A stretch of 64,000 nt of DNA from Actinomyces johnsonii (GTDB lineage Bacteria; Actinomycetota; Actinomycetes; Actinomycetales; Actinomycetaceae). Position 1 is the stretch's first letter. Each line of letters opens with the position of its first letter. Below are positions 1 to 64,000 of this stretch, one piece after another. The position numbers and the translations under genes are program-made. The notes beneath the pieces are model-generated. The model worked only from the letters and a program-made list of their open reading frames with translations. It ran no database searches and was not told the origin of the DNA. The stretch is from positions 310,001 to 374,000 of the forward strand of contig NZ_VICB01000003.1 in the NCBI RefSeq assembly GCF_006546835.1. The letters run 5' to 3'.

Positions 1-613
1 GGTTGAGGCGTTCGCGGGCCGCCCAGGCGGTGACCACCGGGTCCGGGGTGAATCTGCCCTCGATGAGGTGATGGACGGAGGAGAAGGCCGACCGGCGCTG
101 CACCAGCATGCCCACACCCAGGCCCACGAGCAGCAGGGCGAAGGCTATACCGATGAAGGCGGCCGTGTTGTCGCTGATGGCTATCCGCCCGGCGTCGGCC
201 AGGTTTGTGAGGACGATGAGCAGGGCCGGGGCGCAGACGAAGAGGCTGACCGCATGGGCAAGGGTCGAGGCGGTGCTCCGCTTGGCCTGGGCCAGGGCCT
301 GAGCCTCGGGCAGTGTCACCGCCGGGTAGGCGGGCCGGCTGAGCTCGGTCGGGGTGCCGGCGGCGGGAGCGGCCTGAGGGTCGGCGTCGGTCCGGATATC
401 CGCGGCGATGCCCAGGACCGGGGCCAGCTCCTCAAGGTTGCCGAAGTCGGTGATGACCTGCCCGACCGCCTCGTTGTGGGTCTTGCCGTGAGCGATGGCG
501 TCGTTGTAGGCGTCCTCCATCATGGCGCGCAGCTCTCCACGGGCCTCGGTCAGGCGCGGCGTGGTCGGGTAGGGGGCGAACATGGCGTCGAGGAAGGTCT
601 CGATGGTGTCCAT
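1..613 (-). CDS. HAAS/DUF1700-type membrane protein, 3' end outside window
   Basis: The reading frame begins MDTIETFLDAMFAPYPTTPR and runs off the left edge, so only about 204 N-terminal residues are visible. The first ~85 residues look like the helical HAAS domain found in proteins partnered with PadR regulators (LTEARGELRAMMEDAYNDAI, later TDFGNLEELAPVLG). Two hydrophobic segments follow (around residues 130-150 and 160-180), separated by a short DNTAAF loop. Its ATG overlaps the stop codon of the upstream padR-type gene by one base (TGATG), so the two are co-transcribed and probably translationally coupled. In this family the HAAS protein is usually co-regulated by the PadR repressor; the exact function is unknown. 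Confidence 0.75.
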   Translation of the reverse strand, partial: MDTIETFLDAMFAPYPTTPRLTEARGELRAMMEDAYNDAIAHGKTHNEAVGQVITDFGNLEELAPVLGIAADIRTDADPQAAPAAGTPTELSRPAYPAVTLPEAQALAQAKRSTASTLAHAVSLFVCAPALLIVLTNLADAGRIAISDNTAAFIGIAFALLLVGLGVGMLVQRRSAFSSVHHLIEGRFTPDPVVTAWAARERLN

Positions 614-942
614 CAGTGGGCTCCTTTCGCGAAGCGGTCGATAAGGGTCTTGGTGTCCTCCCACTCGGACACCTTGGCCGCCAGGTGTGCGGTGCCCTCG
701 GAGGTGAGGCGGTAGTAGGTGCGGGACTTGCCGGAGTCGGAAACCCCCGCGTAGGAGGCTGCCAGTCCAGCTGACTCCAGGCGCTTGAGGGCCGTGTAGA
801 GGGTGGTCTGCTTGATGGTGTACTCGCCGTCGGAGACCTCGGTGATGGTCTTGGCGAGGTCGTAGGCGTAGGACGGCTGCCGTTTGAGCAGGGACAGGAC
901 GATGAGGTCGATGTAGCCGCGAATGGCGTCCGCACTGATCAC
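613..942 (-). CDS. PadR-family transcriptional regulator
   Basis: This 109-residue protein matches the short PadR class: a winged helix-turn-helix (LIVLSLLKRQPSYAYDLAKT, then TTLYTALKRLESAGL as recognition helix and SGKSRTYYRLTSEGTAHL as wing) followed by one C-terminal dimerisation helix. The GTG start has a strong ribosome-binding site (GGAGGG) about 7 bases upstream. It is the first gene of a two-gene unit with a HAAS membrane protein. A perfect 10-bp inverted repeat lies about 70 bases upstream and is the likely operator, implying autoregulation. The inducing signal cannot be read from the sequence. Confidence 0.9.
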   Translation of the reverse strand: MISADAIRGYIDLIVLSLLKRQPSYAYDLAKTITEVSDGEYTIKQTTLYTALKRLESAGLAASYAGVSDSGKSRTYYRLTSEGTAHLAAKVSEWEDTKTLIDRFAKGAH

Positions 943-1011
943 GTGAACCCTCCTTCCTTGACGTGTAATGGGTGGGGCGCGGGATGGTTTCCGGTCCCTT
1001 GTGTGTATCTA

Positions 1012-1036
1012 ACGTACTACGTCACGCGTAGTACGT
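1012..1036. promoter_or_regulatory. Inverted repeat upstream of padR-type gene, candidate operator
   Basis: ACGTACTACG and CGTAGTACGT form a perfect 10-bp inverted repeat around a 5-base spacer (TCACG). It lies between the PadR-type gene (minus strand) and the MscS gene (plus strand), roughly 70 bases from the former and 87 from the latter. PadR proteins bind such dyads as dimers, so autoregulation is the simplest reading. Assignment rests on position and symmetry. Confidence 0.6.
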
Positions 1037-1122
1037 CTAGTGGAGGTTGGGTGAGGTGTGATGCCTTCGTCCGCGGCCGTTCGTCACAGCCCGGGCACAG
1101 CCCCGCTGCCTAGGCTTGCCCC

Positions 1123-2547
1123 ATGCTCTTCGTAGCCACCGCCCCTCCCCTGACCCCCAGCACGGATCCCTCGGCCACTCCCACTCCCACCCCCACTCCC
1201 GGTCCCACGGGCATTCCGTCCGTAAACGTCGACGAGACCGTCAAGGTGGTCACCAAGACCACCAGCGACCTTGTCACCATCGGCTGGCAGGCCGGCGTCG
1301 GCGCCATCATCGGCATCGCGATCGCCTTCGTGGCCGTGGCGATCCTGAGCTTCATGGGTAAGCGCCGCCTCCTGTACCGCGAGATCGTGGACTTTGGGCG
1401 CCGCCCCGCCTACGCCGTCGGAACGATGACCGGAGCCTTCCTGGGTACGCAGATCGCCCTGACCGGACTGCGACAGACCAAGGACGACTCCACGACGATG
1501 GCCATCATCGAGCGCGGGGTCACCATCGCCCTCATCTTCGCGGTGACCTGGCTCGTTGTCGCCTTCGCCAAGGCCATCGAGTCCACCGTCGTCAAAGGGG
1601 TGCAGGCCAGCGAGAACCAGGGGCGCGCCAACCGGGTGACCACCCAGAGCCAGATCATTCGGCGTGTGGCTGAGGCGATCATCATCATCGCCGGGCTCGT
1701 CTCGGCCATCATGACCTTCCCCACTGTCCAGTTCGCCATGGGCTCGCTGCTCGCCTCGGCCGGTCTGGCCTCCGTCATCGCCGGTATGGCCGCCCGCTCC
1801 ATGCTGGGCAATGTCTTCGCCGGTCTCCAGCTGGCTACCACCGACGCCATCCGCGTGGACGACATCGTCGTCGTCGACGACGAGCAGGGAACCATCGAGG
1901 AGATCACCCTGACCTACGTGGTCATGCGCACCTGGGACGAGCGGCGCCTCATCCTGCCCTCGACCCACTTCACCGAGAACCCCTTCGCCAACTGGACGCG
2001 CGGGGGAAGCCAGAGCACCGGTACCTTCACCCTCGACCTGGACTGGCGCGTTCCCATCGCCGCGCTGCGTGCGGAGCTGGCCCGGCTCGTGGCCGCCTCC
2101 ACCGTCTGGGACGGGAGGCAGGCCACCCTCGATGTCTCCGACGCCGTCGGCGATCACGTCACCGTGCGCGTGGTCCTCACCGGGGCCACCCCCGGCGCCG
2201 TCGGCGACCTCAAGTCCTACGTGCGCGAGGAGCTGGTCACCTGGCTGCAGCGGGAGGCCCCCTACGCCCTGCCGCGCACGCGGGTGGAGGTCGAGCAGGT
2301 TGAGGTCACCCAGGACCTCAGTGCCGAGCAGGTGGCCCGGGCAGCCGAGGAGATCGTCGCCAAGCAGAAGGCCGAGGTGGACGACACCACCGAGACGGCG
2401 GCCGACGACTCCTCCGGCACGACCACCGAGGTCGAGGGGGAGACCACCGCCCACGGCCTGGGGGCCCGGCGCGCTGTGAGGCTGGGGCGCGCCATGGGCC
2501 GTTCCCTGCTCCATCGCGCCAGACGAGGGGGGCTGGGCCCCAGGTGA
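1123..2547 (+). CDS. MscS-family mechanosensitive ion channel protein
   Basis: The 474-residue protein has a Pro/Thr-rich N-terminus, then transmembrane segments near residues 52-75, 95-115, 130-150 and 185-205. A pore-lining TM3-like stretch follows (GSLLASAGLASVIAGMAARS) and then the MscS beta domain (DAIRVDDIVVVDDEQGTIEE, TWDERRLILPSTHFTENPF). The Gly/Ala pattern of TM3 and the NxF/LPSTHF signature identify the family. The C-terminal ~70 residues are a charged low-complexity tail. Such channels release solutes on hypo-osmotic shock. It is probably monocistronic; the start ATG has no strong Shine-Dalgarno and lies about 87 bases from the upstream dyad. Confidence 0.9.
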   Translation: MLFVATAPPLTPSTDPSATPTPTPTPGPTGIPSVNVDETVKVVTKTTSDLVTIGWQAGVGAIIGIAIAFVAVAILSFMGKRRLLYREIVDFGRRPAYAVGTMTGAFLGTQIALTGLRQTKDDSTTMAIIERGVTIALIFAVTWLVVAFAKAIESTVVKGVQASENQGRANRVTTQSQIIRRVAEAIIIIAGLVSAIMTFPTVQFAMGSLLASAGLASVIAGMAARSMLGNVFAGLQLATTDAIRVDDIVVVDDEQGTIEEITLTYVVMRTWDERRLILPSTHFTENPFANWTRGGSQSTGTFTLDLDWRVPIAALRAELARLVAASTVWDGRQATLDVSDAVGDHVTVRVVLTGATPGAVGDLKSYVREELVTWLQREAPYALPRTRVEVEQVEVTQDLSAEQVARAAEEIVAKQKAEVDDTTETAADDSSGTTTEVEGETTAHGLGARRAVRLGRAMGRSLLHRARRGGLGPR

Positions 2548-2902
2548 GCCGGGTGGCCGGCTCTGATCGAGAGGCCGCGGCGGATAAGCCGGGAGTTCCC
2601 CGCGCTCGTCGGCAGCAGATCGGGGCCGCTAGGGCTTCTTGAGCCTGTTGCGCATGATCGTGGTGGAGGCGCGGTCCTCGTCTGCCGTCAGCGGCTCGCG
2701 TGCGTACCCTACGGTTCACGTTGACTCCGGAAGGGCCGAGCTCAAGCCTTAAGGTGCGAATGCGCGGGCGCACAACCGCAGCATCCCACGTTCGCAACAG
2801 GTCCTGGTGTCTGTAACGTTGCCGGTGCCCCTTCCGGATGGGTGCGTTTTCGCTGCGTGAACTCAGTGCGCCCGGTGCCGTCGGGCGGGTGACGATGGCA
2901 CC
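2548..2902. other. Gene-free stretch between mscS-type gene and msrB
   Basis: About 355 bases with no supportable gene on either strand. A short minus-strand open stretch near 2630-2700 reads like a protein tail ending RASTTIMRNRLKKP-stop, but it has an in-frame stop just upstream and no start. It may be a gene remnant. The msrB promoter must lie in the right-hand part. Confidence 0.4.
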
Positions 2903-3355
2903 ATGACTACCGACATGAGCGGCGAACCGTCCGCCGCGACCTCCGCCCCGGCCGTCGACCTGGAGGCTGCGGCGCGCACCGACGCCCAGTGGCGCGCCGC
3001 CCTGAGCCCCATGGAGTACCACGTGCTGCGCGAGGCCGGAACCGAGCGGCCCTTCACCGGGGCTCTGCTCGACGAGCACCGCGAGGGCGTCTACCGCTGC
3101 CGCGGCTGCGGCGCCGAGCTGTTCCGCTCCACCGCCAAGTTCGACTCCCGCTGCGGCTGGCCCTCCTTCTATGACCCCTCCAGCCTCGAGGCCGTCACCC
3201 TGAGCACCGATACTTCCCATGGCATGGTGCGCACCGAGGTCCGCTGCGCCACCTGCTCCAGCCACCTGGGCCACGTCTTCGACGATGCCCCACAGACCCC
3301 CACCGGCCAGCGCTACTGCATGAACTCCGTGAGCCTCACCTTCGAGGAGGAATGA
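2903..3355 (+). CDS. msrB: Peptide-methionine (R)-S-oxide reductase
   Basis: MsrB reduces methionine-R-sulfoxide in oxidised proteins. The 150-residue protein carries the four structural zinc cysteines in two pairs (CRGC near residue 70 and CATC near 115), the CGWPSFYDP motif, the [10 protein letters not shown] motif and the catalytic cysteine in RYCMNSVSL near the C-terminus. Length is normal for a single-domain MsrB, with a short Ala-rich N-terminal extension. Its stop overlaps the start of the next gene (ATGA), so the two are translationally coupled. Confidence 0.96.
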
Positions 3356-4356
3356 GCATGATTCGGGTCCTGAGTCTCAATCTCCAGCACGGACTTCCTG
3401 GCGCCGGAGCCGGGGATGGCAGCGCCGCCACCGGCTCGCTGGCTGGCGCCGACATCTCCGACCCCGCTACCGCCCGCGCGGTCATGCGGGCCGCGGCCGA
3501 GCAGATCGCCGAGCTGGCGCCCGACATCGTCGCCCTCCAGGAGGTGGACCTGGGACAGGCCCGCTCCGGGCGCTTGGCCCAGGCTGCCTTCCTGGCCGAG
3601 GAGCTGGGCATGCCCACCTGCCGCTTCGCCGCCAGCTACGCCGGACCGGTGGTCGGCCTGCGCCGCCGGCCCCTGCGCAGCGCGCTCAGCTCACCGACCC
3701 ACGACGTCCTGGGGATCCTGCGCGCCGCCGTTGGGGCCGGACCGATCGGCTACGGCAATGCCCTCATCTCCCGCTTCCCGGTTGCCGGCTGGCACATCAA
3801 GCGCCTGGGACGCGGGGCCTCCAGCGTTGAGAAGCGCGGCGGGCGGACCTGGGACCCGCGCTCCTACCACGTGTCCACCGCCTCCAACCGCGTCATGGTG
3901 GCCGCCACCCTCGAGCTTCCGGAGGATGCCGGTGGACCAATCCGGCGGCTGTCGGTCGCCTCTACGCACCTGGCGACCCGCGAGTCCATGGCGGCCCGCC
4001 AGCTTGCCGCCGCCTGGGGGGCGCTCGCCGGGCTGCCCGGGCCGCACCTGCTCGTGGGCGACTACAACCTCAGCGCCGAGCAGGTCGCGGCCCTGGGACT
4101 GGGACGGGCCCTGGGGGAGGGCCTCACCTTCCCGGCGGCCGGCCCCAAGCGGCGCATCGATCATGTCCTGACCGACATGTGGCCCACCGGCCCCGACGGC
4201 CTGCCACTGCCCGACGAGGCGGCCGTGGCCGCGGCGGGTGCCGAGGACTCCGCCGCAGCCGGAGGCCCGCTGCTGCGCGCCGTGGACTGGGGGACCGCAT
4301 CCTTCATCATTTCCGACCACGTCGGCACCTGGGTGGACCTCGAACCGGTCGGTTAG
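3352..4356 (+). CDS. Endonuclease/exonuclease/phosphatase family protein
   Basis: The 334-residue protein has the family's catalytic signature blocks in order: SLNLQHG near the N-terminus, the metal-binding Glu in [34 protein letters not shown], and a terminal [10 protein letters not shown]. Asp/His pairs in the last two blocks are the expected general acid/base. Substrate (nucleic acid, phospholipid head group or phosphoinositide) cannot be told from the motifs. No signal peptide is seen, so it is likely cytoplasmic. It overlaps msrB by 4 bases; a second in-frame ATG two codons downstream is an alternative start. Confidence 0.85.
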
Positions 4357-4542
4357 CTGAGGCTCGCCCGCGCGCTTCGCCAGCGCGGCGTACACCTAGC
4401 TGCGTCGCCGCCCCTCGCCCTCATGCGGTCGTACCTTGAAGGGCGCGTTCGAGGGGTAGAGGGTACGAATGCGCGGTCCACCCTACGAACTCGTCGTTCC
4501 GCGTCCTATCATCGCCGTCGAAACTGCCGGTGAAAGGGGACG

Positions 4543-5508
4543 GTGATGGCTGACGTCGTGGCGGGACTGGCTGTCTTCGGCGCGGTCATCGCCGTCGGCT
4601 GGCTGCTGGTGCGGACCCGGGCCGTCCCGGCCGACGCCGACGGGGTCCTCACCCGCGTCTGCTTCTTTGCCGCCACCCCGGCGCTGCTCGTGACCACCCT
4701 GAGCCGCGCCGACCTGACGGCGGTCGTCTCCCGGGCCACCGCTGTGGCCGTGGCCGCCGAGCTCGCGGCGATCATCTCCGCCTGGTGCCTGCACCGCCTC
4801 GCGCTGCGCCGCACCATCGCCGAGGCCACGATCGGCGCGCTCGCCTCCGGTTACGTCAACGCTGCGAACCTGGGGATCCCGGTGGCAGTCCTCGTCCTGG
4901 GGGATGCGGCCACCATCGCCCCGATCCTCCTGCTCCAGCTCCTCGTACTGACCCCCGTCACCTTCACCGTGCTCGACGCCGTCACCCGTCGCGGCAACCC
5001 GTCTCGCCTGGCGACCCTGACCGTCCCGCTGCGCAACCCGCTGCTGTGGGGCGTCGTGGCCGGGACCGCGGCGAACCTGGGTGGGGTAAGGCTGGAGCAC
5101 TGGTGCGGGGGCTACCCGGCCCAGGGTCTGGAGATGCTCGGGCGCGTTGCGGTGCCGCTCATGATGCTGGCACTGGGCATGAGCCTGGCCGGGGCGCCCA
5201 GGCCCCTGCGGAACAGCGGACCGGACGAGCCCGTACGGGGCGTGAGTCGGCGCAGTGGCCTGTGGGCAGCCGTGGCCTGGAAGCTGGCGGTGATGCCAGC
5301 ACTTGCCGTCGCCGTCGGGATGGCTGCGGGACTCGGCGGATCACAGCTGCTCGTGCCCGTGGTCACCGCCGCCCTGCCTACCGCCCAGAATGTCTTCATG
5401 TACGCCTCGCGCTACGGGGTGGCCAAGGACCTGGCGCGCGATGCGGTCCTGCTGACGACCGCCGGATTCGTGCCCGTGGTCCTGCTGGCCGCCGCGATCC
5501 TGAGATGA
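4543..5508 (+). CDS. AEC-family (auxin efflux carrier-like) permease
   Basis: A hydrophobic protein of about 321 residues with roughly ten predicted transmembrane helices in two halves, the layout of AEC/malate-permease-like transporters. Recognisable blocks are YVNAANLGIPVAVLVLGD in the first half and the family's QNVFMYASRYGV stretch near the C-terminus. The start is GTG or the adjacent ATG, preceded by an AAAGGGGA ribosome-binding site. Substrate unknown; bacterial members move organic acids or amino-acid-like solutes. It is convergent with the minus-strand PfkB gene and separated from it by only about 26 bases. Confidence 0.85.
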   Translation: MMADVVAGLAVFGAVIAVGWLLVRTRAVPADADGVLTRVCFFAATPALLVTTLSRADLTAVVSRATAVAVAAELAAIISAWCLHRLALRRTIAEATIGALASGYVNAANLGIPVAVLVLGDAATIAPILLLQLLVLTPVTFTVLDAVTRRGNPSRLATLTVPLRNPLLWGVVAGTAANLGGVRLEHWCGGYPAQGLEMLGRVAVPLMMLALGMSLAGAPRPLRNSGPDEPVRGVSRRSGLWAAVAWKLAVMPALAVAVGMAAGLGGSQLLVPVVTAALPTAQNVFMYASRYGVAKDLARDAVLLTTAGFVPVVLLAAAILR

Positions 5509-5534
5509 CCACGGCGGCCAGCAGGACCGCCGGC

Positions 5535-6476
5535 TCAGGCCAGCTCGTCGCGGGTGGGCGGGTTGGCCCCCGCCCGGGAGACCGTGATATCGGCGATGGC
5601 CGCGGCATGGCGCACGATCCGCTCCAGGGTTTCGGCGTCCACCGCGCGCAGCGCCTCGCGCCGGTCCGCGCCCACGAGGTCCTCGCTCCACAGGGCGTCC
5701 TCCAGGCCCCCCATGAAGGAGTCCCCGGCGCCGACCGTGTCTGCCACGATGACGCTCGGGTCGGCGGGCACCTCCAGGCGCACCCCGGAGGCGGACAGGG
5801 CCAGCGCCCCGTCTTTGCCGCGCGTGACGACCACGACGGCTGCGCCCGCCTCCAGCCAGGAGCGCAGCACCGTCTCCAGGTCCGCGTCCTCGCCGTAGAG
5901 CCAGGCGATGTCCTCGTCCGAGCACTTGACCAGGTCGGACAGGCCCACCAGGCGCTCGACGATCTGGCGGGCGTCCTCGGGCTCACCCATGAGCTGGGGG
6001 CGGGCGTTGGGGTCGTAGGCGATGGTGGAGGTGGCGCGGGTCTCGCGCAGCACCTGCTCCACGGTGGCCGCGCCGGGGGCGAGGATCGCGGCGATCGAAC
6101 CGGTGTGCACTAGCAACGGCGCCTCCCCATCGCCCAGGACAGGGCGCGGCGGGTTCCAGTCCAGATCGAAGAGGTAAGTCGCGGCGCGGTCCTCACCGAT
6201 AGTGGCCTGCGCCGTGGAGGTGCGCTCGGCGCCGTCGGCGCCCGGAGCCAGGCGGACCCCGGATGCCTCCAGGTGGGCGCGCACGGCCTTGCCGCGCTCA
6301 TCGGTACCGATCCAGCAGTGCAACTCGGCGTCGCGGCCCAGGCGCGCCAGGCCCAGGGCGACATTGGCGGGCGAGCCGCCGGGGATGTCCACGGGCTCCT
6401 GCCCGGGGTGGATGACAACGTCGACCAGCGCCTCGCCGATGACGAGGGCGGATCCTTGGCGGCCGGGTGCGGTCAT
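5535..6476 (-). CDS. PfkB-family carbohydrate kinase, probable fructokinase
   Basis: The 313-residue protein has the PfkB fold signatures: N-terminal VIGEALVDVV, the sugar-binding DIPGGSPANVALGLARLG block, and the C-terminal DTVGAGDSFMGG signature with the catalytic Asp and anion hole. The GEALVD/PGGSPANV combination is most like fructokinases, but substrate within PfkB is hard to assign. The start at MTAPGRQG was chosen because AAGGAG lies just upstream; the frame is open further upstream but lacks coding character. A repeat element sits about 210 bases upstream. Confidence 0.88.
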   Translation of the reverse strand: MTAPGRQGSALVIGEALVDVVIHPGQEPVDIPGGSPANVALGLARLGRDAELHCWIGTDERGKAVRAHLEASGVRLAPGADGAERTSTAQATIGEDRAATYLFDLDWNPPRPVLGDGEAPLLVHTGSIAAILAPGAATVEQVLRETRATSTIAYDPNARPQLMGEPEDARQIVERLVGLSDLVKCSDEDIAWLYGEDADLETVLRSWLEAGAAVVVVTRGKDGALALSASGVRLEVPADPSVIVADTVGAGDSFMGGLEDALWSEDLVGADRREALRAVDAETLERIVRHAAAIADITVSRAGANPPTRDELA

Positions 6477-6967
6477 GGGTGACTCCTTTGTACGGGACCG
6501 GGGTCCGGTGGCTGTGGGCTGAAGTGAGACGGAGCGAGATGGCAGGGGCGGTGGACCGGATGGGTAGGGACGCGGCAGCGCGAACCTTCCCGTGGTTGGC
6601 CGGCAGGCTGATCGACGAGCGGGGACGGAAGGCGAATGCTCACAGACTACCGATCCGACCGCCCTGAAGGCGCATCTCGTCCGATTGATGTCCAAATCTG
6701 CCACAAAGGCGGCGGTGAAGTACTCGCAGCGGAGAACAAGCCGCATGATTCCGCGGTTCTCATTCTGGCTCGTGGGGCTCGCGCGCCCCTTTGTGACAGA
6801 TTTGGATACGAATGAGATCAAAGACGGCTGATCTGGGGCGGGTGGACGTCGATGACATCGTGCGATGCCGTGGCTCCATTAGCAGCCTGCCGGGGCCCGA
6901 ACTCTTCGTCGCGGAGGCGGGCACGAGCGCGGCCCGGAGCGGCTGATCCGGGGCGGGGCATGCCCTG
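6477..6967. other. Gene-free region holding repeat copy A
   Basis: About 490 bases between the PfkB start and the xseB stop. It holds a 120-bp inverted-repeat element (separate entry) and otherwise no convincing gene. The frame open through it is an upstream continuation of the PfkB frame without a ribosome-binding site. Confidence 0.6.
6689..6808 (-). repeat. About 120-bp inverted-repeat element, copy A (MITE-like)
   Basis: Terminal arms of about 21 bases (TGTCCAAATCTGCCACAAAG at the left, its near-complement ending in GATTTGGATA at the right) bracket an ~80-base interior containing the core GGAATCATGCGG on the minus strand. Two further copies with the same core lie near 32.8 and 39.5 kb in the opposite orientation. 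The arms have two mismatches here, against perfect pairing in the other copies. No open reading frame is conserved between copies, which fits a non-autonomous element or a structured RNA. Confidence 0.8.
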
Positions 6968-7303
6968 TCAGTCCTCGGAGTCGTCCTGAGCGACCGCGGC
7001 TAGGCGGGCGCGGGCCTCATCGAGCCAGGTCTGGCAGCGCTGGGCCAGGGCCTCACCGCGCTCCCACAGTGCCAGGGAGTCCTCCAGGGGGACGGAGCCC
7101 GCCTCGAGGCGCTGCACGACGGCCACCAGCTCCTCGCGGGCCCGCTCGTAGCTGAGCGAGGCGACGTCCTCGTTGGCGCCAGCGGTTCCGTCACCGGAGG
7201 AGGCGGACAATGCCGAAGACGAGGACCCTGAGGAGGGGCTGTTCTGGGTCGAGTACCCGTCCTGGCGGTCGGAGTAGGTGCCGGGGTTCATCTCGGAGCT
7301 CAC
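6968..7303 (-). CDS. xseB: Exodeoxyribonuclease VII small subunit
   Basis: The C-terminal ~65 residues match XseB: SYERAREELVAVVQRLEAGS, LEDSLALWERGEALAQRC and the terminal helix. The N-terminal ~45 residues are low-complexity Ser/Gly and may be partly untranslated, since the start is uncertain. XseB binds XseA to form exonuclease VII, which degrades single-stranded DNA. Here xseA lies about 2.6 kb away on the same strand with a regulator/exporter pair between, instead of being directly adjacent as is usual. Confidence 0.9.
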   Translation of the reverse strand: MSSEMNPGTYSDRQDGYSTQNSPSSGSSSSALSASSGDGTAGANEDVASLSYERAREELVAVVQRLEAGSVPLEDSLALWERGEALAQRCQTWLDEARARLAAVAQDDSED

Positions 7304-7377
7304 GCCCCGATTCTCGCACGGGCCGGGCTACAAGCAGAGCGGGATGGACGGTCTGAGGGGTGCCCTCGGCGCAAAAG

Positions 7378-7498
7378 TGTCCAAGAGGGACGACTTTGAC
7401 GGTGCTGCGTCTCCGTGGCGTTTGCATCTGTGCTGGCCAGAGCGTTTTGGTGCGGTGTCGACTGGTTGTGGAGGCTCCAAAGTCGTCCCATATGGACA
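7378..7498. repeat. 121-bp inverted-repeat element, type D
   Basis: Arms of 21 bases (starting TGTCCAAGAGGGACGACTTT and ending with the matching AAAGTCGTCCCATATGGACA) pair with three central mismatches. The outer hexamers TGTCCA/TGGACA and the overall length equal those of the other ~120-bp elements, but the inner arm and interior sequences differ. It lies in the gap between xseB and the ArsR-type regulator. Confidence 0.65.
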
Positions 7499-7570
7499 AA
7501 ATCCCGACCTGAGTCTCTCCTGACTCCTGCTGGTTCCGGTCGAAGAGCACCGATGCGTCAGCCCCCACTT

Positions 7571-8308
7571 TTACCCCGTTGCGCCGTTGGAAGTCGTCTC
7601 ATCGAGGTGTGTCAGCATTCCCTCCAAACCTGCCTGCGCCAGTGCTTCGCGGCCGGCTTCCGTGACCTTGACGGCCCGGCTCCGCCCGATGCGTGCGATC
7701 CAGGCGCGATCGAACAGCGCTTGCGTCAGTGCGGTTCCCAGCGGTCCGCCGAGGTGGAACCTTCGCTCAGTGGAGTCCATGCATGCCTCTCCGTGGGAAC
7801 GAAGCGGCTTCTCCAGCCCCCAGGTAGTCAGGAGGTCCTCTCCGGAATCGGTCAGCCGCCAGGAGGAATCCAGGTGGCCGCGCTCCTGGAGGTGCTCGGC
7901 CAGACTCACGCCGAGCCGCCCCGCCAAGTGGCGGTAGCAGGTACGGGCTGCCAGCAGCCGCTTGTTGGCGGTCCATGCGTTGAGGCTGTGCGCCGTGGGC
8001 AGTACCGATGCTGACATCACCCCCAGGGCCTCGATGACCCGAGCCGCCCCAGGCCCTGAGAGCGTGACGTAGCAATGCCGCCCCTGGCGGACCCTCGTGA
8101 CGAGGTCGCTCGCTGCCAGTACGTCGACATGCTCGCTGGCCGTCGACCGCGCGATCCCGGCGTACGAGCCGAGTTCGCCCACTGTCCAGGCGCGGCCGTC
8201 CATGAGCGCCGCGCACATGGCGGCCCGCGACGGGTCGGCCAGCGCCGCAGCGGTGCCGGCGATGTCGGGAACCGCTTCGGGGAAGAAACGGTCAGGAAGC
8301 CGTGACAT
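7571..8308 (-). CDS. ArsR-type (HTH_5) transcriptional regulator
   Basis: The 245-residue protein begins with a winged helix-turn-helix: ALADPSRAAMCAALMDGRAW, TVGELGSYAGIARSTASEHV as the HTH, and RQGRHCYVTLSGPGAARVIE as the beta wing. The long C-terminal part (from about residue 110) has a second winged-helix-like stretch (WRLTDSGEDLLTTWG, RSRAVKVTEAGREALAQAG) and a single CMDS cysteine. It is transcribed divergently from a DHA2 exporter gene with about 120 bases between, the usual layout of a local drug-efflux repressor. No metal-binding cysteine pair of the ArsR/SmtB type is obvious, so the ligand is probably organic. Confidence 0.82.
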   Translation of the reverse strand: MSRLPDRFFPEAVPDIAGTAAALADPSRAAMCAALMDGRAWTVGELGSYAGIARSTASEHVDVLAASDLVTRVRQGRHCYVTLSGPGAARVIEALGVMSASVLPTAHSLNAWTANKRLLAARTCYRHLAGRLGVSLAEHLQERGHLDSSWRLTDSGEDLLTTWGLEKPLRSHGEACMDSTERRFHLGGPLGTALTQALFDRAWIARIGRSRAVKVTEAGREALAQAGLEGMLTHLDETTSNGATG

Positions 8309-8430
8309 GCGGCCAGTATGCGCCCGCCCCGGTTCGATTCGCGCCGAACGATTACGGCTCTAGCCTGCCGGTGGCCGGCATCAGCCGGCAGACAGGGCCA
8401 GAGGGACCCAGAGGGACAAGGAGACCACTT

Positions 8431-9807
8431 ATGAGCGGATACCGGCGGCGCGGCGCCCTCATCGCGGCGCTGCTCGGGTTCTTCGTCGTCATGCTTGACA
8501 CAACGGTCGTCAACGTGGCGCTGGCCTGGATCGGCGCGGACCTGGGCGCCCCGGTCGCTTCCCTGCAGTGGGTCGTCGACGCCTACGCCCTCACCTTCGC
8601 CGCCCTGCAGCTGTCGGCAGGGGCGGCTTGCGACCGGATGGGAGCGAGGAGCGTCCACCTGCTCGGTCTGGTGGTCTTCGGCCTGCTCTCGACGGCCTGC
8701 GCCCTGGCTCCTGCCGGCGGAGCACTCATCGCCTTCCGTGCACTTCAGGGTGTCGGCGCCGCCGCGATCGTCCCTGCCTCCCTGGCAATGCTCTCCCTCA
8801 TCCATGATCTCCCCGCCGACCGGGCTCGAGCCATCGGTCTGTGGGGAGGGGCTGGCGGAGTCGCTGCGGCCGTCGGCCCGGTGGCCGGGGGACTGCTCGT
8901 GACCTGGGCCGGCTGGCGGCTCGTGTTCTGGGTGAACCTGCCCCTCGTTGCGGTCGGCATGTGGCTCACTGCCCGCTGCCTGCCCGAGCCGGCGGCACGG
9001 TCGCCGCGACGGCATGGAGGCGACCTGCCCGGACAGATCCTCTCCGTCATCGGGCTCGCAGCAGCCACCTACGGGGTCATCGCTGCAGGTGAGCACGGGT
9101 GGAGTCTGGTCGCGGTTGTCTCGACCCTTGCCGGCCTGATCCTATTGGTGGTCTTCATCGTGGTTGAACGCATCGCGAGCCGACCGATGCTGCCGACTGT
9201 GGTGTTCTCCCGACCGCGTTTCGCAGTGGCCGCTGCGGTCGGGTTTGCGCTCAACACCGGCTTTTTCGGCCAGCTCTTCGTCCTGGCCCTGTTCCTCCAG
9301 CGCTACCTGGGCTACTCACCCTGGCTCGCCGGTCTGGCCCTGGCGCCGCAGGCGTGCAGTGCCGTCATCGCCTCCCCGCTGGGAGGCAGGATGACCGCCA
9401 GGATCGGGGCGTTCCCCACGATGCTGACGGGCCTGCTCACCGGCGCCGCCGGATTCGCGGGGCTTGCTCTTGCCACGGCCTCGACGCCGTACCCGCTGGT
9501 GGCGGCCCTGACCTTCCTAGGTGGTTTCGGCACGGCACTGACCATGCCGGCCGCGACCTCGGCCGCCGTCGCCTCCGCGCCGGTGGGCTACACCGGAGTC
9601 GCCGGCAGCGTCATCAACGCGGCCCGGCAGACCGGAAGCGTCGTCGGTGTGGCCGTCCTTGGCAGCCTGATCGCCTCAGGCGACTTCCTGACCGGATTCC
9701 ATCGGGCGGTGGCTGGGGCATCGACCGTCTTCGCCGTGGCAGCGATCCCCGTCGCCGTCGTCGTCCTCGGGGTGACCAGTCGCCCGAAGCACGTGGACGC
9801 ACCGTAG
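8431..9807 (+). CDS. MFS transporter, DHA2 (14-TMS) drug exporter family
   Basis: A 458-residue membrane protein with the DHA2 features: VVMLDTTVVNVALAWIGADL in TM1, LQWVVDAYALTFAALQLSAG in TM2, the A-like DRMGARSV loop and motif C-like GPVAGGLLVTWAGWRLVFWV in TM5. The ATG start is set by AAGGAG seven bases upstream; an upstream in-frame extension lacks a ribosome-binding site. It is divergent from the ArsR-type regulator, which probably represses it. Together the two genes separate xseB from xseA. Confidence 0.9.
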   Translation: MSGYRRRGALIAALLGFFVVMLDTTVVNVALAWIGADLGAPVASLQWVVDAYALTFAALQLSAGAACDRMGARSVHLLGLVVFGLLSTACALAPAGGALIAFRALQGVGAAAIVPASLAMLSLIHDLPADRARAIGLWGGAGGVAAAVGPVAGGLLVTWAGWRLVFWVNLPLVAVGMWLTARCLPEPAARSPRRHGGDLPGQILSVIGLAAATYGVIAAGEHGWSLVAVVSTLAGLILLVVFIVVERIASRPMLPTVVFSRPRFAVAAAVGFALNTGFFGQLFVLALFLQRYLGYSPWLAGLALAPQACSAVIASPLGGRMTARIGAFPTMLTGLLTGAAGFAGLALATASTPYPLVAALTFLGGFGTALTMPAATSAAVASAPVGYTGVAGSVINAARQTGSVVGVAVLGSLIASGDFLTGFHRAVAGASTVFAVAAIPVAVVVLGVTSRPKHVDAP

Positions 9808-9944
9808 GCCTCGACGACTGCCCCTCAAGGTGCCGTCCGCGAGCCGCCAGGCGCGTCCGCGAGGTTGCCGCCGGGTGCGGCCGCCTGACCTTTCCGGGCC
9901 GCGGTTGGTGGCGGATCGGCGCCCGCCCGGTGCTCAGTCGCTAT

Positions 9945-11306
9945 TCAGTCAATGTTGGCCGGACGCGGCCTGGTGGCACCGACGACTTGGGCCACAAGTC
10001 GGCCCTGGGCCAGCACGCCCTCGATGAGGTCGCCCTTCTTGACGTCCTCCGCGCTGGTGATGACCTTCCCGCCGGGGGAACGCAGGATCGTATACCCGCG
10101 GTCCAGGACCCCCTGCGGCGACAGAGCGGTCAGGCGGGCGTGATCGGCGCGCAGGTCGGCGGCCGCCAGCGACAGACGGTGGCCAACAGCCCGGCGCATC
10201 CGGTCGCGGGCCTGGCCCAGTTCGAGGACCCGGTCGCGCACGATCGAGGTGGGGTCGGCCATCACCGGCCGGGCCCGCAGCTGGTCCAGGGCCGCCTGCT
10301 CGGCGTCCAGGCGCGAGGCGAGTACCGTGCGCAGGCGCTCGCGGGCCGAGTCCAGGCCCACCGTCTCCTGGGCGAGGTCGGGGACGATCCGACGGGCCGC
10401 GTCGGTAGGGGTGGAGGCCCGGTAGTCGGCCACCAGATCCAGCAGGGGGCAGTCGGTCTCGTGGCCGATCGCGGAGACCAGCGGCGTGCGGCAGGCGGCC
10501 GCGGCGCGCACGAGCCCCTCGTCGGAGAAGGGCAGCAGGTCCTCAACAGCACCGCCCCCGCGGGCCACGACGATGACGTCGATCTGCGCATCGGCGTCCA
10601 GCTCCTGGATCGCCCGGGTGACCTCGCCGACGGCGCGCATCCCCTGGACGGCGACCTCCCGCACCTCGAAGGGCAGGCCGGGCCAGCGCAGGCGGGCGTT
10701 GACCAGGACGTCGTCCTTGGCCTTGGCCTGGCGGCCGCACACGAGCCCCACCTTGCGCGGCAGGAAGGGCAGGGGCCGCTTGCGCTCGGCGTCGAACAGG
10801 CCCTCGGCGGCCAGGATACGGCGCAACTGCTCGATGCGGGCCAGCAGATCGCCGACGCCGACTGGCCGGATGTCATCGGCCTGCAGCTGCAGGGAGCCCC
10901 GCTTGGTCCAGAAGGTGGGCTTGGCTCGGATGACGACGCGGGCGCCCTCGCTCAGCTCGGCACCCGTGCGGACCAGGACGGCGTCCAGGACGCGCGAGTA
11001 GATCGCCACCGACATGGAGACGTCGGCATCGGTGTCCCGCAGGGTGAGGAAGGCCATGCCCGCGCCGGGCCGGCGGTTGAGCTGGATGATCTGGCCCTCC
11101 ACCCACACCTGGCTCATGCGGGCGACGTACTGGTCGATCTTGGACGACAGCAGCCGCAGCGGCCACGGGTTCTCCGCGGTGGTGAGGTTCGCGCGCGGCG
11201 CCGGCTCCCGGGGACTCCCGTCCACGACGGAGCCGGGGGCCGGGCCGCCGGCGGGCAAGGGCTGCGGGCTGGGCTGGGCGGGGCTCTGGCCTGTCACATG
11301 CACCAC
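9945..11306 (-). CDS. xseA: Exodeoxyribonuclease VII large subunit
   Basis: XseA is the catalytic subunit of exonuclease VII. The 453-residue protein shows the N-terminal OB-fold ([20 protein letters not shown]), the catalytic-domain blocks [20 protein letters not shown] and [21 protein letters not shown], then [21 protein letters not shown] and [12 protein letters not shown], and a C-terminal helical region ending [16 protein letters not shown]. The start is one of several in-frame GTG codons within a short divergent region shared with ispH. An N-terminal Pro-rich tail of about 35 residues precedes the domain. Confidence 0.95.
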
Positions 11307-11354
11307 TGTGCCACGTCCGCCACTGGGGACCTGGGTCCCACTGTGGCACAGTGG
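11303..11354. promoter_or_regulatory. Nested inverted repeat between divergent xseA and ispH starts
   Basis: CCACTGTGCCAC and GTGGCACAGTGG form a perfect 12-bp dyad, and inside it GGGACC-TG-GGTCCC forms a second perfect dyad. The outer arms touch the predicted GTG starts of both divergent genes. The region must hold both promoters or both translation starts, so the structure is placed to affect both. No known operator is recognised. Confidence 0.6.
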
Positions 11355-12457
11355 TTTCCGTGACGACCATCGAGCTCGCCAGTGAGCACAACGACGCCGC
11401 CGCGCCCACCATCAGCCCCGCGTCCGCCCCCGAGGCCTCGCCCTCCGCCGCGAAGGGCAGCAAGCGGATCCTCATGGCCGCCCCGCGCGGCTACTGCGCC
11501 GGCGTGGACCGCGCCGTCGACGCCGTCGAGCAGGCCCTGGCCCATTACGGGGCGCCGATCTACGTGCGCAAGGAGATCGTCCACAACAAGTTCGTCGTGG
11601 ACGCCCTCTCGAAGCGCGGCGCCATCTTCGTCTCCGAGACCGACGAGGTGCCGGTGGGCGCCCGCGTCGTCTTCTCCGCCCACGGCGTCTCCCCGGCCGT
11701 CCACGCTGAGGCCGCCGAGCGCCAGCTGGCCACGATCGACGCGACCTGCCCGCTGGTGACCAAGGTACACAAACAGGCGGTGCGCTTCGCGGCCAAGGAC
11801 TACGACATCATCCTCGTGGGCCACACCGGCCACGAGGAGGTCGAGGGCACCCAGGGCGAGGCCCCCGAGCACATCCAGGTCGTCAACGGCCCCCACGAGG
11901 TGGACCGGGTCGAGGTGCGCGACCCCTCCAAGGTCGTGTGGATCAGCCAGACCACCCTGAGCGTGGACGAGACCCTGGAGACGGTGCGCCTGCTGCGCGA
12001 GCGCTTCCCGGAGATGATCGACCCGCCCGGCGAGGACATCTGCTACGCCACCCAGAACCGGCAGGGCGCGGTCAAGCAGATCGCCCCGCAGGTCGACCTC
12101 ATGATCGTGGTCGGCTCGGGCAACTCCTCGAACTCGGTGCGCCTCAAGGAGGTGGCCCTGGAAGCCGGGGCCGGTGCCTCCCACAGGGTGGACTTCGCCA
12201 GCGAGATCGACCCGGCCTGGCTCGACGGCGTTGAGACGATCGGCCTGACCTCGGGTGCCTCGGTGCCGGAGATCCTCGTGCGCGAGGTGATCGAGCGCCT
12301 GGCCGAGTTCGGCTTCGACGACGTCGAGGAGGTACGCACTACCACGGAGAAGATCTCCTTCTCCCTGCCCAAGAACCTGCGTGCCGACCTCATGGCCGCC
12401 CAGGGCGCCACGGCCGACCACAAGCGCCGCGAGCCCGCCGCCGGTCACACCTGCTGA
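11351..12457 (+). CDS. ispH: 4-hydroxy-3-methylbut-2-enyl diphosphate reductase
   Basis: IspH is the last enzyme of the MEP isoprenoid pathway, making IPP and DMAPP with a [4Fe-4S] cluster. The three cluster cysteines are in [11 protein letters not shown] (near residue 48), [11 protein letters not shown] and ICYATQNRQ; the substrate-binding [24 protein letters not shown] and GSGNSSNS blocks are all present. Length (about 368) is normal with a ~35-residue N-terminal extension. Start is GTG, with a second GTG three codons on. It is divergent from xseA with about 44 bases between. Confidence 0.97.
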
Positions 12458-12591
12458 GGTCGGCGGTCCCGCACCCTTTCCGGGATGCTGGAGGATGGCG
12501 GAGGCCGTGAGACCGCCGGCACACCCCGGGGCGTGCGGGACGAGTCCGACGTGAACGCCGGATTGCGCGCTGTGCGATTACCCTCGGTTAC

Positions 12592-14211
12592 GTGACACAC
12601 TCCCACGACGAGCATGACGAGTCGGCCGCCGGCGCTCGCCCTCTGGCCGGACCGGGGCGCCAGTCCGACGGGTCCGACGGCGCCTGCCCCGCCGATACCG
12701 CTGGTGACGCCGCCAGCGCACTGATCGCCGGAGCCTCCGGCCAGGTCTCCAATGAGGCCCTGGAGCAGGGCAGCGGACTGCAGCGCAGCCTGACCAACCG
12801 GCACATGCAGATGATCGCCATTGGCGGCGCCATCGGTACGGGCCTGTTCGTGGCCTCGGGTGCCACGGTCTCCACGGCTGGGCCGGGCGGTGCCCTGGTG
12901 GCCTACGCGGCGATCGGCCTCATGGTGCTCCTGCTCATGCAGTCCCTGGGGGAGATGACGGCGCACATGCCGGTGGCCGGCTCCTTCCAGACCTACGCCA
13001 CCCGGTTCGTCAGTCCCTCCTTCGGCTTCGCCATGGGCTGGAACTACTGGTTCAACTGGGCGATCACCGTGGCGGCCGAGCTGGTGGCGGCCGGGATCGT
13101 CATGGCCTATTGGCTGCCGGGGGTTCCCCCGTGGATCTGGGCGGCGCTGTTCCTGACACTTCTGACGACGCTCAACGCCCTGTCCGCCCGCGCCTTCGGA
13201 GAGGGGGAGTTCTGGCTGTCGGCCATCAAGGTGGTCACGGTCATCGTCTTCCTGATCGCGGGCGTGGCGATGATCGCCGGCATCATCGGCGGCAGGCCCG
13301 CGGGCTTCGGCAACTGGACCACCGGGGACGCCCCCTTCCACGGCGGGATGTTGGCAATCGTGTCGGTGTTCATGGTGGCTGGGTTCTCCTTCCAGGGCAC
13401 CGAGCTGGTGGGCGTGGCGGCCGGCGAGGCCCGCAACCCGCGCCGCGACGTTCCCAAGGCGATCCACACGGTGTTCTGGCGGATCATGATCTTCTACATC
13501 GGGGCGATCGCGGTCATCGGCTTCCTGGTTCCCTACACCGACCCCAACCTCCTGCGCTCGGACACCTCCGACATCTCCTACTCGCCCTTCACCCTGGTCT
13601 TCGAGCGGGCGGGCATCGGGATCGCAGCGGCCCTGATGAACGCCGTCATCCTCACCGCGGTGCTCAGCGCCGGAAACTCGGGTCTGTACGCCTCAACCCG
13701 CATGCTGCACTCGATGGCGCTCCAGGGGCAGGCCCCCGCCTGGTTCGCCTACGTCAACCGTCACGGGGTTCCGGTGCGGGCACTGGGGGCGACGGCGCTG
13801 GTGGGCGCGGCCGGTTTCCTCACCGCCGTAGTGGGCCAGGACACCGCCTACACGTGGCTGCTCAACGTCTCGGCCCTGTGCGGGTTCATCGTGTGGCTGG
13901 GGATCGCCGTGTGCCACTTCCGCTTCCGGCGCGCCTACGTGCTTCAGGGCAACGACCCGGCCGACCTGCCCTACCGGGCGCCCTGGTTCCCCCTGGGACC
14001 GGTGCTGGCCTTCAGCCTGTGCGCCCTGGTAATTCTGGGCCAGAACTACGAGGCCATCTTCAAGGGCCAACTGCTGGAAGTGCTCTCCTCCTACATCGGT
14101 CTGCCGGTCTTCGGGGCCATCTGGTTGGGGCACCGGCTGATCTCCGGCTCGCATGTGGTGCGCCTGGAGGACGCCGACGTCTCCGGCGTCGTCGTTCACG
14201 AGCGGCACTGA
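12592..14211 (+). CDS. Amino acid permease, APC superfamily (LysP/GabP-like)
   Basis: The 539-residue protein has a ~60-residue hydrophilic N-terminus, then the AAT-family signature QRSLTNRHMQMIAIGGAIGT, with about twelve transmembrane helices. Typical blocks are VAGSFQTYATRFVSPSFGFA, GWNYWFNWAITVAAELVAAG, SFQGTELVGVAAGEARNPRR and SGLYASTRMLHSMALQGQAP. These define proton-coupled amino-acid symporters of the AAT group; LysP-like lysine transport is possible but not provable. The GTG start lacks a strong Shine-Dalgarno. Transcription ends at a long perfect hairpin about 50 bases after the stop. Confidence 0.9.
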   Translation: MTHSHDEHDESAAGARPLAGPGRQSDGSDGACPADTAGDAASALIAGASGQVSNEALEQGSGLQRSLTNRHMQMIAIGGAIGTGLFVASGATVSTAGPGGALVAYAAIGLMVLLLMQSLGEMTAHMPVAGSFQTYATRFVSPSFGFAMGWNYWFNWAITVAAELVAAGIVMAYWLPGVPPWIWAALFLTLLTTLNALSARAFGEGEFWLSAIKVVTVIVFLIAGVAMIAGIIGGRPAGFGNWTTGDAPFHGGMLAIVSVFMVAGFSFQGTELVGVAAGEARNPRRDVPKAIHTVFWRIMIFYIGAIAVIGFLVPYTDPNLLRSDTSDISYSPFTLVFERAGIGIAAALMNAVILTAVLSAGNSGLYASTRMLHSMALQGQAPAWFAYVNRHGVPVRALGATALVGAAGFLTAVVGQDTAYTWLLNVSALCGFIVWLGIAVCHFRFRRAYVLQGNDPADLPYRAPWFPLGPVLAFSLCALVILGQNYEAIFKGQLLEVLSSYIGLPVFGAIWLGHRLISGSHVVRLEDADVSGVVVHERH

Positions 14212-14259
14212 CTCCCTTTGAGTCTCGTGTCTGCTGGGCTCATGTCCTGAACCTGTGAC

Positions 14260-14301
14260 CGACGTCGGGGCACCGATCATCTGACCGGTGCCCCGACGTC
14301 G
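14260..14301 (+). terminator. Perfect 16-bp hairpin after the amino acid permease gene
   Basis: CGACGTCGGGGCACCG and CGGTGCCCCGACGTCG pair without mismatch around a 10-base loop. No T-tract follows, which is common in high-GC actinobacteria. A second hairpin follows immediately. Confidence 0.8.
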
Positions 14302-14302
14302 A

Positions 14303-14324
14303 CTCGTGCTGGAACCTGCACGAG
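14303..14324 (+). terminator. Second tandem hairpin
   Basis: CTCGTGC and GCACGAG pair around an 8-base loop one base after the preceding 16-bp hairpin. The tandem arrangement suggests a reinforced terminator. Confidence 0.5.
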
Positions 14325-14912
14325 GGTGGAACTGCTGTGGGTGGGGTACCTACAGCTGTCTTGTCTCCTCACGTCAGAGGTGCTCGTTTGGGCGGGAACT
14401 CGGGGGTGAGTCTGTAGTTGTCCTGGAGGTGACGGTGGGCCGATGGAAGAGGCCTGGCGAGTCGCCGGTGTCCATGGAGCGGATATCGAGCTGCTGGCGG
14501 CATTAAATCCGCGGGGTATTCGTGGCGGAGGCGGGCGCCCCTGGCCTCATGTGTCCTGCCTGGCCCCTGTCCGGCACCTGTCCTGGGTCCCGGTGGCACT
14601 GGTAAGCGCCGCCCCTGGCCCACCCCACCTCGGGTCGGCCTACTCCACGAGGGTGGGGATCCGCTGACCGGGGGTTGTGCGTACTGCACGAAAGCCCGAC
14701 CTACGTGGAGTGCCCCCGACCTTCCTCCAGTAGCACCCCACCCTCGCGCAGTACACGCCAGGCACCATCAGAGCGACTGCGAGCAACTGAGCCGGCTCCT
14801 GCCAGCACAGCGAGCAACGACGATCGGGCCCGATCCGCCCGCACCGCACCAGTGCCTTGAGATGCCATGACATCCGAAACTCTCAGAAGTCATGAAACAA
14901 CATGGCGGGCAC
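14325..14912. other. Gene-free region between permease terminator and stress operon end
   Basis: About 590 bases without a gene I can support on either strand. Open frames here are short and have no recognisable motifs, good start sites or consistent codon usage. A weak imperfect inverted repeat (around GTGCGTACTGCACGA and the later CGCGCAGTACACG, near 14675-14760) may be a decayed element. Confidence 0.4.
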
Positions 14913-15284
14913 CTACAGCAGGGACTGGACCCGCACCGTGACCTGAGGCGTGTCCCGGTCCCCGACGCCGGAGGAGCCGGAGTCCTCACGTGACTCTGAG
15001 GCGTTGTCGCACTCGCCCGCCTGTGACAGGGAGCGGATGATGGTCTCCTGGACGTCGCGCACGATGTCCTTGACGGGTCTGGAGCCGTCGATGCCGATCT
15101 CGATGACGGCCCTGCGCGAGCCCGCCTCGACGACCACGCCGAAGCGGGCCTGATGAGGATCCTGCTGCCGGATGTGGCTGCCGATCGCTCTCAACGTGCT
15201 GCCTATCCCCGGCTCGATTCCTCGGACGCCGGGGACAGCAGTGACCAGGTGGGCCAGCTCGGCCGCGGAGAGGCTAGTCGTCAT
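14913..15284 (-). CDS. Asp23/Gls24-like small protein, last gene of stress operon
   Basis: A 123-residue protein with a compact alpha/beta pattern like Asp23 domains: AAELAHLVTAVPGVRGIEPG, then a strand-rich RFGVVVEAGSRRAVIEIGID and an amphipathic VKDIVRDVQETIIRS helix. The C-terminal part is Ser/Glu-rich and ends in a predicted strand (TPQVTVRVQSLL). It overlaps the preceding gene by 11 bases. Asp23-like proteins act at the envelope; the precise role here is unknown. It is shorter and more divergent than the two canonical Asp23 proteins upstream. Confidence 0.6.
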   Translation of the reverse strand: MTTSLSAAELAHLVTAVPGVRGIEPGIGSTLRAIGSHIRQQDPHQARFGVVVEAGSRRAVIEIGIDGSRPVKDIVRDVQETIIRSLSQAGECDNASESREDSGSSGVGDRDTPQVTVRVQSLL

Positions 15285-15828
15285 CGTGGAGATCCTCGAT
15301 GTGGACGTTGACGGTCGGGGACACCCCTAGGTTCTCATGGCAGGCTGCTCGGACGGTGTCGCGGACCCGCTGGGCGAGCTGTGGCAGGCTGCCCACGCTG
15401 ATGTGGGCGGAGATCCGGCAGGAGATTGTCTCCGGAACCCCCAGGCCGCGGTGGTTCTCACCTGAGGGCGCGTGCTCGAAGGAGGAACGCAGGGCGCGTG
15501 CGCCGGGCACACAGTCCACGGTGCGTCGGATGAGTGCCCGCAGCGAGAACTCGGACATGCTGTAGGGCCCCAGATCGGTCGCGGGCATCTCCACCTGGGC
15601 GCCATGACGAGTCTCAGCGATGATGGCGTCCATCAGGTGGCGCTGCGGCATGACAGAGACGTTCGCCTGAGACTCCAGCTGGTCCCACTCCTCGTGCAGG
15701 GAGGCGATCAGACGCAGGTACTCCCGCGTGTCCGCGTCATCCTGCTCATGGGACCGGGTGAAAGACCTGGCTGACGCCGTCGAGCGTCGGACGCTGTGTG
15801 AGAGCTGGTTGACGGTGCTCATGCCCAC
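15274..15828 (-). CDS. Uncharacterised protein of the Asp23/sigma operon
   Basis: The 184-residue protein has no family I can name with certainty. The N-terminal half is helical and charged (TREYLRLIASLHEEWDQLES). The C-terminal half ends in an Asp23-like pattern (SCRISAHISVGSLPQLAQRV, then TVNVHIEDLHDDD), similar to the domain that pairs strands with a long helix in Asp23 proteins. It overlaps the sigma-factor gene by 10 bases upstream and the next gene downstream, so all three are made together. A role as regulator or partner of the sigma factor is possible but unproved. Confidence 0.55.
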   Translation of the reverse strand: MGMSTVNQLSHSVRRSTASARSFTRSHEQDDADTREYLRLIASLHEEWDQLESQANVSVMPQRHLMDAIIAETRHGAQVEMPATDLGPYSMSEFSLRALIRRTVDCVPGARALRSSFEHAPSGENHRGLGVPETISCRISAHISVGSLPQLAQRVRDTVRAACHENLGVSPTVNVHIEDLHDDD

Positions 15829-16475
15829 TCCTTCATCTGGCGCATGACAAGAGAGCGGGCACGTGCCAGCCTCCCGCGGACGGTGGACTCGGTGAGGTTC
15901 AGGGCCTGGGCGATCTCCTCGTAGGACATGTCGTCGACCTCTCGGAGCACCCAGACGATGCGCAGCTCGGGCCGCACGGAGGCCAGCAGGTCGGCCAGTG
16001 CCTCGATCTGGGCGTTGACCTCGCTGGACTCGGCCGGGTCAGTGGTGCTGCTCGACGTCGTCTCCGCCATGGCGCTCGCGGTCTCGAGGCTCTCGGCGTC
16101 GTAGGGGTCGGTGGCTCGGCGCTGACGCTTACGCGCCATGCTGGTGGCCTTGTTGGTGCAGATCCGCATGAGCCAACCCCGAAAGGCAGCAGGTTCCCTG
16201 ACCAGGTGAAGACTGCGCCAGGCCTGGATGAGGGTCTCCTGGACGATGTCCTCACTGTCGTGACGGTTCCGCACGATCATATAGGCGGTGCGGAACAGAC
16301 GCCCCTGATAGCGCTCGATGAGCTGCTCGAAGGCGTTGATGTCCCCGTCCTGGGCGCGCAGGACTAGGTAGCGGTCCTTGTCATGGGGTGCAGCGGACGA
16401 GGTACTCGGTTGTGCGGCATGGCGTGGATGCGGGCGAGGTGCCGGCACTGCCTCGTCCTGTGTCTCATGCGTCAT
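15819..16475 (-). CDS. ECF-type RNA polymerase sigma-70 factor
   Basis: A 218-residue sigma factor with region 2 (DINAFEQLIERYQGRLFRTA, then DSEDIVQETLIQAWRSL) and region 4 (LRIVWVLREVDDMSYEEIAQ, then LNLTESTVRGRLARARSLVM), joined by a Ser/Thr-rich linker. A ~40-residue Pro/Ala-rich tail precedes region 2. The start overlaps the upstream AmaP-like gene by 11 bases. No classic anti-sigma factor with a zinc motif is adjacent; the downstream Asp23-like protein or the membrane proteins are candidates. It probably drives expression of this envelope-stress operon. Confidence 0.9.
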   Translation of the reverse strand: MTHETQDEAVPAPRPHPRHAAQPSTSSAAPHDKDRYLVLRAQDGDINAFEQLIERYQGRLFRTAYMIVRNRHDSEDIVQETLIQAWRSLHLVREPAAFRGWLMRICTNKATSMARKRQRRATDPYDAESLETASAMAETTSSSTTDPAESSEVNAQIEALADLLASVRPELRIVWVLREVDDMSYEEIAQALNLTESTVRGRLARARSLVMRQMKEWA

Positions 16476-17112
16476 CGCCGTTCCCGGTGATCTTGGGCGA
16501 GTGTCGCCCTGTGACGGTCTGCGAGACGTTGCGCGAGTTCGAGGAGCGCTCCAGTCGCACCAGGACGTCCACCTGCCTGGGGCCTGAGCCCAGGGACGTG
16601 GTCACGTCATCCTCGAGCCGGTGCCTGAGCTCGGCCACGGCCCATTCGACCTCGCAGTCCTGAGAAACGATGGTGTCCGCCTGGACCCACAGACTGCTCG
16701 GGGAACCGGTGACCCACACGGCACACTGCTCCACCCCGGGGACGTCCTCAGCCCGCTCGGACAGGGCCTGTGACAGGACGTCGGGGGCGACGGTGGCCAG
16801 TAGGACTCCCTCGGAGTCGTTGAGCCTCAGGGGTGAGGCGGCCGCCTTGCGGGGGACCTGCATGGCGAGCAGGACCAGCCCGGCGATGACAGCGAGCACC
16901 GACACCAGCGCGGCCGTCGGCAGGAGCCAGTGCGCCTGGGGCACGATGATGCTGTCCACTCGGTCCTGCGCAGCGGCCAGGAGCGTGGCGGCGTTAGGCC
17001 AGGACCGACCGGCACCGAGGCCGGAAGCCAGTAGCCAGGACGCTGCTGCCGCGATGAGAAGTCCGCAGCCGGCCAGGACCGTCCTGTTGAGGACACCAGA
17101 AACTGAACGCAT
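16465..17112 (-). CDS. AmaP-like membrane anchor of Asp23 proteins
   Basis: The 215-residue protein has two N-terminal transmembrane segments (TVLAGCGLLIAAAASWLLA and PTAALVSVLAVIAGLVLLAM) followed by a cytoplasmic Asp23-like alpha/beta domain (LNDSEGVLLATVAPDVLSQA, RQVDVLVRLERSSNSRNV). This is the arrangement of AmaP, which anchors Asp23 at the membrane in Firmicutes. It lies between the DUF6286 gene (13-base gap) and the sigma-factor gene (11-base overlap). Confidence 0.65.
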   Translation of the reverse strand: MRSVSGVLNRTVLAGCGLLIAAAASWLLASGLGAGRSWPNAATLLAAAQDRVDSIIVPQAHWLLPTAALVSVLAVIAGLVLLAMQVPRKAAASPLRLNDSEGVLLATVAPDVLSQALSERAEDVPGVEQCAVWVTGSPSSLWVQADTIVSQDCEVEWAVAELRHRLEDDVTTSLGSGPRQVDVLVRLERSSNSRNVSQTVTGRHSPKITGNGDDA

Positions 17113-17125
17113 GATCGTATCTCCT

Positions 17126-17674
17126 TCAGCTCGTGCGCCTGATCCGCACTCGGCTGCGTGTGATTCCCACGGGCTGGAGCGTCTGCAGGGCCTCGCCGGC
17201 CTTCTTACAAGCGGCTTCTCGCACCGGGTCGAGGTCGTCCAGGACGCTGAGGACGACGACGTCGACCCGTGAGCGATGGGTGGTGACGGTGACGGAGTGG
17301 ACGCCGCTGATCTGCTCGACCTGGGTCCTCACCAGGTTGGCCAGGTCGCGGCGCCTCACCGCGGTCTGGCCGGGAACGGTGTCGGGGAGGATCTCGACGC
17401 GCTCGGGGAGCCCCGGCCACAGTGCCGCGAGGATCATGGCCAGGCCGCACACGGCGGCGATCCCGGCGGCGGTGAGCACCGCGGCGGAGCCGAGGGCGGT
17501 GGATCCGACGGCGTCGAGCGTGGTGATGGTGCGGTCCGGCCAGGTGCCGGTCACGATCCGGTGCCCCGTCAGCCAAGCCCCCAGGCCTCCGGCCGTGAGC
17601 AGCAGCAGTGCCAGGACGACACTGGGTACGCTGCGGGACGGGCGACGAATGAGTTTCGGGACGGGTGTTCTCAT
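17126..17674 (-). CDS. DUF6286-like membrane protein
   Basis: The 182-residue protein has two transmembrane segments (SVVLALLLLTAGGLGAWLTG and AAVLTAAGIAAVCGLAMILA) and a C-terminal domain (RRRDLANLVRTQVEQISGVH, VTVTTHRSRVDVVVLSVLDD). The pattern matches DUF6286 proteins of actinobacterial Asp23 operons. Its ATG overlaps the upstream Asp23 stop (ATGA). It is probably a second membrane anchor or scaffold for the Asp23 complex. Confidence 0.7.
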   Translation of the reverse strand: MRTPVPKLIRRPSRSVPSVVLALLLLTAGGLGAWLTGHRIVTGTWPDRTITTLDAVGSTALGSAAVLTAAGIAAVCGLAMILAALWPGLPERVEILPDTVPGQTAVRRRDLANLVRTQVEQISGVHSVTVTTHRSRVDVVVLSVLDDLDPVREAACKKAGEALQTLQPVGITRSRVRIRRTS

Positions 17675-18087
17675 TTCAGGCTCTTCCTGACGTGGCTGCT
17701 CGGATTGAGCCAGGAGATCTCAATGGTGATCTTGCCGACGCTCAGCCCGGTGAGGTGCTCGACGCGACCGCGCACGTGCGCGCGCAGATCTTCGATGGTG
17801 GAGGACAGTGGTGCGGGAAAGACCAGGCCGAGGTCCAGGTGGAGGACGGCGACCTGCCCGTAGAGCTCGCACTGGGCCTCGGGCTGGGAGGCGAAGTTGC
17901 GGCGGGCGCCGATTCCCAGGAGCCCTCCGGCGTTGGATCCGACATTGCCGGTCTCATAGGCGGCCTGGGCTGCGATCTGGGCGACGACTCGGGCCGGAAT
18001 GGTGGTGGTGCCGCGCTGTTCCCAGGAGGATTCCTCGTCCCGGGCGGGTCCCGGCTGCGTGATGGCGGGCTGGGTCGCGGTCGCCAT
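17671..18087 (-). CDS. Asp23/Gls24 family envelope stress protein
   Basis: A 138-residue Asp23-domain protein: TTTIPARVVAQIAAQAAYET, a glycine-rich loop, then CELYGQVAVLHLDLGLVFPA and VRGRVEHLTGLSVGKITIEI. The ATG (MATATQPA) starts two bases after the DUF2273 stop and was chosen over an in-frame upstream extension that would overlap that gene. It overlaps the downstream DUF6286 start by 4 bases. Asp23 proteins form abundant membrane-associated assemblies in cell-envelope stress. Confidence 0.85.
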   Translation of the reverse strand: MATATQPAITQPGPARDEESSWEQRGTTTIPARVVAQIAAQAAYETGNVGSNAGGLLGIGARRNFASQPEAQCELYGQVAVLHLDLGLVFPAPLSSTIEDLRAHVRGRVEHLTGLSVGKITIEISWLNPSSHVRKSLK

Positions 18088-18089
18088 CG

Positions 18090-18266
18090 TCACTTCTTTC
18101 GCCGATCCAGGATACTTTGGACATCGACCCGGCCCTCCAGGTAGAGGCCCACCGCCAATCCGGCCAGGCCGCACAGGGCTACCAGGACGAAGTCGGCGAA
18201 GGAGCCGAAGGCGAGAATGGTTCCAAGGAACAGGCCCACCAGGAGGGCCAGGTACGTTGTCTTCAT
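18090..18266 (-). CDS. Small DUF2273-like membrane protein (58 aa)
   Basis: This short gene encodes MKTTYLALLVGLFLGTILAF, then GSFADFVLVALCGLAGLAVG and a charged tail ending DRRKK. Two hydrophobic helices joined by a short turn and a basic C-terminus are the pattern of DUF2273 proteins, which sit in Asp23 operons. A GAGGAG ribosome-binding site precedes the ATG. Only two bases separate its stop from the next gene. It probably serves as a membrane scaffold within the complex. Confidence 0.75.
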   Translation of the reverse strand: MKTTYLALLVGLFLGTILAFGSFADFVLVALCGLAGLAVGLYLEGRVDVQSILDRRKK

Positions 18267-18298
18267 GAGAGCTCCTCAGATCAAGGCGTCGGGATGGG

Positions 18299-18775
18299 TC
18301 ACTTGAGGTCGGCGGCCTCGGAGTTGTCGGAGTCGTCGTCGGGCAGGTGGACGTCGGTGACGTTGATGTTGACCTCGACGACCTCCAGGCCGGTGGTGCC
18401 CTCGATCTGCTCGATGATGTTGCGGCGGATGGCGTTGGAGACCTCGACGATGGAGACGCCGTACTCGACCACCACGGTGACCTCGATGGCGGCCTGGGTC
18501 TCACCCTTCTGGACGCTGATGCCGCCGGCGACGTTGGTCTGGGCGTTGGGGATGCGGTCGGTCACCGCACTGAAGGCGCGGCGCACGGCGTTGCCCATGT
18601 CGTAGACGCCGGGCACCTCACGGGCGGCCATGCCGGCGATCTTGGCGACGACGTTCTCGTCGATAGTGGTCACGCCGTGCGAGGTCTGGAGGGGGCCGCG
18701 AGGGGTCTTGTCCTCCTCGGCCTGCTCGTTGCGCTCGCGCTGCTGGCCGGTCTGGGGGATGGCGTTGTTGCTCAT
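18299..18775 (-). CDS. Asp23/Gls24 family envelope stress protein
   Basis: The 158-residue protein is the most canonical Asp23 member here: LQTSHGVTTIDENVVAKIAG, MAAREVPGVYDMG, AIEVTVVVEYGVSIVEVSNA and TGLEVVEVNINVTDVHLPDD. The start MSNNAIPQ was picked because AAAGAGG lies upstream and the longer frame lacks a site. It heads the operon that continues through DUF2273, a second Asp23, two membrane anchors, the sigma factor and two small proteins. About 290 bases separate it from the glsB terminator side, leaving room for its own promoter. Confidence 0.9.
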   Translation of the reverse strand: MSNNAIPQTGQQRERNEQAEEDKTPRGPLQTSHGVTTIDENVVAKIAGMAAREVPGVYDMGNAVRRAFSAVTDRIPNAQTNVAGGISVQKGETQAAIEVTVVVEYGVSIVEVSNAIRRNIIEQIEGTTGLEVVEVNINVTDVHLPDDDSDNSEAADLK

Positions 18776-18994
18776 TGGAGCCTCTTTCGTTGATCCGTGA
18801 GATGGATGGCGACGGAATGTCGTGGTGCGCGGTCCAGCAACTGGTCCGTCAAGGCGCCTCGGTGACTGCCGTGGCCGGTTCGTGTGACTGGCCGACGTGA
18901 CTGACGGGTTTTGCTGTCCGTCATGATTGCCGCGCTGAAAGAAGGACGCCGCCGGCCAGGGAATCCTCACGGCCCCATTCCATGGCTTGCGTCA

Positions 18995-19050
18995 CAAAAA
19001 GGTGAAGCGGGTTCCGTGGAGGCGGTGAGTGCCTCCGCGGGACCCGCTTC
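18995..19050 (-). terminator. Rho-independent terminator of glsB
   Basis: A 20-bp stem (GAAGCGGGTTCCGTGGAGGC pairing with GCCTCCGCGGGACCCGCTTC, two wobble-type mismatches) with a 7-base loop is followed on the minus strand by TTTTT. It lies just after the glsB stop and insulates the downstream Asp23 operon. Confidence 0.85.
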
Positions 19051-19064
19051 AGGGCGCTGAGGGG

Positions 19065-19322
19065 CTACTTGCGGCCGGTGATGCCCAGGTAAATGGAGAT
19101 CGCGATGACGGCGGCGATGATGGACGCGACCCAGCGGATCCAGTCGATGCCGGGTGTTTCCGCGATGCCGAAGAAGCCGGCTACTGTTCTTCCGACGAAT
19201 GCGCCCACTGCGCCCAGCACAATGGTCCACAGCATCGAGATGTCTTGAACTCCTCGCATGACGAGCCTGGCCAGGGCGCCGATGATGGCGCCGGTGATGA
19301 TCATTCCGATGAATGACAGCAT
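19065..19322 (-). CDS. GlsB/YeaQ/YmgE family stress-response membrane protein
   Basis: An 85-residue protein with three hydrophobic helices and the family's glycine-rich repeats: MLSFIGMIITGAIIGALARL, WTIVLGAVGAFVGRTVAGFF and SIIAAVIAISIYLGITGRK. The ATG was chosen for the GGAGGA ribosome-binding site; the frame is open further upstream without one. GlsB proteins are often encoded near Asp23/Gls24 genes, as here, though its own terminator makes it a separate transcript. Confidence 0.88.
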   Translation of the reverse strand: MLSFIGMIITGAIIGALARLVMRGVQDISMLWTIVLGAVGAFVGRTVAGFFGIAETPGIDWIRWVASIIAAVIAISIYLGITGRK

Positions 19323-19481
19323 GGTGTCTTCCTCCGAGAAGGTCCGATGAGGTGGAGATGTTCTCCAACCGGACGTTGAAACGTTCTGGCAACGTGTCAG
19401 CCTGTCATGAGACGGGAGACAACGCTCCCTGATGGACGCCATGGAAACGTCAATCGTCACGGGCCGGGAACATGGCATGCG

Positions 19482-20738
19482 TTACACCGTCGTGGGTCTG
19501 GGCTGCCCGTCAGCGGCGAGCTCGGGGGCGGTGAAGGTGCGCACCTGGGCGGCGTCGGCGCTGATGAGCGCGGGGGAGTCGACCTGCTCGCCGAGGGTCT
19601 CCAGGGACCGGGCGGTCACCAGCAGCCGGTTCTCCATGGAGCCGACCGCCTTGTTGTAGGCGGTGACGCTGCGCCGCAGCGCCCCGCCCAGGGCATCGAG
19701 GTGGCCCGCGACGGTCCCCAGCCGCTCATAGAGCGTACGGCCGAGCTCGAGCAGCTCGCGGGCGTCGTCGTTGATGGCGGTGCGTGCCCAGGCCGTGGCG
19801 CAGGTGCGCAGCAGGGCGAGCAGCGTCACCGGTGAGGCCAGGGCGACTCCGCGCCCCAGCGAGTGCTCCAGGAGTGCGGAGTCGGCCTCCAGTGCGGCCG
19901 ACAGCACGGCCTCCGCCGGGACGAAGAGCACCACGAGCTCGGGGGAGTCCCCCAGTGCCCGGTTGTAGCGGCGCGCGGCGAGCTGATCGACGTGCCCGCG
20001 CAGCGCCTTGGCGTGAGCGGCCAGGAGCTCGCCGCGCCGATCCTCGTCCTCCGGGGAGGCGCCACGGACATCGATGGCCGCCAGGTAGGAGTCCATGGGG
20101 GCCTTGGCGTCCACCGCCAGGTACCCGTCCCCGGGCAGATGGACGACGACGTCGGGCCGGGACCGGTCGGCGGCGCCGTCACCGGAGTCGGTCGCTGTTC
20201 CCGGACCGCCCCGCCTCTGGATCAGCGCCCCAATGGTGCGCTGCTCGGAGAAGTCCACGTGCCGCATCATCCCGGAGGCCTCCAAGACTCGGGCCAGCTC
20301 CGCCTCGCCCCACATGCCGCGCGCCGAGCGCGAGCGCAGGGCGCCCTCCAGAGAGGCAGTGGATCGGGCCAGGTCCTGCTCGCGCAGCGCGGTGGCCCGC
20401 AGCTGCTCGGCCAGGGCCGCGTGCTGCTCGGCGCGCTGCTTCTCCAGGGACTCGACCCGGTTCCCCACCTGTTCGAGCTGGCTGCGCACCGGCGCCAGGG
20501 CCCGCAGCACCGAGCCGTCACGCTCGGCGCGTTCCTCGGCCACCTGGGTGCGTGAAGACAGCTCCTCGGCCCGGGCCTGCCACTGGGCGGCTTGGGCCCG
20601 CAGCTCCGCCACCTGCTCGCCATCAGCCCGGTGCGCGGTGGTGCGCCGGGCGATTGCGCCGATGTAGCCGATGACCACGCCGATCACCAGGCCGATGAGG
20701 AGCAGCAGAATGGGAAGGAGGACGGGTGAGGAGCTCAT
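19482..20738 (-). CDS. rmuC: DNA recombination protein RmuC
   Basis: The 418-residue protein has an N-terminal membrane helix (LLPILLLLIGLVIGVVIGYI), a coiled-coil segment (about residues 30-140, many Gln/Glu/Arg heptads) and the RmuC nuclease-like domain (SARGMWGEAELARVLEASGM, YLAVDAKAPMDSYLAAI with a D-x-K pair, FVPAEAVLSAALEADSALLE). RmuC limits inversion recombination at short inverted repeats in E. coli. The start MSSSPVLL was chosen to place the membrane helix at the N-terminus; a longer in-frame extension is Pro/Arg-rich and unlikely. It is divergent from the esterase gene. Confidence 0.92.
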   Translation of the reverse strand: MSSSPVLLPILLLLIGLVIGVVIGYIGAIARRTTAHRADGEQVAELRAQAAQWQARAEELSSRTQVAEERAERDGSVLRALAPVRSQLEQVGNRVESLEKQRAEQHAALAEQLRATALREQDLARSTASLEGALRSRSARGMWGEAELARVLEASGMMRHVDFSEQRTIGALIQRRGGPGTATDSGDGAADRSRPDVVVHLPGDGYLAVDAKAPMDSYLAAIDVRGASPEDEDRRGELLAAHAKALRGHVDQLAARRYNRALGDSPELVVLFVPAEAVLSAALEADSALLEHSLGRGVALASPVTLLALLRTCATAWARTAINDDARELLELGRTLYERLGTVAGHLDALGGALRRSVTAYNKAVGSMENRLLVTARSLETLGEQVDSPALISADAAQVRTFTAPELAADGQPRPTTV

Positions 20739-21011
20739 GAACTGATCATGCCCCAGGGGTGTGACATCTATTCCGGTTCCTTGAAGGGGGCGCGTCAGCA
20801 GGCGTCTGAGGCCGGCGGTCCGGTCGGGGCGGATCCTGCAGGGCCAGCGCCGACATCGCCGGCCGACCAACTCCCAATCGACCGCCCGGACCTGGGCCGA
20901 CGGTCCCTCCTCGCACCTGTCAACTCCGCCCGAAGGACGCGAAGAGATCAAGGGCACGGACCCTTTGCTACCTCGGGAGGATGGGCAGCTGCGCAGGCAG
21001 TGCCATCCTTT

Positions 21012-22643
21012 ATGGACGTGAACCTCTTGCGTGGTATTGAGCTGACCAGTTCCAGCACAATCTGGACCGTCGGGGTCCTGGCCGTGCTGACGGCGGTCGT
21101 CGCCGCGGTCCTCCTACCGTGGACGCTTCCGGCCGCTACGGGAGACAAGCCCTCCGAGGCACCCGACGTGCCGGAGGCCGCGGAGAAGCCCGTCTCCGTC
21201 AGCCCTACGGTCCGCCACGTGCTGCGCACCGTCGGCCGTTATACGGCGCGCACCGTCATGGTGGGCACTCCGGTGCTGCTCGTCGTCGTGCTCGGCGGTC
21301 TGCTCATCAACCTGCCCATGCACTACGTGCGCACGCTCGGCGACGTCATCGAGGCCGCCGCCCCGCGCACCCAGGGCGCCTCGCGCGTCACGCCGCTGCC
21401 GGACGCCTCCGTCTACGACGCCGTCCCGGCCTCGGCCTGGAAGGCCTCCTTCCAGGACGTAGGCGACGGCTCGCAGAAGAGCAACTGGACCGGCCCGGTC
21501 AGCGGCATCTCCCTGCCGGTGCGCGTGGTCCTGCCCTCCGGGTACCGGCCCGACGACGGACGCACCTACAACGTCATCGAGGGCATCCACGGCTGGGTCG
21601 GTGACCCGGAGTCCCTGGTGACGGGCCTGTCCTCCCCCAAAGCGCTCCAGGCCGCCATCGACGCCGGGCGCATCCCGCCGTCGATCATCGTCATCCCCTC
21701 GGTCAACGTGGACGGAACCCAGCACGACTGCGTCGACATTGCCGGCCGCCCGGCCGTGGAGACCTGGACCGCTGAGGAGATCCCCCGCATGGTCCGGGCC
21801 ACCTTCCCCAACGTCTCCACTCAGCGGTCGGGGTGGATGCTCATGGGGGTCTCGGCCGGGGCCTACTGCGCGGCGCGCACTGCTTTCGACGTCCCGCAGC
21901 GATTCGGCGCGGTCGGCGTCCTATCCTCCTACGATCGCCCCGCCGAGGGGGCCCTGGCACACGGCGGCCAGCAGCTCCAGGCGCAGAACGCGCTATCCAC
22001 CCTGCTGGAGCAGCGCACCCCCGACGGCCTGCGCCTTTATGTCATGGGCACTCAGGACGACCCCTACAGCGCCGCCCGCACGGCCTGGCTCATGGAGGAC
22101 GTGGCTCAGAAACCCGACTCGGTGTCGATCGACACCCCGCCCCAGGGCGGGCACTCCTGGTACCTGTGGACCGACCGGTTCCCGACGCTGCTGACCTGGT
22201 GGGGCTCGGACCCTGAGGTCTTCGCCGCGGCCGGACTGCCGGCGCCCGAGGGCGATACATGGGCCAAGGCGACCGCCGCCGGCGTCACGCCCATCGTGGC
22301 CACCCCCAAGGACCAGCGCACGGTGGGATCGGCCTCGCCGATGCGCGCCGCTCCGTTCGAGATCAACGGCCTGGGCACCATCATCGTGGCCGTGGGCGCT
22401 TCGCTGGCCGTGGTCGGTACCGCCCTGGTCTGGTCTCCCCGCTGGGGCCGACGGCGTGGCGGTGAGAAGCCGTCGGCGGTGCGCCTGGGCGGCGCGATCG
22501 CGGGGCGATTCGCGGTGGTTGCGCTCGCGGCGGTCTTGATCGCGGTGACGGTGGGGATCGGGGTCAACGCCGGTGGGGGCTTCTACACTTCGTGGCACGA
22601 TCTGCGGGCCTCGATCCGGGTGAGCGATAACGTCGGCAGGTGA
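21012..22643 (+). CDS. Membrane-anchored alpha/beta-hydrolase-fold esterase
   Basis: The 543-residue protein has two N-terminal transmembrane segments (around residues 17-40 and 80-100), an extracytoplasmic esterase domain, and two C-terminal transmembrane segments (near 457-477 and 497-520). The catalytic domain has the family pattern of esterase D/mycolyltransferase-like enzymes: VRVVLPSGYRPDDGRTYNVI, the nucleophile elbow GVSAGAYCAA, an Asp in TQDDPYSA and the histidine in PPQGGHSWYLW. The start is the first plausible ATG before the first helix; no strong ribosome-binding site is seen. The substrate is unknown, perhaps a cell-envelope ester. Confidence 0.8.
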   Translation: MDVNLLRGIELTSSSTIWTVGVLAVLTAVVAAVLLPWTLPAATGDKPSEAPDVPEAAEKPVSVSPTVRHVLRTVGRYTARTVMVGTPVLLVVVLGGLLINLPMHYVRTLGDVIEAAAPRTQGASRVTPLPDASVYDAVPASAWKASFQDVGDGSQKSNWTGPVSGISLPVRVVLPSGYRPDDGRTYNVIEGIHGWVGDPESLVTGLSSPKALQAAIDAGRIPPSIIVIPSVNVDGTQHDCVDIAGRPAVETWTAEEIPRMVRATFPNVSTQRSGWMLMGVSAGAYCAARTAFDVPQRFGAVGVLSSYDRPAEGALAHGGQQLQAQNALSTLLEQRTPDGLRLYVMGTQDDPYSAARTAWLMEDVAQKPDSVSIDTPPQGGHSWYLWTDRFPTLLTWWGSDPEVFAAAGLPAPEGDTWAKATAAGVTPIVATPKDQRTVGSASPMRAAPFEINGLGTIIVAVGASLAVVGTALVWSPRWGRRRGGEKPSAVRLGGAIAGRFAVVALAAVLIAVTVGIGVNAGGGFYTSWHDLRASIRVSDNVGR

Positions 22644-22776
22644 GAGGCGCTCGTCACCGGGGCGGCCGGGGCGGCCGGCGCAGTCGACTGCGGTCGACGT
22701 CGTCGGCAGGTGGGCGGGGCCGTGATGGGCGTTGTTGGGACGCACCGTGTCGTCGGGGCCGTCTAAACTCTCCTGC

Positions 22777-23862
22777 GTGGCACTTACCATCGGAATCGTC
22801 GGACTGCCCAACGTCGGCAAGTCCACCCTGTTCAACGCCCTGACCCGCGCGACCGTCCTGGCCGCCAACTACCCGTTCGCGACGATCGAGCCGAATGTGG
22901 GGGTTGTACCGCTGCCGGATGCTCGCCTGGACAAGCTCGCCGAGCTGTTCCACTCCGCCAGGGTGGTCCCGGCGACGGTGTCCTTCGTGGATATCGCCGG
23001 GATCGTGCGCGGCGCCAGCGAGGGCGAGGGACTGGGTAACCAGTTCCTGGCCAATATCCGCGAGGCGGACGCGATCTGCATGGTGACGCGCGCCTTCGAG
23101 GACCCGGACGTGGTTCACGTGGACGGCAAGGTGGAGCCGGCTGGGGACATCGAGACGATCGCCACCGAGCTGGTGCTGGCGGACATGCAGACCCTGGAGA
23201 AGGCGATTCCGCGCCTGGAGAAGGAGGTGCGGGGCAAGAAGACGGAGCCGGTGGTGCTGGAGACGGCGCAGGCGGCCCTCAAGGTTCTGGAGACCGGGAC
23301 GCTCTTGTCCGCCGGGGCGGCTGCCGCGGGCATTGATGCGGAGGTGCTCAGGACCTTCCAGCTCATGACCACCAAGCCCTTCATCTACGTGTTCAACATG
23401 GACGACGCCGGAATGAATGACGAGGCCCGTCAGGCCGAACTGCGCGAGCTGGTGGCGCCGGCGGAGGCGATCTTCCTGGATGCCCAGTTCGAGGCCGAGC
23501 TCGTGGAGCTCGAGCCGGCGGAGGCGGCGGAGATGCTGCACGAGAACGGGCAGGAGGAGTCCGGCCTGGACAAGCTGGCCCGGGTCGGTTTCGACACCCT
23601 GGGCCTGCAGACCTACCTGACGGCGGGGGAGAAGGAGTCCCGGGCGTGGACGATCCGCAAGGGCGCGACGGCGCCCCAGGCCGCGGGCGTGATCCACACC
23701 GACTTCGAACGGGGCTTCATCAAGGCGGAGATCGTGAGTTATGACGACCTGGTCCGCTACGGCAGCGTTGCCGAAGCCCGCGCCCACGGCCGAGTGCGCA
23801 TGGAGGGAAAGGACTACGTCATGGCCGATGGGGACGTGGTCGAGTTCAGGTTCAACGTCTGA
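22777..23862 (+). CDS. ychF: Redox-regulated ATPase/GTPase YchF (OLA1 family)
   Basis: YchF is a ribosome-associated P-loop protein. The 361-residue sequence has GIVGLPNVGKSTLFNALTRA as G1, FVDIAGIVRGASEGEGLGNQ as G3, YVFNMDD in place of the usual NKxD (the atypical G4 of the family that favours ATP), and the C-terminal TGS-like domain (YLTAGEKESRAWTIRKGATA, ending ADGDVVEFRFNV). The GTG start gives the conserved ALTIGIVG N-terminus. The restriction-modification genes follow 32 bases downstream. Confidence 0.97.
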   Translation: MALTIGIVGLPNVGKSTLFNALTRATVLAANYPFATIEPNVGVVPLPDARLDKLAELFHSARVVPATVSFVDIAGIVRGASEGEGLGNQFLANIREADAICMVTRAFEDPDVVHVDGKVEPAGDIETIATELVLADMQTLEKAIPRLEKEVRGKKTEPVVLETAQAALKVLETGTLLSAGAAAAGIDAEVLRTFQLMTTKPFIYVFNMDDAGMNDEARQAELRELVAPAEAIFLDAQFEAELVELEPAEAAEMLHENGQEESGLDKLARVGFDTLGLQTYLTAGEKESRAWTIRKGATAPQAAGVIHTDFERGFIKAEIVSYDDLVRYGSVAEARAHGRVRMEGKDYVMADGDVVEFRFNV

Positions 23863-23894
23863 CTGCTGGCAGTGGCGTCTGATGGGAGAATGGT

Positions 23895-24632
23895 GTGAGC
23901 GCGTCTAAGGCCGAGCTCCCGGGGACGGTTCGGAAACCCCGGGTGGAACTGCCATCCGGATACCGCTATGGTGTGACTAGATATGCCGATCTCATCCTCA
24001 AATACGCCTTCCCCAGGAAGTTCGCAGACGTTACGGGCAACCTCGATGAGTTCTTCATAGATTACGCCGAGGATATTAAGCAGGGCGGCGGTTCCCGCGC
24101 GCGGCACACTGCTCGACACGACGCCGGTCTCACAAGGCGCGGCTGGAGCAAGCACAACGTCACCATCGAAAAACTCGTTGATGGCGAACCGGTGTACCGA
24201 GTTCGGAACCATGAGATCGATGTCTTCACCATGGGCGACGACGGCACCTACCCGGGCATAGCCGACGAGATGGAGTGGAATAATAAGGATCCATTCTTCC
24301 ATCGCGATCTCAACAATTTTCAGGCGCTGCATCGTGAAGGCGTCATAGCTGTCGGCATCATTATCACCCGGGGGCCGCGGCTCCAGGAGGTTCTCGAATA
24401 CCTCGGAGCTCATGGCGAATACCCCAACACCAAGTACGGCAAGGCGACCACTCACTGGGATAAGCTCGTTCCCATGATCGACATGGGTGGCGGTGGAGAA
24501 TGCCCTCTGCTCTGCATCGGCATCGAACCGGAGCGAGTACGAGGGCTTCCCGCCGATGTCCTTCGAGATTTCAGATTCTCGGACGGGGAAACTTTGCCCC
24601 TTCCCGACGAGAGTGGTGACAGCCACAAGTAG
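23895..24632 (+). CDS. Type II restriction endonuclease, BglII family
   Basis: The 245-residue protein resembles the BglII endonuclease family (restriction endonuclease-like fold). Supporting stretches are VRNHEIDVFTMGDDGTYPGI, containing Glu/Asp residues suited to the metal site, LNNFQALHREGVIAVGIIIT, and YPNTKYGKATTHWDKLVPMI, the KYG-TTH-KL pattern seen in BglII relatives. BglII cuts AGATCT; whether this homolog keeps that specificity is inferred, though AGATCT occurs twice in the adjacent palindrome. The GTG start has GGGAG upstream. The stop codon lies inside the palindrome that precedes the methyltransferase gene. Base composition is a little more AT-rich than ychF, fitting acquisition. 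Confidence 0.82.
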   Translation: MSASKAELPGTVRKPRVELPSGYRYGVTRYADLILKYAFPRKFADVTGNLDEFFIDYAEDIKQGGGSRARHTARHDAGLTRRGWSKHNVTIEKLVDGEPVYRVRNHEIDVFTMGDDGTYPGIADEMEWNNKDPFFHRDLNNFQALHREGVIAVGIIITRGPRLQEVLEYLGAHGEYPNTKYGKATTHWDKLVPMIDMGGGGECPLLCIGIEPERVRGLPADVLRDFRFSDGETLPLPDESGDSHK

Positions 24633-24655
24633 ATCTCACGTGAGATCTACTTGTG
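24624..24655. promoter_or_regulatory. 32-bp perfect palindrome with two AGATCT sites between R and M genes
   Basis: CACAAGTAGATCTCAC is followed directly by its exact complement GTGAGATCTACTTGTG. Each half holds one AGATCT, the BglII recognition sequence. The left half contains the stop codon of the endonuclease gene; the right half fills the -35/-10 spacer of the candidate methyltransferase promoter. It could serve as operator, methylation switch, attenuator hairpin or several of these. Confidence 0.85.
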
Positions 24656-24662
24656 CTAAACT
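24634..24662 (+). promoter_or_regulatory. Candidate promoter of the methyltransferase gene
   Basis: TAAACT is a reasonable -10 hexamer and sits 6 bases before the second in-frame GTG, which would make the transcript leaderless. No Shine-Dalgarno precedes either GTG, in keeping with this. The -35 region and spacer would lie inside the 32-bp palindrome, though no good -35 match is visible. Confidence 0.45.
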
Positions 24663-24668
24663 GTGCGT

Positions 24669-25505
24669 GTGACACCGAAAGTTGCGCCACTGCGCGAGAA
24701 TCTTGATATTGCCCCACTTCCGCGCGTTGATGGAGGATTTAAAACTGTTCTGGCTGATCCTCCGTGGCGTTTTCAGAACCGTACCGGCAAGGTGGCCCCT
24801 GAGCATCGTCGTCTCGACCGCTACTCGACCATGAGCCTGGAGGAGATCAAGAGCCTTCCCGTGTCGGAGGTGGTGTCAGATAATGCGCACCTGTATCTCT
24901 GGGTTCCCAACGCCCTTCTGCCCGAGGGATTGCAAGTCATGGAGGCCTGGGGGTTCCGATATGTCTCCAACATCGTCTGGGCCAAGCGCCGCAAAGACGG
25001 CGGTCCGGACGGCAGGGGTGTGGGATTCTACTTCCGAAATGTCACCGAGCTCATTCTTTTCGGTGTTCGAGGCTCCATGAGGACGCTTGCGCCGGCGAGA
25101 AGCCAGGTGAACATGATTGAAACGCGCAAACGAGAGCACTCGCGCAAGCCGGATGAACAATACGATCTCATCGAGCAGTGCTCTCCGGGACCGTTCCTGG
25201 AAATGTTCGCCCGTCACTCACGTGAGGAGTGGGTCACGTGGGGGGATGAGTCCGCGGAGGACGTCGTTCCTCGGGGGCGCACTCACAAGGGGTACGCCGG
25301 TGGACCGCTGCTCGTCCCCGCGGTTCAGCCGCATGGACGGCTCAGCGCCAAGGATCAGGCCGTCATCGGCAGCAGGCTGCGCGCAGAGTACGACAATGGC
25401 GCCAGCATCCGCGACCTCTGCGCGCAGACCGGATACACCATTACGCGCGTGCGCACGTTACTCACCAACGCCGGCGTGATCTTCCGGGAGCCCGGGCACC
25501 ACTGA
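24669..25505 (+). CDS. MT-A70 family DNA adenine N6-methyltransferase with C-terminal HTH
   Basis: The ~278-residue protein has the MT-A70 catalytic motif in KTVLADPPWRFQNRTGK (DPPW), followed by YSTMSLEEIKSLPVSEVVSD, HLYLWVPNALLPEGLQVMEA, YVSNIVWAKRRKDGG and the SAM-binding GPFLEMFARHSREEWVTWGD region. The last ~55 residues form a separate segment (GSRLRAEYDNGASIRDLCAQ, then TGYTITRVRTLLTNAGVIFR) that reads as a helix-turn-helix. It lies 36 bases after the BglII-like gene on the same strand and should protect the host by adenine methylation. Start may instead be the GTG two codons earlier. An HTH on a methyltransferase suggests autoregulation at the palindrome just upstream. Confidence 0.88.
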   Translation: MTPKVAPLRENLDIAPLPRVDGGFKTVLADPPWRFQNRTGKVAPEHRRLDRYSTMSLEEIKSLPVSEVVSDNAHLYLWVPNALLPEGLQVMEAWGFRYVSNIVWAKRRKDGGPDGRGVGFYFRNVTELILFGVRGSMRTLAPARSQVNMIETRKREHSRKPDEQYDLIEQCSPGPFLEMFARHSREEWVTWGDESAEDVVPRGRTHKGYAGGPLLVPAVQPHGRLSAKDQAVIGSRLRAEYDNGASIRDLCAQTGYTITRVRTLLTNAGVIFREPGHH

Positions 25506-25528
25506 CAAGACAGTCTGGTGGTGCCCGG
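25492..25528. terminator. Bidirectional terminator hairpin between methyltransferase and AIM24 genes
   Basis: CCGGGCACCAC and GTGGTGCCCGG pair perfectly around a 15-base loop that itself contains a small dyad (GACA..TGTC-like). It spans the methyltransferase stop and lies just beyond the convergent AIM24 stop. Confidence 0.75.
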
Positions 25529-25539
25529 CGGCCGCCCGC

Positions 25540-26208
25540 TCAGGACGCCGCGACGATCGGCTGGCCCTCGCTGGGCTGGACCACGACGAAGCCCGGCCCG
25601 TGGAAGGCCAGCTGGAAGGACTCGCCCGAGCCCCGGCCGATGAGGGAGCTCACCTTGAAGGTGCTCTTGATCTGCGGCTGAAGGTTCGCCGACCAGCAGA
25701 TCGCGGCCTGCGGGTCCACGAAAGTCGGCTGCTGCGAGCAGTCCAGGAGCAGCGGCGGCCCGTCGGAGGACACCGCCACCACGCCCTGCCCCTGCACCAT
25801 GAGGTTGAACAGTCCGCCGGCGAGGATCCCGGCGTTGCCCAGCATCCGGATGTCGTAGCTGAGGTGGGCGTCGAAGGCTAGGAGGGAGTGGGTGTTCACC
25901 GTGATGGCATCACCCTCGAGCTGGAGCAGGAACACGTTGTGCGCGCTGCGGGCGAAGAACACCTCTCCCTGCCCGGTGACGCGCATGAGGTTGCCGCCCT
26001 CACCGGTGACGGCCTTCTTGACCATGCCGCCCAGGCTCTTTGATCCCTGGTAGGAGAAATCGATGTTCCCCTGGTACGCGACCATCGCCCCCTGAGCGGC
26101 GAGTACCTCCGGGCCCAGGGCGACGCGAAGCATCTTGGAGGACTGGACGGTCCAGCGTTGGCCGGTTTCCTGCTCGCGGTTGGCTTGTTCGAAGAGGGGA
26201 CTGCGCAC
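25540..26208 (-). CDS. AIM24 family protein
   Basis: A 222-residue beta-rich protein of the AIM24 (TIM24-like) family. Typical blocks are MLRVALGPEVLAAQGAMVAY, GNLMRVTGQGEVFFARSAHN, VFLLQLEGDAITVNTHSLLA and LFNLMVQGQGVVAVSSDGPP, ending in FQLAFHGPGFVVVQPSEGQP. Bacterial members are of unknown biochemical function. The start is GTG with AGAGG upstream. It is flanked by hairpin terminators on both sides, so it is probably monocistronic. Confidence 0.88.
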   Translation of the reverse strand: MRSPLFEQANREQETGQRWTVQSSKMLRVALGPEVLAAQGAMVAYQGNIDFSYQGSKSLGGMVKKAVTGEGGNLMRVTGQGEVFFARSAHNVFLLQLEGDAITVNTHSLLAFDAHLSYDIRMLGNAGILAGGLFNLMVQGQGVVAVSSDGPPLLLDCSQQPTFVDPQAAICWSANLQPQIKSTFKVSSLIGRGSGESFQLAFHGPGFVVVQPSEGQPIVAAS

Positions 26209-26306
26209 GGAGGGTACCTCTGTTCCAAGGGTTGGGACGGTGACGGGAGTCTGTCGACTTCAGGCTACAGACTGGATGGCGTCGGCGGGCACAACTCACG
26301 ACGCAA

Positions 26307-26340
26307 TGGGGATCCCTACCCAATCGGGTAGGGATCCCCA
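26307..26340 (-). terminator. Perfect 15-bp hairpin after the LARTG surface-protein gene
   Basis: TGGGGATCCCTACCC and GGGTAGGGATCCCCA pair exactly around the tetraloop AATC. It lies about 45 bases beyond the stop of the surface-protein gene and upstream of the AIM24 start. No T-tract follows. Confidence 0.8.
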
Positions 26341-26385
26341 CTCGACACTCAGCAGCGTTGCGCCGCCGGCTGTCAGCGCCTCGGC

Positions 26386-29300
26386 TCAGGCCCTGCGGCG
26401 GTAGGCCAGAAGCACACCTCCTGCGATCGCAGCCAGTGCCAGAGCGAGCGGGATCCCCACATACGCCCCGGTCCGGGCCAGAGACGATCCGGAGTCCTCC
26501 TGTGCCGGGTCGCTCGGCGTCGGCTCACCGGACGCAGAAGTCTCAGGGCTCGCCGACGGCGAGGGCGTGTTTGACACCTCGGTGTAGGCGTTGACGAAGG
26601 AGGTGCTCGCCACCTGGTCCTTCTCCGAGACCGTCACCGTCTGGGCCTGCGGAGCCGCCAGGGTGTAGCCGTCGATTGCAGCCGACTGGCTGTTCTCGGT
26701 CACGGTGCACTGCGTCCCCGTGGGCACCCGTGGCCCGGTGACCGCTTCGCCGTCGGCCTTGGCCTTGAGCGTGCCCTCGGTCCCGTCGGTGCAGGTGTAG
26801 GAGAAGGCGAACTGTTTGTCGCCGGCCTGCGCACCCGTCACCGTCTTGAGCACTGAGAAGGAACCGGTCTGGCGCGTGTAGGTGTTGGTGAAGGACAGGG
26901 CGGCGTCCTTCTCCGTGATCGTCGCGCTCTGCGCTTCAGGAGTCTTCACGTCGTAGCCGTTGACTTGGGCCGACGACGTCTTCTCCGACACCGAGCACGT
27001 CGCCCCAACGGGCAGCGCCGGGCCGGAGGCGGTAGCGCCGTCGCCGCGAGCCGTCAGCTCGCCGCTCACCTCGCCCTCGACGTCGGAGGAGCAGCTGTAC
27101 TCGAAGGTGAAGGCCGCGTTCTTGTGAGTCTCGGCGCTATCGCCCTCCACCTTCTTCGACACGGTGAAAGTGCCGCGGTCCAGGGTGTAGGTGTTGACGG
27201 CCGAGACGCTGACGGCGGCGGCGTCCCCGCCGAGCACATCGAAGGTCGCCTTGCCGTCCCGCACGGGCTCGCCGCCCACGGCCAGGGTGGTCGACAGGCT
27301 CGTGCCCTTGGCGGAGGCGTCCTTCTCCGTGAGTGTGCACGAACCGGTCGGCACGTCGCCCACATGCGCTGTCTCACCGGCCTTGACCATCACCTGCCTG
27401 GGGGAGCCGGCCTTGCCGGTGACCTTGTCGGTGCAGGTGTACTCGAAGGTGAACTCCGCCGGCGCTAGCTGCGCGCCGTCGCCCTCCACCGTCTTGGACA
27501 CCGAGAAGCCCCCGGTCTGCCGCGTGTAGGTGTTCGTCACCGACACCTCCGCAACCTGGTCCTTCACGATCGTCGCCGTCGTTGCGGAGTAGGCGGTGGA
27601 GACCGCGTAGCCCTCACGCTGGGCCGAGGCAGCGTCCTCGCTCAGGGTGCACACCGTCCCCGTGGGAAGGGTTGGGCCACCCACGGCGGTGCCGTCCATC
27701 GGGACATCGAGCGTGCCCTGAGTGGCCTCGGGGTCGTTGCAGGTGTAGCCGACCTTGACGGCCTCGCCCGCCTGCGGGGCGTAGTCGCCCTTGGCACTCT
27801 TGGTGACCGAGAAGGTGCCTGTGTCACGGGTGTAGGTGTTGGCGGCGGTGACGGCCACGGTCTGGTCCTTGGTGATGGTCACCGTGTCCTGCGACAGGCT
27901 CGAGGTCACCGAGTACCCGCTCTTGGCGGCCGCGGCGGTGTCCTCCGCCAGCGCGCAGGAGACTCCGGTCGGGATTTGCGGGGAGCTCACGGCCGTCCCG
28001 TCTCCGGGGACTGTCAGGGTTCCCTGCACGCCGCCGTCGCAGGTGTAGGTGAAGGAGTATGAGCCGTTGGCTGCCCCCTGCGGGCCTCCTTGGACCGACT
28101 TGGCGATGGAGAAGGCGCCCGTGTCGCGGGTGTAGGAGTTCGTGAAGGCCGCCGTCGCGATCGGTTCGGCGGGGTCCTTGACCGTGACGGTCTGCTCCGC
28201 GGGAGCGGTGAGCGTGTAGCCGTCGAGACGGGCGGACTCGGCGTCCTCCTTCACCGTGCACGTGGTGCCCTGCGGGAAGGTCGCGCCTGCCTGGGCGGCC
28301 GCCCCGTCGCCCTTGGCGCTCACCTGTCCGGACTGGCCGTCGGAGCAGGTGTAGGTGAAGGCGAAGTCCTTGTCGCGAGCGCCCGCAGCGGCCTCAGGGC
28401 CGACGACGGTCTTCGTGACCTGGAAGGTGCCGGGCGCCTTGGCGACGTCGGCCGTGTTGTTGAGGGTCACCTTGGTCGACACCCGGTCGCCGATGGTCAG
28501 AGTGTTGGTCTCTGTCCTGCCGACCGCGAAGACCGGCTTGCCCCAGGCATACCCCGAAGGAGCGGGAGATGCCTGGCCGGTGTCCTCGGACAGGGTGACG
28601 ACGGTACCTTTGGGGAAAGTGCCCTGGAATGTGCTGGTCTTGCCGATACTGATGTTGAGGACGGCCGTACCGGAGAGACCATCGGCGTTGAGCGTACCGG
28701 GGGCCTGCCAGCCGGTGTAGCCGCTGGCAGGGCCGGGCAGGACGTAGTCGACCTTGACCGGCAGGGTCGTGTTCGCGACGTCGACGGCGTCCAGGGCCGC
28801 GCCGTCCAGGGTCTTGGAGACCTCGAAACCGCCGAAACCGGGGGCCATGTCCACGGTCACCTTGAAGGAATCGGTGTAGCTGCGCGTGAACTCGCCGCGG
28901 GCGTCGGAGTGGTCGAGCGAGGCGGCATTGGTGTACCGCACGCCGGCGATGGCCTTGCCGTTCTGGGAGGTGAACGTCACCGGGTAGGAGATCCGGTAGT
29001 TGGACTCAGGGGCGAAGGGGCCCGTCACCTTGATCGTGGCGACCTGCCCCTGGATGTCCACGTCCAGGTCGAAGTCTCCGTACTTCGCGCTCAGGTCCTT
29101 GCCCGCCGCGTTAGTCAGCGACACCCCGGAGATGCTGGGCTCGGCGGCGCTGTTGCGCAGTCCGAGGTACCACCTGCTCTTGTCGTTGTTGAAGATCATG
29201 CCCGAGCCGAGCGTGTCCGTGATGGTGATGGTCCCCCGAGTCTGACCGTCCGAAGTGATGGGGGTGCCTCCCTTGGCCAGCTGCTCCTTGATGTAATCCG

Positions 29301-29970
29301 AGCCGAAGTTGACCTCCCACGTCATGGCTGAGGAGGCCGACGTGATGACCGAGGAGACCTTGCTGAACTTGAGGGCCGTGTATCCCCGCGCAGCGGGACC
29401 CTTGATACCGCCGCTACCGGGCAGACGGACGCTCACTTTCTGGTTGCCGTTGACAGTCATATCCACTGACGCGGCCGTGGTGGGCTGTGTAATGAGGAGC
29501 AGTGCCTGACCCGAGCCCTTGAATTCCTTGAATCCCGCCGCTTTGAGCTCTTCAACTTTTTCGTTGAAGGTGCACTCCATGGTTCTCTCCGTCAGCCTGC
29601 ATGCGCCCACCTCGGTGGAAATGCCGTTGAAGGGAATGTTGAGGGGGACGGTTTTTGGGTTCTCCAGGTTCTTGAAATGGGCGCCGAGGTCGATGGAGAA
29701 GGAGTCTCCCGGGGTCACGGTGGTCTTAGTGGCGTCCCACGTGTAGGACAGTTTGGCCACGTCCTGCGTCGTGAGGGCCTCTCCTGGGGCGTCGTTGCCG
29801 TCTCGATCCGACTTGATCAGAGCGAGATCGGATAGTGCGACGTCGGTGTTGACGGCGGCCTGGGCCTGCAAGGGAACGATCGTGCTCAGCAGCAGTGTCA
29901 GGAGGGCGAGCCAGGTGGCCGGCGACTGCCCCCGTGGCGCGACGCGCCTGAGATCGGCAGGAACCTGCAT
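26386..29970 (-). CDS. Large sortase-anchored surface protein with six DUF5979-type repeats
   Basis: The 1194-residue precursor has a signal peptide (TWLALLTLLLSTIVPLQAQA, cleavage near residue 38), an N-terminal adhesin-like region to about residue 390, and a linker domain to about 510. Then come six repeats of about 90-100 residues, each starting G-x-F-x-V-x-K-x-V-x-G and containing F-x-F-x-Y-T-C, with a GYxxxTP half and ending TNTYTR. A Ser/Pro/Thr-rich stalk leads to the sorting signal LARTG, a hydrophobic helix and the tail YRRRA. Each repeat has two cysteines (YTC and TxCTV), suggesting intradomain disulfides. Likely an adhesin exposed on a repeat stalk; ligand unknown. LARTG departs from LPXTG at position 2. 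Confidence 0.88.
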   Translation of the reverse strand: MQVPADLRRVAPRGQSPATWLALLTLLLSTIVPLQAQAAVNTDVALSDLALIKSDRDGNDAPGEALTTQDVAKLSYTWDATKTTVTPGDSFSIDLGAHFKNLENPKTVPLNIPFNGISTEVGACRLTERTMECTFNEKVEELKAAGFKEFKGSGQALLLITQPTTAASVDMTVNGNQKVSVRLPGSGGIKGPAARGYTALKFSKVSSVITSASSAMTWEVNFGSDYIKEQLAKGGTPITSDGQTRGTITITDTLGSGMIFNNDKSRWYLGLRNSAAEPSISGVSLTNAAGKDLSAKYGDFDLDVDIQGQVATIKVTGPFAPESNYRISYPVTFTSQNGKAIAGVRYTNAASLDHSDARGEFTRSYTDSFKVTVDMAPGFGGFEVSKTLDGAALDAVDVANTTLPVKVDYVLPGPASGYTGWQAPGTLNADGLSGTAVLNISIGKTSTFQGTFPKGTVVTLSEDTGQASPAPSGYAWGKPVFAVGRTETNTLTIGDRVSTKVTLNNTADVAKAPGTFQVTKTVVGPEAAAGARDKDFAFTYTCSDGQSGQVSAKGDGAAAQAGATFPQGTTCTVKEDAESARLDGYTLTAPAEQTVTVKDPAEPIATAAFTNSYTRDTGAFSIAKSVQGGPQGAANGSYSFTYTCDGGVQGTLTVPGDGTAVSSPQIPTGVSCALAEDTAAAAKSGYSVTSSLSQDTVTITKDQTVAVTAANTYTRDTGTFSVTKSAKGDYAPQAGEAVKVGYTCNDPEATQGTLDVPMDGTAVGGPTLPTGTVCTLSEDAASAQREGYAVSTAYSATTATIVKDQVAEVSVTNTYTRQTGGFSVSKTVEGDGAQLAPAEFTFEYTCTDKVTGKAGSPRQVMVKAGETAHVGDVPTGSCTLTEKDASAKGTSLSTTLAVGGEPVRDGKATFDVLGGDAAAVSVSAVNTYTLDRGTFTVSKKVEGDSAETHKNAAFTFEYSCSSDVEGEVSGELTARGDGATASGPALPVGATCSVSEKTSSAQVNGYDVKTPEAQSATITEKDAALSFTNTYTRQTGSFSVLKTVTGAQAGDKQFAFSYTCTDGTEGTLKAKADGEAVTGPRVPTGTQCTVTENSQSAAIDGYTLAAPQAQTVTVSEKDQVASTSFVNAYTEVSNTPSPSASPETSASGEPTPSDPAQEDSGSSLARTGAYVGIPLALALAAIAGGVLLAYRRRA

Positions 29971-30239
29971 GTATACATCCTCTTCACTAGGGATCGGCGG
30001 TCTGGGGATGACCGTGAGTAACTGGTGAAGAGTATCGCGAAGAGGAAATCGGGAACAACTTCTGTGGTGTATTTGTCAGCAATCTCAAGGGTGTTATCAG
30101 AACGTCATCAATGTTGCTGAAAAGAAATCATCAAGAGTGCAATGAGGTGTTCTTGCAGGCGTTTGTAGAATGGCTCGGGTGTTCGCGTTGTTCGTTTTCA
30201 AGGTGCACGTTCTTTGGTTGAGAATCTCTCGAAGGCGAG
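29971..30239. other. Upstream region of the surface-protein gene
   Basis: No gene is supported here. The bases next to the surface-protein start contain AGAGGA as ribosome-binding site and a short palindrome ATGTATACAT overlapping the ATG. The rest is locally more AT-rich than the coding flanks and should carry the promoter on the minus strand. Confidence 0.4.
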
Positions 30240-30780
30240 CGAGTCCTTGTGTCGAGGCGTTCGCCAGCGATGTCGGCCACCTCGCCGGAAAGCGCGCCTG
30301 ACCGCTGGTCCGCCAGCTCATCGCCCTGCACTCCCAGCGAGACGCTGTCGCCACCCAGGTCGAGACCCTGGCGGGCAGTCCACCCTCATGCGCCAGGTCC
30401 CTGACCACGCGCGCCCGCTATCGGGGTCCCGGCCGCCGCCGTCCTTGCTGGCCAGCCCCCTGGGCAAGACCTCCAGTTACCAGAGCCCAGCCGGCGTTCT
30501 ACGCCGCACTGGCACCAGTAACCAGAAGATCGGGCTCATCGATCCGCGGTGAGGTGCGTCTCCCGCGGCGGCAACAAGAGGCTCAAGCGCGCCATGTTCC
30601 CCTCTGCCTTCACCTCCCTGCGCTCCGACCCCGTCAACCAGGCCTACTACCAGCACAAACGTAACCCAAGGCAAAGCGCCTTGGGCCAAGCCGTCCTCAC
30701 CCTGGCCCACCGCCGCATCCCGCCCCTGCACGCCTCGACCCGCAACAGCACCTCTACGACCCACAGTCGACCACAAAACT
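30240..30780 (+). pseudogene. IS110-family transposase remnant
   Basis: Pieces of an IS110/IS116/IS902 transposase lie in different frames. They are ASDVGHLAGKRA followed by a stop, then PLVRQLIALHSQRDAVATQV, a degraded copy of the helix-hairpin-like PxIGVxxAAVLA block, and finally VSRGGNKRLKRAMFPSAFTS, DPVNQAYYQHKR and ALGQAVLTLAHRRIPPLHA. The last three are the conserved C-terminal Tnp20-type segment. The N-terminal catalytic DEDD half is not found and several frameshifts are needed to join the rest. No flanking repeats were recognised. It directly precedes the erm leader. Confidence 0.8.
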
Positions 30781-30879
30781 ACCCACAGCCGTTCGACACA
30801 CCACCCAGGAGCACCCCCGCATCACCACCTCGGGCAAAACCCGGAACGATGCACAGTGTGATCGGCTAGACTGGTTGGC

Positions 30880-30924
30880 ATGTTGGTTCTTGGCACTGCC
30901 TCACTGCGTCTGCGCTCCCGCTGA
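30880..30924 (+). CDS. Erm leader peptide MLVLGTASLRLRSR
   Basis: A 14-codon open frame 99 bases before the methyltransferase start ends in a stop immediately before a set of inverted repeats. It contains the Arg-Leu-Arg (RLR) motif at which macrolide-bound ribosomes stall in one class of erm leaders, and its beginning resembles the Erm(X) leader type. Stalling would expose the downstream ribosome-binding site. No strong Shine-Dalgarno is visible for the leader. Confidence 0.75.
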   Translation: MLVLGTASLRLRSR

Positions 30925-30938
30925 CGGCGGCGAGCGTA

Positions 30939-31017
30939 CTCCACGTTGTTGCTCCCGCCCCGGTAATCACGGCTGGGCGGCTCTTTTGGCGTACCCGGCT
31001 CCGCAACAACCACGGAG
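30939..31017 (+). promoter_or_regulatory. Attenuator of the erm gene
   Basis: CTCCACGTTGTTGC can pair with GCAACAACCACGGAG, the latter holding the GGAG ribosome-binding site of the erm gene. A second possible stem (CCGCCC with GGGCGG) lies between. In the uninduced state the ribosome-binding site would be hidden; ribosome stalling in the leader peptide would break the stem. The pairing has two mismatched or bulged positions. Confidence 0.75.
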
Positions 31018-31023
31018 CAAACA

Positions 31024-31842
31024 GTGTCTACCTATCGACATGGCCGTCACGAGTACGGCCAGAACTTCCTGACTGACCAATCCATCATCGCCGCGATCAC
31101 ACGGCTGGCGGTTGCCACAGAGGGGCCGATCATAGAGATCGGCCCCGGCGACGGAGCACTCACCACCCCACTGGCTCGTCTTGGACGACCAGTCACCGCG
31201 ATTGAAATCGACGCGCGACTTGCCCGACGCTTGTCCGAACGACTTCCGTCGCACGTGGACGTCGTTTCCGACGACTTCCTGATCTATCGGCTTCCGACGT
31301 ATCCCTATGTGCTCGTCGGCAACTTACCGTTCCACCAGACCACAGCCATGCTTCGACGCATGCTGCATGCCCCCGCATGGACAAATGCAATCTTGCTCGT
31401 ACAATGGGAGGTCGCACGGCGAAGAGCTGGCGTTGGCGGAGCAACGATGATGACGGCGCAATGGGCGCCCTGGTTCGAGTTCACACTGCATGCCCGCGTT
31501 CCATCCCGCGCGTTCACCCCACGTCCGGGAGTCGACGGTGGAATCCTCTCCATCTACCGCCGTAAGCACCCGCTGCTGCCCTCGGAGCAGCGACGTCAGT
31601 TCCACGCACTGGTTTACCGCGTCTATACGGGTCCTGGGTGTGGGCTTGCTCAGATCCTTGCACGTAACACCGCACTGGGCTCAGCGCGGGCTGCACAGGC
31701 ATGGCTGAGTCTCCACGGCGTGACTGCTGCCAGGCTGCCGAAGGACTTGCCTGTCGAGGCATGGGTGGACTTATTCAAGACAACCGGCGCATCGCCACCG
31801 GAACGCCTCACCAAGATGCGCTCGGGAAGGTTCCGTCGATGA
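31024..31842 (+). CDS. erm: 23S rRNA (adenine-N6)-methyltransferase, Erm(X)-like
   Basis: Erm enzymes methylate A2058 of 23S rRNA and give macrolide-lincosamide-streptogramin B resistance. The 272-residue protein has the N-terminal HGRHEYGQNFLTDQSII, SAM motif I EIGPGDGALTTPLARLG, the acidic VVSDDFL block and the catalytic NLPFHQTTAMLRRMLHAP motif, followed by VQWEVARRRAGVGGATMMTA, which is highly like Erm(X). The C-terminal basic tail ends KMRSGRFRR. Start is GTG with GGAG upstream, inside the attenuator. It sits beside an IS110 remnant, in keeping with acquisition. It clearly belongs to Erm and not KsgA, judging by the HGRHEYGQNF N-terminus and the leader. Confidence 0.92.
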   Translation: MSTYRHGRHEYGQNFLTDQSIIAAITRLAVATEGPIIEIGPGDGALTTPLARLGRPVTAIEIDARLARRLSERLPSHVDVVSDDFLIYRLPTYPYVLVGNLPFHQTTAMLRRMLHAPAWTNAILLVQWEVARRRAGVGGATMMTAQWAPWFEFTLHARVPSRAFTPRPGVDGGILSIYRRKHPLLPSEQRRQFHALVYRVYTGPGCGLAQILARNTALGSARAAQAWLSLHGVTAARLPKDLPVEAWVDLFKTTGASPPERLTKMRSGRFRR

Positions 31843-31982
31843 AGCATGAATGCCGACGAGCAAACGGACTCTCACCGAGTTTCGCGCTCGAACCTGATCG
31901 CATTGCAGGGTCGCTGTAAGACACCATCGGACTAAACTCTGTTGGCATCGTCTAACGGCTCGTCGGCTCCGGGGGCCGCCGC

Positions 31983-32036
31983 GTCCACCTGTGCTTGATT
32001 CGTGCCAGGTGACCCCGCTGGACATGAGAGGGTCAC
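31983..32036. repeat. Direct repeat R1 flanking the higBA locus
   Basis: GTCCACCTGTGCTTGATTCG and the following GTGCCA recur about 1.02 kb downstream (33004 on) with two substitutions. The similarity resumes at GGACATGAGAGGGTCAC after a variable stretch. The pair brackets the higBA genes and repeat copy B. Confidence 0.6.
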
Positions 32037-32054
32037 GTACGTCGCTGGCGTTGT

Positions 32055-32381
32055 TTATGCCACCGAGTGTAGCGGCACGATGTTCTCGAGCTGCTCGCGC
32101 AGCGCCCGGCGCTCAAGCCTGAGTTCGTAGTGGCTCTGCAGGGTCATCCAGAGTTCTGCAGATGTGCCGAAGTACTTTGCCAGTCTTACTGCGGTGTCCG
32201 CAGTGATGCCGCGTTTGCCGTGCACGATCTCGTTGATGCGGCGCGGGGGTACGCCGATGGCCGTAGCGAGCTTGTTCTGGGTGATCCCGAACCCTTCGAT
32301 GAAGTCCTCCATGAGAATCTCACCCGGGTGGATTGGATCGATCCGGTTCGCATCAGTGGTAGTCGACGAGCTCGACATCAT
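32055..32381 (-). CDS. higA: HigA-family antitoxin
   Basis: A 108-residue XRE-type antitoxin of the HigA/VapI group: IDPIHPGEILMEDFIEGFGI, the HTH QNKLATAIGVPPRRINEIVH, GKRGITADTAVRLAKYFGTS and AELWMTLQSHYELRLERRAL are all standard. AAGGAGG lies 5 bases before the chosen ATG; a longer start 5 codons upstream would include that ribosome-binding site in the coding region. It overlaps the 3' end of the HigB frame by 29 bases, the usual higBA order. The toxin gene upstream has a nonsense codon, so this antitoxin may now act alone, perhaps as a DNA-binding repressor. Confidence 0.9.
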   Translation of the reverse strand: MMSSSSTTTDANRIDPIHPGEILMEDFIEGFGITQNKLATAIGVPPRRINEIVHGKRGITADTAVRLAKYFGTSAELWMTLQSHYELRLERRALREQLENIVPLHSVA

Positions 32382-32634
32382 CCGCACCTCCTTCATGCCA
32401 GGTGAAGCAGAGTCTCCACTGGGCGTTGACCCGAATGCTGTACTGGCCGCGTCGATCGCCAGTCAGTCGCTCGAGCCGGTTGCCCGGTGGGATGCGCAGG
32501 TCTTCGACATCGGCTGCTGCGTATAGAAGCTCCAGTTTGCGTAGCACAGCGCGCTAGAGCGACTTGTCGAGGGAGCGAACGTACTCCTCGTGCCACACTC
32601 GCTGGGTCCCCTTGTCCGCGAAGGACCTGATCAC
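32353..32634 (-). pseudogene. higB: HigB-family toxin gene with in-frame amber codon
   Basis: From a GTG start the frame reads VIRSFADKGTQRVWHEEYVR, SLDKSL, then TAG, then RAVLRKLELLYAAADVEDLR, IPPGNRLERLTGDRRGQYSI, RVNAQWRLCFTWHEGGADDV and ELVDYH. Apart from the TAG (after residue 26) it is a complete RelE/HigB ribonuclease of ~93 residues with every family block. A Gln codon (CAG) at this place would restore the usual (I/L)QRxALRKL pattern, so one C-to-T change explains it. A GTG three codons past the stop could restart a 64-residue C-terminal fragment lacking the first helix. A sequencing error is the main alternative. Confidence 0.85.
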
Positions 32635-32824
32635 GACAACAGAGCATAACGGAGGTCGCTAATAACGCTAGGCGTTAACTGGAGGAGAGCAGGGCGGCGA
32701 TGTTGTGCCGGGCGCGTGAATGCGCTGGCGAGCGTTGATGCCATCGAGATCGTCGTCAGTGACGACTGAGAGGCTTGATCCATGGGGTTCACTGTTGGTC
32801 CTCCTGTGTCATGCGAGTGGTTCA

Positions 32825-32946
32825 GTGTCCAAATCGGTGACAAAGGAGCCCCGGTATCGCTGACGCAGGCGAATAGACGTTGGAATCATGCGGTTTCTTC
32901 TCGCCCGTTCTGCTCTGTTCCAGGCCTTTGTCACCGATTTGGACAC
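32825..32946 (+). repeat. 122-bp inverted-repeat element, copy B (MITE-like)
   Basis: Terminal arms of 22 bases pair perfectly (left begins GTGTCCAAATCGGTGACAAA, right ends with its exact complement). The interior carries the core GGAATCATGCGGTTT also found in copies A and C. It lies between the higB region and the sialidase gene, inside a pair of longer direct repeats. Confidence 0.85.
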
Positions 32947-33003
32947 TATCGGACGTCTCGTTGGTGAGAACGGAGGGCCGCTGGGGTCCTTCAGCAGCGC
33001 CGG

Positions 33004-33061
33004 GTCCACCTGTGCTCGATCCGTGCCATGCCAGCTCGCCGGATGTGAGCAGAGAGGTCAC
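33004..33061. repeat. Direct repeat R2 flanking the higBA locus
   Basis: Begins GTCCACCTGTGCTCGATCCG and then GTGCCA, matching R1 (31983) with two substitutions; GGATGTGAGCAGAGAGGTCAC at its end resembles the end of R1 with a small length difference. Confidence 0.6.
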
Positions 33062-33202
33062 TCACGCGAATCTCTCTACCCTGCGGCCTGCGGCTGAAGG
33101 ACAACAGCCTCCGGCCCGGGGCCGGCCTGCAGCCGCCAGCCGGCATCCGGCATCGGTGGCGAGCCCGGTCCACGGTTGGGCCGTGCCGCTGAGGAGGACA
33201 GC

Positions 33203-33240
33203 ACTGAGGGGTGGGACGCGCCGGCATCCCACCCCTCAGT
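33203..33240 (-). terminator. Terminator hairpin of the sialidase gene
   Basis: ACTGAGGGGTGGGA and TCCCACCCCTCAGT pair perfectly (14 bp) around a 10-base loop, about 40 bases beyond the sialidase stop on the minus strand. No T-tract. Confidence 0.8.
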
Positions 33241-33278
33241 CAGTGCTCAGAGCCGGATCGAGCCGGCTCATCGCGTGT

Positions 33279-35903
33279 TCAGTTCTTCGTGCGACGCACC
33301 CGCAGAATCAGGTAGCCGCCCATGATCCCGGCGGTCGCAAGGCCCAGGACCAGCAGCGCGTTGGCGCCCGTCTGGGACAGGCCATGCCCCGGCTTCGTTG
33401 TAGCCCCCGTTGCCGAGGCGCCCGGAGCATTGGCCCCGTTGGTCGGCTGCGCCATGGCGCCGTCAGTCGGCCGGTCGATCTCGTCGGGCTGCGTACTGGG
33501 CGCAGACGTCGTCCCCGGAGTCTGGCTCGGCGCCGGGCTCGCGCTCGACGATGGCTGACTGGACGGCGTTGGCAGGGAGGTCGCCCGCGAGCTCGCCGTC
33601 GATGGAGCTTGCTGCGTCCGGCTCGGCGCGGGAGCAGAGCTCGGGTGTCCACTCGGCTGTCCCGACGGCGTGGCGCTGGGCTGCTGGGAGGGCGCGGTTG
33701 AAGGCTCCGCCGTCGGCCCCTGCGAGGGTTCGGCAGACGGCTCCGGCCCTGCAGAGGGCTCGGTGGTAGGAGCAGTCGGCGCGCTGCTCGGTTCCGGTGC
33801 GGGCTCGGTGGTCGGCCCCGCGGTGGGCGCACTGCTCGGCGTAGACGTCGGCTCAGCACTCGGGGCTGTGGTCGGCTCGGCAGACAGTGAGGGGCTCGGC
33901 GACGGGCTCGGGGCCTGCGTGCACTGGTCGCCGACCCAAGCCATGGTGAAGTTGCGGTACCAGATGCCGCCGTAGTTCGCGCCTTCGCTGGCGTCCTCGC
34001 TGAGCAGCCCGATGCTGCCGTCGGACTGCACTGCGATCGTCGTGTAGCCGACGAAGGGCTCGTGGAAGACTTTGCCGGTCACCCAGGAGGCGCCGTCGTC
34101 GCAGGACATCGAGATGGTGCCGCGGTCGCGCGACCACGGCGTCGGGTTCGGCGAGTGGCTCAGCAGCAGCACCTTGGCGCGCGAGTCGCCGGGAGCGGCG
34201 TTCGGGAAGGCCCGAATGATCTGGGCGTTGTCCACCGAGTCGGGCAGGTTCTTGTCGCTGGCCGGTTCGCTCCAGGTCTGCCCGCCGTCGGTGGAGGTGG
34301 CCACCTTGCGGAAGCCCGTGCCGTCAGAGGCGCGCGAGTTGAGCATGAGGGAGCCGTCGGAGAGCTCGACGACCTTGTTCTCATCCATCCCGGTGCCGGT
34401 CGGCTTACCGGCCTGCCAGGTCTGTCCGTGGTCGTCGGAGTAGACGGAGACCGCCTGTACCGCTTCTGCGGAGGTCTTGATCGTGTACTGCTGCACCAGG
34501 CGTCCGGCGTGGGCGCCCTGGCGGATCTGGATCCCCTGGCCCGAGGCCGCGAAGCGCGAGACCCAGGGGTTGTCCTTCGTGATGTCCGCGGTGATGGTGC
34601 GGTGCGTCCAGGTCCAGCCGTTGTCGGTGGAGGAGGAGACCTCGGCCTGGATGACGTTGCGGTCCTCCGGGTCGGTGCCGGCCCTCGAGCCGCTCCAGCC
34701 CTGATCGAAGGACTTGACGTGGAAGTTGAAGATCGTACCCGTCTGGTTGTCGACGACGTAGCTCGGGTCGGAGTAGCCGACCTTCTGGCCCGTTTCCGTG
34801 CCCTGGTGGATGTATGTGGGCGCCGACCAGGTCTTGCCGCCGTCGGTGGAGCGGCGCTGGACGATGTGGTTCGGGTTGGGGGCGTCCCCGCCCTTGTTGC
34901 CGTTGTCCTTGGGTCGCTCGTCGTAGGAGACCAGCAGGTCCCCGTTGGGAGCGGTGGTGATCGCCGGGATGCGGTAGTTGTCGCTCGCCGTGTTGGCGGC
35001 CAGGTGCTGGGCCTGGCTCATCGAGGCGGGAAGCTCGGTGCTGGCGTCGGGCGCCGGGGCCGGCTCCGCCTGCGGGTGCTGGCCGACGACGCTGATCGGA
35101 TCACCGGCGGCGGTGAGTGTCTGGAGGGCGGCGCCGTCGGTGCCGGTTGCAGTCAGCGTGATCGACGGCGTCCACCGGCCGGCGTCGACGTCGGCCTGCG
35201 TGATCGTGTGGGTGAGCGGCTTGCAGTTGTAGACAGCGCCCTTGCCCGGCTTGAGATTGTCCCAGTGGCACTGGCGGTCCAGGTCGTCGAAGGAGGAGTC
35301 GGTGGCGGCGACGTTGATCGTCTTATCGGCGACCGAGCGCACGCGCACCGTGTAGCTGACGGTGTCTCCCAGCTTGTAGGTCTCCTGGCTCGCCGACGGC
35401 GTGAAGGACTCGACCCGCAGTGAGGCAGGCTTGATCGGGCTCGTGTCGCCGCTGATCGTCTCCGGGGTGTTGAGGGCCTGGCCGGCGTACTCAACTGCCT
35501 TGACCTCATAGGCGATCTGCGGGGTGAAGCCGCCGGCCTTGAGGTCCTCGGCGGTCACCGTGTGTGTGGCCAGGCCAGCGCAGTCGGTCTTGGTCACCCC
35601 GGCGGGGACGTTGCGCCAGCGGCACTTGGTGACGTTGCCGGACAGGTTCGTCGAGGCCGGGGCGAAGGAGTGGGCCTCACTGCTGGTGTTGGTAAGGGTG
35701 ATGTTGAAGGTCATGACGTCGCCGATGGCGTAGAGGCTGTCCTCGGGAGCGTTCACCTGAGTGATGGTGACGTCCATCAGGCCGTCGGCTGTGGGAGTGG
35801 CGTGCGCCGGGGGCGCGGCGGCGATCATGCCGGTGACGGCGAGGGCCATCGAGCTCAGGAGAGCCGAGAGGCGCCTCAGGGCGGAGGGGTGGGGTTTTCT
35901 CAT
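33279..35903 (-). CDS. nanH: Cell-wall-anchored exo-alpha-sialidase
   Basis: The 874-residue precursor has a signal peptide ending near APPAHA (residue ~35), two N-terminal Ig-like domains (to ~265), and a six-bladed sialidase domain. The latter holds the NYRIPAITTAPNGDLLVSYD block (the RIP arginine) and five Asp-boxes: STDGGKTW, STDNGWTW, SDDHGQTW, STDGGQTW and SCDDGASW. A long Pro/Ser/Thr stalk (about residues 640-840) leads to LSQTG, a hydrophobic helix and the tail RVRRTKN. It should release sialic acid from host glycans at the cell surface, as Actinomyces NanH does. The sorting pentapeptide LSQTG differs from LPXTG at position 2. The gene ends in a strong hairpin. Confidence 0.93.
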   Translation of the reverse strand: MRKPHPSALRRLSALLSSMALAVTGMIAAAPPAHATPTADGLMDVTITQVNAPEDSLYAIGDVMTFNITLTNTSSEAHSFAPASTNLSGNVTKCRWRNVPAGVTKTDCAGLATHTVTAEDLKAGGFTPQIAYEVKAVEYAGQALNTPETISGDTSPIKPASLRVESFTPSASQETYKLGDTVSYTVRVRSVADKTINVAATDSSFDDLDRQCHWDNLKPGKGAVYNCKPLTHTITQADVDAGRWTPSITLTATGTDGAALQTLTAAGDPISVVGQHPQAEPAPAPDASTELPASMSQAQHLAANTASDNYRIPAITTAPNGDLLVSYDERPKDNGNKGGDAPNPNHIVQRRSTDGGKTWSAPTYIHQGTETGQKVGYSDPSYVVDNQTGTIFNFHVKSFDQGWSGSRAGTDPEDRNVIQAEVSSSTDNGWTWTHRTITADITKDNPWVSRFAASGQGIQIRQGAHAGRLVQQYTIKTSAEAVQAVSVYSDDHGQTWQAGKPTGTGMDENKVVELSDGSLMLNSRASDGTGFRKVATSTDGGQTWSEPASDKNLPDSVDNAQIIRAFPNAAPGDSRAKVLLLSHSPNPTPWSRDRGTISMSCDDGASWVTGKVFHEPFVGYTTIAVQSDGSIGLLSEDASEGANYGGIWYRNFTMAWVGDQCTQAPSPSPSPSLSAEPTTAPSAEPTSTPSSAPTAGPTTEPAPEPSSAPTAPTTEPSAGPEPSAEPSQGPTAEPSTAPSQQPSATPSGQPSGHPSSAPAPSRTQQAPSTASSRATSLPTPSSQPSSSASPAPSQTPGTTSAPSTQPDEIDRPTDGAMAQPTNGANAPGASATGATTKPGHGLSQTGANALLVLGLATAGIMGGYLILRVRRTKN

Positions 35904-36397
35904 ATGGGTTCCGTTCGGGGTGACGAGGCGGCCTTGCCTCTCTGGGTGGGGAACGCCGACGAAGGATGTCTGACGTCTTACGATAAGGTAACGGATTGTT
36001 GCGAATCTGCAAAGTTGTGCGAGTCGTCAGGCTCTCGGGGCTGGCCTGTGGTCCGCTCGACAGAGGCTGGCGGGCCGGCGGTGCCTGTGGTGGCGTCGAC
36101 CGGGATGGCCTTGGGGCCCGGTGACCGCGCAGCGCCGGTGGGCCGAGTCGGAGCGCTCAGTGGTGTTGATTCGGCCGCGTGACCCCTGCTGGAACTTGCC
36201 GGATCGCCTCACGTGAATCCATCTGCGCTCAATCGATTGTGTCGAGCGCAGGATGTCGGGAATGTTCGGTGATCGCAAGCTGTGGACGAAGAACGTTATC
36301 CCCAGGGCGGGGTGGTCGGGGTGTTTACCTTGCAGGTCATCCTGCACGATAGTGTCATGGGAATTCGATACTATGCATATGCTGTTGAGAAGGAAAA
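35904..36397. other. Gene-free region upstream of nanH
   Basis: About 490 bases with no gene I can support. The part next to nanH is locally AT-richer (around GTTACCTTATCGTAAG on the minus strand) and probably holds the sialidase promoter, but I cannot place hexamers with confidence. Short frames on both strands here lack motifs. Confidence 0.4.
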
Positions 36398-36403
36398 GTG
36401 TGC

Positions 36404-36640
36404 ATGTTCGGAATGGGGTGGGAGCCGTGGGTCAGGGTGCTGAGACCTGAAGAGATGAAGGTGATCAGTTTGGACTTGAAGTCGTTGTGCCTGGAAGAGG
36501 GTGTGCCGATACCGGAACACGGTGATGGAGTCAGTGGTGGAGAACGTATGTCCTATGTTGCCAGCTATCTTCGGGCGGCCTGTCGATTTGCTGATGTGCT
36601 CGTCGGGAGCGGGCGCGGCATGGTCTACATGATCGGCTGA
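36404..36640 (+). CDS. Small hypothetical protein
   Basis: A frame of about 78 residues beginning MFGMGWEPWVRVLRPEEMKV and ending VLVGSGRGMVYMIG, with GAAGGAA as ribosome-binding site about 9 bases before the ATG. Composition is plausible for a soluble protein and the frame fills an otherwise empty interval. No family is recognised. It lies between two minus-strand genes. Confidence 0.4.
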   Translation: MFGMGWEPWVRVLRPEEMKVISLDLKSLCLEEGVPIPEHGDGVSGGERMSYVASYLRAACRFADVLVGSGRGMVYMIG

Positions 36641-36742
36641 GCGATGCCGCAAGGATCGTGCTGGTGACCTGAAGAGCGTTCTACCTGCCTAGTTCCGCCG
36701 CGTTGACGTCCGTACTTGCGGCTCGGACTTGGCTGGTGTTCT

Positions 36743-37339
36743 CTATCGGTAACGATGACGAGCCTTCTCGAGGAGCTCGATCAGATCGGCGTTTGAGACG
36801 GCGAATCCTGAAGGGAGGGCGACTGATTTGCTTTTCCCTGCCCAGGAAACCTTAAGTACGAGGAACTGGTTTCTGCCGATCGGGTCGGTGGCCAGGAATT
36901 CGCGTCGACGCTCCCTCCCGGTATCGGTCAGATAATAGTGAATGGCGGCTATTGTTCCTGCGCGGGAGCGTATTGCCCGGAAGCCTTCAACGTCGCGCCA
37001 TTCTACCTGTTCGATGATGTTGCCGTTCGCGTTCTCTAGCCTCAGTCCCTGGAATGTGAGCACCAACCGAATCCTCTGAGTCAACTGCCTGTAGGTTGCC
37101 ACGGATGCGAGTAAAAACAGGGCGGAGAGTGCGAGTCCCATCGTCAGTAGTACCAGGGGTGCCGCCGAGTTGCCGGGTGCTGCTGGTGCGGTAAGGATGA
37201 TGGCAGCGCTGATCGCCGTGAAGACGCTGAAGACGATGAGCTTGAGGATGAGCCGAGTTCGAGATGAGGGAATGACCAGGGTGCCGTCGCGCTCCAGCAC
37301 TCCGAGGTGCTGTGCGACGCGCTCCTCTCTTTGTGGCAT
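36743..37339 (-). CDS. Membrane protein with two TM helices and a C-terminal PH-like (YcxB-type) domain
   Basis: The 198-residue protein starts MPQREERVAQHLGVLERDGT, chosen because a strong GGAGGAG ribosome-binding site precedes it; an in-frame upstream extension lacks coding character. Two helices (LKLIVFSVFTAISAAIILTA and AAPLVLLTMGLALSALFLLA) precede a beta-rich domain (LVLTFQGLRLENANGNIIEQ, VEWRDVEGFRAIRS, FLVLKVSWAGKSKSVALPSG) ending in a helix. The fold pattern resembles the YcxB/bacterial-PH families. Function unknown. Confidence 0.6.
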   Translation of the reverse strand: MPQREERVAQHLGVLERDGTLVIPSSRTRLILKLIVFSVFTAISAAIILTAPAAPGNSAAPLVLLTMGLALSALFLLASVATYRQLTQRIRLVLTFQGLRLENANGNIIEQVEWRDVEGFRAIRSRAGTIAAIHYYLTDTGRERRREFLATDPIGRNQFLVLKVSWAGKSKSVALPSGFAVSNADLIELLEKARHRYR

Positions 37340-37552
37340 CGGCCGCTCCTCCTCTCCTCTGTGTGCTCTGACGTCGAGTTCGATGCTGTCATGTGAGACG
37401 CAGTGACGCCCGACGGCCGCTATATTGCGATGCAGATCACGTTTTCTGTCGCCCCCATGTCCGCGTTCTGTGGACGAAGGTCGCACCCACCCCACTCATG
37501 CACTTGATTGTCAATATCGACATGAGTGACGCTGCCTCTTAGGGTGTGGACC

Positions 37553-38377
37553 ATGATCGACGCTGGGGTTCAGGAGACTCTTTTCTTCCCGCTCCTGGGG
37601 CGGGCCCGTGCTGCGCGGAGTTGGCCGAGCTGCTTCCGGGACTCCTGGTCCGAGCGCCTGGTCTCCATGGTCTCCGCCGTTCACCCTGGTATCGAGAACA
37701 TGGATATGGGTGAGATGCCCGCCGCCATCTACGCCTTGCGCCACCTTGCGGCTGTCACGGAGATCCGGCGCTACCTGGAGACTCGCCCCGGAGCCGCCGT
37801 CGTCGATCTCGGATGCGGACTGGATCGACTCGTCGACGAGGTCGACAACGGTCGGGCGCTGATCCACAACCTCGACTTCCCCGGCGTTCTCGAAGCCCGA
37901 CGCGCCTGGGCCGAGCCCCATGAGCGAGAGCGGGAACTGCCCTTCTCCTTGACCGATCACCGCTGGATGGATGAGGTCGACGCCAGTGGCGGACTGATTG
38001 CCGTGGCCTCCGGGGTCTTCTACTTCCTGGAGAGCAGTTCAGTTCGAGACCTCGTCAGTGCGATGGCCCGCCGCTTTCCCGGTGGCCGTCTGATCTACGA
38101 CGCCGAGTCCCCGGAGATGGTCGCGATGAGCGAGCAGGCCGTACGGGATCGAGGAATCGATGCGGCCCCCATGCCCTTCCGGGTCGCCGACCCCTGCGCT
38201 GCACACACCTGGAGCTCTCACGTATCCCAGATCAGGGTGAACTTCGACCTGTCCTCCTACGCCGCTGATCCCTTAGTCCTTCCTGCGCAGGTACTCGATG
38301 GCTTCGCCAAGATGAGGGAGAGCCGGGCTCTCTACGAGGTCATCGCCGATTTTGCCGTCGTAGGGGAGTCTCGCTGA
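37553..38377 (+). CDS. Class I SAM-dependent methyltransferase, leucine carboxyl methyltransferase-like
   Basis: The ~274-residue protein resembles LCM/PPM-type O-methyltransferases: VQETLFFPLLGRARAARSWP at the N-terminus, the SAM-binding GAAVVDLGCGLDRLVDEVDN block, LIHNLDFPGVLEARRAWA, and a later FYFLESSSVRDLVSAMARRF and GGRLIYDAESPEM. Bacterial relatives act on small-molecule or polyketide carboxyls; the substrate is unknown. The ATG is preceded by AGGG at a good spacing; GTG codons 3 and 9 codons upstream are alternatives. The next gene begins about 55 bases downstream. Confidence 0.78.
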   Translation: MIDAGVQETLFFPLLGRARAARSWPSCFRDSWSERLVSMVSAVHPGIENMDMGEMPAAIYALRHLAAVTEIRRYLETRPGAAVVDLGCGLDRLVDEVDNGRALIHNLDFPGVLEARRAWAEPHERERELPFSLTDHRWMDEVDASGGLIAVASGVFYFLESSSVRDLVSAMARRFPGGRLIYDAESPEMVAMSEQAVRDRGIDAAPMPFRVADPCAAHTWSSHVSQIRVNFDLSSYAADPLVLPAQVLDGFAKMRESRALYEVIADFAVVGESR

Positions 38378-38432
38378 CACGTTGATCGCGGTCGACTCGC
38401 CTTCCGTGATGAGGCCTGAGAGACTTGGGGAC

Positions 38433-38882
38433 ATGCGAATCGCCATCGGCGCTCCGGGCAACGGAGCCCTCCTGAAGGACGCCATCGAAGAGCTGTTGGT
38501 CGAGGATGAGCGCGTGAACGACGTCGTCGACCTGTCCGCGCCGGACATCACTTACCCGGAGGTCTCCTTCCAGGTCGCCAGAGCGGTCGCCGAGGGGAGG
38601 GCCGACCGTGGTGTTCTCATCTGCGGTACCGGCATCGGAACCGCCATTGCCGCCAACAAGGTCCCGGGAGTGCGTGCGGCGACCGCGCATGACCTGATCA
38701 CCGTACGCGGCTCGGTGGAGAACTACGACGCCCAGATCCTGTGCATGGGGCAGAACGTCATTGCGGCACCCGCTGCCCGGGCGCTCATCGATATCTGGCT
38801 CGACCTGCGCCACGATCCCACTAGCAGCTACGGCCCCAAGGTTGGCGAGATCGAGGCTTACGAGGTGCACCTCCACTCCTGA
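38433..38882 (+). CDS. RpiB/LacA/LacB family sugar-phosphate isomerase
   Basis: The 149-residue protein matches the RpiB/LacAB fold: MRIAIGAPGNGALLKDAIEE, DVVDLSAPDITYPEVSFQVA, the signature RGVLICGTGIGTAIAANKVP with the catalytic cysteine, and RAATAHDLITVRGSVENYDA. Members isomerise ribose-5-, allose-6-, galactose-6- or erythrulose-4-phosphate. The usual N-terminal D-H-G/A-G segment reads GAPGNGA here, so substrate may differ from classic RpiB; a D-erythrulose-4-phosphate isomerase (DerI-like) role is possible. Confidence 0.85.
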   Translation: MRIAIGAPGNGALLKDAIEELLVEDERVNDVVDLSAPDITYPEVSFQVARAVAEGRADRGVLICGTGIGTAIAANKVPGVRAATAHDLITVRGSVENYDAQILCMGQNVIAAPAARALIDIWLDLRHDPTSSYGPKVGEIEAYEVHLHS

Positions 38883-39058
38883 AAGTGGTTCTGCGTGAGA
38901 CACCTGACGTCGCACAGGTCGTGCGGGAACTGCGCGCGCCGCCCCAGGGTCCTGGTGTCGAAGCGTGCGCCGGCCAGGCGGTGCTCCACAGCCGTTCGCC
39001 CCTCGGTGAGGAACTGGCCCACTGCGGTCAGTCCCAGGGTATCTGGGACAATTGCTCG

Positions 39059-39445
39059 GTGCGTATCACCGGCATTGACCACATTGTTCTGACGGTCCAC
39101 TCCATCGAGGCAAGCGTCGACTTCTATTCGCGGGTTCTGGGCATGGAGATCATCACCTTCGGGCATGGGCGAACGGCACTGCGCTTCGGGGACCAGAAGA
39201 TCAACCTCCATGCGGCGGACGATCCGATTGCTCCGCATGCCACGCAGCCCATCCCTGGGAGCGCGGACCTGTGTCTGGTTGCTGACGGTACGATCGACGA
39301 GATTCGTGAGCATCTTGCCGCCAAGGCGGTCCCCGTGGAGCTCGGCCCCGTCAAGCGGACAGGCGCCCGTGGCGCTATCCGCAGCCTCTACGTGCGCGAC
39401 CCCGATCGGAACCTCGTCGAGATCGCTCTCTACGAGAGTGCCTGA
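39059..39445 (+). CDS. VOC-family (glyoxalase/dioxygenase fold) protein
   Basis: A 128-residue single-domain VOC protein: RITGIDHIVLTVHSIEASVD (metal-ligand His), FYSRVLGMEIITFGHGRTAL, INLHAADDPIAPHATQP and the C-terminal VRDPDRNLVEIALYESA (metal-ligand Glu). It resembles the small STM3117-like glyoxalase subgroup. The GTG start sits 9 bases after GGGA; the longer frame upstream (about 58 codons) lacks domain similarity. The substrate is unknown. Confidence 0.82.
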   Translation: MRITGIDHIVLTVHSIEASVDFYSRVLGMEIITFGHGRTALRFGDQKINLHAADDPIAPHATQPIPGSADLCLVADGTIDEIREHLAAKAVPVELGPVKRTGARGAIRSLYVRDPDRNLVEIALYESA

Positions 39446-39475
39446 GATCCGCTCGGGTACCGAAGGAGGCGTTCC

Positions 39476-39597
39476 GTGTCCAAATCGGATACAAAGGAGC
39501 CTGAGGTCCGATGTGGTTGCTGACTGAACCGCGGAATCATGCGGTTTCTTTCTGTGTGTCCGAGCTGGGGGTGAGCCTTTGTATCCGATTTGGACAC
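39476..39597 (+). repeat. 122-bp inverted-repeat element, copy C (MITE-like)
   Basis: 22-base terminal arms pair perfectly (left begins GTGTCCAAATCGGATACAAA). The interior contains CCGCGGAATCATGCGGTTT, shared with copy A (inverted orientation) and in part with copy B. It lies 30 bases after the VOC gene stop. Confidence 0.85.
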
Positions 39598-39694
39598 CGC
39601 CCAGTACATCCTGGACGGTCGCGCTGTGCATGGCGTCGCAGCGTCCTGCCGCCTATTGGATCAATATGTCCATTGTTAGATGACATCCGATGTG

Positions 39695-39719
39695 TGACAC
39701 CTTGGGTCGTAAGGTGTCA
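39695..39719. terminator. Hairpin TGACACCTT/AAGGTGTCA in the VOC-TetR interval
   Basis: A perfect 9-bp stem with a 7-base loop, about 250 bases after the VOC gene and 165 before the TetR start. It could end transcription from the VOC side; no T-tract follows, and a regulatory role is equally possible. Confidence 0.45.
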
Positions 39720-39818
39720 TGGACGACTTGCTTGTGCAACGTTGGCGTCCGGTTCGCAGTCTTCGGTGGGGCTGGTGGGCGGCGTGAGATGGCGTCTTCG
39801 TGAGGAACCTCGCGCGAA

Positions 39819-39851
39819 CTTGCATTGAGTGCAAGACTACACTGAGTGCAA
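39819..39851. promoter_or_regulatory. Candidate TetR operator
   Basis: CTTGCATTGAGTGCAAG is an inverted repeat (6-bp arms), and TGAGTGCAA occurs again 17 bases downstream, so two half-site pairs abut the TetR start. Dyads like this directly before tetR-mfs pairs are typical autoregulatory operators. Confidence 0.6.
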
Positions 39852-39860
39852 TATGAGTGC

Positions 39861-42306
<2,446 letters not shown>

Positions 42307-42328
42307 AGCTCAGCGACTGAGGAACAAC

Positions 42329-42374
42329 ATATGGGTGGTGAGGAGACCGGCGACGGTCTTCCCACCACCCACAT
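42329..42374. terminator. Bidirectional terminator hairpin
   Basis: ATATGGGTGGTGAGGAGACC and GGTCTTCCCACCACCCACAT pair almost completely, the differences being wobble-type, around a small loop. It separates the convergent DHA2 exporter and minus-strand membrane-protein genes. Confidence 0.75.
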
Positions 42375-42399
42375 GCGCTCTTCCGCCTCGTTGCTCGCG

Positions 42400-43902
42400 C
42401 TAATCGGAAGTGCGGGCGCCGGCCGGCTCGGGGAATTTCAATGGGCGGAGATGCGGGAATGCGCCGGCGAGAATCAGCCCGATAACAGGAGGAACGGAAA
42501 TCGCGTCCTGGAAGAACATGATGGCGAGCAGCATACATGCCATTCCCAGGGCGATTCCCCCGAGAACTCGGATGTTCGGAGGATAGGGAGTCCAGACCAG
42601 AATCGCCCAGATCAGCGCTGTGCCGCAGCAGAGCGCAAGGACGCTGTGAAGCGGGAGAACAGAAACATTGTCACCACCGGTCGCCTCCACCCAGTACAGC
42701 GCCGCGAATCCGACGGCTGAGGCGCAGGCCAGGGCGACTGGCGCCCAGACATGCACAGCCTTATGGGAGCAACGCCCCGAGGCCCACAGACCGATCGCCA
42801 CGAGAACGGGAATGAAGGCGATGAATCCGATGGGAACCCCCAGGGCCAGGAGCGTCCTTCGTGAGGCGAAGGTGACGATCCCGGTGATTCTCACGATGAC
42901 GCAGCAGGCGGCCAGGGCTCCAAGGACAGTGGCGCAGGCGCCGAGGAGACGAATGGACAGTACTCGTCTGTCAGACAGGATGTTCAGCGGGCGCTGCCGG
43001 GCCGGCTTTGAAAACATTTTAGGAGGCGAGGGCCTGACCGGTGCGGTGTAGGGAAGTGCCGGCCCAGCCGACGGAGCGACTGCCTGTTTCCACTGAGATG
43101 GGTAGGACGCATTGCAGTCGGCGATCAGCGGGCCCTGAGCGGGCCGCATAATCGGGTAAGGGGGGTGCTTGGGACGGTTGGAGGACTTCGTGATGGCGAA
43201 GAGCGCGAGTGGAGCGACGATCGCGCCCATCCACAGGAACGCATCCACCGCGAAGGTGAACGGAGCCAGGAGAGCCCCGACGAGGAGCCCGACGATGGCC
43301 CGTAGCCCTGGTTCCAGACGTCTGCTGATGGTCAGACCGCTGACGGTGATTGCCGCCGCCAGCGCCCATACGACCCAGGAGGCGCGTAGGAGCGTCATAT
43401 CAAGATGGCCGAGTATCGGCTGGATCGGACCGAGCGACGACTCAAGGGAACCGGAGTTCGCGGTCTCGATGTTGATCACCAGGGCGATATCCGCCACCGC
43501 GTCGATGATGCCGTATCCCAGGGACACGATGCTCGCCGCGAAGGCGTGTTGCGGGGCCAGCCATCCGTGCTGGCGAGCGAAGCTGATGGCTGCGATCATG
43601 AGGAAAGTGAAGGCGAAGGAGATAGTGACTCCCCCTGTCCACCGGAAGATGAGATCATCGGGATCGAACCTCGGAGCGAGACTCGATATCACCATCGCGA
43701 AAGCGAAGAACCATGCCATGCAGAAGGCGAACAGTACTGTCGAGATAGCGCTGCATGCCAGCGTCATCCTCCTACCGAGCCTTATACCCGCACGGTAGGC
43801 GAAGGAGCGCTTCTCGGGGTGTGGGGGCGGGTGCGCGGCCCCGGTGGCGGATGCGCCGGGGGCATTGGGGCTGTCGCCGTTGCGCTGATGATCGGAAGGC
43901 AT
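42400..43902 (-). CDS. Multi-spanning membrane protein of unknown function
   Basis: A 500-residue protein with five or six hydrophobic segments in the N-terminal half (e.g. ACSAISTVLFAFCMAWFFAF, GGVTISFAFTFLMIAAISFA) and five more in the C-terminal half (e.g. LLGACATVLGALAACCVIVR, VLGGIALGMACMLLAIMFFQ). The halves are joined by a ~70-residue Pro-rich cytoplasmic-looking linker. The N-terminus reads SPNAPGASATGAAHPPPHPE, close to the NGANAPGASATGATTKPG stretch before the sorting signal of the sialidase. The ATG has GGAG upstream. No family is recognised. Codon use is looser than in the flanking exporter gene, hinting at a lineage-specific gene. Confidence 0.7.
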   Translation of the reverse strand: MPSDHQRNGDSPNAPGASATGAAHPPPHPEKRSFAYRAGIRLGRRMTLACSAISTVLFAFCMAWFFAFAMVISSLAPRFDPDDLIFRWTGGVTISFAFTFLMIAAISFARQHGWLAPQHAFAASIVSLGYGIIDAVADIALVINIETANSGSLESSLGPIQPILGHLDMTLLRASWVVWALAAAITVSGLTISRRLEPGLRAIVGLLVGALLAPFTFAVDAFLWMGAIVAPLALFAITKSSNRPKHPPYPIMRPAQGPLIADCNASYPSQWKQAVAPSAGPALPYTAPVRPSPPKMFSKPARQRPLNILSDRRVLSIRLLGACATVLGALAACCVIVRITGIVTFASRRTLLALGVPIGFIAFIPVLVAIGLWASGRCSHKAVHVWAPVALACASAVGFAALYWVEATGGDNVSVLPLHSVLALCCGTALIWAILVWTPYPPNIRVLGGIALGMACMLLAIMFFQDAISVPPVIGLILAGAFPHLRPLKFPEPAGARTSD

Positions 43903-44114
43903 CTCGTTGACTCCGTTGGGAACATAGGAGGTCGATCAATGCCTCGAAAGGCTAGTGGAGATCGCTGGAGGCGTCCAGGGAAGTTCTGCCCAACAGGTAG
44001 ATTTGCGAGAGGAGATCGCCGACGCCCGCATCCAGGTCGAGGCTCTGGTGGCCCAGTGCTTCCATAACGGTTGAGCCCGGCTCTCCATCAGGCCGTCATG
44101 GGTGAGAGGATGGC

Positions 44115-44624
44115 ATGGTGATCGAGAGGTTCAGACGACCGCCACCGGCAGTGCTGCTGGCGATGGCGGGGCTGGCGCAGAGCGCCGTGACTCGTGGTCG
44201 GAGAATGACGCCGTCGTCGATGGCGGTGGCTGCTCCGGTACTCGGGGTCTCGTTCTGTTTGCTCGCTGGAAGTGCAAGCAGTTTTCTTCGGCACCACACG
44301 ACGGTCGATCCGATAAGAGTCGAGCGCGCGCAGTGCCTCGTTGTGGACGGTCCCAACCGACTGACGCGCAATCCCATGTACGTAGGCCTGGCGGGAGCAC
44401 TGCTTGCGCACGCGATTGCGCGCAGGAGCCCTTCTGCCGTGATCCCGCTGATCGGATTCGTCTGGCTGATCGACCGACACCAGATCCCGGCGGAGGAGAA
44501 GGCGCTGGAGGCGAGGTTCGGGCAGGCCTATCTCGACTACAAGAAGGCCGTTCCTCGCTGGCTGGGTACTCGAGGTGCGTCGATGGACGACCCCGGTCAC
44601 GAGCTGAAGATGCGCGACGCCTGA
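44115..44624 (+). CDS. Isoprenylcysteine carboxyl methyltransferase-family (ICMT/PEMT-like) membrane protein
   Basis: The 169-residue protein ends with the family signature GPNRLTRNPMYVGLAGALLA, LIDRHQIPAEEKALEARFGQ and AYLDYKKAVPRWLG, the SAM-binding segment of ICMT/phospholipid-methyltransferase proteins. Two or three hydrophobic segments precede and follow it. Bacterial members methylate unknown lipid or thiol substrates. It lies 65 bases before an LLM flavin oxidoreductase gene on the same strand. Confidence 0.82.
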   Translation: MVIERFRRPPPAVLLAMAGLAQSAVTRGRRMTPSSMAVAAPVLGVSFCLLAGSASSFLRHHTTVDPIRVERAQCLVVDGPNRLTRNPMYVGLAGALLAHAIARRSPSAVIPLIGFVWLIDRHQIPAEEKALEARFGQAYLDYKKAVPRWLGTRGASMDDPGHELKMRDA

Positions 44625-44689
44625 GGTCGGGTGATGCGGCTCGCGCGGTCGGCCGGAATGATCCGTGAACTCATGTAGTTGAAGGTTGC

Positions 44690-45757
44690 ATGAAAGCATT
44701 CGGGTTCCTCAGTTTCGGACACTACGGACACGGTCGGGGTCCTGGCGACCCCGACGCCGGCCAAGCGCTTAAGGACGCCGTCGAGATTGCGGTCGGCGCC
44801 GACGAGATCGGTGTCAACGGCGCCTACTGGCGCGTTCACCACTATGCCCGCCAGGCCGCCGCCCCCATCCCGCTGCTCTCCGCGGCCGGCGCACGTACCA
44901 AGCGCATCGAGGTTGGCACCGGTGTCATCGACATGCGCTACGAGAACCCTCTCCACCTGGCCGAGGAGGTCGCCGCCCTTGACCTGCTCACCGACCAGCG
45001 CATCGCCATCGGCATCTCCCGCGGCTCCCCGGAGCAGGCCCGGCGCGGCTGGGAGACCTTCGGCTACGTCGGTGGCGCCGACCCGCGCGGGGCCGACGTC
45101 GCCCGCGCCCACACCGCTCAGTTCCTCGACGCCGTCCGGGGCGTCCCGCAGGCCGACCTCGATACCAGCAACGGTATGGCTCCCGGTGCGTCCTCCCGCC
45201 TGCGCATCGAGCCGCATGCCCCCGGTGTGGATCGCCGCATCTGGTGGGGTGCCGGCTCGCGCGAGACCGCCGAGTGGACCGCCCGTCAGGGCCTGAACCT
45301 CATGAGCTCCACCCTCCTGACCGAGGCCACTGGCGAGGGCTTCTCCCACCTCCAGGCCGAGCAGATCCGCCGCTACCGGGAGACGTGGAAGGAGGCTGGT
45401 CATGACTGGACCCCGCGCGTGAGCGTCTCGCGCTCCATCTTCCCGATCGTCTCCGACGCCGACCGCAGGTTCTTCGCCCTGCGCGGCGAGGACTCCCACG
45501 ACCAGATCGGCATCATCGACGGCCTGCAGTCGACCTTCGGACGCACCTACGCCGCCGAGCCCGATGTTCTCATCGAGCAGCTTGCCGGGGACGAGGCGCT
45601 CCGCGCCGCCGACACCGTCATGCTCACCATCCCCAGCCAGCTCGGCGTCGACTTCAATCTCCACATCCTCCAGGCCTTCGCCGAGCACGTCGCCCCGGCA
45701 CTGGGCTGGCGGCCCAACACAGCCGGACCGGTGATGAGTGACGCCCCGGAGGAGTAG
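44690..45757 (+). CDS. LLM-class flavin-dependent oxidoreductase
   Basis: A 355-residue luciferase-like monooxygenase: MKAFGFLSFGHYGHGRGPGD at the N-terminus, IGVNGAYWRVHHYARQAAAP, RIEVGTGVIDMRYENPLHLA and EEVAALDLLTDQRIAIGISR, with IWWGAGSRETAEWTARQGLN later, as in F420- or FMN-dependent LLM proteins. The substrate is not predictable. A terminator-like hairpin follows about 145 bases on. Confidence 0.88.
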   Translation: MKAFGFLSFGHYGHGRGPGDPDAGQALKDAVEIAVGADEIGVNGAYWRVHHYARQAAAPIPLLSAAGARTKRIEVGTGVIDMRYENPLHLAEEVAALDLLTDQRIAIGISRGSPEQARRGWETFGYVGGADPRGADVARAHTAQFLDAVRGVPQADLDTSNGMAPGASSRLRIEPHAPGVDRRIWWGAGSRETAEWTARQGLNLMSSTLLTEATGEGFSHLQAEQIRRYRETWKEAGHDWTPRVSVSRSIFPIVSDADRRFFALRGEDSHDQIGIIDGLQSTFGRTYAAEPDVLIEQLAGDEALRAADTVMLTIPSQLGVDFNLHILQAFAEHVAPALGWRPNTAGPVMSDAPEE

Positions 45758-45902
45758 CTGCACTGATCGGGGACATCCGAAGACGGTGAAGAGGACGCCG
45801 ATATTCGTCTGAGACGGGGGATACGACCAAAAAGTGAAAGGAAACGGGCCGGCGATAGAGCACCGCGAAGACGGGGGCGACGGGTCGGCTTGAACATGAC
45901 GT

Positions 45903-45941
45903 GGCCTGTGGGGTCCGGGACTCGCCCGGGCCCCACAGGCC
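45903..45941 (+). terminator. Strong hairpin downstream of the LLM gene
   Basis: GGCCTGTGGGGTCCGGG and CCCGGGCCCCACAGGCC form a 17-bp stem (one wobble) with a 5-base loop. Confidence 0.75.
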
Positions 45942-46604
45942 CGTGTCGTTGAGGGTGGCATCTCCCTGGATTCCCATAACTCCAGGGGGACTCGCCCTCC
46001 TTCGCCAGAACGACTCGCGTCGGGCTCCCTATCAACCCGAAGCGGCCTCGAAATCCGATCGGTCATCGGGCTCCCCAACCCTCGCGACCGGTTCCGTCCG
46101 GCGGCAGTTACTATGTAACCCGCTACTCCTGTAGGGGCACTCCAATATAGCTGAGAGTTGTCTGGGAAGTCTCTCCATGTTATTTATTCTGTTTTCATGG
46201 GGTTGTCGGGTTGGGTTCCGGTGTTATGCAGTCGACTCCGTCTTGGTGGGTAGCTTTAAAACGTATAGGCGTCCCCGTTAGTGTTCCTTCGGGTTCTGAT
46301 TCCGCTGCTTTCTGTCGATCATTATTGATGGTCGAAAGTTCTCAGAGGGGCTGCGTGTTGGAGCGTCGGTGAAAAAATGTGACCCCCGCACAAGGGGACT
46401 GTTGTGGTCAGTGAAAAGACGCACATCTCACCCAATCGGCATGCCGTGCGATCGGTCATTTATAGCGAATTATCAGATCTCATTTCGGAAACGGGGTGTA
46501 TTGTTCAGCCGTCCAACCGGAAATCAGCGGGCGGAAGGTGAGGAATACCCGTCTCGCCGCGCCGGACGCCGTCGCGCCCCGATCTCTTCAAGGAGCACTC
46601 GCTT
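45942..46604. other. AT-richer gene-free region upstream of the PAS-protein gene
   Basis: About 660 bases, noticeably richer in A/T than its surroundings (e.g. near 46160-46200 and 46440-46500), with no supportable gene. It contains small hairpins (TCGATCAT/ATGGTCGA near 46315; CCCC/GGGG near 46385) but no riboswitch consensus I recognise. The right end has CAAGGAG, the ribosome-binding site of the PAS gene. It could be a long 5' leader or acquired DNA. Confidence 0.45.
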
Positions 46605-47975
46605 ATGCCTAAGGTCACCGGAGCCACCCATGAGGTGGGCGTGGACCAGCTCTTCTTCTCCACCACTGACGCGCGCGGCGTCATTCGTCACTCGAACAAT
46701 GTGTTCATCGAGCTCTCCCGCTACCGACGCGACGAGCTCTCCGGTGCCCCGCACAACATCATCCGCCACCCGGAGATGCCCGGCGGCGCCTTCAAGGCCA
46801 TGTGGGACACCCTCAAGACCGGCAATCCCTTCGCCGCCTACGTGCGCAACCTCGCCGCCGACGGCAGCGAGTACGACGTCTTCGCCGCCGTCACCCCGCT
46901 GTCCGACGGGGGCTATCTCTCGGTGCGCACCCGGCCGGTGTGCACGGACCTGTTCGACACCGCCTGCACCATCTACCGCGATGCCCGCGCCGTGGAGGAT
47001 CGGGCCATCGCCGACGGCGCCAACCGCCGGGCGGCGGCCGAACAGGGGCTCGGCCGTATCGCCGAGCTACTGGCCGGGGCGGGCCTGTCCTCGTACGAGG
47101 AGTTCCAGAACACCGCCCTGCCGGCGGAGGTAGCGCGCCGCGAAGAACTCTCCGACGGCGTCCCGGTGCGCCCCGATGCCACCGGGGACCTGCGCGTCAT
47201 GCTCGATTCGGTCACCACCATCGCCACCGGGCTCGACTCCTGGATGGCCGGCCAGCAGCAGCTCGCCGAGCTGTCGGCCTCGCTCAAGGCCGCGGGCAAG
47301 GGCCTGACCCGGACCCTGGAGGACCCGCGCCTGGGCCCCACGCGGATCGCCGCCCTGGACCGCTCCGATACCCGGGTCAAGCCCCTGGCGGACCTGCTGG
47401 ACCTGTGGTCCCAGATGCAGAGCCTGGTCAGCCCCCTGGTCGCCCGGCTCGTCGACACCCTGGCCCAGCTCGACACCAACGGCGCCAGGACCCGTTCCCG
47501 TATCGCCCTGGCTCGTCTGCACGCCACCACCACCTCGCTGTTCACCGTTGAGCTCATCGACGGTGCCGGCGACCCGCAGTACTCGGCAGAGGCCATTCCC
47601 GACCTCATCGAGTCCCTCGACGACGGCGTTGCCGAGATGGAGCGCCAGGCCCGGACTTACAGCACGCTCGCGACCCAGGTTGTTGCGTACATTGGTGAGG
47701 TCAGCCGGATGATGACGATTCCCAACCAGCTCCTCATGCTGTGGACCGGCTCCCCGGCCTCAACCGATCCCGCCCTGCCGGCAGAGGCCGCAGAGCTGTC
47801 CGCCGCCGCCTCCGGAGTGGTCGAGTCTGTCGGTCAGCGCCTGGCTGAGCTTGACGAGCTGGCCGCTCGCTGCCAGGCCATCAGTCAGGGCGTCGATGTC
47901 GCCGACGGCGCCGGGGATCTGCGGGCGGCTCTGAGTGCCTTCACGGCGGCGGCCGGCGTCGTAGCCCCGAGCTGA
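46605..47975 (+). CDS. Aer-like PAS-domain protein without a methyl-accepting domain
   Basis: The first ~125 residues are a PAS domain of the Aer type: FFSTTDARGVIRHSNNVFIE, LSRYRRDELSGAPHNIIRHP, EMPGGAFKAMWDTLKTGNPF, AAYVRNLAADGSEYDVFAAV. Aer senses redox state through FAD bound to such a domain. The remaining ~330 residues are largely helical, with Ala/Leu/Asp-rich coiled-coil-like stretches, and contain neither a transmembrane segment, HAMP, nor the conserved chemoreceptor hairpin. No output domain is recognised. Actinomyces are non-motile, so the partner is not a flagellar chemotaxis system. A hairpin terminator follows the gene. Confidence 0.8.
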   Translation: MPKVTGATHEVGVDQLFFSTTDARGVIRHSNNVFIELSRYRRDELSGAPHNIIRHPEMPGGAFKAMWDTLKTGNPFAAYVRNLAADGSEYDVFAAVTPLSDGGYLSVRTRPVCTDLFDTACTIYRDARAVEDRAIADGANRRAAAEQGLGRIAELLAGAGLSSYEEFQNTALPAEVARREELSDGVPVRPDATGDLRVMLDSVTTIATGLDSWMAGQQQLAELSASLKAAGKGLTRTLEDPRLGPTRIAALDRSDTRVKPLADLLDLWSQMQSLVSPLVARLVDTLAQLDTNGARTRSRIALARLHATTTSLFTVELIDGAGDPQYSAEAIPDLIESLDDGVAEMERQARTYSTLATQVVAYIGEVSRMMTIPNQLLMLWTGSPASTDPALPAEAAELSAAASGVVESVGQRLAELDELAARCQAISQGVDVADGAGDLRAALSAFTAAAGVVAPS

Positions 47976-48012
47976 GCCCTGTGGGGCGGAACCGCGCCAA
48001 CGGACGCAGACA

Positions 48013-48054
48013 GGTGCCGCTTGGGCGAACGCATGCATTCGCCCAACCGGCACC
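48013..48054. terminator. Bidirectional terminator between PAS and M48 genes
   Basis: GGTGCCG-c-TTGGGCGAA pairs with TTCGCCCAA-c-CGGCACC (16 bp with one internal C/C mismatch) around an 8-base loop; it lies between two convergent genes. Confidence 0.8.
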
Positions 48055-48070
48055 GCTGTGTCGATGGGAT

Positions 48071-49411
48071 TTAGGCCCCAGAGTGCGCAGACTCCGGATC
48101 CGGTGGATCGAAGGGGGCCGTGTTGGAGCCGCCGATGAGCCCCTCCTCCTGACCTGCTGACGGGGAGTGCCCGTACGGCTCGGGATGCATCGGCCCGGTC
48201 GCGCTCGGCGCGGATTGACCGTCCTCGAACGATGTCCGTTCGCCGGGCTCCGCCTTCACGGGGACGGGGGAGGCCCAACGCAGCTCATTGCGGGGGATCT
48301 TGTAGCTCACACCCGGATAACGGCCGAACTGCTCCTCACTGGGCACGCTCGTGGTGGTGGAGTCCAGCACCGAGAGCATCTGCTCCGGCGTCGGCCAGGA
48401 ACCGGAGCGCTGGTATCCGGTGGGAGCCGAGGGCGGGAACCAAGCGGTCGACTCCGGTGGACGGATCATGATCCGTCCGGGGCGGCTGCGGTCGCGCAGG
48501 GCATGAGCGCGCCAGGTGTTGATGGGGTGACTGGAGAGCCAGTTGGTCATGTGGAGCCAGAACCCCTTCTCGCGTGTGGCGCGATCGGCCAGAGCATGGG
48601 TGTTGACCTCGGCTCCCAGGTACTTGCCCCCGGAGAGGACTCCCATGGCTCCGGGCACGCCCTGGGGTTCGTTGGCGTAGCCGTGGTTGTCCGCGGTGTA
48701 CTCCTGGGCGCGCGAGAGCGCCTGCCCCAGGAAGGGGACATAGCCCGCCAGCTGGGAGAGGATGAGACGGAAGTAGGACACGTGGCCGGCGGCGAGGTGG
48801 CCGACCTCGTGACCGATGATGAAGCGCAGCGCCTCGGGGTCGCGGGCCTGCCCACCGATCTCGAATAGGTCGGAGTAGACGGCCACGAAACGCCGGAAGC
48901 CGTGGCCGGAGGCGAAGGCGTTGATCTGGCCATTGCCCAGCACCACGTAGGCGTCGGGGACCCGCCGCAGGCCGAACTCCCGGGCCGCCTCGACGACCAT
49001 CCGATACCCCTCCGGGAACTGGGTGGGGGACATCTGCACCGAGCTAGCCCGCAGCTGGGCGTACGTGAGGGCGCGGATGATCCATACCAGCAGGGGGATG
49101 AGGGGGATGGCCAGTATCGCCTCCGAGATAGTCCCGCCCCCCAGGATCTGTTCGCGAATCTCGGCGCTCAGCCCGGTCGGCTCGGGCACGGTGACCAGCC
49201 ACGTCACTAGGCCGAACCAACCGATGTAGCCCAGTGCCGTAGTGACCACGGCGGCGATGAGCAGAGGAATCTCCGCAGGATGACGCAGGCCGCGGATCCC
49301 GGCGATGCCGTGAACGGTCGCACCGTTGAACATCCGGGGGCGGGAGAGGGCCCCGGCCGGAGGCGTACTGCCTGAAGCGCCGGGGACGGTAGACGGAACA
49401 GGTAGTTGCAT
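48071..49411 (-). CDS. M48-family (HtpX-like) zinc metalloprotease
   Basis: The 446-residue protein has two N-terminal transmembrane helices (PLLIAAVVTTALGYIGWFGL and ISEAILAIPLIPLLVWIIRA) and the protease core: PDAYVVLGNGQINAFASGHG, RFIIGHEVGHLAAGHVSYFR with the HEVGH zinc motif, and SRAQEYTADNHGYANEPQGV supplying the third ligand and Asp. The C-terminal ~120 residues are a hydrophilic Pro/Ser-rich tail. Such proteases degrade or process membrane proteins. ATG start; a terminator lies downstream. Confidence 0.9.
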   Translation of the reverse strand: MQLPVPSTVPGASGSTPPAGALSRPRMFNGATVHGIAGIRGLRHPAEIPLLIAAVVTTALGYIGWFGLVTWLVTVPEPTGLSAEIREQILGGGTISEAILAIPLIPLLVWIIRALTYAQLRASSVQMSPTQFPEGYRMVVEAAREFGLRRVPDAYVVLGNGQINAFASGHGFRRFVAVYSDLFEIGGQARDPEALRFIIGHEVGHLAAGHVSYFRLILSQLAGYVPFLGQALSRAQEYTADNHGYANEPQGVPGAMGVLSGGKYLGAEVNTHALADRATREKGFWLHMTNWLSSHPINTWRAHALRDRSRPGRIMIRPPESTAWFPPSAPTGYQRSGSWPTPEQMLSVLDSTTTSVPSEEQFGRYPGVSYKIPRNELRWASPVPVKAEPGERTSFEDGQSAPSATGPMHPEPYGHSPSAGQEEGLIGGSNTAPFDPPDPESAHSGA

Positions 49412-49602
49412 GGTGGCAACTTAAACGACCTCCCCGGGTTTCCTCTCCTGCCTCAGGAGGATCTTGGCCGCGCTACTTATCCGCCTTATGGTGGGAAAAG
49501 GTCGCGTCCTCTCCTTCCAGGGGGCCGCGCCGTTGGGGCGGCTCCCCGGGTGCCTGCGTCGGATCCTGACGCGGCCGGAGCCGAGCCCGTAGGCTCCTAC
49601 CC

Positions 49603-50415
49603 GTGCCTCACTCCTTCTCGTCTCCTTCGCCATCCTCCTTCTCGCTGCAGCCGCCCTCCCTGTCCGGGCACCCGGACCACGCGGTTCCCTGGGGTATGCA
49701 GATCGCCGTGCGCTATGACAAGGTCCACCCGCCGCGGCGGATCGATGTCGCCGAGGCCGCCGCCCGCGCCGTCGTCGCCCTCCTGGCCGCACCCGCCTCC
49801 GCCCCGGGCGGGCCGTGGAACCGGGCCGTCGACTACTGGCGCGACGGGCGCATCCGCAAGCTCGTGCGCCGCGCCCGCGGCAAGCGCTGGGAGGAGATCC
49901 AGGACATCGACGGCGTTACCGTCACCCAGGACGGCCCGCCGGGTTGGGGGCGGGCTGCGGCGCGCGCCTTCGTCCCCGGCCCGGTGCGCCCCCTGCCCGG
50001 AGCCCTGGCCAAGACCCAAGTGGAGGGAACCCACTTCCCGGCTGGCGACGAGCTGCCCCCACCGCCTGCCGCGATCACCGCGTGCGTTGCGAAGGATCCG
50101 GCCGCGGCCGATGAGATCGAGCTCGGGTCGGAGTCGGCCTCCGCCGGGGCGCTCGTGACGATTGAGGTCACGCCCCTGCACGAGATGACCTCGGGCAAGC
50201 TCGCCGCCCAGTGCGGCCATGCCGCCCAGCTGGCCTGGGAGAGCCCCGCCATGGAGCCCGCCGTGCGGCGGGCCTGGGCCGATGACGGCTACCGGGTGCG
50301 CGTGGTCGTGCCTAGCCGGGAGCAGTGGGAGTCCACCACTCGGCCCGTGCGCATCACCGACGCTGGCTTCACCGAGCTCGATGGCCCCACCGAGACGACC
50401 CGCGCCTATTGGTGA
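49603..50415 (+). CDS. PTH2-family peptidyl-tRNA hydrolase domain protein
   Basis: The C-terminal ~120 residues hold the PTH2 signature: VTPLHEMTSGKLAAQCGHAA, QLAWESPAMEPAVRRAW and VRITDAGFTELDGPTETTRA. The Lys in SGKLAAQ and His in CGHAA match conserved positions of the family. A repeated-looking N-terminal half starts with a similar MQIAVRYDKV strand but carries no full motif, so the protein may contain one degenerate and one intact PTH2-like domain. GTG start. Release of peptidyl-tRNA is inferred from family only. Confidence 0.8.
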   Translation: MPHSFSSPSPSSFSLQPPSLSGHPDHAVPWGMQIAVRYDKVHPPRRIDVAEAAARAVVALLAAPASAPGGPWNRAVDYWRDGRIRKLVRRARGKRWEEIQDIDGVTVTQDGPPGWGRAAARAFVPGPVRPLPGALAKTQVEGTHFPAGDELPPPPAAITACVAKDPAAADEIELGSESASAGALVTIEVTPLHEMTSGKLAAQCGHAAQLAWESPAMEPAVRRAWADDGYRVRVVVPSREQWESTTRPVRITDAGFTELDGPTETTRAYW

Positions 50416-50446
50416 GGGCGAGGAGCTGACCGACGGGGACGAGTCT

Positions 50447-51037
50447 TCAGACTCCGGTGGGGTAGTCCTCGAAGCGGTGGGTCTGTGCGGGCTCCGGGAC
50501 TCCGCGGAACACCCACAGCCGAATGAACACGTAGAGGTAAATCCCCTCGCAGCAGGCCGAGATGACCCGAGCCAGCTCGGCATTGACCCCGAACCAGTGC
50601 AGCAGCGAGGACAACCCGAGAATGAAGATGACGTACTGGCTGATGATGCCGGCCGTGTAGCCCGCCCCCTGCTCGATGACGTGCCCGTGGGCCTGGAAGT
50701 TCAGCCACCGGTTGAGCAGGAAGGAGTAGACGGCGGCGATGACGTAGCCAACCGTGACCGCCAGCGGGTAGAACCAGTGGAGGTGGTTGTAGAACACCCA
50801 TAGGCAGGTGATGTCCAGGAAGAAGGCGGAGCCGTTGATGATCGCGTAGCCGATGAAGGTCACCGGCAGCCGGCTGCGTACGAATCTGGGCAGCTCGGAG
50901 TGGATCGCCGTGATGAGGCGCAGGAAGATCTCGGGGGCACGGCGGGCGTTGGAGGCGGGCGGTTGGAGGGAGGATACCGCAGGCTTTGTTGCGGTGGTGG
51001 TTTCGGAGGCCTGGCCGTCCGCCGTCGCTCCTGCCAT
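50447..51037 (-). CDS. GtrA-family membrane protein
   Basis: A 196-residue protein with four transmembrane helices in the GtrA arrangement: PVTFIGYAIINGSAFFLDIT, HWFYPLAVTVGYVIAAVYSF, LNRWLNFQAHG, YVIFILGLSSLLHWFGVNAE and EGIYLYVFIRLWVF. GtrA proteins help flip or transfer polyprenyl-linked sugars for cell-wall glycan decoration. A 40-residue hydrophilic N-terminus precedes TM1. AGGAAAGGA provides the ribosome-binding site. Confidence 0.9.
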   Translation of the reverse strand: MAGATADGQASETTTATKPAVSSLQPPASNARRAPEIFLRLITAIHSELPRFVRSRLPVTFIGYAIINGSAFFLDITCLWVFYNHLHWFYPLAVTVGYVIAAVYSFLLNRWLNFQAHGHVIEQGAGYTAGIISQYVIFILGLSSLLHWFGVNAELARVISACCEGIYLYVFIRLWVFRGVPEPAQTHRFEDYPTGV

Positions 51038-51131
51038 GGGGTGTCCTTTCCTGATTGCTGGTGTCAGGGGGAGTCTTCACCGCCTGCGCCGGTGAGGCAA
51101 GTTCCGAAAGGAGGAACGGTGGCCTGCCGGC

Positions 51132-51785
51132 TCATCCTCGTGGAGGAGAGGCGGTCTGCGTTAGGGCCTGGGCGACCTCGCGGCGCAGAAGCTCGCCGCC
51201 GGCGTCGGCCGGGTGGTGGATCGTGCGCAAGCCCACCTCGCGGGCCGCGACGATATTGGTGGCGCTGTCATCGACGAACAGGGCCTGGTCGGGCTCCACC
51301 CCCGCCAGCTCCAGCAGGCGGCGGAAATAGGCGGCATCCGGTTTGGCCACCCCCAGCGTGCAGGAGTAGCCGTCGATGTCGCACAGGCCGTCATAGCCCA
51401 GATGCTCGCGCATCCAGGCCCGACGCTCCCACTGCTGATTGGTGGCCAGGACCGTTGTGTATCCCGCCTCGCGCAGGTCCCTCACGAGCTGCCAGGCCAG
51501 AGGGTCGGGCGTGGCCCGGTGCCACATCTCCAACAGGTCCGATGCGCGCAGCTCCAGCCCCAGGTCCTTCACCACCCGCTCCAACAGCTCGGTCAGGGTC
51601 TCCCGGCCTGCCAGGGCGTCGGTCTCGCCATCGATCATGGCCTGGGCGAAGGCCGGGCCGCCGCCGCGGGTCAGCGCCTCGCCCCACGGGGTGCCGATGA
51701 GCTGAAGAACGCCGTCGGCATCGAGCAGGACGGCGCGCACGGGAGTGGACGAGGCGGGTGGGATGGCTGACTGAGAGATGCTCAC
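51132..51785 (-). CDS. HAD-superfamily hydrolase
   Basis: The 217-residue protein has HAD motif I (VRAVLLDADGVLQLIG, D-x-D), a helical cap, motif II (YTTVLATNQQWERRAW, Thr), the Lys of motif III (LGVAKPDAAYFRRLLELAGV) and motif IV (QALFVDDSATNIVAAREVGL). It is the small C1-cap type (epoxide hydrolase/phosphatase-like). The GTG start gives MSISQSAIPP; the frame continues upstream into the neighbouring gene's region and is unlikely to be used. It is divergent from the M18 aminopeptidase gene. Confidence 0.87.
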   Translation of the reverse strand: MSISQSAIPPASSTPVRAVLLDADGVLQLIGTPWGEALTRGGGPAFAQAMIDGETDALAGRETLTELLERVVKDLGLELRASDLLEMWHRATPDPLAWQLVRDLREAGYTTVLATNQQWERRAWMREHLGYDGLCDIDGYSCTLGVAKPDAAYFRRLLELAGVEPDQALFVDDSATNIVAAREVGLRTIHHPADAGGELLRREVAQALTQTASPPRG

Positions 51786-51865
51786 GCCCCGATCCTGCCC
51801 TATCCCCGCCCGACCGTGCGGCAGATGTCGTCCGGGACATGGTGCTCCAGTGGAAGACTGGGGCC

Positions 51866-53227
51866 ATGACCGATGCCGCCAGCACACCCGCCAGTGCTTC
51901 ACACAGCGATCCCTTCGGCGCCGCCACCGGTGAGGCACTGCGCGACGAGGACGCCTACACCGACTCGCTCATCGACTTCGTCACCGCCTCACCCAGCTCT
52001 TACCATGCCGCCGCCGAGGTCGCCCGGCGCCTGGAAGCGGTCGGCTTCTCCGGCGTCGAGGAGACGATCTCCTGGGAGGCCGGCCTGCCGCGCCGCGGCT
52101 ACGTCATCCGCGACGGCGCCATCGCCGCCTGGGCACTGCCCAAGGCGCTCGCGCCAGGAGCGGGTCTTCGCATCGTTGGCGCCCACACCGACTCCCCGGC
52201 CCTCAAGCTCAAACCCAACGCCGCCCTCGTCCGCTCCGGCTGGCAGCTCATCAACGCCGAGGTCTACGGCGGCCCCCTGCTCGCCTCCCTCCTCGACCGC
52301 GAGCTGGGCCTGGCCGGGCGCCTGACCACCCGCGACGGCGCCGTCCACCTCGTGCGCACCGGCCCCATCGCCCGCATCTGTCAGATCGCCCCGCACCTGG
52401 ATCGCGGCGTCAACGACGCCCTCCACCTGGACCGCCAGACCCACCTGCTGCCCCTGTGGTCACTGGCCGGGCCCGACGCCGCCCCCGACGCGGTCGAGAC
52501 CCACCTGTGCGAGATCGCCGGTATCGACCCGGCCGAGCTCGCCGGCCACGACGTTCTGACCTACCCTACCCAGGCCCCCGCCCGCTTCGGCCGGGACGGA
52601 GAGTTCCTGGCCTCCTCCCGCCTGGACAACCTCTCCTCGGTGCATGCCGGACTGGTGGCCCTCGAGGCGCTCGCGGCCGCTGGGGGCGAGCCCGCCGAGC
52701 CCGTCATCCTGATCGCCTTCGACCACGAGGAGGTCGGCTCGGCTACCCGATCCGGCGCGGACGGCCCCTTCCTCACGACCCTCCTGCGGCGCCTCGCTGG
52801 CGTTCTGGGGGCCAGCAGCGACGACGTCGAGGCCCTCCTGGCGCGCTCGTCCTGCGTGAGCGCCGACGCCGGGCACAGCGTCCACCCCGCCTACGCCCAC
52901 CTGCACGACCCCGCCGTCCAGCCGCTCATCAACCACGGCCCCCTGCTCAAGATCAACGCTCAGCAGCGCTACGCCACCGACGCCATGGGAGCCGCGATCT
53001 GGGCGCGGGCCTGCGCCGCCGCGGACGTGCCCAGCCAGGACTTCGTCTCCAACAACGCCGTGCCCTGTGGCTCCACCATCGGTCCCATCACCGCCACCCG
53101 GCTCGGGATCACCACCGTCGACGTCGGCGTGCCCCTGCTGAGCATGCACTCGGCCCGCGAGATGGCCGGTGTCAAGGACGGCCCCTGGCTCGCCCGGGCC
53201 CTGCACGCCTACTGGCTGGGCGCCTGA
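51866..53227 (+). CDS. M18-family (aspartyl) aminopeptidase
   Basis: The 453-residue cytosolic enzyme has the M18 zinc ligands: His and Asp in RIVGAHTDSPALKLKP, the SSRLDNLSSVHAGLVALEAL Asp, the catalytic/ligand Glu pair in LIAFDHEEVGSATRSGADGP, an Asp in CVSADAGHSVHPAYAHLHDP and the last His in VPLLSMHSAREMAGVKD. It removes N-terminal acidic residues in well-studied members. ATG start in good context. The YchJ gene begins 2 bases after its stop, so the two are co-translated. Confidence 0.95.
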   Translation: MTDAASTPASASHSDPFGAATGEALRDEDAYTDSLIDFVTASPSSYHAAAEVARRLEAVGFSGVEETISWEAGLPRRGYVIRDGAIAAWALPKALAPGAGLRIVGAHTDSPALKLKPNAALVRSGWQLINAEVYGGPLLASLLDRELGLAGRLTTRDGAVHLVRTGPIARICQIAPHLDRGVNDALHLDRQTHLLPLWSLAGPDAAPDAVETHLCEIAGIDPAELAGHDVLTYPTQAPARFGRDGEFLASSRLDNLSSVHAGLVALEALAAAGGEPAEPVILIAFDHEEVGSATRSGADGPFLTTLLRRLAGVLGASSDDVEALLARSSCVSADAGHSVHPAYAHLHDPAVQPLINHGPLLKINAQQRYATDAMGAAIWARACAAADVPSQDFVSNNAVPCGSTIGPITATRLGITTVDVGVPLLSMHSAREMAGVKDGPWLARALHAYWLGA

Positions 53228-53229
53228 TC

Positions 53230-53685
53230 ATGGCCAGTCGGCAGGCAGGCCGCCGGGAGCAGCCGGGCTCGCCGGTCCGCACCGCGGGCGTGCGCGGCAC
53301 CGACCCCTGCCCCTGCGGCTCGGGGCGCGCCTACGCCCAGTGCTGCGAACCCCTCCACGACGGCGCCCCGGCACCGACCGCCGAGGCCCTCATGCGCTCG
53401 CGCTACACGGCCTTCGTCGTCGGTGACGAGGACTATCTCTTCCGCACCTGGCATCCGCGCACCCGGCCCGAGGGTCCCTACTGCCACCCCGGTACGCAGT
53501 GGACGGGCCTGAGCGTCGACGAGACCGTGGATGGCGGGGTGCAGGACGAGACCGGCGTCGTGGAATTCACCGCCTCCTACCGCACCGGCGACGGGCGCGG
53601 GGCGGTGGTGGCCGACGCCCTGCACGAGCGCTCCCGCTTCACCCGTCGCGCCGGCCGCTGGCTCTACCTCGACGCCGTCGAATAG
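53230..53685 (+). CDS. YchJ-family SEC-C zinc protein
   Basis: A 151-residue protein with an N-terminal SEC-C zinc motif (TDPCPCGSGRAYAQCCEPLH) and the YchJ domain: TAEALMRSRYTAFVVGDEDY, LFRTWHPRTRP, ETGVVEFTASYRTGDGRGAV and HERSRFTRRAGRWLYLDAVE. The fold is NTF2-like; function is unknown. It starts directly after the M18 aminopeptidase stop. Confidence 0.92.
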   Translation: MASRQAGRREQPGSPVRTAGVRGTDPCPCGSGRAYAQCCEPLHDGAPAPTAEALMRSRYTAFVVGDEDYLFRTWHPRTRPEGPYCHPGTQWTGLSVDETVDGGVQDETGVVEFTASYRTGDGRGAVVADALHERSRFTRRAGRWLYLDAVE

Positions 53686-53728
53686 CTTCGGAGCCCCGGA
53701 CGGCCGGGCGACAACGCCGGGTCCCCGC

Positions 53729-54835
53729 TCAGCGCCAGGTGCCGCGCCAGTACTGGATGGGCCAGGGGGCCTGATCCCAGGAGCGCACCCCCAGGTCCGC
53801 CGCCCAGCGCAGCGGCAGGTAGGGATCGCGCAGGGCGGCCCGGCCCACGGCGACGGCGTCGACCTGACCGGACACCAGCGCCTGCTCGGCCTGCGCCGCC
53901 TCCTCGATGAGACCCACGCCCACCACCGGGACGCCGGTGCCGGCAACGGCCCGCCTGACCTGCTGGGCCAGCGGCAGCTGGTAGCCGGGCCCCACCGGGA
54001 CCGGAGCAGGTGTGTTGCCGCCGCTGGAGATGTGCAGAACATCGACGCCGGCCTCCACCAGCTCGCGGCTGAAGACCGCGGTCTCCTCACCGGTCACCCC
54101 GCCGTCTTCCCAGTCCGAGGCCGACAGGCGGATGTCGAGGACCGTGTCCGGAGCGATGGACTCGCGCACCGCCCGCACCACCTGCAGCGCGAAGCGCTGA
54201 CGGTTCTCGGCGCTGCCGCCGTAGGAGTCGGTGCGCTGGTTGGACAGGGGCGAACGGAACTCGTGGATGAGGTAGCCGTGGGCGCCGTGGATCTCAATGA
54301 CGTCATACCCGGCCTCGACGGCGCGGCGGGCTGCCGCCGCGAAGGCCTCCACCAGCCGGCCGATCCCGGCCTCGTCCAGCTCGGTGGGCGTCGCGTGCCC
54401 GGGGTAGGGGATCGCGCTGGGGGCCAGCAGCTCCCAGCCTTCCAGGGTTCCGGTGCGGGCACCGGCGACGTTGGGCCGCCACGGGGCGGTCCCCGACTTG
54501 CGGCCGCCGTGCCCGATCTGGATGCCGGCCACCGCCCCGCCGGCATGGATTGCCTCGACCAGGCGGCGCTGGCCGGCGATCTGCTCATCGGACCACAGGC
54601 CCAGGTCGTAGGGGGACAGGCGTCCCTCGGGCGTGACCGCTGTGGCCTCCACGATGATCGTGCCGAAGCCGCCCACCGCGCGGCTCGCGTAGTGGGTCAC
54701 GTGCCAGTCGGTGACGGCGCCGTCCTGCGCCTCGACCGAGTACATGCACATGGGCGGCAGCCAGAGGCGGTTGCGGGCGGTGATCCCGCCGAAGGTCATC
54801 GGCTCAAGAATGCGCGGTGTGCTCGAGGTGCTCAT
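53729..54835 (-). CDS. Old yellow enzyme-type NADH:flavin oxidoreductase (YqjM-like)
   Basis: The 368-residue TIM-barrel flavoprotein shows LEPMTFGGITARNRLWLPPM, CMYSVEAQDG (the YqjM-type regulatory cysteine), GIQIGHGGRKSGTAPWRPN, GYDVIEIHGAHGYLIHEFRS (His pair for substrate), PLSNQRTDSYGGSAENRQRF and GVGLIEEAAQAEQALVSGQV. These identify class II OYEs that reduce activated alkenes using NAD(P)H and FMN. It is convergent with ychJ and divergent from the patatin gene. Confidence 0.94.
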   Translation of the reverse strand: MSTSSTPRILEPMTFGGITARNRLWLPPMCMYSVEAQDGAVTDWHVTHYASRAVGGFGTIIVEATAVTPEGRLSPYDLGLWSDEQIAGQRRLVEAIHAGGAVAGIQIGHGGRKSGTAPWRPNVAGARTGTLEGWELLAPSAIPYPGHATPTELDEAGIGRLVEAFAAAARRAVEAGYDVIEIHGAHGYLIHEFRSPLSNQRTDSYGGSAENRQRFALQVVRAVRESIAPDTVLDIRLSASDWEDGGVTGEETAVFSRELVEAGVDVLHISSGGNTPAPVPVGPGYQLPLAQQVRRAVAGTGVPVVGVGLIEEAAQAEQALVSGQVDAVAVGRAALRDPYLPLRWAADLGVRSWDQAPWPIQYWRGTWR

Positions 54836-54922
54836 GACCTCACGCTACTCTCCCGACCGCCGGCAGACATGGGGTGGGAATCACCCGTGCGATCACACCA
54901 TGGAACCCATAGGCTCCCAGGC

Positions 54923-55882
54923 GTGAGCCCACGCCCCGTCCCCGACCCTGTACAACGGCCTGTCCCCGTCACCGACCCCAGCCACCGGCCCGCCCCCATC
55001 ACCCACGGTCCTGACGACGTCGCCCTCGTTTTCGAAAGCGGCGGCATGCGCGGGGCCTACACGGCCGGCCTCGTGCGCGTCATGCTGGAGGCGGGTCTCT
55101 CCTTCCCCTGGGTCGGTGGCATCTCGGCGGGCTGCACGAACACCTGCAACTTTGTCTCCCGGGACACCTGGCGCACCCGCGAGGCCTACCTGGGCCTGAC
55201 CACTGACCCCAAGGCCGGCGGCTGGGGAAGCTTCGTGGCCGGCAAGGGCTATTTCAACTCCGAGCACATCTACCTGCACACCTCCGCGCCGGACGAGTCC
55301 ATCCCCTTCGACTGGGATACCTTTGCCGCCTCGCCCACCACGGTGCGACTGGGCGCCTTCCGCTGCGATACCGGCGAGGAGGTCTACTGGGGTCTGGAGG
55401 ACATGCCCACCATGGGCGACCTGCTGGTGCGGGCCCGGGCGTCGTCGTCGATGCCGGTGCTCATGCCCATGGTCGAGGTCGACGGCGCCCCCTACGTGGA
55501 TGGCGCCGTCGGGCCCACCGGCGGATTCGCCATCGACGCCGCCCGTGCCGACGGATACGACAAGCTCCTCGTGGTCATGACCCGTCCCGAGGGCTACCGC
55601 AAACCGCCTATGCGGCGCCACGAGATCGAGGTCCTCCAGCGCCTCTACTCTCGCTACCCGGCCCTCGTCCAGGCCGTCATCGACCGGCCCGAGAACTACA
55701 ACCGCACTGTCGAGGAGCTTGAGGACCTGCGCGGCCAGGGACGCGCCTATCTTTTCCGGCCCGAGCGCATGCCCGTTGCCAACGGCGAGCTGCGTTACGA
55801 CCGCATCGTCACCGCCTTCGAGGCCGGCCTGGCCCAGGCCCGACGCGAGCTGCCCGCCATCGAGGCCTTCCTCGCCAGCTGA
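54923..55882 (+). CDS. Patatin-like phospholipase family protein
   Basis: The 319-residue protein has the patatin elements: the oxyanion loop FESGGMRGAYTAGLVRVMLE, the nucleophile elbow VGGISAGCTNTCNFVSRDTW (G-x-S-x-G) and the catalytic Asp in PYVDGAVGPTGGFAIDAARA. It resembles the YjjU group. No signal peptide; likely cytoplasmic lipase/acyl hydrolase. A GTG is the probable start; the frame is open far upstream into the OYE gene but that part is noncoding shadow. The NUDIX gene is convergent with it, the stops almost touching. Confidence 0.9.
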   Translation: MSPRPVPDPVQRPVPVTDPSHRPAPITHGPDDVALVFESGGMRGAYTAGLVRVMLEAGLSFPWVGGISAGCTNTCNFVSRDTWRTREAYLGLTTDPKAGGWGSFVAGKGYFNSEHIYLHTSAPDESIPFDWDTFAASPTTVRLGAFRCDTGEEVYWGLEDMPTMGDLLVRARASSSMPVLMPMVEVDGAPYVDGAVGPTGGFAIDAARADGYDKLLVVMTRPEGYRKPPMRRHEIEVLQRLYSRYPALVQAVIDRPENYNRTVEELEDLRGQGRAYLFRPERMPVANGELRYDRIVTAFEAGLAQARRELPAIEAFLAS

Positions 55883-55884
55883 GC

Positions 55885-56463
55885 TCAGTGCGGCAGGGCG
55901 ACGCCGTAGCGGGCGATATCCTGGCCGATCTCGAAGCCGAAGGTGGTGATCGGGGGTACTGGCAGGCCGCCGGCGAGGGCGGCGGCCAGGAGGGTCAGGA
56001 CGTGGCGCTCGTGGGGTGGGACCGCCTCGGGCAGGTCGTTCAGCGAGAACCAGCGCAAGCCCGCGTTCTTGGCCGGCTCGCGCACGGTCGGCGTGCCTTC
56101 CCAGGTGCGCAGCGTGAAGAACAAGTCGATGCGCTGTTCCAGGGCGTCACCGCCGAGGTCATTGGTGCGGTGCATCGCCGTCAGCGGGTTCAGGTCGGTC
56201 GTCGCCGCGCGGACGCCCAGTTCTTCGCGGGTCTCGCGCAGGGCCGTCTCGACGACACTCTCGGCGGCCTCGACGTGGCCCGAGGCTCCGCAGGCCCAGT
56301 GACCGTCCATATACCCGGTGCTCTGCCGCAGCTGGAGGAGCACCTGCGTCTCAGCGCTCTCCGATCTGCTCGTCGCCCCGGCCCGGTCGGCGGCGGAGTC
56401 GGGAGCGGGGCGCAGGAGGTAGACGTAGGCGGCGGGGACGAGGGTGAAGGAGTGGACGGCCAT
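55885..56463 (-). CDS. NUDIX hydrolase
   Basis: A 192-residue protein with a complete Nudix box, GHVEAAESVVETALRETREE followed by LGV (G-x5-E-x7-R-E-U-x-E-E-x-G-U). The sequence before it (AYVYLLRPAPDS and VLLQLRQSTGYMDGHWACGA) and the RIDLFFTLRTWEGTP segment resemble housekeeping NUDIX enzymes acting on nucleotides. The ATG giving MAVHSFTLVP is the best-placed start. Confidence 0.9.
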   Translation of the reverse strand: MAVHSFTLVPAAYVYLLRPAPDSAADRAGATSRSESAETQVLLQLRQSTGYMDGHWACGASGHVEAAESVVETALRETREELGVRAATTDLNPLTAMHRTNDLGGDALEQRIDLFFTLRTWEGTPTVREPAKNAGLRWFSLNDLPEAVPPHERHVLTLLAAALAGGLPVPPITTFGFEIGQDIARYGVALPH

Positions 56464-56830
56464 GGCGGCCACCGTAGACCAGGCGCGGGCAGGGGTGCGG
56501 CCCCGGGAAGAAGTAGCCGGGATACCGAGTGTCAAGTTTCATGAAACCATCAGGAACTTAGGCAATGCTCCCACACAGTCAGTCATCAATGGCCGTCCGT
56601 GGAAACTTCCGCAGCGCACCCGTCGCTGGATCGCTGCGATTCGCCTTCCGCGGTAACGCTGCCGGCTCGACGTCGGACAACTAGGCTTCTACCTGGGGCG
56701 GCGGGAGACCGCAGGCCCAGCCCTGGAGCTGCACCACCGCCGATCGTCAGCCGTCGACGCGATCAATGATGACCGATGCCGACCTGAGCATGATCGAGGC
56801 CCCTTGAAGACGCCGCCTGAGGAGGACCAG
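56464..56830. other. Gene-free region before the alpha/beta-hydrolase gene
   Basis: About 365 bases between the NUDIX start and the hydrolase start. No supportable gene. It must hold divergent promoters; I cannot point to reliable hexamers. Confidence 0.4.
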
Positions 56831-57853
56831 ATGCAGACCAGCCTTACTCGGCTCACGGCCGACGACGGAACGCGTCTGGTTGTGCACATCTGGCTCCCTG
56901 AGTGGCTCATCGACGGTTCCCTGCTGGTGGCCGATGCCTCCGACGCCGCCGGGTTCGGCACCATGGTGACGCCGCACCCGAAGGTGGCCGGTGCCGCCCG
57001 CCCCCGGGGCATCATCGTCATCTCCCACGGGATGGCCGAGCACGCCTCGCGCTACGCCCGCTTCGCCGCCTCGGCGGTGGAGGAGGGCTACGCGGTCCTG
57101 GCCGGGGACCACCGCGGGCACGGGGCCACCGCCGCCCCAGGCGGCTTCGGGTTCGTTGCCGAGCAGGACGGCTGGGACACGGTCGTGGCCGACATGAGCA
57201 CCGTCATGGACGCGGCCCGGCGGGCTTGGCCTGATGTTCCGGTCTTCCTCATGGGCCACTCCTGGGGCTCCTTCCTGGCCCGCGACCTGGCGGCGCGCCG
57301 CGGTGGCGATCTGGCCGGCCTCATCCTGCTGGGGACCGGTTCGGGCGTCGGAGCGCTGACAAGACCCGCGACGGCGATCTGCGCCGGGGAATCCAGGTTG
57401 CGCGGCCCGCGCCACCCCTCCCGGCTGCTCAACGCCCTCGCTTTCGGCCCCTACCAGCGCCACTTCGCCCCCAACCGCACCGAGGCCGACTGGATCAGCC
57501 GGGACGCCAAGGAGGTCGACCGCTACGTCGCCGATCCCTGGTGCGGATTCGTATGCACCTCCAGCTTTTTCCGCGATCTGGTTGCCGGGCAGGGTGTCGT
57601 CAACACGGCCTCCCACGCCGCGGCAGTGCCCGCGGAGCTGCCCATGCTGCTGGCCTCCGGGGACCGGGATCCGGTCGGCGCCATGGGACGGGGCGTCCAG
57701 CGGGCCGCCACCCTCTACCGCCGCGCAGGCGTACGGGAGGTCTCCGTCCTCCTCTACCCGGGCGGGCGCCACGAGCTCCTCAACGAGACGAACCGGGACC
57801 AGGTCACCGGTGACATCCTCACTTGGATCGACGGACACGTGCAAGAACTGTGA
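56831..57853 (+). CDS. Alpha/beta hydrolase, monoacylglycerol-lipase/lysophospholipase type
   Basis: The ~340-residue protein begins MQTSLTRLTADDGTRLVVHI, with TGAGGAGGA upstream as ribosome-binding site. Core motifs are IIVISHGMAEHASRYARFAA (the HGMAEHxxRY block of the MGL group), YAVLAGDHRGHGATA, the nucleophile elbow VFLMGHSWGSFLARDLAARR (G-H-S-W-G), an Asp in LASGDRDPVGAM and a C-terminal His in YPGGRHELLNETNRD. It probably hydrolyses lysophospholipids or monoacylglycerols. BioY follows about 130 bases on. Confidence 0.9.
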   Translation: MQTSLTRLTADDGTRLVVHIWLPEWLIDGSLLVADASDAAGFGTMVTPHPKVAGAARPRGIIVISHGMAEHASRYARFAASAVEEGYAVLAGDHRGHGATAAPGGFGFVAEQDGWDTVVADMSTVMDAARRAWPDVPVFLMGHSWGSFLARDLAARRGGDLAGLILLGTGSGVGALTRPATAICAGESRLRGPRHPSRLLNALAFGPYQRHFAPNRTEADWISRDAKEVDRYVADPWCGFVCTSSFFRDLVAGQGVVNTASHAAAVPAELPMLLASGDRDPVGAMGRGVQRAATLYRRAGVREVSVLLYPGGRHELLNETNRDQVTGDILTWIDGHVQEL

Positions 57854-57984
57854 AAACCACCGATTGACTGCTGCCTCGGACCCGCCGAGCCCCTCGTTCA
57901 TTGTAGGTATCCCACAAATGGTGGCGTGGTGCTTCAGTGAGATTCGGTCGTTCGCGGTGCTGCCGGTGCCCGTAGGGTTGAGGC

Positions 57985-58593
57985 ATGGTCACGAATCACT
58001 CCACCCCGACCGCCGGTTCCGCGGCCCACTCGGCGTCCGTCGATAGCGCCGCCAACCCCGCTCTCGCCCGTCTCCGGGAGGTGGGCCTGGTCCTGGCCGG
58101 CACCGCCGCCCTGACCCTCATCGGCCAGATCTCTATCCCTCTGCCCTTCACCCCCGTGCCGATCACTCTGGGCACCTTCGCCGCCCTAGGCGTCGGGGCC
58201 GTTCTCGGCTCGCGCCGCGGCGCCCTTTCCGCGCTGCTGTTCGGAGCCCTGGCCGCCGTCGGCGCCCCGGTCCTGGCCGGCTGGAGCAGCGGCGTCGTGG
58301 CCACCTTCGGCTACGTCATCGGCTACATCCTCATCGCCGCCATCGCCGGACGCGCCGCCACCGTGTGGTCAGGCCCCTCCGGCTCGGGAGTCCGCCGGAT
58401 CGCCACCACCGTCGGACTCATGCTGCTCGCCTCCGCATCGGTGTACGTGCCCGGCGTCGTCTGGCTGAAGATCGCCACCGGCGCCAGCTGGGGCGCCGCC
58501 CTGAGCATGGGCCTGGTCCCCTTCATCGTGGGCGATGTCATCAAGTCGTTGGCCGCAACCGGACTGCTGCCCGCGCGCGGCCGGCTGCACTGA
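57985..58593 (+). CDS. bioY: Biotin transporter BioY (ECF S component)
   Basis: The 202-residue hydrophobic protein has six transmembrane helices and the BioY blocks ALTLIGQISIPLPFTPVPIT, LGTFAALGVGAVLGSRRGAL, APVLAGWSSGVVATFGYVIG and FIVGDVIKSLAATGLLP. BioY binds biotin as the substrate-specific unit of an energy-coupling-factor transporter; no bioM/bioN genes are adjacent, so it would work alone or with shared ECF modules. A GTG-type start is used. A perfect hairpin follows the gene. Confidence 0.93.
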   Translation: MVTNHSTPTAGSAAHSASVDSAANPALARLREVGLVLAGTAALTLIGQISIPLPFTPVPITLGTFAALGVGAVLGSRRGALSALLFGALAAVGAPVLAGWSSGVVATFGYVIGYILIAAIAGRAATVWSGPSGSGVRRIATTVGLMLLASASVYVPGVVWLKIATGASWGAALSMGLVPFIVGDVIKSLAATGLLPARGRLH

Positions 58594-58642
58594 CGTCCCC
58601 GTACCGGTCTCCACCCGGCAGCCGCTGTCACGGTCTGCCGCT

Positions 58643-58680
58643 CGTGTGCCCCGCCGAGTCGCCGATCGGCGGGGCACACG
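58643..58680 (+). terminator. Perfect 15-bp terminator hairpin after bioY
   Basis: CGTGTGCCCCGCCGA and TCGGCGGGGCACACG pair exactly around an 8-base loop, 50 bases after the bioY stop. Confidence 0.8.
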
Positions 58681-58729
58681 GGTCCAAAGGCTCGGATCGG
58701 GGCAGGTTAGCCCGGGTTAGAGTGCCCGT

Positions 58730-59833
58730 ATGAGTCAGCCCGAAAGGCGGGCCGCACCCGTACTGTCCGTCATGGACATGGTCCCCGTCAGCGCCGGTCG
58801 CAGCCGCACCGACGCCCTCAACGACATGATCGCCCTCGCTCGGGCCGCCGATGCCGCCGGCTACGAGCGCTACTGGCTTGCCGAGCACCACGGCTCGGAC
58901 ACCTACCTGTCCTCGGCGACCATCGTCCTCATGACTCAGGTCCTGGCCTCCACCAACCGCCTGGGCGTCGCCTCCGGCGGCATCATGCTGCCCAACCACG
59001 CCCCGTTCGTCGTCGCCGAGCAGATCGGCACCCTGGCCACCCTCTACCCCGGCAGGGTCGATCTGGGGCTGGGACGCGCCCCGGGAACGGACCGGCTCAC
59101 GGCCGCCGCACTGCGCCGAGGGGCCTCCGATCCGGGCCGTTTCGCCGAGGAGATCCTGGAGATCCTCGGCTACCTCGACGACGGGCTGGCACAGGAGCCC
59201 CATGTGCCCGGCTCCCTTCTCCTGGGTGCTCCCGGAGCTCCCGATGACGCGGTCCAGGGCGTCACTGCCGACGGCCCTCGGGTGAGAGCCATTCCGGGCG
59301 AGGGCACCCGGCCTGACATCTGGGTGCTGGGCTCCTCGGTCAACGGGGCGCGCGTCGCCGGCAGTCTCGGACTGCCCTTCGCCGTCGCCTCCCACTTCGC
59401 CCCGGTTCAGGCCGAGGCGGCGATCGCCACCTACCGCTCCGTCTTCAAGACCCCGGGCGACGCGCGCCCGCAGGCCGGCCCCCGGGTGGCGGCCGCCGTC
59501 AATGTCATGGTGGCCCCCAGTGACGACGAGGCCCGCTTCCTGTTCAGCACCGCCATGGCCGCCGCCGCCCGCATCGTCGGCAACCGCCCCGGCCCCCTCG
59601 ACCCGCCCACCACCGACCCGCAGGCTTGGCGCGCCCACGCACCGGGCGAGGAGGCCGCCGTCGAGTCCGCCATGTCCCTGTCCTTCGTCGGAACGGCCGA
59701 CGACGTCGCCGCCCGCCTGCGCGAGCAGGCTGACCGCTGGGACCTCGACGAGATCCTCGTAGTCACGCACGCCCACGATCCGGCTGCGCGGTGCCGTTCC
59801 TACGAGCTGCTCGCCGAGGCCTGGCGCGCCTGA
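58730..59833 (+). CDS. LLM-class flavin-dependent oxidoreductase (MsnO8-like)
   Basis: A 367-residue luciferase-like monooxygenase of the MsnO8 group: APVLSVMDMVPVSAGRSRTD, ERYWLAEHHGSDTYLSSATI (the EHH block), RLGVASGGIMLPNHAPFVVA, EQIGTLATLYPGRVDLGLGR and APGTDRLTAAALRRG, with PDIWVLGSSVNGARVAGSLG and SFVGTADDVAARLREQAD near the C-terminus. The substrate is unknown. A strong terminator separates it from bioY. Confidence 0.92.
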   Translation: MSQPERRAAPVLSVMDMVPVSAGRSRTDALNDMIALARAADAAGYERYWLAEHHGSDTYLSSATIVLMTQVLASTNRLGVASGGIMLPNHAPFVVAEQIGTLATLYPGRVDLGLGRAPGTDRLTAAALRRGASDPGRFAEEILEILGYLDDGLAQEPHVPGSLLLGAPGAPDDAVQGVTADGPRVRAIPGEGTRPDIWVLGSSVNGARVAGSLGLPFAVASHFAPVQAEAAIATYRSVFKTPGDARPQAGPRVAAAVNVMVAPSDDEARFLFSTAMAAAARIVGNRPGPLDPPTTDPQAWRAHAPGEEAAVESAMSLSFVGTADDVAARLREQADRWDLDEILVVTHAHDPAARCRSYELLAEAWRA

Positions 59834-60008
59834 GCGGGCCCGGGCGGGCCTCTTCTCCCGCGTTCTCCGGTGTGTGACCTACGTGTCGATTCTGTTTCCT
59901 TGCTGGACGTAAGATGACCGCTCATGGGCGGCGCCTGATCGCGCTCGCACCCTTGAATCCCAATATCCCTGTGACATCGCAGTCAGTTCCATGCCCCATG
60001 GAGGTCGC

Positions 60009-61634
60009 ATGAACAACGCCCTGACAGTGTCGCGCCGTGGCTTCGGGCTCGGCGTGGCAACCATCGGCCTGCTCCTGGCTTCAGGCTGCTCGCGCGGATC
60101 GAGCTCCGGTGGAGACGGTCTGGGCAGCGGCAGCGGCAAGCTGACCCTGGCCTACAACTCCGACGGCCCCCACAAGACCTGGGTCGAGGCCGTGTGCCAC
60201 TCGGTGTCTAACGTCCTGGGCATCACCATGGAGCCCCTCCCGGTGGCCCAGTTCTCCGAGATGCGTTCCGCCATCACTAAGCACACCCTCCTGGGTGCTT
60301 TCCGCAACGGCTGGTCGGCCGATTACCCCTCGCTCGAGAACTTCCTCAGCGCCACCTTCCAGACCGGTGCCGGCGCGAACGACTCCCAGTACTCCTCGAA
60401 GACGTTCGACGATTTCCTGGCCCAGGCGGCTGCAGCCACCGATCCCGAGACCGCTTACGGCTACTTCCGTCAGGCTCAGACCCAGCTTTTCGCCGACCTG
60501 CCCGGCATCCCGCTGTGGTACCAGAACGGGTTCGGCGGCTACTCCCGCAACGCTTCCAACGTCGACTTCAACTGGACCGGTGTCCCGTTCTACGAGGAGG
60601 CCCGCTCCAGCGCCAATGGCGGCGTCGTCCTATCCAACCTCTCCGAGCCTCAGAACTCCTTGCTGCCCACCAACACCAATGAGTCCAACGGCGGGCGGAT
60701 CCTCGACCTGGTGTTCGCTGGTCTGGTCCGCTACGACAAGGACGGCAACGTCATCAACGAGGTGGCCTCCTCTATCGAGACCGAGGATAACCAGCACTAC
60801 ACGATCACCCTCAAGCAGGGGTGGACCTTCTCCGACGGCAGCCCGGTGACCGCTGACTCCTTCATCAAGGCCTGGAAGTTCGGAGCCCTGCTGTCCAACG
60901 CCCAGCTCGGCTCTTCCTTCTTCGAGCGGATCAAGGGCTTCTCCTACGATGAGGACTCTGAGCTGACGGGGCTGACCAAGGTGGATGACTACACCTTCAC
61001 CGTGGAGCTGAACGCCCCGGCGTCGGACTTCAAGATCAGCCTGGGCCACTACGCCTACTACCCGATGCCCGAGTCGGCCTTCGCCGACACCAAGGCCTAC
61101 GGCGCCAAGCCCGTGGGCAACGGCCCCTACCGGCTCATCTCTTGGGACCACGACAGCCGGATCGTCCTGGAGCCCAACCCCGCCTATGCCGGCGGGCGCA
61201 CCGTGGCGAACAAGGGCATCACCTTCAAGCTGTACACGAGCTACGACTCGGTCTACAACGACCTGCTGGCAGGCGCCCTCGACATCGCCGACTCCATCCC
61301 CGACGCCTTCCTGCCGACTTTCCGCGAACAGCTCCAGGGACGCGCCATCAACAAGCCCGCCGCCTACTTCCAGGGACTCGCCATCGACGTCACCCATGAG
61401 CACTGGAAGATGGACGAGGAGGGGCGCGCCCGACGCGCCGCCATCTGCCGGGCCATCGACCGCAAGCTCATCTGCGAGAAGCTCTACTACGGCACCCGTA
61501 CACCGGCCAAGGACTTCACCGCCCCCACCGTCGAGGGATGGACCGCCGAGGTTCCGGGCAACGAGGTCCTCACCTACGACCCGGACGAGGCCAGGCGCCT
61601 GTGGGCGCAGGCCGAGGCCATCTCCAAGTTCTGA
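60009..61634 (+). CDS. Peptide ABC transporter substrate-binding lipoprotein, circularly permuted
   Basis: The 541-residue protein has a Tat-like lipoprotein signal (SRRGFGLGVATIGLLLASGC, lipid-modified Cys27) and a Gly/Ser linker to residue ~43. Residues ~44-205 (LTLAYNSDGPHKTWVEAVCH ... RNGWSADYPSLENF ... LPGIPLWYQNGFGGYSRNAS) match the C-terminal third of family-5 peptide-binding proteins. Residues ~206-541 (VVLSNLSEPQNSLLPTNTNE ... QGWTFSDGSPVTADSFIKAW ... GNGPYRLISWDHDSRIVLEP ... YDPDEARRLWAQAEAISKF) match the canonical N-terminal two thirds. In usual members ARRLWAQAEA... runs directly into LTLAYNSDG; here those are the two ends. All parts of one domain set are present once. ATG start with GGAGG close upstream. 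First gene of the importer operon. Confidence 0.88.
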   Translation: MNNALTVSRRGFGLGVATIGLLLASGCSRGSSSGGDGLGSGSGKLTLAYNSDGPHKTWVEAVCHSVSNVLGITMEPLPVAQFSEMRSAITKHTLLGAFRNGWSADYPSLENFLSATFQTGAGANDSQYSSKTFDDFLAQAAAATDPETAYGYFRQAQTQLFADLPGIPLWYQNGFGGYSRNASNVDFNWTGVPFYEEARSSANGGVVLSNLSEPQNSLLPTNTNESNGGRILDLVFAGLVRYDKDGNVINEVASSIETEDNQHYTITLKQGWTFSDGSPVTADSFIKAWKFGALLSNAQLGSSFFERIKGFSYDEDSELTGLTKVDDYTFTVELNAPASDFKISLGHYAYYPMPESAFADTKAYGAKPVGNGPYRLISWDHDSRIVLEPNPAYAGGRTVANKGITFKLYTSYDSVYNDLLAGALDIADSIPDAFLPTFREQLQGRAINKPAAYFQGLAIDVTHEHWKMDEEGRARRAAICRAIDRKLICEKLYYGTRTPAKDFTAPTVEGWTAEVPGNEVLTYDPDEARRLWAQAEAISKF

Positions 61635-61650
61635 TCGGGAGGAAGTGGAC

Positions 61651-62580
61651 ATGCTTCGTTACGTCGCACGCAGGCTGCTGCAGATGGTCCCGGTGTTCTT
61701 CGGGGCCACACTACTCATCTACGCCATGGTCTTCGCCCTGCCGGGCGACCCGGTCGCAGCGCTCGGAGGCCAGCGCTCCCTGAGCCCCGAGGTGATCGAC
61801 CAAATCAAGGCGAGCTACCACCTCGACAAGCCCTTCATCGTGCAGTACCTGCTCTACCTCAAGGGACTGCTCACCCTGGATTTGGGCCAGTCGCTGCGAG
61901 GAACCGAATCCGTCCTCGACGTGTTGGTACGGGCCTACCCGATCACTATCAAGCTCTCCCTCATGGCCCTGACCTTCGAGGCCGTCGCCGGCATCGGCTT
62001 CGGCCTCATCGCCGGGGTGAAGAAGGGCGGCTGGTTCGACGCCACCGTTCTGGTGCTCTCCCTGGTGGTCATCGCCGTGCCCACCTTCGTCATCGGCTTC
62101 GTCCTGCAGTTCATCATCGGGGTCCGCCTGGGATGGCTGCCCGTGACCGCCGGAGAAAGCCCCGGCTTCACCGAGCTCCTCATGCCGGCCATGGTGCTGG
62201 GAGCCGTCTCCTTCGCCTACGTGCTGCGCCTGACCCGCACCGAGGTCGCCGAGAACCTCACCGCCGACCACGTGCGCACCGCCCGGGCCAAGGGCCTGAG
62301 TGGGGCCCGCGTCATGATCGTCCACGTCCTGCGCAACTCCCTGGTCCCGGTCGTCACCTTCCTAGGCGCGGACCTGGGGGCCCTCATGGGAGGCGCCATC
62401 GTCACCGAGGGCATCTTCAACATCAAGGGCGTGGGAGGCACCCTCTACTCCGCCATCATCCGCGGCGACGGCCCCATGGTCGTGTCCTTCACGACCGTGC
62501 TCGTGCTCGTCTTCATCATCTCCAACCTCCTGGTGGACCTGCTCTACGCCGCCCTGGACCCGAGGATCCGCTATGCCTGA
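61651..62580 (+). CDS. Peptide ABC transporter permease (DppB/OppB type)
   Basis: A 309-residue inner-membrane subunit beginning MLRYVARRLLQMVPVFFGAT, with six transmembrane helices, the LPGDPVAALGGQRSLSPEVI periplasmic signature and the EAA loop ADHVRTARAKGLSGARVMIV for ATPase docking. GGGAGGAAG upstream gives a strong ribosome-binding site, 16 bases after the binding-protein stop. It overlaps the second permease gene by 8 bases. Confidence 0.95.
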   Translation: MLRYVARRLLQMVPVFFGATLLIYAMVFALPGDPVAALGGQRSLSPEVIDQIKASYHLDKPFIVQYLLYLKGLLTLDLGQSLRGTESVLDVLVRAYPITIKLSLMALTFEAVAGIGFGLIAGVKKGGWFDATVLVLSLVVIAVPTFVIGFVLQFIIGVRLGWLPVTAGESPGFTELLMPAMVLGAVSFAYVLRLTRTEVAENLTADHVRTARAKGLSGARVMIVHVLRNSLVPVVTFLGADLGALMGGAIVTEGIFNIKGVGGTLYSAIIRGDGPMVVSFTTVLVLVFIISNLLVDLLYAALDPRIRYA

Positions 62581-63532
62581 GAACACCACGTCCCCCACTA
62601 CGCGCCCGGGCCAGGAGCGCTTCGTCAGCCAGGACGACGAGATCGGCCTGGGCGCCGTCGACGCCGTCGCAGACGAGTCCGCCCCCGCCTCGGTCTGGCT
62701 CGACGCCTGGAGGCAGCTGCGCCGTCGCCCCATCTTCTGGGCGGCCTCAGTGCTCATCGCCATCGCCGTGCTCTTCTCGCTGGTCCCCGGGCTCATCGCC
62801 CCACGCGACCCCGGGTACTGCACACTGGTCAACTCCTACCAGGGACCCTCTTGGGCCCACCCCTTCGGCTTCGACATCCAGGGCTGCGACATCTTCGCCC
62901 GCACCGTTCACGGGGCCCGGGCCTCGGTGAGCGTGGGCATCTTCACCACCCTCATCGTGGTCCTCGTCGGCTCGGCCGTCGGGGCCCTGGCGGGGTTCTT
63001 CGGGGGCTTCTTCGACGCGCTGCTCTCACGCGTCACCGATATCTTCTTCGCCGTGCCCTTCGTCCTGGCTGCCATCGTCGTCATGCAGATGTTCCGCAAC
63101 GACCGCTCGATCCTCACTGTCATCCTGGTCCTGGCGCTGTTCGGCTGGCCCCAGATTGCCCGCATCACGCGGGGTTCGGTCATGAGCGTCAAGAACGAGG
63201 ACTACGTGACCGCCTCGCGTGCCTTGGGCTCGGGGCGCATGGCCATGCTGCTGCGCCACGTCATGCCCAACGCGGCCGCCCCCATCATCGTGACGGCCAC
63301 CGTCGAGCTGGGCGTATTCATCGTCTCGGAGGCCACCTTGAGCTTCCTGGGCATCGGACTGCCCTCCTCGGTCGTCTCCTGGGGCGCGGACATCGCGGCC
63401 GCCAAGGACGCCCTCAATAGCCACCCGAGCGTCCTGCTCTTCCCCGCCGGCGCGCTGGCCCTGACCGTGCTCGGCTTCATCATGCTCGGCGACGTCGTCC
63501 GCGACGCCCTGGACCCGAAGGCCCGCAAGTGA
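62573..63532 (+). CDS. Peptide ABC transporter permease (DppC/OppC type)
   Basis: The 319-residue second permease has a ~50-residue hydrophilic N-terminus, a first helix (IFWAASVLIAIAVLFSLVPG), the HPFGFDIQGCDIFARTVHGA block typical of DppC proteins, and the EAA loop NEDYVTASRALGSGRMAMLL. Cys residues at RDPGYCTL and IQGCDIF are periplasmic. The start overlaps the preceding stop by 8 bases and the end overlaps the ATPase start (GTGA), so the operon is translationally coupled. Confidence 0.95.
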   Translation: MPENTTSPTTRPGQERFVSQDDEIGLGAVDAVADESAPASVWLDAWRQLRRRPIFWAASVLIAIAVLFSLVPGLIAPRDPGYCTLVNSYQGPSWAHPFGFDIQGCDIFARTVHGARASVSVGIFTTLIVVLVGSAVGALAGFFGGFFDALLSRVTDIFFAVPFVLAAIVVMQMFRNDRSILTVILVLALFGWPQIARITRGSVMSVKNEDYVTASRALGSGRMAMLLRHVMPNAAAPIIVTATVELGVFIVSEATLSFLGIGLPSSVVSWGADIAAAKDALNSHPSVLLFPAGALALTVLGFIMLGDVVRDALDPKARK

Positions 63533-64000
63533 CACCCACCAACGCACCCGCATCGACCACCACCACGACAGCTGCCTCAACCGCCAGCAAGGCGAGCAGT
63601 ACCGGCACCTCCGACAAGACCTTCGCTCCCGCGGCCTCCTGGAACGCCGGGAGTGACCCCCTCCTGGAGATCAACGACCTGGAGGTCGCCTTCCGATCCT
63701 CGACCGGGCTCGTCCCGGCCGTGCGCAAGGCGCGGCTGACCCTCTACCCCGGCCAGTCCGTTGCCATTGTGGGGGAGTCCGGCTCCGGCAAGTCCACCAT
63801 GGCCCACGCCATCATCGGACTGCTGCCCGGAACCGGTCGGGTCACCGGCGGCACGATCCGCTTCCAAGGACGCGACATCACCCACCTGGGCCCCCAGGAA
63901 CTCACCGCCCTGCGCGGCTCCTCCATCGGCCTAGTGCCCCAGGACCCCATGTCCAACCTCAACCCGGTGTGGTCCATCGGCTTCCAGGTCAAGGAGGCGC
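63529..64000 (+). CDS. Peptide ABC transporter ATP-binding protein, 3' end outside window
   Basis: About 157 N-terminal residues are visible. A Thr/Ala/Ser-rich leader of ~40 residues precedes the ABC domain: LLEINDLEVAFRSSTGLVPA, the Walker A loop IVGESGSGKSTMAHAIIGLL and the Q-loop VPQDPMSNLNPVWSIGFQV. This is the DppD/OppD type, perhaps a DppD-DppF fusion as often in actinobacteria, which cannot be judged from the visible part. GTG start overlapping the permease stop. Confidence 0.93.
   Translation, partial: MTPTNAPASTTTTTAASTASKASSTGTSDKTFAPAASWNAGSDPLLEINDLEVAFRSSTGLVPAVRKARLTLYPGQSVAIVGESGSGKSTMAHAIIGLLPGTGRVTGGTIRFQGRDITHLGPQELTALRGSSIGLVPQDPMSNLNPVWSIGFQVKEA

Follow-up and report, generated by a model that had tools for sequence, protein, structure and literature searches.

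A circularly permuted DppA-type peptide-binding lipoprotein in Actinomyces and indications that the permutation recurred within the Actinomycetota

Results

In a stretch of 64,000 nt from Actinomyces johnsonii (here called the window), we identified a gene for a family-5 substrate-binding protein (SBP) in which a short linker joins what are normally the two termini, while new ends have been created at a turn within the C-terminal half of the chain. We regard its product as a circularly permuted DppA-type peptide-binding lipoprotein that most likely functions with a DppBC-DF importer, and phylogenetic trees support the opening of the same turn in several other actinobacterial lineages. Peptide-binding lipoproteins of the Actinomycetota have probably been permuted repeatedly: at least four and perhaps five times at the DppA turn, with one further event at a different loop and one in a paralogue of the OppA type, each DppA event at the turn moving the anchor from the N-lobe to the C-lobe while the typical tether length stayed unchanged. 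This recurrence within the DppA-type family is beyond what the original prediction for this gene could know.

A family-5 binding protein with swapped blocks

In the window protein, the signal sequence is followed by the ordinary C-terminal third and then by the ordinary N-terminal two thirds (Table 1). The sole Pfam match at an E-value of 0.001 was PF00496 (SBP_bac_5), covering residues 248–536 and profile positions 2–277 of 368. The score of 202.3 bits, against a curated cut-off of 32.4, assigns the protein to family 5 (cluster C), yet this first part of the profile lies at the C-terminal end of the chain and the collinear N-to-C order of the family-5 fold is therefore broken. Collinear profile searches thus make such permuted proteins look truncated. 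Searching solved structures with phmmer, we found that residues 204–540 match residues 28–376 of Mycobacterium tuberculosis (Mtb) DppA (7jls) with 348.7 bits and that residues 42–198 match residues 378–534 with 118.6 bits. The two blocks are hence adjacent in the ordinary protein but swapped here, and together with the placement of PF00496 this identifies the window protein as a permuted relative rather than an ordinary-order family member. The original prediction had proposed aligning the two segments separately; aligned in this way they match Mtb DppA in swapped and not in collinear order, which, together with the genus survey described below, confirms the circular permutation, segment order and cut position that it had put forward.

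An AlphaFold2 model based on a 114-row alignment reached a pLDDT of 95.5, superseding an earlier run with 16 close rows (52.3), and the three-dimensional fold is that of cluster C. According to the alignment, the pocket residues W442 and D445 (Mtb numbering) are kept as W102 and D105. A pattern search recovered this W/D pair in 140 of 151 ordinary C blocks and in 45 of 50 distinct permuted ones; of the other five permuted blocks, one had W-G and four gave no match. With dN/dS values of 0.11–0.24, purifying selection acts on both blocks of the protein. An alternative ATG at position 59991 makes a longer start of the gene possible.

Table 1 Features of the permuted gene and its neighbours in the window, and permuted OppA-type genes at other loci.
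Feature	Position	Strand	Remarks
Presumed luciferase-like monooxygenase (LLM) gene, upstream	58730..59833	+	Also at the ordinary-order loci L032 and L033
Circularly permuted family-5 (DppA-type) substrate-binding lipoprotein gene	60009..61634	+	541 aa
Lipoprotein signal peptide with SRRGF twin-arginine-like motif and lipobox to Cys27	60009..60089	+	By pattern and eye
Flexible tether linker, residues 28–43	60090..60137	+	pLDDT <50 for mature residues 1–15
Ordinary C-terminal third, residues 44–198	60138..60602	+	Corresponds to Mtb DppA chain 378–534; contains W102 and D105
Junction linker RSSANGG, from the ordinary C-terminal part to the ordinary mature N-terminus	60603..60623	+	
Ordinary N-terminal two thirds, residues 206–541	60624..61631	+	Corresponds to Mtb DppA chain 28–376; ends at the turn with ...AEAISKF
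Presumed DppB-type permease, first gene downstream	61651..62580	+	By synteny
Presumed DppC-type permease	62573..63532	+	By synteny
Presumed DppD/F fused ATPase, start only, window ends inside	63529..64000	+	Whole gene: L046 9530–11464; by synteny
Permuted OppA-type genes	L164 11418–13001 / L275 3418–5151; G443:C95:9863–11347	-	Profile search

Position of the cut, the junction and the tether

Ordinary proteins read ...ISPW/F, followed by a turn of usually three residues (SGS, EGE or similar) and then FTIAYN or similar. In the ordinary Actinomyces loci L032 and L033 this turn is TGS and SGS, and it is missing from the window protein. The permuted proteins shown end with ...ISxF/W or similar and start with (F/L)TIAYN or similar. 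The open ends had been predicted to be exactly adjacent in ordinary proteins; they are adjacent, except that the turn of usually three residues has been lost. Most permuted proteins carry no tail beyond this end, but the Microbacterium group and L245 have one extra residue, L263 has two and L165 has seven. Many junctions retain the ordinary C-terminal tail (VTK, ITK), which leads through a few residues into the start of the ordinary mature chain, and 7–17 residues (median 9; 49 distinct permuted rows) lie between the aligned blocks. The linker that had been predicted to join the ordinary termini of the window protein is RSSANGG, located after the ordinary C-terminal tail.

The cut falls at residues 376/378 of 7jls, by our own count about 380/382 in the numbering of PMC6751184. 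Since that paper gives residues 267–541 as the C-terminal half of Mtb DppA, the cut lies inside this half, into which the N-terminal lipid anchor now leads. The anchor would then attach to the C-lobe and not to the N-lobe. The shift to the other half follows from topology and agrees with the tether at a different point on the fold that had been predicted. Both of the ordinary termini belong to domain I in OppA-like folds; the permutation would accordingly make the N-lobe continuous and split the C-lobe.

The tether from lipobox to fold had a median length of 18 in permuted (n = 47) versus 18.5 in ordinary proteins (n = 148), and we therefore rejected a change in tether length. Tat export was rejected as a general cause: ordinary Actinomyces proteins also carry SRRxFG, as the permuted Actinomyces proteins do. 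A motif of this type was absent from those Sanguibacter-group and Microbacterium-group permutants whose signals were read. The looser pattern [ST]RRx[FLM] occurred in 42 of 64 permuted versus 12 of 172 ordinary frames, an excess that we take to be owed to the many Actinomyces rows.

Permuted and ordinary genes occupy the same operon place in Actinomyces

We surveyed 49 genomes of the genus, including the source genome. Among the matches listed, 29 genomes had the permuted and five the ordinary order (G010, G018, G024, G028 and G033); in 15 there was no match at 1e-30. The permuted copy matched in one piece in 24 of these 29 listed genomes, seven of which are one-contig genomes (G012, G020, G023, G025, G026, G032 and G048), and in pieces in G002, G014 (two pieces), G021, G029 and G045. 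In G045 (L041, about 5240–6380), the two pieces lie ~1.1 kb apart, perhaps separated by an inserted element. Named permuted carriers include A. oris, A. naeslundii, A. israelii, A. dentalis, A. massiliensis, A. gerencseriae and A. gaoshouyii, as well as A. bovis, whose gene is in two pieces like that of G002, while the ordinary order was seen in A. ruminis and A. glycerinitolerans. Among named organisms, the window gene has its nearest relatives in Actinomyces sp. ZJ308 (94%), A. oris (89–92%) and A. naeslundii (91%). A tree of the re-ordered blocks (39 rows) placed 27 permuted genus rows on one side of a branch, with ordinary Actinomyces as the nearest ordinary rows. At the level of the family, 137 of 213 genomes matched at 1e-30; outside the genus, no row among the matches listed ran from the C block to the N block, and a few started at 160 or 177.

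The same order in 29 of the 49 genomes is due neither to chance nor to assembly error. The window belongs to a 42-contig draft, in which the order could have been scrambled by assembly or annotation, but the chance of such an artefact is practically negligible, given the independent assemblies, the seven intact copies in one-contig genomes and the permuted order in one-contig genomes of other families (G395, G1118, G1061, G1063 and also G1368). The comparison with other strains, which the original prediction had named as a check, thus refutes the artefact.

The gene order BioY-LLM-SBP-DppB-DppC-DppDF is common to the window gene and the ordinary genes of G033 and G018. We take the gene upstream of the SBP to be a luciferase-like monooxygenase and the genes following it to be of the DppB, DppC and DppDF types, the latter by synteny. 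With two permeases and an ATPase so named, the operon corresponds to that of a DppA-type protein. An unpermuted relative, which the original prediction had advised searching for, is therefore present in Actinomyces, and its identical operon place suggests that the rearrangement most likely happened in place.

DppB and DppC adjoin the permuted gene in 14 of the 16 permuted loci checked. The 6.8 kb covered downstream of the permuted SBP in L045 (G048) gave no match to DppB, DppC or DppDF, and neither did the 4.4 kb up to TypA at L042 (G014); in both loci the SBP adjoins LLM and BioY. Together with the five disrupted copies among 29, this suggests that the system is dispensable in some species. 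In L047 (G012), the DppDF ATPase gene is apparently split by ~1.3 kb of extra sequence (11041–12370), whereas the adjoining permuted SBP is intact. The MAG locus L165 contains a permuted copy without Dpp neighbours.

The disrupted copies, the two loci lacking DppBC-DF and the L165 copy are consistent with a decayed or repurposed gene whose product no longer serves the importer. We regard this as very unlikely, because 24 of the 29 copies are intact, both blocks are under purifying selection, the permeases adjoin most of the loci checked and the pocket residues are kept.

Permutants outside Actinomyces

Looking at the best 79 loci of named genomes, we found 19 permuted and 60 ordinary ones. Three of these permuted loci lie outside Actinomyces: L067 of Sanguibacter inulinus and L069 and L071 of MAGs called Micrococcales. 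In wider surveys, whose genome sets overlap, a row was counted as permuted if a single match spanned the junction. A survey of the taxonomic order yielded at least 12 such rows from at least 11 genomes (seven of them Actinomyces), with 221 of 396 genomes matching at 1e-60. The permuted order was present in 8 of 221 genomes of family f8, that of Sanguibacter (76 matching at 1e-100), in 5 of 198 genomes of the genus of G276 (72 matching at 1e-150) and in 2 of 18 genomes of the MAG family f20, one of them with three copies (14 matching at 1e-40). In family f19, at least 3 of 398 genomes were permuted at the DppA turn and one more had another cut (193 matching at 1e-100). The genus of G276 is presumably Microbacterium, as in the tree G276 falls among M. 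barkeri and M. ihumii. Across the class (345 genomes, 36 matching at 1e-100), permuted genes appeared in G276, the source genome and G1368, a single genome of another order with a same-turn permutant.

There are two departures from the common cut. The DppA-type protein encoded at L069 (2318–4015; the same sequence as L187, G590) is permuted at a different loop, starting with NAFRTGWQ and ending with AVRAAAG ~50 residues into the C third, and comes from one MAG only. Upstream of this gene, an ORF at 1149–2219 resembles, by eye, a short family-5 lipoprotein. An OppA-type family-5 protein is also permuted in the MAG G342 and in G443, where profile positions 263–365 or 256–365 precede 2–257 or 2–256. 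It ends with CDAYGGN, which on visual inspection places its cut roughly one helix upstream of that in DppA. Of 149 genomes searched for this type, 43 matched at 1e-60; in nine of them, all from f20, the match spans the junction (in G329 only in part). The other 34 match without crossing the junction, and four of them have a listed C block as well, in ordinary order. Of the seven family-5 genes that the profile search listed in G342 (L164, L165 and L245), four are permuted: three of the DppA type and one of the OppA type.

Phylogenetic analysis suggests several origins

To place the permuted proteins, we used a careful tree of 65 rows (18 permuted, 47 ordinary), hand-chosen from 243 frames, many of which represented one gene twice; L069, L165, L245 and L045 were absent. 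It contained five changes of label, all five forced by well-supported branches, and in none of 200 bootstrap trees did one change suffice (5–95% range 5–5). The N-block tree had six changes, four of them forced, and the C-block tree eight, three of them forced. An earlier careful tree of 60 of 76 rows, without G1368 and with L245, L045, L069, L165 and others left out, gave four changes (three forced), and quick trees of 68 and 76 rows gave five (three forced). Change counts on unrooted trees do not show gain versus loss; the direction from ordinary to permuted follows from the ordinary order being the widespread one. In the trees, permuted rows group with the ordinary proteins of their own lineage: Actinomyces with Actinomyces, G276 and its kin with M. 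barkeri L074, and G1368 with G1437.

AU tests, in which the groups were named after the trees had been seen, rejected seven of eight joint clades. Rejected were a joint clade of 19 permuted rows (p = 2e-72), Sanguibacter with Microbacterium (7e-9), Actinomyces with f20 (0.016), and G1368 with f20 (0.002), with Sanguibacter (1e-5) and with Actinomyces (5e-12), as well as Actinomyces with Sanguibacter (0.006; on a different row set from the 19-row test). Microbacterium entered two of these tests, its pairing with the Sanguibacter group and the one on all permuted rows. The clade of Sanguibacter with f20 was not rejected (p = 0.389 and 0.434 on two row sets), and for this reason we claim at least four origins and not five. 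On the sequence evidence, the putative origins at the same turn are Actinomyces, Sanguibacter perhaps together with f20, Microbacterium and G1368, that is, at least four and perhaps five.

Alternatively, one ancient permutation could have spread by horizontal transfer, or been inherited and then lost, which would make the recurrence merely apparent. The same-turn permutants do have nearly the same cut and similar short linkers, and the Sanguibacter group can be held together with the f20 MAGs. We nevertheless consider a single origin unlikely, because permuted rows cluster by lineage with ordinary proteins and the AU tests reject the 19 permuted rows as a clade along with six further joint clades.

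Discussion

Each permutation may have started from a duplicated gene copy, followed by fusion of the copies and loss of the outer parts, as the original prediction had suggested. Tandem pairs of ordinary DppA-type genes do occur, in four Cryobacterium loci (L093, L097, L099 and L107), with stop-to-stop frames 13 bases apart in three of them, which makes duplication and trimming plausible. Against this, no DppA remnant or tandem intermediate was found beside the 16 permuted loci checked. A remnant of a duplicated copy in the flanks was rejected, with no extra SBP-like match in 15 of these loci, the extra match at L164 being the separate permuted OppA-type gene. The turn may recur as one of the few sites at which the fold tolerates new ends, possibly with a benefit in tethering. 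Parallel permutation, if true, would point to selection for a new anchor point or to a rearrangement route favouring the turn.

By likeness to the E. coli system, in which the DppB scoop occupies the cleft that separates the SBP lobes (PMC12136057), the permuted protein would still close on peptides like a Venus flytrap and hand them to DppBC. Since permutants occur close to unpermuted orthologues and with nearly the same cut in several lineages, natural pairs could serve, with no need for designed proteins, to test two questions: by which route permutants come about in genomes, and whether SBP docking on the importer depends on where the lipid anchor sits.

Comparison with known systems

Among the closest counterparts are the ordinary DppA-type proteins of Actinomyces (G033 and G018; L032 and L033), which share the neighbouring genes, 55–61% identity per block and the SRRxFG type of signal, but have the ordinary block order. 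Mtb DppA (Rv3666c; 6e4d, 7jls, 8wd9) belongs to the same family, with 51–52% identity over the N block and a second block that aligns too. The pocket residues described in PMC6751184 are kept in the window protein, and Mtb DppA is likewise the lipoprotein SBP of an importer, composed of DppBC and a fused ATPase (PMC12136057). It differs in its ordinary order, with the anchor leading into the N-terminal half, whereas the Actinomyces chain starts at the turn after residue 376 of 7jls.

Among the papers listed by searches of the literature, which covered titles and the starts of abstracts and few subscription papers, none dealt with a permuted peptide-binding protein. To our knowledge, most natural circular permutations on record are single, old events that were recognized from structures. 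A permuted sugar-binding lipoprotein is TpMglB-2 (Tp0684) of Treponema pallidum, for which the authors proposed the name ‘Cluster Bc’ and an explanation by tethering (PMC4990184). Like the window protein, it is a naturally permuted, tethered substrate-binding lipoprotein, and it keeps its fold and ligand binding. Its fold, however, is the Type I / cluster B sugar-binding fold, in which N lobe strands are permuted and a fourth hinge crossing is added, and its permuted part is only 13% identical to its counterpart (PMC4990184), whereas the Actinomyces blocks retain ~50% identity or more, belong to cluster C and point to several origins. The window protein, for which Pfam gave PF00496 alone, shares with ‘Cluster Bc’ the permuted lipoprotein architecture but not the Type I / cluster B homology. 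TpMglB-2 is the sole natural permuted substrate-binding protein that we met in the literature, and the present case is its peptide-binding counterpart in cluster C, to which it adds recurrence.
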